Assembly: GCA_036940085.1 (NCBI GenBank)
Contig: JALLBK010000236.1
Location: forward strand, 1 to 33,807
Reading direction: 5' to 3'
DNA: 33,807 bases
Origin: Discostella pseudostelligera
Lineage: Eukaryota > Bacillariophyta > Thalassiosirophyceae > Thalassiosirales > Thalassiosiraceae
Numbering within the stretch: position 1 is the stretch's first letter; each line of letters opens with the position of its first letter. Below are positions 1 through 33,807 of the stretch, piece after piece. A program made the position numbers and the translations under genes. The notes under the pieces are model-generated. The model worked only from the letters and a program-made list of their open reading frames with translations. It was not told the origin of the DNA and ran no database searches.

Positions 1-1217
1 AAGCCAATCTGCACATCTCCTTTGTTTTGTGACTTTCACCTTCAGGGCAGCCTTCCAGCTCAGGTCATGCTGATGCAGCATCCTCATAACAGGAAATGAT
101 GAGGAGACCAGCAGTTGAGCAGCCAGATTTGAGAGGAAAGGAACCAGGAACCAGCAGGAACCAGCACAGTTACAATTCAAAGAAAGAGCAAAAGGTCTTA
201 AAAGATGATGCAGATAATTGAAAGCAGTGGGACTTCAGACTTCTTCAGGAATGAAGTCCTTGTGTGATGAGGTGATGAGGAAAGTCAATTTTAATGACGA
301 TCTTCTTGTGTCAGAGTATTGGTGTTGAAGAATAGAACCTAAAATATTAATTAGATAATATCATGGACTACTACTTGTCTCTAATGGTAGTGCTAATGGT
401 GGGTGATTGTAATATTCATGCTGATGATTGCTATTACTGCTGCTCCTAGCTACATCAAAAAGAGGAGAAGAAGAAGAAGACAAATGGTCACCGTGCACTA
501 ACTCTGCATGTGTGTGGTAACCACCAACATTTTATTTTAATGACAGTGACAGCAGTAGTGCTGCTGCACTACTAGTAGTGACATCACTATCTAATAGTAG
601 GATTGCTGGGAAGAGGGAAGAGGAATACACGAACAAACCTGAGGATGGTGCAATGCGCAAAGAATTAGCATTATGCATAAACATAAATGGTGTAGAAGAA
701 GGGATATGTTGATGTAGAAATTTGAGACAAATTCAGTAGTAGAGCTGGGATGGTAGTGAGCAAGCAGCAAGCTAGAGGTACCATAGGCAGGGAGATGGAA
801 GACCTCAAAGAGCAAGATTTGAATTTTTGATTTTTGGTTGGGAAGGACGGAATGGGAAGTGCCACTCCGAATCTTACATCGGTTCAAGCTGGGTCCAAGC
901 TTTGGGAACTTTGTTAACAGAGGAATCAGTAATCATGTATGTTGTTGTCACGTCACAAATTTTTAGATCTGGGCAGCTGTAGTACTACTTAGCGATCATT
1001 TGGATATCATCCACATGGACTCAAACAACCGTTCGCAACGCGCACCCGCCACAGGGTGCATTTCCTACCGGCACACAAAAACACCCCCCCCAAAGACCCC
1101 GACCATGAAAATTTGTACCTTACTCTATAACCTTCGGAAGAACAAGATAGTAGTAGTAGAGATAGGGCGGCGAGATAGAGCGCAAGTAACGTGACCAACA
1201 ATAACTGCTTCCAAATC
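1..1217. other. Upstream stretch with no supported gene
   Basis: About 1.2 kb before the chitin synthase start in which I see no convincing coding region. The open frames here are short, low-complexity and lack recognisable motifs. It holds minor simple repeats: three GGAACCA units at about 140-166, a purine-rich GAGGAGAAGAAGAAG run near 463-480 and TAGTAG runs near 590 and 1150. The last few hundred bases presumably carry the chitin synthase promoter and 5' leader, but I could not pick out a specific site. Confidence 0.6.
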
Positions 1218-4200
1218 ATGTTGTCAGATCCCCGTTCATCGAATAATATTCCTCAATCAGCCAACGTCGACTCGTCCCGGGAGGAGGGATTGTCATCATC
1301 TTCATCGCATAATATGAAGATGTGCACGGATCAATTCTGCTCAATCGATCCTCCAGCATCAGAGAACGACACCACCATGGACGTAAATGAACACACAGCC
1401 GCTCAGTTGTACGATCGAACAACGAAAGGCCAAGGCCCCTACGACGCCGAATCGCAGGCCTCATTTCCAGAGAGTGCCGTAGGCGTAGCGAGCATGTCGC
1501 CCAGTGCCAATGATACCACCGTCGTCATTAGCAACAGCGCCACTGGGGCAAGCCAGATCCAGCAGCGCGAACGCACCTACACAGATGATACTACCGAATC
1601 GAGTGGATCGGTGAGCAAGCGCACACTTGTGAAGCTGATGCGGGAGCAGGTTGACTTGGTGCGCCGATTGACCAATGCACAGATTGAACAAAAGAAGGAG
1701 CTGGATCGAGTGAAGGAAGAGAAGAGGCAGCTTGAAGAGACGCAGAGACAACAAGCAGCAACTGCAGCAGCAGCTGCTGCACGTCCGCCTGCTTCTGCTC
1801 CTATCCCTACTCCCCCCGTGAGCAACAAGCTTCATCTCCCAACGAGAAATCAGGGGCTTGTAAATGATAATCAAAGCGTGAGCTCTCGATTTTTCCATCG
1901 TCCCAGTCCATCTGTGAAGCAATACCCCCGTCGCCACCCGGACAGTCGATACTACAACAATCGCTCTCCTGATGAAAACACCATCACAAATGACAACCCC
2001 AGCATGGCATCGACTATCATGCCCTCGGCTATTGTTATCAACTCCAATACGGCGAATAATACTGGAGCATTCGATGCTCCGGTGACTGGTCCTGGTGCAT
2101 TTGTCAATGGATTCGCCAAAGATAAAATTGAGATTACCTACATTCCCGATCGTAATGTGGTGACCGAACCGGAGAATACCTGTCTTACTAACCTGTGGTG
2201 GGTATTCTCCCGTCTATGCACCTTGTTTATACCCGACATGCTCATTTGCTGGGCGGGGAATGTTACAATTACCAAGGGTATGACACGGGAGGCACGGAAG
2301 GAGGCGTTGGAGGCAAGCAAGGAGGCCAAGCAGGCGTGGCGTGAGAAGGTGGCGATATTTATTGTTATGTTGAGTTTCAGTGCTGCCTTTATTGGGGTTA
2401 GTGGTGTGATTCCTGCAGTGTTATGTGGAGCTGAGGATGCGTTCTTGGTGAGAATATCAGATTATGAATGCAAACAACATTTTACTTGTGTGCTAATTCT
2501 CACGACAATATATTGACTTTGTCTCATGTATTCGATCATTTGGCAGGATGAAACGAAGACGAAGGATGTGTACGTGACACTTTTTAGACTAGTCATTATT
2601 CCATGCTCAATTCTCGACAAACACTGACCATCATCTTCCGACGCTGGTTGTCATTGCTCATCGCAGAGTCTGTGGCGCTTTCAGCTATGTCATGTATTCG
2701 GTTATGATTATTATTGCTGCGGTGCTTGCCATCCAGTGCCTATGCTCTCTGATTTACCTCTTTCGGGTAAAGCGAAATATCACGAGGGATGATACACGGA
2801 GCAAGATAATTGTCATGGTTCCGTGCTACAACGAGGGTGACAAAGAGCTGCGCAAGACCATTGATAGTGTCATGGACACCTCCTACCCTGATGACAACAA
2901 GGTCTTACTCGTGGTGGCAGATGGCAATATCACAGGCAAGGGTGAGATGTTCTCAACACCGGTAGTGCTGTCGAAGATTTTGGGATACAAAATGAGCCCT
3001 ACCGATAAGATGTTCAAGTGCAAAAGCATTGGCGAACTTACTGAGAATCGAGCCAAGCTTTACTATGGTAAGTGAGGTCAATTGTTTTCTCTCCGGTGGT
3101 GAAAGATAATAGTCTACTGACAAAATAGGTTATCATTTCAATGAACAGGGATTTGTAAAGATGCCGGGAAAGAGCTGAAATATATCGTCTTGGTGAAGTG
3201 TGGTGCACAATCCGAGCAGGGAAGTCCTCGGGCGGGCAATCGAGGCAAGCGTGATTCTCAGCTATTGTTCTCGGGTCTACTCAACCGATTCCACCATGGC
3301 AGGAAATTGAATGAGCTTGATAAGGCCATCAAAAATGCGCTCGATCATTTGCAACTGCCCCTGGACCAAGTCAGGTATCTCATGGCAATTGATGCCGACA
3401 CCCGTGTTGATCGTGAATCCATCTCCCACATGACCTACAGTATGAACAAGAATGACCAAATCCTTGCCCTGTGCGGCGAAACGAAGGTGGACAACAAATC
3501 GCAGAGCTGGGTGACGATGATTCAAGTGTTCGAGTACTACACGAACCATCACATGAAGAAGGCGTTTGAATCTGTATTCGGTTGTGTTACATGTTTGCCC
3601 GGTTGCTTTACTAGTAAGTTTTCTGTTTGCGTTGTCAGTAATTATTTGTTTGACTAACTCACTCACACTTCCTTGTGGCATTGCAACATTAAACTTTGTG
3701 TGCAGTGTACCGACTCTTCAGCGATGATGGTCGTCCTCTACTATCGTGCGACGACGTCTATCAACGTTACGCAATCAACAATGTCAGATCCCTTCATGAA
3801 AAGAATCTCTATCACCTCGGAGAAGACAGGATGCTAACAACATTACTTCTGCGGTATTTTCCTGATATGAAGCTCAGCTTTATACCCGAGGCAGCATGCT
3901 ACACTATCGTACCACACACGTTCTCAGTACTCCTGAGCCAACGCCGACGATGGATTAACTCCACATTCCATAATATGTTGGAGCTCCTTCGAGTGAATAC
4001 CATGTGTGGTGTGTGCTGCTTCTCGATGAAGAGCATTGTCTTGTTGGATTTAGTTGCCACACTGATTCTCCCCGCTAGTCTTATTTATGTCGGCTACATC
4101 GTATACATCACGGTCTGGATGAATGAACCATTATCATTGCTAATGATAATTGTGTGGGGCATCGTGATTGGTGTTCAGGTAGTCGTATTCTTATTACGAT

Positions 4201-4643
4201 CGCGTTGGGATTACTGGTGGTGGTTCATCATCTTCGTATTGGCAGGGGTGCCCGTGTTTTACTTTATTTTACCCCTGTATTCCTTCTGGCACATGGATGA
4301 CTTCTCTTGGGGAACGACTCGGCAAGTAAGTGGAGCGGCTACTACGAAACAGATCACATCTATCGAGAGTGGAGACACCATTGTTGGTAGAGATTCTCCT
4401 GACAATGATTTGGAAGAGCAGAGAATTGCGCAAGCCAGAGCTGCGAGGCACGCAGCGAAACGCCAAACAGCACATGAAGAGACTGGTAAACTGAACTTGA
4501 AGCCAAAGCTTCACAGTACTGTTGTCGACTGTGATGAGGATTATTCGGCTGGTGATGCTTCCAAAACAACGTATGATCCAAATAAGTATAGAGACGCAGA
4601 GGAAGCTAAGAATGCACGTCGACTTCGAAGGGGTGAATGTTAA
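1218..4643 (+). CDS. Chitin synthase (GT2, fungal division-2-like), five exons
   Basis: This multi-pass membrane enzyme polymerises UDP-GlcNAc into chitin. Exons are 1218-2447, 2547-2569, 2667-3067, 3149-3613 and 3706-4643 (1018 aa); every junction has GT...AG and keeps frame, including a 23-nt micro-exon. The first in-frame ATG is 1218; the frame opens at 1191 only with GTG. Residues 1-370 are a Ser/Thr-rich cytosolic region with a coiled coil (about 134-180) and a poly-Ala run. A conserved CTLFIPDML...AWREKVA block and membrane segments near 378-400 and 425-450 follow. The catalytic domain shows VPCYNEGD (about 468), DAD (633-635), VTCLPGCFTMYR, GEDR (E746-D-R) and QRRRW (785-789), the signature of processive chitin synthases. 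Three more membrane segments follow, then a charged tail. Centric diatoms secrete chitin fibrils, which fits. An AATAAA at 4759 may be its poly(A) signal. The family call is firm; the exact N-terminus is less so. Confidence 0.95.
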
Positions 4644-4861
4644 ATGTTAAGGAACCTTTCGGGAATGCATGGAGACTACCGAATGTCCGCGTTTAGGGGT
4701 GCTTGCTGTTTGTAATTCTTTCTTTCATGTGACACAATGATTAGAATCCGCTCTGTGGAATAAATAATATGAATTTTATGTTACTGTACTTCTTGTATTA
4801 TGTTCGGACGCGGATTGCGAGGCAATGGCCCAGCCAAAGAGTAGCTTACGTTCCAGTCACA

Positions 4862-6361
4862 TTATTTTAATTGCCAAACTGTTTCATATGCCTTCGTGTC
4901 AAGGCAGCGCTCCTCGAAAGCATTCACGTCTTTTTCTCGCTCTGCCAATTTCCGCTTTTCGTCGAGGTGATTAACGATCGACTGACAAGTGTCTATGTTC
5001 AGTTGAGCCATATCGAGATCAAATGTGGTCATCAAATCTTCCAGAGAAGGATACATTTGCGTACTACGCTCATGACGACCTTGCAACATCTTTTCTCTCC
5101 ATGCGAGCCCGTCCCATTCTTTTCCATTGCCAACGAAGCCACGGCAAACTAAATACCTCTCCGCTGACGCAGGTCGCGACAGAATTGGCTTCACAAACGT
5201 CATTTGCCCAAAGAAGGTATGCAGAACATTGAGCATGTTTCGTGTTGCATCCTCCCGAAACCCAAACATTTTCAAGACGAATGTTCCTCCGGGGCGAAGA
5301 AGGGTTAAGGCGGCGGCAGTTTGAGATACAATGATTTTGAAAGCAATTGATTCTTGATCGATGGAGTCTCGTTGAGCATCGAAGCCCCCATCTGCAACGA
5401 CGAGATTGGCCAGCGGATTGTCGCAGCTTGTCGGATCAATTTTCACTCGAATGTCATGTTGGAGTTGAACGACGTTGTCCCAATTGTAAATACTTCCAGT
5501 TCCGTCTGCACCGTCACACACATGATAGGACAGTTGCGGTCTCATGTCTTCTTTCTTGGCTTTTGGCATATAATGACAGTTAATGTGGTATCTTTTCAAG
5601 TGATCTAAATCCCAACGAGCACCTTCACCGTCGCTATTACTCCCATTGAGACTCATTCCAAAACCAAAACAAGCTCGTCCACCATTCATTCGGAGGCCAT
5701 GGACATCATCCATTTCAGGGTCATTAGTTTGACTGATGGCCGGATGAAGGTATCGGTACAATATGTATTCACTAAATCCACCAGGTGCCCCGCACAAATC
5801 CACAAAAACGAAAGTGTTCTCTTCTTCCTGAACTGCATTTGTGAGGATGAATCCAAGTAATGCATCAATATTGGCAAGTTTGATTGCTGACCGATTAATG
5901 AATCGAGATAGTCCTTGGGGTGTAGGTTGTTGATGCCATTTCCGTTTTCTAGATTTCTTCTTGTGATGATTGAGTTTACTCTTTGATGTCGCTGCCCCTA
6001 ACGATTCGTATGGATTACATAATGATCGAGCTTTTCGGAATTCGTATCCTGGATTTGTTGAATTTGATGACTGGTAGTAGGTATTGATGGCGTTGGCACA
6101 CGCTGTTGCAGCAGGCATTAATTGTTCTTTCATCCGGTTCAACTCAGAGACAAGTGAATCATATGATTTATCTGGTAATGAAACTGTCTCTGCCGGTTTA
6201 GATGATGGTAAGCTCGGCGACGAAGAGTGAATGCCATCCTCGGCGACGACAGCTTCTGCATTTTGCAAATCATCGCGACGGCGGATCCATCTCACTTCTG
6301 GGAACCAGCTGGATATGACTCCCGTCGCAAGTGGAGAGGTGGCTGAATCATTGATGCTCAT
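4862..6361 (-). CDS. Cap-specific mRNA 2'-O-methyltransferase (CMTR1-like, FtsJ/RrmJ fold)
   Basis: A single-exon, 499-aa SAM-dependent methyltransferase predicted to methylate the 2'-OH of the first transcribed nucleotide (cap 1) in the nucleus. The Rossmann SAM loop reads FVDLCGAPGGFSEY (about 186-199). The K-D-K-E catalytic set of this family is visible: K161 in SAIKLANID, D324 in VVADGGFD, K364 in FVLKMFGF and E401 in RPASAERY. SRPAxxERYxVCRG also matches the CMTR1 family rather than rRNA FtsJ enzymes. A lysine-rich patch (about 132-141) could be a nuclear signal. There is no G-patch or WW domain as in animal CMTR1, so the protein is shorter. The frame stays open to 6523 but has no ATG above 6361, so I start there; an unseen upstream exon is possible. 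It is convergent with the chitin synthase (218 nt gap). Confidence 0.9.
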   Translation of the reverse strand: MSINDSATSPLATGVISSWFPEVRWIRRRDDLQNAEAVVAEDGIHSSSPSLPSSKPAETVSLPDKSYDSLVSELNRMKEQLMPAATACANAINTYYQSSNSTNPGYEFRKARSLCNPYESLGAATSKSKLNHHKKKSRKRKWHQQPTPQGLSRFINRSAIKLANIDALLGFILTNAVQEEENTFVFVDLCGAPGGFSEYILYRYLHPAISQTNDPEMDDVHGLRMNGGRACFGFGMSLNGSNSDGEGARWDLDHLKRYHINCHYMPKAKKEDMRPQLSYHVCDGADGTGSIYNWDNVVQLQHDIRVKIDPTSCDNPLANLVVADGGFDAQRDSIDQESIAFKIIVSQTAAALTLLRPGGTFVLKMFGFREDATRNMLNVLHTFFGQMTFVKPILSRPASAERYLVCRGFVGNGKEWDGLAWREKMLQGRHERSTQMYPSLEDLMTTFDLDMAQLNIDTCQSIVNHLDEKRKLAEREKDVNAFEERCLDTKAYETVWQLK

Positions 6362-6919
6362 AAAACGATAATAGGGCAGAGGAGCTTCGGTATCTAGTAA
6401 TGGTGGTTGGTGGTGGTGAACGCGGTGCTGCTGCCGGCGCGGCTGCAGGGCTTCTTTTCGGCGGCGTCGTCCGTCGCCCGCCACACAATCTTCCCGCCAT
6501 TTCGCCACATTTCTATCGCCACATTATCGCCTCCTCTTCTTCCCGCCACATTATCGCCGCACTTTTCTTCCCGCCAATGCTGTTTCTTACACGTGGCAGG
6601 AATCGTTGGCGCGAGCTTACACGTGGTATCGTATCGTAGTCTGGCTTTTTCCACCAAAGCGATCATCTGGAATCTATTGTATTGTAATCAAATCCGCAGT
6701 GCACGCAGTCGATTAATCGCGTGTTAAAATATGGAACAATGATTATCGTGTTGGCTAACAAACGAAAAAAGGAACAAGATTAGGAGCGGATTGTTTGGTA
6801 CTCCTCAAACTGGGCGTCTGGGAGTGGGAGCGGTGATGGACGTCATCGAGTTAAGATCATTCCTCTATTCTTTCTGCAGCAGAAACATATTCACAGTAGA
6901 GAGATTTCGTCCTTCTACT
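6362..6919. other. Intergenic: methyltransferase promoter side and ATG12 3' side
   Basis: 558 nt between the methyltransferase start and the ATG12 stop, both on the minus strand. The part nearest the methyltransferase (6394-6580) is GC-rich with the TTCCCGCC cluster. The remainder shows no conserved coding sequence on either strand. Open frames here are low-complexity and I regard them as chance. Confidence 0.6.
6486..6576. promoter_or_regulatory. Cluster of three TTCCCGCCA (E2F-like) sites in short local repeats
   Basis: TTCCCGCCA occurs at 6491-6499, 6540-6548 and 6568-6576, interleaved with the repeated phrase CCACATTATCGCC (around 6517 and 6546). It lies 130-215 nt upstream of the methyltransferase ATG. 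TTSSCGC-type sequences are the known E2F/DP consensus in plants, animals and algae. That this cluster binds E2F is inference. Confidence 0.5.
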
Positions 6920-7468
6920 CTATCCCCATGCCTCCTGCAGACTGTAATGTATAACTAACTCGCCCCGACTTCCAAAACAGTCAAACAAGTCACCAATCCG
7001 TTCGTCGGGGGAGGGTACAAATGCCGCATTGACATATAGAAATAATGAGCTTGCCTTCATTCCCGTAGTATTGGATACCGAAGAAGTATTAGAAGAGGAG
7101 GATAGCTTTAGAACCTTTCTCAAGAAGGCAATAGCCACGGCAAAACGATCATCGGCATTCATTAGGAATTTGGATTTTTTGAGAATGGGTGCACTACCGA
7201 CCGCGACCAGGTGCACCTTAATCTTTTCCGACATCATTTTGTTTTTGGAAGTAGACAATGCTTTGGATGGTAATTCATCTTTCTCAGAGTCGAGGGATGG
7301 ATGATTATCATCTATTGTTATCCGTGGTGCATCTCCTTCTACGACATTGTTGGTTCGGGATGATGGATCCGTTTCTGGTGATAAAGCCGACGTCGAAATG
7401 GCAATAGCCTCTCCTCCCTCGTCTGTCGTCAAGCTCGTGGCTTTGATGGTCTCGTCATCATTGGGCAT
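6920..7468 (-). CDS. ATG12: Autophagy ubiquitin-like protein ATG12
   Basis: A 182-aa intronless gene for the ubiquitin-like modifier that is conjugated to ATG5 to form the E3-like complex for ATG8 lipidation during autophagosome growth. The C-terminal ~90 residues are the ATG12 fold: a KVHLVAVGSAPILKK opening strand, FLRKVLKL, SLFLYVNAAF, VPSPDERIGDLFDCFG and the terminal HYSLQEAWG. The protein ends directly on the conserved C-terminal Gly, so no processing would be needed before ATG7 activation. The first ~90 residues are acidic, Ser/Thr-rich and presumably disordered, as in other ATG12s. The start is the first in-frame ATG; the longer frame to 7522 opens only with GTG. It is divergent from RAD23. 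Confidence 0.95.
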   Translation of the reverse strand: MPNDDETIKATSLTTDEGGEAIAISTSALSPETDPSSRTNNVVEGDAPRITIDDNHPSLDSEKDELPSKALSTSKNKMMSEKIKVHLVAVGSAPILKKSKFLMNADDRFAVAIAFLRKVLKLSSSSNTSSVSNTTGMKASSLFLYVNAAFVPSPDERIGDLFDCFGSRGELVIHYSLQEAWG

Positions 7469-8018
7469 TGCAATAATTGTAATATCTAATACCCGAAATG
7501 ATAGCCGCCGGCCGGCCGCCACTGATACTGAACGCGGTGACGGGTGACGGTGCTATGTGTTTTGTGTCGGCTTCCCCTACACACCCCTCTCACAATGGAT
7601 TATATATCGGAATATCACTCGTCAAGTCAAGCCTTTGGAGACTGAATTCAGGGATTGAGCAATGCAGATGCGACGAGTCTACTCATCGGGGCTGGGGATT
7701 AGGATGCCATGCATACATGGTCCGCCATGCATCGCCCTCGCCATGGGCTGGCTGTGGCTTCGCATGGTGAATGGTGATAGATTTGGTTGAGGGGAAGAAA
7801 GACAGAAGATATGAGGTATGCCTCATTAAGCGATGCTTTGTACGACAACTCTGATACAATTATCGCTAAATATAGCACACCTGCTCCCCACTGGTCTGTG
7901 CGACATTCGTCTTTCTTCTGCCTTCTGGATGATTCGAGGTCCGTCCGTCACCTCGCCACCATCGCCGTCGCGGCAAGCCAAAGCCAAATCCCAAATCCAA
8001 ATCCGCCCTAATTGAACA
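7469..8018. promoter_or_regulatory. Shared divergent promoter region of ATG12 and RAD23
   Basis: 550 nt separating two head-to-head genes. No open frame here has recognisable content. It must contain both 5' leaders and core promoters, but I see no confident TATA or known element. A TGCATGGTnCGCATG-like stretch of ATGCAT/CATGG repeats lies near 7709-7768. Confidence 0.5.
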
Positions 8019-9735
8019 ATGATTCTCACAGTAAAGACCCTCAAGGGAGGGAAGTTCACCGTCGAGGTGGATCCATCGAATACTGTGGCTGAGGCCAAGG
8101 CTGTCATTGTGAGTTTGTTCATTTATTTGTCTTCAGCGGCGGCGACGAGCATCGGTGCGGTTACTGTTACGACTACGACGGCTGCGGTCGAGGGTGGCGC
8201 TGCTGGTGGCTATTATTATTTGCTTTCAGGGATTTGCGTCTATTGAATCATCCTCAAGAATGCTTACCATTTCAACTATTCTCTAATCTTTTATCAATGA
8301 CTCCAAAATCAATTGTAGGAAGCGGCCAAATCAGAGCTTCCCGCGGATTCCATGAAATTGATCCATTCGGGCAAAGTGTTGAAAGATGATGACAAAATTG
8401 AAAGTTGCAATATCAAACCCAATGATTTTCTAGTGGTCATGATTACCAAGGTGAGGGATTTTCATAATTCTTCGTCATTTCTATTAAGTTTGGTCAATGG
8501 ATCGTTGACAATTATGTAATCACAAATGTAATTGTTTTGTTGTCATGCCTCTCCCGACTTGCATTATTCAGGCCAAAAAGGCACCAGCTCCCAAACCTGC
8601 CGAATCCACTCCTGCCGTACCAGAAACTCCAGCTGCAACTGCCAATCCACCCACCACTCCAGCCGCACCTGGTCCAGCATCATCTACTGCTGCCGCTGCC
8701 ACAGCCACTCCAGCTGCTGCCCTCCCAGCAGCAGCCTCCGCGGACGTGAGCTCACCCGATGAATTTCCAGCCGAAGTGGTGAACAATCTCATAGCGCTTG
8801 GGTTTCCAGACTCTTCCGTCCGAGCCTGTCTTCGTGCCGCGGATGGAAATCCAGATGTTGCCGTGGAATTTCTAATGAATGGCATTCCCCCGGGGATTGG
8901 ACAGGGTGCATCAGCGGCGGGGGCAACCTCTTCCTCTGATACTGGTGGAGATGGAGGGCCATTGGAAACATTGCGACGTCATCCACAATTCGATGCACTC
9001 CGACGTCTCGTACAAACCAATCCCAGTATGCTTCAGGCAGTACTCAGCCAAATTGGTCAGCAACAACCGGAATTACTCGAGGCTATTAATGCCAATCAGG
9101 CACTGTTTCTTGAAATGATGAATGAGCCTGTACCTGATGCTCCTTCTGCATCTGAATCTTCTGCCGGTGTAGCTTCTTCCCAACCATCAGCGGCAGTGCC
9201 GCGTAGTGGTGGTACTGGTGGTGGTGATGATGCATCCAATGCCTTCGCGGGCATACCCGGAATGGAAGCTCTTGGCAATCCCGTCCAACTAGCCCAAATG
9301 CTCCAGGCCATGCCACCCGCCGAGCAGGCGGCAATGGCACAAATGATGGGTATGGATGTGAATCAACTACAGCAATTGGCACAAATGATTAGTGCTATGC
9401 CTCCGGAGCAGGTTCAGCAACATATGAATATGGCTATGCAAGCGCAAGGACTTGGTGGTATGCTTGGTGGAGGGGGTGGCGGAGGCGGTGGTGGGTTGGG
9501 AGGAGCGCAAATTCTGCGTCTATCGGAGGAGGAGATGGCCGCCGTCGATCGCTTGACTGAAATGGGATTTGATAGATCAGAGGCCGCCCAGGCATATTTG
9601 GCATGCGATAAGAATGAGGCATTGGCAGCGAATTTGTTGATGGATGGTGGATTTGGGGCGTTTGGTGGTATGGATGGGGCTGAGGGGGATTATGATGATG
9701 ATGTTGGCGGTGGAGATGATGACATGTATGATTGA
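8019..9735 (+). CDS. RAD23: RAD23-like UBL-UBA proteasome shuttle / NER factor
   Basis: Exons 8019-8108, 8319-8450 and 8572-9735 give 461 aa; donors are GTGAGT and GTGAGG, acceptors TAG and CAG, all phase 0. RAD23 carries ubiquitinated clients to the proteasome and stabilises XPC/RAD4 in nucleotide excision repair. Domains in order: N-terminal ubiquitin-like domain (1-74, starting MILTVKTLKGG), Ala/Pro-rich linker, UBA1 (about 137-170, IALGFPDSSVRACL), XPC-binding/STI1 region (about 195-247, LETLRRHPQFDALR), a Met/Gln-rich helical segment resembling a second STI1 stretch, a poly-Gly run, and UBA2 (about 392-433, LTEMGFDRSEAAQAY). After UBA2 there is an acidic Asp-rich tail of about 20 residues; most RAD23 proteins stop soon after UBA2. 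The 210-nt first intron is the longest in the window. Confidence 0.95.
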
Positions 9736-10057
9736 GAATGCTTTGCTTGAGATTGCATCTTTTACTTAGACGTCGTCGGTTGCATGTGTTTAGTACTGTG
9801 CCGGGAGAGATTGATAAAACATAATGAGCTATCCTTTACCCAAGCATTAAATTGCTTGTGGCTGAGAACACAGTCGACAAACTTGGTGCTACATCAAATG
9901 CACAAAATTGGTGCTCAGTTATGTCGATTTTGTACCTGATGAATTGTTGTTTACGTTTAGGATTATTATGCAGTCGATTAAGAAGCATGTCTTTTTTTTA
10001 AGCTCAGGCGTGTGGTGAACATGAATTGTTTTTTCACGGCTCCTTGCAGTATTACTA
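9736..10057. other. Convergent intergenic gap (RAD23 / BRCT-BUB gene)
   Basis: 322 nt between two stop codons on opposite strands. It is AT-rich and contains no supported gene. It should hold both 3' UTRs and poly(A) signals; no specific element is certain. Confidence 0.6.
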
Positions 10058-13000
10058 TTACTCCTCCCCAAGATCGATAAAGACCTTCTTTGGCGTCTTT
10101 TGTGGAGATCGAGGCAAGAAGTGTAGGGAACACTTTGGTGATTTACGCGCACTTCCCTTCTTCTTACGTTTTGAGCTGCTGGTGCTATCTTGACTGTATG
10201 GTTTTTCTTCATGGGAATCATCGTGGGCTTCACCGATAGCACCGTTCAATGGATCTGGGGAGGGTGGCTTACAATTAAGAGCTGTCTTTGGATTGTTTTG
10301 TGAAGAATTTGGTGATAAGAACGTGTCTTCTTTGGTGTAGTGAACCCGGTTTTTATGCAGATGGCCGCTGACCTTCCTCATCGGCTGCTCGAGAACGCTC
10401 TTGGTCGCCGATTTATGGATTGCATGCTGGTGAGATTTGATAGGACGTTCATGAGTAGTAGGCTCTTTGGCTCGCGTCCTATCTTTGCGCTCACTATTTT
10501 GCAAAATTTGAGCCTCGTCATGTCTAAATAAGGCATCATCTAATTGAGCTCTTTGTTGAATTGGGCGAAGAGGCGCAGGAGAAGTAGCTTTGAGCAACTG
10601 CAATTTTTGTTCTATACGCATCTCCGTCAACCTTATCTCTTCTTTCAATGCATGAAGCTGCTTCATTTCCACAGCGTGCTTACTCTCACGACGGAGAAGA
10701 TCGTTTTCCCTCATCTGAACATCGCTCTCTCTCCGCAAAACAGATTGTTGATCAACCTTCGACTGTTCAAACTTCGCGACCATTTCGTTGAATGCCGTCT
10801 CGCGCTTAGACAATGCAGCATAATCTGATTGAAGTCTGCTTTCCATCTCTATTAAACGATCTGATGTTTGCTCACTCGATGTATAGCATCTGAATGCTTC
10901 CCGACCATTGCATGTGCTACTCGCATATTTTGACACATCGGTAGATGGTAGAGTGAACCGAGAATTGCGTTTGCAGAGCCCATCGATGAAATCATTCAGG
11001 ATACGACGATCACATAGCTCTTGCAGTACGCGGCAAGACCAACCGAATTGGCTCATGCGTTCATCATCGGATGAAGCAATGCTCGTAAAGTTGACTGGGT
11101 ACTGTAGCCGAAAAGGAGCAGTGGTTTCCTTCATGGGTGCTAAGTTCCCAACGCACATGAGAGCCTGGAAGAGTGAGCACCATGATAAAGCACCTCGAAG
11201 GAACAAATTTCCCTCTATGAAGAATTTCGAAGCTAACTCCAGAGCTCCATTTGTAGATGTCAACGTAATTTCAACTCCCCCTGTAATGAGGAGATGAATC
11301 ACATTCGCAAGGCACTGGTAATCATGAGCAAAGTGACTTTCTGGGCAATTTTCCTGACAGTTCAGAACAACTGCCTTTTCTCCAAAGCCGATCAGCTGTA
11401 GGTACCAAGAGTCAATCGACTTTCCATGTTCCGGTTGCCCCCGATTTCTAGAGTGCGTCTCGTTTTTCTTCACAACCAAAAATGAATCGAGACCGATGTC
11501 GTTGTGCGCAATGCCACACGAATGCATTGCTGCCACAGCCTCAATGGCATGGAATGACAACATTGCAATAGCTTGTTCTGGAATCATACCCGTTGTTTGA
11601 TGCTGTCGATGGAGAGTAAACAAATCTTTCAACGTTCCGAAAACTTTGAATGACGACCCTTCCGTGCTAGATCCAGATGCCGCTAAGTTAAGTGATAACC
11701 CATGTACAATTTCCTGTGCCGAATCATCCACGTCCATCGTACAATCATCCTTGACAATAGCGTTCGGATGAGGAAAGAAATAACTTGCCGGAGTGATCTC
11801 GTCCGATGAGTTGAACATGATAGACTTAGAGCGGTCACCGAGGGTAAACAAGATATATGATTCCCACGTCACAAATTGGTTGTCTCGGAGCAGCTGATCA
11901 CAAATCGTTTTGGGTAGAACGCAAGTCGTCGCGTTGGTTGGCTTGTTTACACTGACGGGGTTCGTACATGACACTAATGGACTAATAGATCTATTTCGGC
12001 CACGTAAACAGCGGACACCTTTCCGTGGTCGATTTGACAATTTGTTTGCTCCTGCCGACAAAGATGCCTTGCCGACGTCATTGAAATACTCATGCCACAG
12101 AAGACTGGTCAAATATGCAGCCTGATCGTTTCCTGCCGAGAGCGCCTTAATTGAGGTCAGAACCGTTTGGTGAGATTGCCGTGTGATGAATGTTGAGCAC
12201 TTTTGAGGTGTTGCTTGCTTGTTGGCTTTGAAATTCAGTTTCCTCTTTTTAGGCATCGCATACTCGACATGGGACACCCTGGAACCTCGAGTGCAAACTG
12301 ATTCGTTGTCATTGTATTCGGTTGTGGTTGCACGGGCGGGGGTGTCGGTTGGTAGAAGATGAATCCTCCTTCCCCGTTTGACTGGCGACTTCGACTTAAC
12401 ATATATTGACGACGCCATGGATGCGGGCGAAGCGCACATAATGATGTTGTCAGAATGCGACGTTGTTGGATCTATCGTACTTTCGTCATCCGAAACATCG
12501 TCGGCGTCAGTATCGAACAGATTTTGAGTTATAATAGTGTGAAATAGCCACGACGTTGACAGAACTTTGGCCCCAAATCGTTTAGCTCTCGCGACCCCGA
12601 ACTCTCCTAACTGAGATTTTGTACTGGGGTCGCTGGTAAGCACAATTGTTTTCGTTGGATCAAAAGCATCCGGGCTGGAAAGAGATTTCAGCACTTGCCC
12701 ACCACCTGCCTCTATAATGAGATGAATCTCTTTCAAACTCGGTGCCTTATTTCCAGCCACACCGGAGCAAATGTAAACAAACCAGCCCCCAAAGACGCCG
12801 CCTCGCCGCTTTCTAGCCCGAATGCCATTTCGTAGTGTCATTTTCATTGAGAAATCGTATCGTTTTTCTGCTTCCCTGTCATTAAGTAGCAGAAAATCGT
12901 CTGTGTTCAGAACACATTGCTGTTTTGACGATTGTTCAAGCCATTCGATGCTCAAAATTTGAGCCACGCGGCAGATGCAGATCATTAGCTTGGGTGTTCT

Positions 13001-15174
13001 CCTCAACTTTGTAATACCATCGCTTGCAATCACGTGTGTGGCTGTGTGCGCTTCCTCAATAGAATGCACGTACTCGGCTCCAATCGTTTCAATCATCTGA
13101 GCCGCAATTCAGTAGTCAAAAAGATCAGAAGTGAAGAAGCAGCGTCGAAGAGAATATGATATCTGCTTACCTGCAAATGTCTGCGTGTTGGAGTGAGACC
13201 GGTAAATATAATTCGAACTGAGCCCTTGCCTTCGCTGCGCTCCCTCATTTTCACCAATGAATACACCTCGCCGCCGTCATTCGGTGACTCAACCTCCACG
13301 CGTACATTATCATTGGTCTGCAAGAGAATTTCATTCGTCTCCGTAGGTTGCGAATCAACATGCTCATTGTCGGAACACGCAATCCTGACATCGGAGACTT
13401 TTGTTCCAACATCAATGACTTGCGCTTCCATGTCCTCAACTAAGTCTTCGGCCACATCGTCTCCCACGCAGTTTTCGGATGTGCCAGCTGCCTCGCTTGT
13501 GTGACTAGGTTGAGTATTGTCCATATAATCGTTGTTTTCCAAATTCATTGATCGCGTTACTCGCCGGGTAGGAGACTCTTCTATGTTATCCCTATCCTCC
13601 ATTGGTTGTGTGTTTGGCAAAAACGACCATATTTCATCGTCTTGCATGTCTAAATCGTCAGCAGCAGTTGCAAAATCCGCATGTATTGTTTCATTGTTAC
13701 CCTCGCTCATCTCTCGATTTGGATCTTTTTCACTGGTCGATGCATTCGAGGCGTTCATTTCATCAGCACCATTTGCAATTGGTGAGTCACAAGAGTTACG
13801 CTTTTTACGCTTCGAGCGATGTATATTATTTGATTGTGATTGTCCACTAGGCGTTGAGTGTGCCGCCGCTAGCCCCTCTGGTTGTTGCTGCGGCCCCTGA
13901 TGGAAAATTTGCGGAGATGAGGTTCTTGTCGATTGCTCAATAGGTTGTGTGGCGAGATCTTCACGAGCATTGAGTTCATCATCATCATCAGTGTTGGTAT
14001 GGTTTGACTCAAAATTATCGTCCACGGTAACATCCCTGCAAGCAGCGACCAATGACGCTTTCCGCAAACTCTCTTCGTTCAGTGTCAAGTCATCCCTCAA
14101 CTCCACTGCCCTCTCCGTCACTTCAAAAACAAAATCCAAATCTCTTTTCTTCCCATTCTTAAGCACTGCAAATAATTGGTATTGGAGTTCTTCATATTGA
14201 TTGTCATCAGTTATTGAGCGAATGACGTGCAAAGTCTTCAACGCAAGTTCCAATGGAGATAGAGTCATTTCCATTTGGAGGCAGGCGGTAGAACACCGGT
14301 GAATAAGCCAATGGGCATTGGACGAAGAAATGGAATCCTCGAAATTGGTATGGGACTGATCTCTAGTATGAACAGAAGGCTGATCCTCGTTTTGATGCGC
14401 TTCTTCTGTCGAGTCTTCAGCATTTTGAGGAATTACCGTTAATGTGGTCCCCTCGATATTGTGTGATGTTTCATTTCCAAGAGGTTGATGGATTGGGTTC
14501 GGTTCTTTTCTATTTATTTTTTCCACATCCTTGGTAGATTCCAGCTCATTTGCTACATCGTCTATGTCCTCCATCGACTGCGCGGTTTGTGCTCTAATAT
14601 TATTTGTAGGTATTAACGGTGGCGATTCAGCTGTTCTTTCCAATGACGGACCAAGATTATCGAACCGCAAATTATTCACATCAGAGATCGGAGGAGACTT
14701 ATGAGATATTCGTTGAACTGAAAATGAATGTGATCCGAAATCGATGTAATTGAGACTCTCTCTGGGTTGAGGTCGGATGTATGAGGTGGCTATCAACCCT
14801 TTGTCTTTAGTCGACGCAGATGACACAACATGGGCATTGGCATTGGTTGTTGTGGCAGCTTCCACTGAAGGCATTGTTCCATTGTCTACTTTTCCTGATT
14901 TGTTAGACCCAGGTGGTGATTCTGTTGGGGATGCGGTGGCATGTATTTCATCACGCGAGCCGGACGTTTCGTTCAATGCACCGTTCAATGACAGTCTGGC
15001 AACGTCGTCATGAATATTATTGTCGACATGATGATGTGACGGAGGCGCGCCCGCTTTCGTCGCCTCTAAAACATTGGCATTGGTATCAACACCATCTACG
15101 ACCAGTGGTGCCCGCTGGCGACCTGGACCCCTACCGCGTCGTGGGATGATATCAACGCCATGAACACGGGGCAT
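10058..15174 (-). CDS. BRCT-BUB protein: tandem BRCT domains fused to a BUB1/BUBR1-like pseudokinase
   Basis: Two exons (15174-13171 and 13096-10058) give 1680 aa. The 74-nt intron (CAG|GTAAGC...CTCAG|ATG) falls inside the first BRCT, so the two open frames are one gene. Residues 1-650 are low-complexity and acidic, with several SQ/TQ sites and one helical block (about 285-385). BRCT1 spans about 652-735 (IIFTGLTP, LSIEWLEQS, W720), with the T-G pair and K704 expected for phosphopeptide binding. BRCT2 spans about 768-861 (STSWLF, W851). The order and spacing recall MDC1/PTIP. Residues about 1060-1390 match the BUB kinase fold: WESYI (1079), FGTLKDLF, an HRD-like HNDIGLDSF (1199-1207), a DFG-position GFG (1238-1240) and DYQCLANVIHLLITG. 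A coiled coil (about 1414-1503) and a basic tail follow. No TPR or KEN box is evident. Likely a nuclear phospho-scaffold; the precise role is unknown. Confidence 0.8.
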
Positions 15175-15521
15175 GGTTCAGATTTAGTGGTAGTAGTGGG
15201 GTTTGGGGTTGCCGCGGCGGTGCCGTCATGTTAATGTTGTGCATGGAACGATGCGTCATCGCATGGTTGTGGTTCCCGCCTTTTTTGGTCCTAAATTATG
15301 GCGGGAAGCTGCTTGGAGTAATGACATACATTTACGTGATTTTCTACATACAGAATCCTCCGCAGATACATAAGGCGGATTTAATTCAATTTTAGATTAA
15401 TTTAACTGAAGGAATTAGTATTGATTCGATAGCCAATTCTACCACAGGATGGATAGGGCTGTGCCGTTAATTTCAATAGCCACTGAGAAGACGTATTGTA
15501 GTGCTCATTAACCTTCAAAAC
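15175..15521. promoter_or_regulatory. Promoter region of the BRCT-BUB gene with paired E2F-like sites
   Basis: 347 nt between the dynein intermediate chain stop and the BRCT-BUB start, both minus strand. TTCCCGCC at 15273-15280 and TGGCGGGAA at 15299-15307 form an inverted pair about 100-130 nt upstream of the ATG. Beyond this pair the stretch is AT-rich with no coding signal. E2F control would suit a mitotic or DNA-damage gene, but this is inference. Confidence 0.5.
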
Positions 15522-18122
15522 TTATTCCTGCTGTATCAAACCCCTCGACGTCAAATTGTGCATAACTCTACTCTCTTCGTCACCCTTTACTTTCCAAACA
15601 TTTTCTCCTACGCCTAATACGTGCAACTTGTCCCCCGATGCTACGGCCAAGCGACGGCCGTCAGACGACCATTGTATGCGGTTCAACCCTTGACGAGCTG
15701 ACGACATGAAATCAGCTGAGGCGCCACTAGAACCACCATCTATTGGTATTCCATCGGTTCCGCTTACTGGCTGATCAAGCGTAGATGCGAGATTCCAAAA
15801 ATTGAGTGTGCCATTGCTTGATGCCGTTGCAAAAATGGAGGGGTGGACTGGGCTCCTGGTTTTCAATTGGAACAGAATGTAACGGTTTGTTAGAGAGGAT
15901 CAAAGGTCGTGGCGCACAAGGCTGCCATCCACTACTTACCATTGAGCATCGCACATGTAATCGTATGAATTACTCAAAAAGCTCATCAACGGTCTGTCGT
16001 GATAAGCAGGAGCCCACAGCTGGGTCGACCAATCCACGCCGGTCGTGACCATTAGTCCTCCCGCCCCTCGCACAAATCCCTTTGATGATGCCGTTGTTCC
16101 TTTTCGCGGCGTCCCATGGGCGGGCATTACAGGTCGGGTGGCAACACTGGTGACCATGCCAAAGTGCCCCATTTCTGACAATTCGTCCACTGCTCCTGCC
16201 GACGCCGCATCTGCATCACCCTCAACGACACTTGGATCCGAACCTATCCCCATCACTCCACCAGGATGCAATGTGCGGATTACTCTCTTGTTTGAACTGC
16301 TCCCATCCCTACCCGTGCCTGGGAAGATGGCGTGTACCCCACCCCGTTCATCGCCACAAAGGACACTCTCATTATTCGCGCTATCTCCATACAATACATC
16401 CAAGCAACTGAGGTTGGCATCAACCATCACATTCTCAACCGGCTCACGCAAGTTCGACACTGACCAATAATTGAGCTTCCCATCTGAAGATGCCGTAACA
16501 ATTTTCGATGTGGAAACGGATCCTCCTCCAGCGGATGCCACACCACCGCCACTTACGTTTCCCAATACCTTCATTCCCACCAATTCGCAATTGTGCCCTC
16601 CGCCCGAGGATGCGCTACTACGTTGGACGGGATATCGTCCCGCACGCGCATCCCAAACCAATACCTGTCCCGATGATCCACCCCCTACAATCAATCGAGG
16701 ATGTTCCGTGGGATGGAACTGAGAATGCAAAATCGGACATCCCGCACAGAATAAGTGTTCGGGACGGGATGGCATGGACAAATTGTAGATTGCTACGATG
16801 CCCTCGTCGGGTATGGACGAAGTGTAGTGGTAGGAAGTAGTAGTAGTAGCAGTAGTTTTCTGTAGAAAGGATGAGGACGGATCGTGAGGTGATAGGTGTC
16901 GTGTTGTTGGATTATTGTGCGACCATGATACTCCTCTAACTCCTACTGCGCCCGACTCTCCATCGACGACAGCACCATTTCCACCAGGAGGAGCAGCATT
17001 TCCTCCTCTGCCACCACTTCCCGAACCTACGGCACTGTAACTGGCCAACACCCACTCTCCATGACCAGGACACCATTCAATATCGGTAACATTCCGCCCT
17101 TGGGTGAATTTGGGAAATTCATATGTGGCACGTGCGGCAAAGTAGCCCCCCACTTGGTAGGCTTCGGCTTTGGTTTGTGTGGACGATTTCCNNNNNNNNN
17201 NNNNNNNNAGACCGGATGAAGATGAAACACCATCGGTCACTTCTTCTGCATCATCGTCATCATCCTCGCCGTAGAAATATTGTCCACCATCAGCATCGTC
17301 CTCCTCATCTTCATTGGCATAATCGACACTAAAATCTATGGGTCCAACAACAGCATCACTCTCCGTGTTATTATCCAAGCTCATGACCCCTCCTCCTTCT
17401 CCTCTCCAGCCACTTCCCTTCAAAATTCCGTACACATCCACATCATTTGATCCTAGTAGTCGCTCAACACGTCGTGAGGCAGTGGATAGAAATTGAGTGA
17501 ATGGTTTGGAAGACAATACTTTTGATTTTTCCTCGGGAGATAACACAAGTATCTCCTCTGTTGCTGTTATATCAACAATACCTCCAACGCCAATTTTATT
17601 GATTTTGTCGTTTCCATCGCGAAAAGAAGTTTTGGTAATGGACGACTTCTTGTTGGGGCCAACACCAACATTTTCATCATCATTATTGTCATCATCTTCC
17701 GAGCCGTCCTCGCCCCCCTCGTCGACATTGTCCTCCTCCTCGTCGTCAATCAACGATGGTGGTGGAAAATCTTCCTCCTCGCATTGAATGGCAACCTCGA
17801 ATGTTTCCACTGCTCTGGGCTGTACAACTACTCCTTCCTCCTCCTCGACACTCACGGACGCCAATGACAATCCAGGAGTAGAAGACTTGAGCAAATCATC
17901 GATGTAACTGTCCAAGTTGGTGGTATTGCTCGTCTGTCTCTTTGAACCACCAGCTGCCCCTCCTCCCGCTGCTGCTGCTGCTGCTGCTGCTGAATCATCA
18001 TCACCGACCGAAGTAGTGGCAGAAGCAGCATTATTGCGACGGGCCTTGATTTCTTCGAGACGACGCTTCTTCTCGGCCAAGGCCTTTTGACGTGCCGCGC
18101 GTACGGAAGATTCGTCCGCCAT
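15522..18122 (-). CDS. DYNC1I: Cytoplasmic dynein 1 intermediate chain (WD-repeat)
   Basis: Exons 18122-15940 and 15855-15522 (84-nt intron, TG|GTAAGT...CCAG|G) give 838 aa. The protein scaffolds the dynein motor, linking heavy chains, light chains and dynactin for minus-end transport. The N-terminus (about 8-29) is the charged helix ALAEKKRRLEEIKARR that binds dynactin p150 in this family. A poly-Ala run, a helix with IDDLLKSS, and a long Asp/Glu-rich disordered stretch follow. A STQT motif just after the assembly gap resembles the TQT light-chain LC8 site. From about 330 onward there are WD repeats, including TDIEWCPGHGEWVLASY, GVDWSTQLW, MCDAQWSPVHPSIFATAS and LNRIQWSSDGRRLAV. The closing repeats match cytoplasmic rather than axonemal chains. 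Seventeen undetermined bases at 17192-17208 hide about six residues, but the frame is the same on both sides. Confidence 0.88.
17192..17208. other. Run of 17 undetermined bases (assembly gap)
   Basis: Seventeen consecutive N lie inside exon 1 of the dynein intermediate chain, in a Ser-rich low-complexity stretch. The flanking frame is continuous if the true length is 17 (or 17 plus or minus a multiple of 3), so it probably hides a short repeat rather than a break. Confidence 0.98.
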
Positions 18123-18689
18123 GGTACACTAATATTTTGTGTTAGTGTGTGTGGCGCAGTGGCGGCGGCGGCGGCGTCGGTTTTCCTTGTTGTTTGTGCG
18201 TGTTGCATGCCAAAGTCGCAACTACCGACCTTGGATTAAGTATCTTTCTAAACTTCAAATTTGTTAAGTATTTTATTATAATTTCAAATTTTAACTTCAA
18301 AATTTGTTAAGTATCTTTTAATTTCAAAATTTTAACTTTGGAACAACCACCAGAGCCGGCCCACCGCGCGCCCTCAAACTCAAAAGCAAAAGACAAACGA
18401 CAAAGCCGTAAGCCGACAACGATGACCAACGAGACGATGACGAGGAAGAGGACGATATTGTTGATGTTGAAGACTTCCAGGTGAAATAGATAGATATCTA
18501 TCCTAGAGCTGTCATTCGGTGGCGATGGCGGCGGTAGATCGCGATGGTTGCATGCGACAATCGATGGCGGTCGTCGATACACATGATACCCTTCGTCGGC
18601 GACGGTACCATAATATCAATATTGATATTGCAATAGAGGCATACAGAGGCAGCTAGGGAGCCATCGCTATTTACAACCAAAACAAAAGC
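18123..18689. promoter_or_regulatory. Divergent region between dynein chain and membrane-protein gene
   Basis: 567 nt between two head-to-head starts. It contains an AT-rich direct repeat (listed separately), a GGCGGCGGCGGCG run near 18162-18176 close to the dynein ATG, and a palindromic ATATCAATATTGATAT near 18613-18628. No coding region is supported. Confidence 0.5.
18251..18333. repeat. Two imperfect ~42-bp AT-rich direct repeats
   Basis: Copies at 18251-18292 and 18293-18333 share the order AACTTCAAA...TTTGTTAAGTAT...AATTTCAAA...TTTT, differing by a few substitutions and indels. They abut directly, and partial echoes (AAGTATCTTTCT before, AACTTTG after) flank them. They sit in a divergent promoter region. 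Confidence 0.8.
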
Positions 18690-21129
18690 ATGTCGTCTTT
18701 GATCCGTCCACTGGGAACCTACCTCATTGCCGGTACGGCTTTCTACGCTCAAATCCAAACGAATAATCATCTCATTCAAATGTCCGAACTAGCCACCGCT
18801 TCGGCCGCTTTGTCCCTTTCTGCGGATGAACAATTGGAATCGTCGTTTGCATTACAAGGAAATGCTGCTACTGATGCCGAGGAGGGATTGGAGTTACAAG
18901 CTCAATCTGTCGAGCATGAATTGGATGCAGCAAAGATGGAAATGGAGTCAGCATCCGAATTGGCAATCAGTGAAGAATATGCAGCAGAGGCGGATGCATT
19001 TCATGAACATAGTGCTGTAGATGCGGCCGAATCCACTGCATTCCATTCCTCGGCCAAAGAATCGCAGCTTCAATCGAGTGCATTACAAATTGAGTCAGAG
19101 AGCAATCTTGCCGCATCGGCAATCAATGAAGATATGTCCTTGAAAGATATGGCCGAATCGATGAAAGCAGGGGAAGTTGCCACTGCTTCAGAAGAAACGG
19201 GAGCCGAATATGAAGCATTGGCTTTGCGGAAAGAAGGACAGAGTGTGAAAGATGGAGAGGCATTGTTGAAGACGGAAACGGGGGCAATGGTGAGTACTGT
19301 CAATGATTTGGTAGTCCAATTTTCTTCATGCCTGTAATAATTGCTCAAGTTGTGAACGCCCAAATGTATCGTTGCCAAATAATTCATCGTAGGAAGATGT
19401 CGAGGTCATGGCGGCATGTGCACCGATCCCCGGCCTCAATTTTATCTGCGAGGCAGTAGGATCCATTGTCGAGGTGGGCTACCAAAGCGTCGCGGCAATC
19501 GAGGGTGCGAAGGCAGGAATCGAGACAATACAGGGTGTAACCGCCGCACAGAAAGGCCGGGCTGAAATGGTATTGGCCATGAAGGCACATGAGGAGGAGG
19601 CAAGAATGGCACTTGAGGCTGAACAATCACAGATAAAGGCGGATGAGGAGAGCGCCAATGCATTGAAGGAGGCGGCTGAGAGTAAGGTCATGAATGCCGA
19701 GGCGAACGAGGCGGAGTTAGCGGGTAATGAAAAGGCACACCAGAGTGAAGAGGATGAAGCTGTGGCTGTAGTTAACGAGGAGGTGAGTTATGATAATGCA
19801 TGGATGATGCTATGTTGTCGTCTGTTTGCCTATTGCATTTGCATTCACTTATCTCTCCTTTGGTGTGCATGTCAAAAGGTCGCAGCGGAGCACAAATCGG
19901 TTGCAGCTCGGGACGAGGCCATCGCAATTGAAGATGAGGAGTTGGCCATCTCTTCTCAAATGAAATCCGAGGAGATGCTTTCCGAAAGTACTAGCGAAGA
20001 ATTTGAGTCCATGGCAGACCAGGAAGGTGCAGAAACGGAAATGGCCGAGGCTGATAGATTACTGAAACAATCGGTAGAACATGGCGTGCTTTCATTGCGA
20101 TTCGCACTCCAAGCTATTATAACTGCTGGGCTCGTTGTTTACAGTGCGGTGATGAGAGGCATGACCAAAATAGTCTTTCCTGGTCTAACCAATATTTGGA
20201 ACAGTGGACGGGAATGTACATCAACTTTGAGTGCCATGCACATCCTAGAAAGTTGCTGCGATGCTTTGATGCATTTGGGTATTGCTGTTGGATCCATCGT
20301 GTCTATGCCAAACTTGCTGATGAACTTCAACGATTCCGCGGTTCACTTAAAAGTCAGAACACTTATTATATTAGCTGTGGTCGCGGGTGTTATTGAATCA
20401 TTGGGAATTCACGCAACTTGCACCATGATCAGTCGTCGCATGGAAGGTAGAAGCGTAGGATCTACAGTCGCCATGACCATTCAAACATTCTCCTCGTTTG
20501 CAGTTCATTTGGTGCCCACGGTATTGATGGAAACCCTCATGATGGTAGTAATATTTCGTCAAGGATTTTTCGATAAGGTTCTGTATCATGTTGACGCGAA
20601 ACCTGCATGGATATGGTTCGGAATTTCCCTCCTACTGGTTGTGAAACTAAAGGTGAAGCACATCAAACATGAATCATTGAACGTCAATTCCAACGATGCG
20701 GGTGAACATGAATTACTGCATTTAAGTGATGTACATCATCGAAACAAAATCTCCAATCTCAATAAGATGGAATATGGGTCAATGGAAGATGTTGGTCTCC
20801 TTTCATCATCATCCTCTGATGAACATGATCATGTCGAATCCATGATGTCGTCCACTGTAGCAAATGGCACTAGCGGACCGAGCAAAACGTGCATGGGAGA
20901 ATGTATTCAGTCTGTCAGTACCTACTTTGAAAGATTGCGGCGATGGTCCGATCTATTGGTATTAACTATCATGATCGCTCTACTTTGGCATTGTTGGCCT
21001 GCACTTACGGTGTTGCATCCATATATCAAGCCATTTGAAGGAATGATCACGGATTGGGTTCCTTTGCCGTATCTGGTAGTTGCGACGTTAGCGGTGGCGA
21101 TCATTTTTCACGTACTTTTCGTTCTCTGA
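18690..21129 (+). CDS. Unknown Ala/Glu-rich helical multi-pass membrane protein
   Basis: I do not recognise this protein. Exons 18690-19289, 19393-19782 and 19879-21129 (donors all GTGAGT, all phase 0) give 746 aa. After a weakly hydrophobic N-terminus (residues 5-20), residues about 30-200 and 235-405 are almost entirely Ala, Glu, Ser and Met, with Ala often spaced by seven, suggesting long Ala-coil helices. A short hydrophobic Gly/Cys segment (about 206-235, containing CAPIPGLNFICEAVG) separates the two stretches. The C-terminal ~340 residues carry about six membrane spans, including FALQAIITAGLVVYSAV, TLIILAVVAGVIESL, PTVLMETLMMVVIF, WIWFGISLLLVVKL and YLVVATLAVAIIFHVLF at the very C-terminus. 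A Ser/His/Asp-rich loop lies before the last two spans. The second intron (19783-19878) is a multiple of three and has no in-frame stop. Function and location are unknown. Confidence 0.75.
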
Positions 21130-21263
21130 AGTATGGTAATTAGAGTGTGATCGCTTTGCTGTTTGGGCCGCAGTCTGATGAGAATTTGCAATGTTTAAGT
21201 CAACGCAAGATATGTTACTGGTTATTGTGGCTGTTGTTACTGGGCTTCCGACCATGTGTCATC

Positions 21264-22550
21264 TTATCTCGTCGACGTCACATATTGAAGGAGTGCTGCA
21301 ACAACCCCTCTCCCCATGCCTTCGGTGTAATGATTTTGTTTCAATAAATCCGGTATTTCTATATGTTCCTCGTCGCAATTATTTGTTGACACTCCAAGAA
21401 CATGCTCGATAACATTAGCTCCATCAACTGTGGCGCCACATCGTTGAGATGCAACTGCAACGGATGGCACGGGAGCATACGTTTGATGCCAGCAGTGAGC
21501 AGGAATGATCAACAAATCGCCCTGACGTTGTATTGCTGTGATGAATGGAGATGGGTGGTTACTGGTGTCATATGACTGTGCTATCTGATCTAATGCATCG
21601 AGAGCGTCATTACTGGGACGCAGACGAGACTTGTTCAACACTGTAGCTTCCAATTCTCTTTCAAATTTCTCGTTGTCCTCCTCCTCTAATTCCATCAACT
21701 CAAATCCAGAAGGAAATAATTCATCAATTGAATCGTAGAGTGTCATATCGCTTTGCCAACCTGCACTTAAAATCACTGGTATGTCACCATGGTTATGCTC
21801 CACTTCATCATCATCTTCCCAGGCAATTGAGTTAAGTCGATATGATTTCAGTGCTTCGTCAACAATAGCAACACCTCCTCCATTCGATTCCAATGAGTTT
21901 TGTGGTGGCATTATAAACCTCCAAATTTTTGAACCCTCCAAACACAGACTAGTCCCCGTCCATTCAAATGGATCTCGATGCAATGTGGACGTCGAACCGG
22001 TCCCAGCCAAGATAATTGCATCGGTGGGCTGGACACTAGCTGGGAAATAATCGAACCAGTTCTCTTGGTTAGCGAAGGGAGCCTCTCGTATATTCTTTAG
22101 TTCATTGCTCAATTTCATACGGTTGTCATGGAGTGAATTGCTTGGTAGTAGTCCCTCGCAAAACGCAAAATAGGAATCGTCGTGACATGAATCCATCATG
22201 TAATCGATGGAATGTTGAAGTGCAATATCATAGATCTCCGTCGTCGATGATTTTGATCGTTTAGAACGATTTCTCTTCTTAATTTTTCGTTGCATCGACA
22301 CCGTCTCGGTGCCTAAACTATTCATCAATGTATCGGCTAATAATTCAATTGTCTCCGATGAGACAATGTCTCGAATGAGCACCGGTGATGTGTAGACCGG
22401 GGAGGCAAGGTAGGCCTCGAGAGTTATGCGCGGAACGAGAAGGCTGAATGCGGTGCAACCCTTGAGACTGATGATGCCAACGACAAGGGCAGGCATGAAT
22501 ATTCCTGCCATAGTCATGATGTTTATATGGTGATAATGTCGCGGAGGCAT
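21264..22550 (-). CDS. JmjC/cupin-8-like Fe(II)/2-oxoglutarate oxygenase with signal peptide
   Basis: A single-exon, 428-aa protein. The oxygenase core shows the metal-binding HxD at H191-x-D193 (STLHRDPFEWTG), followed by CLEGSKIWRF, which is typical of JmjC/cupin_8 proteins, and a distal GDLLIIPAHCWHQTYAP with H355 as likely third ligand. These enzymes usually hydroxylate or demethylate proteins or RNA. A hydrophobic stretch (about 12-34) ends in GCTAFS: a possible signal peptide with an A-F motif like the diatom plastid ASAFAP site. The mature protein could therefore lie in the plastid or ER rather than the nucleus, which would be unusual for a JmjC protein. A basic patch (KIKKRNRSKRSKSS, about 89-102) and an acidic insert separate core elements. 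It shares a 205-nt divergent promoter with NAD kinase. Substrate unknown. Confidence 0.78.
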   Translation of the reverse strand: MPPRHYHHINIMTMAGIFMPALVVGIISLKGCTAFSLLVPRITLEAYLASPVYTSPVLIRDIVSSETIELLADTLMNSLGTETVSMQRKIKKRNRSKRSKSSTTEIYDIALQHSIDYMMDSCHDDSYFAFCEGLLPSNSLHDNRMKLSNELKNIREAPFANQENWFDYFPASVQPTDAIILAGTGSTSTLHRDPFEWTGTSLCLEGSKIWRFIMPPQNSLESNGGGVAIVDEALKSYRLNSIAWEDDDEVEHNHGDIPVILSAGWQSDMTLYDSIDELFPSGFELMELEEEDNEKFERELEATVLNKSRLRPSNDALDALDQIAQSYDTSNHPSPFITAIQRQGDLLIIPAHCWHQTYAPVPSVAVASQRCGATVDGANVIEHVLGVSTNNCDEEHIEIPDLLKQNHYTEGMGRGVVAALLQYVTSTR

Positions 22551-22755
22551 CGTCTACAATATCGACCACTCGGTCCTCGCGGCCGCCATGGTGAATGGTG
22601 ATTGGTGAGAGAGAGAGAAGAAGATGCTCGCTCGCTCGTCTTGATGCTCGCGAGAATCTTCCCGCATTAATTGTAAACATGAAAATCAATGAACAAATCA
22701 ATGAAGTATCTACTCCCAATGATCATCGCGGCTTCACAATAAGAACTCTCCAACG
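22551..22755. promoter_or_regulatory. 205-nt divergent promoter (JmjC-like / NAD kinase)
   Basis: The shortest head-to-head gap in the window. It contains a GAGAGAGAGAGAAG purine run near 22608-22621, a CTCGCTCGCTCG repeat near 22627 and a partial E2F-like TTCCCGC at 22659-22665. No further element is certain. Confidence 0.45.
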
Positions 22756-24600
22756 ATGATGTTGCTAATGCTAGCGTTCCTTACGCTTGAATCAATCTCT
22801 TCGCCATGCTGCGTAGTCAAAGCCTTCGTGTCGCCGACAATACCCTTGCGGTCTGTCGACAGAAGAAGATGTGCCACGCCAAGAACTATTTTGTCATCGC
22901 GATCGCGGCGACGATCAATAGTACCCCCGGCGATGACGAGCAGCAGCAGCAGCAGCAGCGATGTCATCGTTCATGAAATGACGCACAGCATAGACAATGA
23001 GACGGATACATTCTTTGATTCAATACCGCCATCTCAGCAAATGCAGCAATCCATTACAATTAACGGTGGCGATCCTACTACCAATAGCAATACTAGAACA
23101 ACCACTGCTCCCAACAACAAGCGCAAATTAGAATTGTCATGGTGCAATCACGATGCATGTTACGATGCTATTCGTGAAAAAGTCGTGGGGGAACACAACC
23201 ACATGGAGCTTACGGGTCCTGCGACCGGTCAGGTTGTTTATAGGTGGAATCAACCATCATCATCATCAACAACAACAACAACAACAACATCGTCATCGGA
23301 CAGAGGGAATAATATTATTGCGATATCATCTCCTTCATCATCAACAACGACAACGCCTCCTCCAGCCGTACTTATGCTAGTGAAACGCGATGAAGATGAA
23401 TTACTGTCAGTAACAGTCACCACAATCGAACAACTCATACAATCGGGTGTGCAAGTGCTTATTGATTCGTATTTATGGGGAAAGTTGGAAAATTTCTATG
23501 GCGATGATGATAGAAATGATGATGCAACAATACCTATTGATTTGGAGAGCAGCATGATACGCTTATTTGCACCCAAGCCCGTGTCGGGTTTTGGATCTGG
23601 TGAGCAATTGATTGATTTGGGGTATGCCGATAGCGCAACTGTCACAAGTAGTGATGATGTACGTTCAGAAGTAGACGTAGAAGAACGACGACCTCCCGCT
23701 GATCTATCCGATGCTGACCTCATCGTGACATTGGGCGGAGATGGACTGCTTATGTATGCTGCCCAGGTTTTTTCTGGTCCTGTCCCTCCCGTATTGCCTG
23801 TCGCTGGGGGATCCATGGGATTTTTAACTCCCTTCGCCAGGGAAGAAATGTTGGAGGCTGTTTTCATTGCACTTGGCCTGCGTGATGTAGTAGACGATGA
23901 TGCCGATGAAGAAGACTTGACAGATGATGACTTGAGCGATGGAAGTGATGGGCTTAGGATATCTCAACGTGCCCTGAACCATATGCTGATTGAAGCAACC
24001 TCACGTGAAAGTTACAACGAGTATTCACCACTTGCATTTGGGAATAATAAACAAATATGCATATCCATGAGAATGAGATTAGACTGTCGGATATTTGGTA
24101 TCGATGGATCGCTTCTCGCTCGCTATGCAGTACTGAATGAAGTTGTGATAGATCGAGGTTCATCTCCATATTTGGCCAGCCTGGAGTGTTTCTGTGATGA
24201 CGTGCATTTGACGACGGTCCAAGCCGATGGAATTATATTCTCAACACCCACTGGATCTACGGCGTACTCAATGGCTGCGGGCGGATCGGTCGTCCATCCA
24301 GCTGTTCCTGCCATTTTAGTAACACCCATCTGTCCGCATGTGCTCAGCTTCCGTTCAATGGTATTTCCCGATCACGTCGTCCTAAGATGCTACGTACCAA
24401 GTGATGCACGTTCCACGGCATGTGTCTACTTTGATGGGAAACATCGAACGGAATTAAATAGAGGTGATAGTGTCCAGATTCAAATGTCACCGCATCCGGT
24501 TCCAACCATAAATAGGGCAGATCATTCGGCGGATTGGCTTTCGAGTTTGAAGCGAAATTTTAACTTCAATACGAGGGTGCGGCAAGGTCCACTATCATGA
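22756..24600 (+). CDS. NADK: NAD kinase with plastid-type presequence
   Basis: An intronless 614-aa enzyme that phosphorylates NAD to NADP. The catalytic GGDG loop is at 327-330 (TLGGDGLLMYAAQVF), followed by PVAGGSMGFLTPF and the second conserved element SPTGSTAYSMAAGGSVVHP, both diagnostic of the family. The usual Thr after GGDG is Leu here. The N-terminus is hydrophobic (MMLLMLAFLT...) and runs into VVKAFVSPTIPLRS, i.e. an A23-F24 step followed by a basic, Ser-rich stretch. This is the signal peptide plus transit peptide arrangement of diatom plastid proteins, so a chloroplast NADP supply role is likely. Residues about 61-200 are low-complexity (Ser/Thr runs encoded by AGC and ACA repeats). 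An acidic insert (about 380-400) interrupts the core. Tandem ATGs at 22756 and 22759 make the exact start trivial. Confidence 0.93.
   Translation: MMLLMLAFLTLESISSPCCVVKAFVSPTIPLRSVDRRRCATPRTILSSRSRRRSIVPPAMTSSSSSSSDVIVHEMTHSIDNETDTFFDSIPPSQQMQQSITINGGDPTTNSNTRTTTAPNNKRKLELSWCNHDACYDAIREKVVGEHNHMELTGPATGQVVYRWNQPSSSSTTTTTTTSSSDRGNNIIAISSPSSSTTTTPPPAVLMLVKRDEDELLSVTVTTIEQLIQSGVQVLIDSYLWGKLENFYGDDDRNDDATIPIDLESSMIRLFAPKPVSGFGSGEQLIDLGYADSATVTSSDDVRSEVDVEERRPPADLSDADLIVTLGGDGLLMYAAQVFSGPVPPVLPVAGGSMGFLTPFAREEMLEAVFIALGLRDVVDDDADEEDLTDDDLSDGSDGLRISQRALNHMLIEATSRESYNEYSPLAFGNNKQICISMRMRLDCRIFGIDGSLLARYAVLNEVVIDRGSSPYLASLECFCDDVHLTTVQADGIIFSTPTGSTAYSMAAGGSVVHPAVPAILVTPICPHVLSFRSMVFPDHVVLRCYVPSDARSTACVYFDGKHRTELNRGDSVQIQMSPHPVPTINRADHSADWLSSLKRNFNFNTRVRQGPLS
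22939..22959 (+). repeat. (AGC)7 microsatellite coding poly-Ser in NAD kinase
   Basis: Seven perfect AGC triplets lie in the presequence/linker region of the NAD kinase gene. A second triplet tract, CATCATCATCA followed by ACA/CAA repeats, lies at about 23253-23289. Both encode Ser/Thr runs and are probably length-variable between alleles. Confidence 0.85.
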
Positions 24601-24725
24601 GTTTGTTGAAGTGTGTAAATAGATGAGCATAGAGTTAAGACTTCAACATTCAATGATTCTGCATTGTATCCGTTTTGGCAATGATATTTACAAGAATTGT
24701 CTTTAGTGGAAGAATGTGAAAGTCG

Positions 24726-25786
24726 TCAACATCTCATCTCCTCGCCTCCTTCCATATCCAAGGAAATTCCCCATCGCTCTCCTGAAAATTGCCACATACT
24801 ATCAAGAATTTCATCAGATACGCTTAAAAAAGGATCCTTCTCCATTCTATAATCTGGAACCGCCACCACATGACAACCCGCTGACTTTCCAGACTGTGCC
24901 CCCGTAATTGCATCCTCAAACACTAGACATTTGGAGGGATGCACTCCCAGTCGTTTGGCCGCCTCCAAATATATGTCAGGCGCGGGCTTTCCATTTGTAA
25001 CGTTTGGATCATCACCTGTTACAATCAATTGAATTGATTGAAACATGGTCTCGTGTCTTAGAACCAAAACATATCTTGTGAGTGAGCGAAATTCCATTTT
25101 GCATTTCGCTGAAATTCAAAGAGGAATAACACGTAACTCACTTTAGCATTTTTTCTCTGACAGAGTCTAAACGACTCGATGTTGCAATAGCCATGGGAAT
25201 ATTAACTGCTCTCAAACCTTCTACAAGCTCAATTGCACCTGGACAAGCCACGACATCGGCACATAGTTCATTCAATCGAACCTCCCACGCCTTCCAGAAT
25301 GTGTCTATCATCGCACGCCGATCGTTATTTTCACAAGTATTGCAATTAGTCCAATCCAATGATAAATCCACCCCCCAATGCGATTGTGCATACGCGAACA
25401 CTATTGGTACCCAATCTGCGAAAATTAAAGAATCTTCGTTAGTACGGTTGCAGAACATAATGTAGCCGCTATGCACGCACGCATACCTAGATCTATATGA
25501 ACATACCTGATCCACGCAATCCAAGTATACGTCGCTTCAACTCCCAAGGTAAGAGCATCCCCCCCGCGTGAAGAGACGCAAGTATTTCTTCCGGTATGAC
25601 CAAACCAATTGTCGCGAAAGATTCAATGACTGCTCGGCAGCTTAGTGATTCAGTGTCGAGGAGAGTTCCATCGAGATCAAATATAACGGCTCGGATGGTC
25701 GCCTTCTCCTTCTTGTTGGTGCTAGTAGCTTGAACTTGAACGATGACAGTGTTGTCATTGTCTGCGGTTGTGGTCGAGACTGTCAT
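24726..25786 (-). CDS. HAD-superfamily phosphatase (HDHD1 / pseudouridine-5'-phosphatase-like)
   Basis: Exons 25786-25507, 25415-25142 and 25056-24726 give 294 aa. The haloacid dehalogenase motifs are all present: motif I FDLDGTLLDTE (D37, D39), motif II Thr/Ser in AIATSSR, motif III Lys in NGKPAPDIYLEAAKR and motif IV CLVFEDAITGAQSG. An alpha-helical cap lies between I and II. The order GDDPNVTNGKPAPDIYL is close to the HDHD1/GS1 subgroup, whose members dephosphorylate pseudouridine 5'-phosphate and similar small sugar phosphates; the true substrate cannot be read from sequence. The last intron uses a TTCTAAG acceptor at 25057, supported by continuity of the conserved sequence. The start is the first in-frame ATG; the frame extends to 25819 only with TTG. 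Probably cytosolic. Convergent with NAD kinase (125 nt), divergent from SEC61. Confidence 0.9.
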
Positions 25787-26205
25787 CTTTGCTGCCGATG
25801 GTGTGGTAGTGGTAGACAACTCCGTCCCCGTTCCCCATGTGCGCCATGGTCATGGTTTTGGGCGGCGGCGGCGACGGAGCTTCGAGATCGATGAGGTGGA
25901 CGAAGGTCTTGATTATTTTGGCGGGAGATGGAAGATTTGGCGGGAGATATTTGACTCGACTCTTTATGCTTACACGTGGCTTATTTCTGGTAGAAGCCTG
26001 CCCGTCGTCCAGCATCGTCCATCAGCTGCCCGCTGCAAACTCAACCACACTGCAACCGGCGCGCAGTCCGAAGGTGCACCATCGTCGTCGGCGGTCGGCA
26101 GTAATATCGTATTGCTCGGCATTGCCGTCAATTGCATTGCTCGTACTATCTTCTCCTCTCGAGAGGCTCGAGCATTGCCGAGAGGTAGATCTCATCAGTA
26201 TCGCC
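25787..26205. promoter_or_regulatory. Divergent promoter (HAD phosphatase / SEC61A) with two TGGCGGGA sites
   Basis: 419 nt head-to-head gap. TGGCGGGAGAT occurs twice, at 25919-25929 and 25938-25948, only 19 nt apart, like an E2F-type doublet. The SEC61 frame stays open through this region up to an ATG at 25837, but the sequence has no resemblance to SEC61 and includes these motifs, so I treat it as promoter and leader. Confidence 0.5.
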
Positions 26206-27723
26206 ATGTCGAAGGCCATTCACCTCATCCGGCCCATCCTATCCGTCGTTCCCGCAGTGGAGAAGCCAACGGCCGCGGTTCCATTTCGTGAAAAAGTGCT
26301 ATGGACGATATGCGCTCTCTTAATTTACATGGTCTGCTCCAACCTTCCCCTCTACGGCGTGCAGCGGGCACACACCTCCTCGGATCCATTCTACTGGATG
26401 CGTGTCATTTTGGCATCTAACCGGGGCACATTGATGGATTTGGGCGTTAGTCCATTGATTACTACCGGTATGGTCATGCAGCTCCTGGTGGGGTCGAAAG
26501 TTATTGATGTCAATTTGGACATCAAGGAGGATCGTCTGTTGTTCATGGCGGCGCAAAAAGTCGTGGGGCTACTAGTAACCATTGCGGAGGCAACGGCATG
26601 TGTCATGAGTGGGATGTATGGCGATCTATCCGCAATTGGGGCCGGAAATGCCATCCTGATTGTGGCGCAATTATTTTTGGCAGGTCTTGTCTTACTAATG
26701 TTGGATGAGTTGCTCCAACGAGGATATGGAATAAGTTCAGGAATTAGTATCTTCATCGCATCGCACATTTGTGAAACTGTCGTATGGAAGGCGTTTAGTA
26801 CAAGAACGATTAATACCGGTAGGGGTACGGAGTTTGAGGGAGCCATCGTTGCCCTCTTTCATTTGTTCATCGTCCGACGGAACAAATTCCAAGCTATTTC
26901 CGAGGCGCTATTTCGTCAAAATCTTCCCAATCTGACTAGCTTGGTAGCCACCGTTCTCATCTTTGCCTTATGCGTATATATGCAAGGATGGCGTGTTGAA
27001 TTGATGATCAAATTACAAAAAGCACGTGGGTTGGAACAGCGCTATCCGGTGAAATTATTGTACACGTCGAACATGCCCATTGTGCTACACACGGCTTTGG
27101 TGTCGAACATATACTTTGTTTCGCAAATGCTGTACAAACAGCAACCAAGTTCTCCGTTCATTAAATTATTTGGTGATTGGGCAGTGACATCATCTTCCGA
27201 GGCTGCATCGGTTCCTGTCGGTGGACTGGCATACTACATTTCACCTCCCGCGACATTTTCGGCGTTCCTCCATGATCCATTCCATGCAATCTTCTATTTG
27301 GTCTTTACTCTCACGGCATGTGCTATCTTCGGCAAGACATGGACGGAAGTGAGTGGTACCAGTGTGAGGCATGTGGCGCGTCTCTTCCGCGACAACCAGG
27401 CAGTGATGAAGGGTCATCGTGATACGGCTACATCTTCCGTTCTTCGTCGTTACATTCCTATTGCTGCGGCGCTGGGTGGGATGTGCATCGGTTTGATATC
27501 GGTTCTTGCAGATTACTTGGGTAAGTTTCGTTACATGTTCACTCTGAGATATATTTGCGTCATGACTTATGCTGATTTGCCGAGGTCTCTCTCTGTTCTG
27601 TAAGGTGCCATTGGAAGCGGAACTGGAATCTTGCTGACGGTAACGACGATATATGAATGTTACGCGGCGTTTGCAAGGGAGAATAGCAGGGAAGCAGATA
27701 AGCCTCTCGTGGTAACCAATTAG
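26206..27723 (+). CDS. SEC61A: SEC61 alpha, protein-conducting channel of the ER
   Basis: Exons 26206-27520 and 27605-27723 (84-nt intron, G|GTAAGT...TAAG|GT) give 477 aa, the normal length for the family. This is the pore subunit of the ER translocon, with ten membrane spans. Diagnostic stretches: an N-terminal amphipathic FLRPI-type start (IHLIRPILSVVPAVEKP), the plug/TM2a region YGVQRAHTSSDPFYWMRVI, LDELLQRGYGISSGISIFIA, the cytosolic loop with YPVKLLYTSNMPIVLHTALVSN, and DYLGAIGSGTGILLTVTTIYE spanning the intron. The start was chosen by family length and conserved N-terminus, although an upstream in-frame ATG (25837) would add 123 unrelated residues. The C-terminus ends in a short polar tail. 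Confidence 0.97.
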
Positions 27724-27872
27724 ATATTCCTATGCGATAATGGAATGATTGCGCTTAATGTAATTCATTGTTGTAATCCATCTACGTATTGCTCGTTTGC
27801 TCTCGATGCTGGGTATTTTGGCGAGAGGCGCCCCCCTTCTTTGCTTGCCGCGCGGGAGCGGTAGAATTGATG

Positions 27873-27880
27873 TGGCGGGA
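27873..27880 (+). promoter_or_regulatory. TGGCGGGA (E2F-like) site upstream of the DEAH helicase
   Basis: A single copy followed by GATGACGCGCC, about 150 nt before the helicase ATG, in the 297-nt gap after SEC61A. The same octamer occurs in other promoters of this window. Function inferred only. Confidence 0.4.
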
Positions 27881-27973
27881 GATGACGCGCCATTTGGCAG
27901 CCTTTGAGCACCAAGCAACCTGCACCAACCAAAACCACCAACACCAACACAGAACACAACACCGAAGAACATA

Positions 27974-28024
27974 ATGATCATGAAGGCCCGACGGGCGGCG
28001 TCCACCAATTCTCCCGGAACATGA
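27974..28024 (+). other. 16-codon upstream ORF ending in ATGA overlap with helicase start
   Basis: An ATG at 27974 opens a 16-residue frame (with a second in-frame ATG at 27980) that stops at TGA 28022-28024. This stop overlaps the helicase ATG (28021-28023) as ATGA. If the mRNA begins upstream, ribosomes would meet this uORF first, allowing termination-reinitiation control. No transcript evidence is available. Confidence 0.45.
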
Positions 28025-30988
28025 CGATGAATGATCAATACGACTCTTTCTTTGATGTTGGCGTGGCGGTGGAAGAGGAAGAATTGAAACCGACAGTGTT
28101 TCCAACATCAAAAGCAAAACGACGGCGTCTGCCCTCCACTACCGCCACCGATGTCGTTGTCGACACAGCGGTGCAGGACGATCAGGCAGTTGCTGGCGAT
28201 GGCGACGTAGCGGTAGCAACACCAAGTACGTCCCTGTCTGCTAGTGTTACCAAGAAGCGAACCAAGAAAAAACGTAGAAAAGAAAAGGGTGACGAAGTGG
28301 TCGGTGGGGTGACTAATGCAAGCGAAAAGTCGTCCGTCGATGCACCGCCGCAACCGCCACTGAAAGGCATGTTCATCGAAGATAGGAGAAATTTACCCGT
28401 CTACCGACACAGAGCAGAAATTTGCAATTTAGTTTTCAATAATGATGTTGTGTTGGTGGTTGCTGAGACGGTTAGTCTGCAATTGATTCCTTATATTGCA
28501 TAACACATTCACATTCATTTTCTCATCATTTTATTCTGCGCATCCAACAAACGAATCAATCAGGGGAGCGGGAAATCAACTCAAATACCTGCATACATTC
28601 ATGAGAGTGGCATACTGACGAAATCTTCAAAAGAAGCTGCGATTGCCTCCTCTCCTCCATCACAGAAGGATGGTGCATCTCGACAAAAATATGGTCGTAC
28701 CATCTGCGTGACACAACCACGTCGAGTGGCAGCCATCACCCTTGCCAAACGCGTATCAGAGGAATTGAATTGCACCATTGGGACAATTGTGGGACATCGT
28801 GTTCGATTCGATGATACTACGGATGTTCGGGGGCACAATACAACAAAAATTATTTATGCTACCGATGGAATGCTGCTAAGGGAGGCGATATCGGATCCAT
28901 TACTCCAACGGTATGGCATGGTTGCTCTTGATGAGGCACATGAACGTTCGTTGCAGACCGATGTCTTGTTTGGTGTCGTTAAGCGGGCCATGGCTGCGAG
29001 AACGAGGAGAATAGATAACGAAGATGATGCAGCAAAGGTTATATGTGGACAGGACTGTGATCCAGCGACGTCGACTTTATCATTTGAGAAGGATGACGAA
29101 ATACTGGATGAAATGAAAGCAAGGGCTGTGACCCTGGGTCTTCCCCCATTGAGAGTGTGTGTCATGAGTGCAACGCTGGATGTAAATACTTTTCAGACTT
29201 TCTTTCCAGGATCGACAATGATAAAAATTCCAGGACGACAATATCCAGTACAGGTTGTACATTCCGAACAAATCTACGAGGTGAGTTTTTGCTATGGTTC
29301 GAGAGTGGCGAGATGCCTGCATTACTCAAACTGCATAATTTTCCACTCGATTAGGACTACATAGATGCCGCATTGAATACTGTTATTCGGATATACAAAA
29401 ATACACCCGATGGTGATGGGAGTGATGTACTTGTGTTCCTCACCGGTCAGGATGAAATCGAAGATCTCGCATCTCTTCTCAAACGATACCTCGAGGATTT
29501 AGAACCTGATGAGGATTCAGAACACAAACCTCCTGGAGACATGGTGCAAAATATTAAAGGCATTGGCACATCCATCAACTCGGGAAATTCAGTGATAACT
29601 AACGGAGTTTTGATATGCGTTCTGTACGCCTCGTTACCACCTGAGCAGCAAATGCTTGCTTTTCGCCCCAAACCGAAGGGTTGTACGAGAAAAGTTATTC
29701 TCGCAACCAATATCGCGGGTAAGTGACAGAGGCTTGATAGGAACAATACTCATTTCGATTCTCTATCTTTGTCTAACACTGTGAATTTGTTGACTTGTTA
29801 ACAGAAACATCCGTCACTCTTGATGGCATACGGTACGTCGTCGATTGCGGAAAACACAAGTCAAGAGAGTACAAATCATCTACTGGTATGGAGAGCTTAG
29901 TTGTATCAGATATCAGCAAAGCACAGGCAGCACAGAGAACGGGACGTGCTGGTCGTGTATCTGAAGGAATTTGCCTTCGCTTATATCCAAAATCTTTGTA
30001 TGATTCATTAGCGGAGACCACCGCTCCCGAAATCCTGAGGGTGAACTTAGCTCAAGTAGTTTTGCAACTGAAAGGAATGGGAGTACATGATCCACGGAGC
30101 TTTAGCTTCCTCACACCTCCAAATCGAGAGAGCATTGAAAAATCGTTCGAGGTATTAGAAGCTCTTGGTGCAATTGATAATTCAATGGAACTCACAGCAT
30201 ATGGAAAGCAAATGTCCCAGCTTCCTCTTGACCCGATCTATGCACATCTACTTCTTCAAAGTACCAAATTTGAATGCGTTTCCGAGATATTAACTGTGGT
30301 TGCTATGTTGAGTGCAGAGAACATATTTTATGGACGTGGCCGTGACGATAGCGGAGGAGTTGGAGCGAGAGCAGCCGCTGCTCATCGTAGGTTTGCAAGT
30401 TATGAAGGCGACTTACCAACACTATTGAACGTCTACAACGCATGGAGACAGGAAGCTACATACAACACTGGTTCATCGCAAAAGTCCAAACAAAAGAAAG
30501 GCAAAGGTTCTACTGCAAAATTGTCACATGGTGAATGGTGCGGACAAAATTTCATCAACGGCAGAGCGCTAACAAGGGCGTACGATGTTAGGTCCCAACT
30601 TTCAGATTTATGTTCGAGACTTGGAATGGATATTCATTTGACGTGCAGCTCCGAGATGACGACGTTCTTTAAGTGTGTTTGTGCTGGGCTATTCCTCCAC
30701 GTAGCAACAAGATTACCCAACCCTGATCAATCGCAAGGTAAAAAGAACTCTCGGCACGGTAGATCGGGAATAATACCAAATGCTCGTGGTCACTACAAGA
30801 CGAAAATTGGTGGAAACATCGTGTCCATCCACCCAACTTCTTCTATGTTTGGTAGAAATCCCGCACCCAAATGTGTTTGCTTCACAGATCTAGTGCACAC
30901 AACTAGAATGTACATTCGAGGTGTAACTCAGATAAGAGAAGAATGGCTGGCTGATTTTTCTCCTCGTATTTTAGATATTCCGAAGTAA
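28021..30988 (+). CDS. DEAH-box RNA helicase (DHX33/DHX40-like)
   Basis: Exons 28021-28470, 28564-29280, 29355-29718 and 29805-30988 give 904 aa; all splice sites are GT-AG and restore the helicase motifs. Seen in order: a lysine-rich N-terminal region (KKRTKKKRRKEK, possible nucleolar signal), motif I GSGKST (151-156, split from VVAET by the first intron), Ia TQPRRVAA, motif II DEAH (273-276), motif III MSATLD, FLTGQDEIEDL, NIAETSVTLDG (split by intron 3) and motif VI QRTGRAGR. Winged-helix, ratchet and OB-fold regions follow (IHPTSSMFGR, VCFTDLVHTTRMYIRGVTQI). These enzymes remodel RNPs in splicing or ribosome biogenesis; the C-terminal OB-fold resembles DHX33/DHX40 more than spliceosomal PRP2/16/22/43, but orthology needs a tree. 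An insert of about 50 residues lies between motifs II and III. Confidence 0.92.
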
Positions 30989-31062
30989 GGAGAAACTTTA
31001 ATGTTTAGGAGTAATAATTTTCTGTTCACATACTCATCCCACAATTATTTACCGATGAGTGT

Positions 31063-33729
31063 TCAATCAATAACGATGACTTCGTCTATTTCATCATTGT
31101 CAAGTAGATCAATGACCTCCCCATAAGTTTGTGTTGGGAGTTTGCTTCGAGGTGAGAGATCGTCATCATCTAGGCATAGATCAATGACTTCGTTATCAGG
31201 TTGGTCCACTCCTCGGGATGCGGTACACTTTTCAAACGCATCATGGCACCGAGCGGTCAAAGCGCCAAGTAAATTCTGTTGCGCGTTCGGGAGTGGAGAA
31301 TTGTTTTTGGATGGCACGGATGTGCCAGGACATTGCTCTTGTTCAGGAAACACTATAGTTGACATTGGAGCTGTGACCTTCAAATTCTCGGAGAGGTCGA
31401 CAATGCTTGGTGCGTCACAAGATGAACTCAAGTCTACCATATCACCCTCGTTTTCGATATTTTCATCACGACCTTGCATATCTGAGATCGCAGCAGCATC
31501 AAGTACTTCAATTTCATCACCACCATTTTGCGGGCCAAGAATATTTGCTACCAGATGAGGCGGTCCTTCGCCTGCCTGCATACTCATATCGAACCGCTTC
31601 ATCTCGCTCAGCATATTGAGAATTTCATATTTATCTCCTTTTTTCTCAAGGTCTAGAATACGCTTGTGAAGCGCTTGACGGAATGTTGAACCTTTCGACC
31701 GTAGCAGACTGCATTTTGCATGTTTGTTTCTAAGTATCATTCCAGATCTTAGTTCTTCGTGTGATCTGGTGACTGGGGTCATATAATAAATCCACAGCGA
31801 CTTGTATTCACTCTCATCTTGGTCGGATAGTTGACTAGGTTGCGACTTCACCTTAGTAGATGCTGATGCATGAAAACCTGTAGCTTCTTTCGACAGCCTC
31901 TCTGGTGAGCATTGATTTGTCTTACACCGTTTTCTGGTTGGCAGCGATTTGGATGGCGTCGACAAGTACTTTCTTGCCAATCGCCCACGTTTGTACATGA
32001 CCCACGCTTTCGCCTCATCGCCATTCAGTTGCCTAATGATGCTGACTGCCTGCTTGCTCGATTCGAAATACCCGCTGGAGTCAATATTTGGCTGTGACGA
32101 TTGCCGCACTTTAGCATTATATGACGGTAACTCCGGTGGAGAATATCGGTCCGTCGGGAGCCGAGTTCTCTTGGAAGGCAGTGATATGGATGCCGGCATG
32201 GTGATTAACGACAAGATCTCTCCTGTTACCTTATGCTTGCTCTTCGTGCGTAGTGCAAATTCTTTCGACAGCCCCTCTGGTGAGCATTGGTTTGTCTTAC
32301 ACCGTTCCTTGGCTGGCAGCGATGATTTGGATACAGACAATGTAGTCTTCGACGAGGACTTTCTTGCCAATAGCTCACGTTTGTACATGACCCACGCTTT
32401 CGCCTCATCGCCATTCAGTTGCCTAACAATTCGCTCGAATCTATACGCCCGCCTCAGATAGCGGAAGGTCTTTCCTAAAGGTGACACCCAACAGTTCCTC
32501 TTATATCCATTTCGCTCTACTGTTGGTTTTGCTTTCCATCCAGGACCTGGTGCGACGCCCGACCGTAGTTTGGGCAAACTTTCCAAATGTTCCATGATGA
32601 AGTCACTGTCAGCTTTTACCTGCGTCGCCTGGCTCGATTCGAACTGCCCGCTTGAGTCAATGTTTGGCTGTGACGATTGCCGCACTCTAGCATTATATGA
32701 CGGTAACTCCGGTGGAGAATATCGGTCCGTCGGGAGCCGAGCTCTCTTGGAAGGCAGTGATTCGGATGCTGGCATGGTGATTAACGACGATGTCTTCTTC
32801 ATGCGTGCAATTCGCGCTTTCTCATGATGGAAGTTTTGCTTGCTTTTTGGGTCTTCATTTATTCCCGATTCATATGATTCATAAGCTTCTTGAGATGACC
32901 CCTCCGATGGGTATTGGTTTGCCTTACACGGTTTCCTGGCGGGCATTGCAGTCTTTGACGAGGACTTTCTTGCCAATCGCCCACGTTTGTACATGACCCA
33001 CGCTTTCGCCTCATCGCCATTCAATTGCCTAACAATTCGTTCGAATCTATACGCCAATCTAAGACAAATGAATCGCTTTCCTGTAGGGGATATCCAGTGG
33101 ACCCTCTTGAGTCCGTTTGCCTCTGTGATTGGTTGCGCATTCCAACCAGGACCTGGTGCGACACCCGACCGCAGTATGGGCAACCTGTCCAAATTTTCAA
33201 TGATGTAGTCAGCGTCCATTTCTGCCTTTTTCCTACTCCTAGCAGTCATAGTACATGGTGTAATTGACGTTGATGATTGCTGTGCGTCATTATTCGGTGT
33301 TGAAGACCAATCTGGTGGCGAATATCCATCCGGAGGACAGTCACCTGATGACTTCAATTTATTCGCAGTTCGAGTGCCCTCGGTGCATGGTTGTGTTTTA
33401 AGCTGCCCATTTGGCATAATAATTCTTGACTCCTTCGTTTCCTGACAACCCTGTTTGATCTTCTTCTTTTTCGGATTCTCTTGAAGCAATGGTGGTGCAA
33501 ACCGGTTTGTCGGCTTCCGATTCCGCACACTGTACGATGCTAAATGTAGGTCACCATTCGTCTCATCGAACATCGGACGAAGCTGACTTACTTCCACGAC
33601 GTCCAAAGTTCCCATGGTTGACCATCGTACCCTTGCCGTCTGAGGTCCATCATCATCGCCAATAATAAGTGAGACAACAACTGCTAGGTACTCTGTTTTT
33701 CCGATGATGACAAAGACATGTTGTCCCTT
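31063..33729 (-). CDS. Tudor-like / MBD-like repeat protein with C-terminal SIMs (5' partial)
   Basis: The visible last exon encodes 888 residues and starts after a TTTTAG acceptor at 33730; the true start lies beyond the window. The first ~50 residues (GQHVFVIIGKTEYLAVVV, TARVRWSTMGTLDVVEV, LRPMF) look like a small Tudor/SH3-type barrel, so the ATG at 33615 is internal. Two MBD/TAM-like modules follow, each with SGVAPGPGW, a W-[IV]SP-x-GK motif, AYRFERIVRQLNGDEAKAW and VMYKR. A third unit keeps only the RQLNGDEAKAW part. Linkers between units (PTDRYSPPELPSYNA, VRQSSQPNIDSSG) are also repeated almost exactly. The C-terminus carries acidic hydrophobic clusters (VIDLCLDDDD, EVIDLLDNDE, EVIVID) typical of SUMO-interacting motifs. 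Probably a nuclear chromatin reader; methyl-CpG binding is inferred, not shown. Convergent with the helicase (74 nt). Confidence 0.72.
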   Translation of the reverse strand, partial: KGQHVFVIIGKTEYLAVVVSLIIGDDDGPQTARVRWSTMGTLDVVEVSQLRPMFDETNGDLHLASYSVRNRKPTNRFAPPLLQENPKKKKIKQGCQETKESRIIMPNGQLKTQPCTEGTRTANKLKSSGDCPPDGYSPPDWSSTPNNDAQQSSTSITPCTMTARSRKKAEMDADYIIENLDRLPILRSGVAPGPGWNAQPITEANGLKRVHWISPTGKRFICLRLAYRFERIVRQLNGDEAKAWVMYKRGRLARKSSSKTAMPARKPCKANQYPSEGSSQEAYESYESGINEDPKSKQNFHHEKARIARMKKTSSLITMPASESLPSKRARLPTDRYSPPELPSYNARVRQSSQPNIDSSGQFESSQATQVKADSDFIMEHLESLPKLRSGVAPGPGWKAKPTVERNGYKRNCWVSPLGKTFRYLRRAYRFERIVRQLNGDEAKAWVMYKRELLARKSSSKTTLSVSKSSLPAKERCKTNQCSPEGLSKEFALRTKSKHKVTGEILSLITMPASISLPSKRTRLPTDRYSPPELPSYNAKVRQSSQPNIDSSGYFESSKQAVSIIRQLNGDEAKAWVMYKRGRLARKYLSTPSKSLPTRKRCKTNQCSPERLSKEATGFHASASTKVKSQPSQLSDQDESEYKSLWIYYMTPVTRSHEELRSGMILRNKHAKCSLLRSKGSTFRQALHKRILDLEKKGDKYEILNMLSEMKRFDMSMQAGEGPPHLVANILGPQNGGDEIEVLDAAAISDMQGRDENIENEGDMVDLSSSCDAPSIVDLSENLKVTAPMSTIVFPEQEQCPGTSVPSKNNSPLPNAQQNLLGALTARCHDAFEKCTASRGVDQPDNEVIDLCLDDDDLSPRSKLPTQTYGEVIDLLDNDEIDEVIVID
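31955..33195 (-). repeat. Tandem internal duplication within the Tudor/MBD gene
   Basis: Two near-complete module copies (cores about 32940-33195 and 32345-32585) and one truncated copy (about 31955-32055) are separated by near-identical linkers at about 32625-32790 and 32060-32215. DNA identity is high over long blocks, for example the TTTGTACATGACCCACGCTT phrase present in all three copies, which points to recent duplication or gene conversion. Confidence 0.85.
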
Positions 33730-33807
33730 CTAAAACGGTTGATTATTCGTCTGAGGTTTCGGATTGAATTCATCTTGGTTTGTCAGTCTAAACTTTTTGG
33801 TTTCCCC
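33730..33807 (-). other. Probable intron of the Tudor/MBD gene running off the window
   Basis: Immediately upstream of the conserved Tudor-like start there is a TTTTAG acceptor with an in-frame stop inside it. The remaining 72 nt to the edge show no clear donor, so the preceding exon is probably outside the window. Confidence 0.55.

Follow-up and report, generated by a model that had tools for sequence, protein, structure and literature searches.

An MDC1-type tandem BRCT and a BUB-family pseudokinase domain in one spliced diatom gene

INTRODUCTION

In human MDC1, the residues T1898, R1932, R1933, and K1936 have assigned roles in the pocket for gamma-H2AX, and the pocket of Mdb1, the fission-yeast homologue of MDC1, does not depend on gamma-H2A for its use at the spindle midzone (PMC4013092, in the sections consulted). 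In plants, BCP3 and BCP4 are gamma-H2A.X readers with an MDC1-like tandem BRCT and an SQ-tailed H2A as ligand (PMC11014961, in the sections consulted). Among BUB1-like proteins, KKT14 of kinetoplastids is a pseudokinase without a TPR domain that has lost HRD, DFG, and the beta3 Lys and has kept the alpha-C Glu; it contains an ABBA motif, and its binding partner is the Bub3-like KKT15 (PMC11286163, in the sections consulted).

We analyzed a 33,807-nucleotide (nt) stretch of the Discostella pseudostelligera genome (the window), in which one gene encodes a protein related to both groups. Like MDC1 and Mdb1, the window protein has a tandem BRCT of the MDC1/PTIP class with equivalents of the four pocket residues. 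Unlike in MDC1, the BRCT domains are located in the middle of the protein and not at its C terminus, a BUB pseudokinase domain follows them, and there is neither an FHA match (Pfam) nor a strict TQxF motif (motif scan). With MadBub, BUB1, and BUBR1, the protein shares the BUB kinase fold of its C-terminal domain and the alpha-C W-E signature, but it has no Mad3_BUB1_I (TPR) Pfam match at E values up to 10, the motif scan detected no KEN box and no ABBA motif, and the catalytic residues are lost. No Mad3_BUB1 match was found by Pfam, the only source used for GLEBS or Bub3 binding. As far as the consulted sections of PMC11286163 describe KKT14, both proteins are BUB1-like pseudokinases without TPR that have lost HRD, DFG, and the beta3 Lys but retain the alpha-C Glu; they differ in the ABBA motif, which only KKT14 has, and the main text of that paper does not mention BRCT. 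BCP3 and BCP4 are similar as MDC1-like tandem BRCT readers of an SQ-tailed H2A outside animals; however, the consulted sections of PMC11014961 do not mention BUB1, and the plan of the plant proteins is nearer to that of kinase-less, MDC1-like diatom relatives than to the fusion. A published report of such a BRCT-BUB fusion was not found in a literature search with subscription journals and bioRxiv mostly outside its coverage.

RESULTS

Gene structure

The gene (10058..15174, minus strand, as are all features below) comprises two exons and encodes a 1680-aa product, with the ATG at 15174-15172 and the stop codon at 10060-10058. An ORF check showed two minus-strand frames, at 10058-13108 and 13093-15177. 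The sequence-only reading had joined them into a single gene by a 74-nt intron inside BRCT1, and our data bear this out. Splicing out 13097-13170 (GTAAGC...CTCAG) yielded a stop-free frame of 1680 aa from the ATG at 15174 to the stop at 10058-10060. Every frame-preserving GT-AG intron of 30-200 nt around the seam (n = 16) was scored against the four tested relatives whose models are unbroken over the seam. The proposed intron was the best of the 16, with 129, 123, 118, and 108 bits against P0009, P0016, P0021, and P0017, respectively; the second-best candidate reached 110, 98, 94, and 91 bits. The splice join falls between residues 668 and 669 and thus within BRCT1 (residues 645-738). Exon 1 (13171..15174, residues 1-668) contains mainly a low-complexity linker, together with an N-terminal conserved block and the start of BRCT1, and exon 2 (10058..13096) contains residues 669-1680 and the stop codon in the joined reading frame.

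A search of other genomes for the same fusion revealed 26 homologues with both modules, from Skeletonema, Cyclotella, and environmental sequences. Their gene models are consistent with the proposed splicing. Eleven of the 26 span the seam unbroken, and four of these (P0016, P0017, P0021, and P0023) start with MPR[VI]H, which supports the ATG at 15174. Fourteen models begin at the exon-2 Met (n = 10) or 8-22 residues upstream of it (n = 4), the pattern that would result if an intron at this position had escaped the gene callers; the P0108 model begins further downstream. Two separate genes were rejected on the basis of the intron scoring and the relatives unbroken across the seam. A chimeric assembly was rejected on the basis of the 26 homologues, since retention of the domain pair in all of them makes a chance or chimeric origin very unlikely. 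At the sequence level, a single spliced two-exon gene at 10058-15174 is confirmed.

Tandem BRCT and predicted phosphopeptide pocket

BRCT1 (12887..13242, split by the intron) matched MDC1 (2etx) and Pfam RTT107_BRCT_5, the latter with an E value of 1.2e-4 and 22.4 bits, under the 27-bit cut-off. BRCT2 (residues 769-862; 12515..12796) matched Pfam BRCT_2 over the cut-off (E 2.4e-10). When the tandem (residues 645-862) was compared with PDB sequences, MDC1 2etx was the best match (E 1e-11, both repeats), followed by PTIP (E 3.7e-11). In the alignment, T658-G659 of the sequence FTG (13198..13203) correspond to MDC1 T1898 and the next Gly, and R700, R701, and K704 of LRRTPK (residues 699-704; 12989..13006) correspond to R1932, R1933, and K1936. 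Both T and G are present in all 12 fusion members with letters at these positions (15 of 27 have none), and the LRRTPK pocket residues were found in 25 of the 26 members of the fusion set that have letters there and in 20 of 20 MDC1-like relatives. The matches and the retained residues agree with the MDC1/PTIP-style reader proposed earlier, and they support the assignment of residues 645-862 as an MDC1-type tandem BRCT with a predicted phosphopeptide pocket.

From the pocket we infer gamma-H2A.X as the most likely ligand, of which pocket conservation is no proof. One H2A in the same genome (C278) ends in SKSQDY, and the other two H2A C-terminal matches end in SATK. A BRCT search of the genome returned no MDC1-like paralogue and only a weak match of 25% identity (C182), in a 23-Mb assembly that is possibly incomplete.

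BUB-family pseudokinase domain

Profile, fold, and PDB comparisons place a BUB-family pseudokinase at residues 1062-1395 (10916..11917). The equivalent of the catalytic loop is HNDIGLDSF (residues 1199-1207; 11480..11506; HGDIKPDNF in BUB1), and that of DFG is GFG (residues 1238-1240; 11381..11389). The DFG Asp is lost in all 27 fusion members, 25 of which have GFG, one GFN, and one NFG. In the fusion and BUB alignments, no conserved Lys was present at the position of the BUB beta3 Lys, and a glycine loop was not seen. An active kinase with unusual chemistry could be proposed, since the HxD Asp is retained in 19 of 27 members, including the window protein; however, the other eight have Asn or Glu in place of the catalytic-loop Asp, and with the DFG Asp missing throughout, this idea was rejected on sequence grounds and is highly improbable. 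By sequence, the domain is catalytically dead.

The sequence-only reading had recognized a BUB1/BUBR1-like kinase fold, and BUB, no other family, came first in our profile searches. BUB also led in the PDB sequence search, in hhalign with a control set of 20 other kinases, in Foldseek, and in the fold search VIA, the five top rows of which were all BUB1 or BubR1, tied among themselves. These comparisons have limits of their own. The confident AF2 model was based on a 25-row alignment with seven rows of BUB kinases, so that fold result and sequence match are not independent of each other; from 10 fusion homologues alone, AF2 reached a pLDDT of 43. In hhalign, the window protein scored 44 bits with the non-diatom BUB profile, and with the diatom-side BUB profile 12.5 bits versus 12.9 for other kinases; the two profile sets differ in diversity. 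The 40 bits of the window protein with the BUB profile are telling only relative to the control, because other kinases of the same genome reach up to 61.5 bits. The fusion profile scored the genome's own MadBub kinase at 2.6 bits.

Could the domain come from another kinase family? In the PDB sequence search, PAK4 was close behind BUB1 (E 6e-4 vs. 6e-5); in the profile ranking, L024, from a set of 30 other kinase loci, was placed above the weaker of the BUB rows; and in the kinase tree, a very long branch (4.32 changes per column) leads to the fusion clade. Against the lead of BUB in all five comparisons, we regard this origin, already disfavoured, as scarcely credible. All 27 fusion members form one clade in the kinase tree (100/100). 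The BRCT tree, on which the fusion label needs two changes, is by itself no proof of a single origin of the fusion: the odd row is P0103, which is sister to P0020 and has 69 residues downstream of its BRCTs.

Other parts of the protein

A conserved, helical-looking block at residues 283-380 (14035..14328) was present in 8 of 8 fusion homologues and 0 of 4 MDC1-like relatives examined, and it had no Pfam match below E 0.1 and no PDB match below E 0.36. Between the BRCTs and the pseudokinase are PKKRKLN (residues 950-956; 12233..12253), presumably a nuclear-localisation-like motif, and the basic stretch RKGVRCLRGRNRSISPLV (residues 1026-1043; 11972..12025), conserved in the fusion-member alignment. 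The protein contains ten SQ/TQ sites. A coiled coil, also proposed earlier, is plausible at about residues 1412-1510 (10571..10867), where the tail is charged and probably helical, but a crude heptad scan did not rank this region at the top. The protein ends in KVFIDLGEE (residues 1672-1680; 10061..10087), putatively a SUMO-interaction-like motif; in a scan of eight fusion proteins, seven had this pattern at the C terminus.

The genome's own MadBub

A canonical MadBub is encoded separately (C252), with a Mad3_BUB1_I match at E 6.7e-25 and, in the same scan as was used for the window protein, three KEN boxes and five ABBA motifs. This rules out the fusion as the organism's own BUB and indicates that it is an extra protein.

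DISCUSSION

The architecture is well supported, and from it we infer a function. We propose, with a probability of roughly 55%, that the protein is a nuclear adaptor of centric diatoms in which a damage-mark reader and a docking pseudokinase link DNA damage to mitotic control. It would be related to an MDC1-like diatom protein that has its tandem BRCT at the C terminus, and this tandem would have been combined with a degenerate, catalytically dead kinase domain of the BUB1/BUBR1 family. The BRCT pair would bind an SQ tail in its phosphorylated form, with gamma-H2A.X as the most likely ligand, and bring the pseudokinase to damaged chromatin. There, the pseudokinase could offer a mitotic or checkpoint partner a surface to dock on, without catalysis, and DNA breaks would thereby be signalled to mitosis or protected during mitosis. 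Contact of the pseudokinase with checkpoint proteins is putative.

Two other readings use the same modules differently. The protein might be a DNA-damage mediator only, an MDC1-like gamma-H2A.X scaffold whose BUB pseudokinase was borrowed as a domain for interaction or stability and is unrelated to spindle or kinetochore. MDC1 and PTIP as the best BRCT matches, the ten SQ/TQ sites, and the lack of KEN, ABBA, and Mad3_BUB1 matches speak for this, as does the published view, quoted in the consulted sections of PMC11286163, that the main effect of the pseudokinase in human BubR1 is to stabilise the protein. We nevertheless consider it rather unlikely: all 27 members keep the pseudokinase and its alpha-C Trp-Glu, and a GNLFLRGALSWC-like stretch is conserved in its alignment, both of which suggest selection on a surface. 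Such selection is no evidence for or against a spindle role. A divergent kinetochore or spindle scaffold, in which a mitotic phosphosite instead of gamma-H2A.X is the ligand of the BRCT pair and the pseudokinase acts at the kinetochore like KKT14, has precedents in KKT14 itself and in the spindle role of Mdb1 (consulted sections of PMC11286163 and PMC4013092, respectively). It is distinctly unlikely, given the absence of KEN and ABBA, the canonical MadBub in the same genome, and the retained R700 and R701. Their MDC1 counterparts touch the free C terminus and the residues that follow the phosphoserine, and their conservation favours a C-terminal pSQ ligand.

A bolder form of the adaptor reading is possible but tentative: one protein of centric diatoms would read gamma-H2A.X and present a BUB surface, so that factors of the spindle checkpoint or of error correction could be captured or regulated by breaks directly on chromatin. 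To our knowledge, outside centric diatoms any link between the damage-mark and spindle-checkpoint pathways is made by separate proteins. If this form were true, the BUB kinase domain would have been reused as a dead scaffold once more, after BubR1 and KKT14, and here free of TPR, KEN, and ABBA. That a degenerate BUB domain is kept outside MadBub, beside an intact MadBub, argues for a useful non-catalytic surface of the fold. The handling of DNA damage after mitotic entry is generally an open question, and there are few studies of diatom checkpoints; with both readouts covalently united in one conserved protein, a direct handle for genetic tests would be available.

Cyclotella also carries MDC1-like relatives without the kinase. 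An FHA domain was suspected in such relatives by eye, and Pfam detected none in the 9 of 20 scanned. These kinase-less diatom proteins resemble a stramenopile counterpart of MDC1 and are worth a separate study.

Gene model of the BRCT-BUB fusion

The minus strand carries open frames at window positions 13093-15177 and 10058-13108. When 13097-13170 was taken out of this strand, a single frame of 1680 codons resulted, beginning at the ATG at 15174. All frame-keeping GT-AG introns of 30-200 nt around the seam of both frames were compared as candidates (n = 16). The 13097-13170 intron scored best against all four unbroken relatives tested, with a margin of 17-25 bits over the runner-up. Protein models are unbroken across the intron site in 11 of 26 homologues with the same architecture; in 14, the model begins at the first Met of exon 2 or 8-22 residues upstream, as expected if the gene caller overlooked an intron at the same site. 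These results bear out the single spliced gene proposed in the sequence-only reading.

The tandem BRCT half and its candidate ligand

Pfam matched BRCT_2 at residues 769-862 (E = 2.4e-10) and, more weakly and under its cut-off, RTT107_BRCT_5 at residues 645-738. Among PDB sequences, the BRCT region matched MDC1 (E = 1e-11) and PTIP (E = 3.7e-11), followed by BRCA1 (E = 0.011). In MDC1, T1898 and K1936 hold the phosphate, and R1932 and R1933 bind the +2 and +3 positions (excerpt of PMC4013092). The respective counterparts are T658, K704, R700, and R701. T658 and G659 are present in all 12 fusion members with letters at that position, and R700, R701, and K704 in 25/26; the exception, P0023, looks like a model reading an unspliced intron there. 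With these matches and the pocket kept, the MDC1/PTIP-style assignment made earlier stands.

Three H2A C-terminal matches were found in the same genome. Two end in SATK, and the third (contig C278, locus L012) ends in SKSQDY, an H2A.X-type tail; its SQDY agrees with the definition SQ+E/D+F/I/L/V/Y in the part of PMC11014961 consulted.

A BUB-fold pseudokinase beside a canonical MadBub

The domain at residues 1062-1395 was assigned to the BUB kinase fold family, as had been anticipated, and is predicted from its sequence to be dead. Among the 27 fusion members (window protein included), the DFG triplet reads GFG in 25, GFN in one, and NFG in one, and the catalytic Asp is replaced by Asn in five and by Glu in three. 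The alignments showed neither a Lys at the position of BUB's beta3 Lys nor a glycine loop; the alpha-C Trp-Glu is invariant (27/27). Kinetoplastid KKT14 has similarly lost the beta3 Lys, HRD, and DFG while nearly always keeping the alpha-C Glu (excerpt of PMC11286163). The domain (window 10916-11917) scored 44 bits against a non-diatom BUB profile versus 12.5 bits against a diatom-side one.

Contig C252 of the same genome contains a complete MadBub gene (locus L008, 4000-13900) with two introns. Its product matches Mad3_BUB1_I (E = 6.7e-25), has three KEN boxes along with five ABBA-like motifs, and retains HCDIKPDN and DFG in its kinase. This kinase reads AHEY where non-diatom BUBs read WEFY. 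The window protein is thus additional to the cell's own BUB. It gave no Mad3_BUB1_I (TPR) match in Pfam, and no KEN or ABBA was found in a motif scan. Since the TPR is the sole domain common to all MadBub members (excerpt of PMC5204127), we do not class the protein, judged by its domains, as MadBub, BUB1, or BUBR1; only its kinase domain belongs to the BUB fold family.

Distribution and origin of the fusion

Two protein searches yielded 46 relatives. Both modules occur in 26, including those of Skeletonema marinoi, S. dohrnii, Cyclotella atomus, C. cf. meneghiniana, and C. cryptica, so that the fusion sought in other diatoms was found. The remaining 20 (P0025-P0030, P0100-P0103, P0105-P0107, and P0109-P0115) carry a C-terminal tandem BRCT but no kinase; those recorded under a species name include Thalassiosira exigua, T. 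profunda, Mediolabrus comicus, and Proboscia alata. TQ(x)F motifs were found in 12/20, 10 of them with strict TQxF, and this kinase-less diatom family is possibly the stramenopile counterpart of MDC1.

The two classes are most likely paralogues, since both occur as separate records in C. meneghiniana (P0018 and P0105) and C. cryptica (P0023 and P0102, the latter presumably from this species by its CCRYP prefix). All 27 fusion members form one clade in the kinase tree (support 100/100); the BRCT tree is less clear on their grouping. P0103, labelled Alexandrium tamarense, groups with the diatom fusion protein P0020 at 100/100 and is probably contamination or a mislabelled or truncated diatom sequence. 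A conserved block at residues 283-380 (window 14035-14328) was present in 8/8 fusion proteins versus 0/4 kinase-less relatives examined, so that the fusion is more than an MDC1-like protein with an added kinase. The block had no Pfam match below E = 0.1 and no PDB match below E = 0.36; within the sample examined, it is specific to the fusion family.

Proposed function and genomic neighbourhood

We propose that the BRCT pair would bind a phosphorylated H2A.X tail and that the protein would thereby sit on damaged chromatin, where mitotic or checkpoint partners could dock on the pseudokinase. As functional precedents, MDC1 and Mdb1 come closest to the reader half, and BubR1 and KKT14 to the dead BUB domain. 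Because Mdb1 acts at the spindle midzone as well as at breaks (excerpt of PMC4013092), a similar dual role is plausible for the fusion protein by analogy. Each half is already known separately; a published union of BRCT and BUB kinase was not found in searches of open-access papers. If the predicted wiring is real, the fusion would be of high interest.

A RAD23-like gene (XPC-binding, UBA; 8509-9732, plus strand) and the fusion gene are arranged tail to tail. Other matches in the window are to chitin synthase (3693-4640, plus), FtsJ methyltransferase (4865-6523, minus), JmjC (21267-22553, minus), NAD kinase (22723-24597, plus), and SecY/Sec61 (25816-27600, plus).
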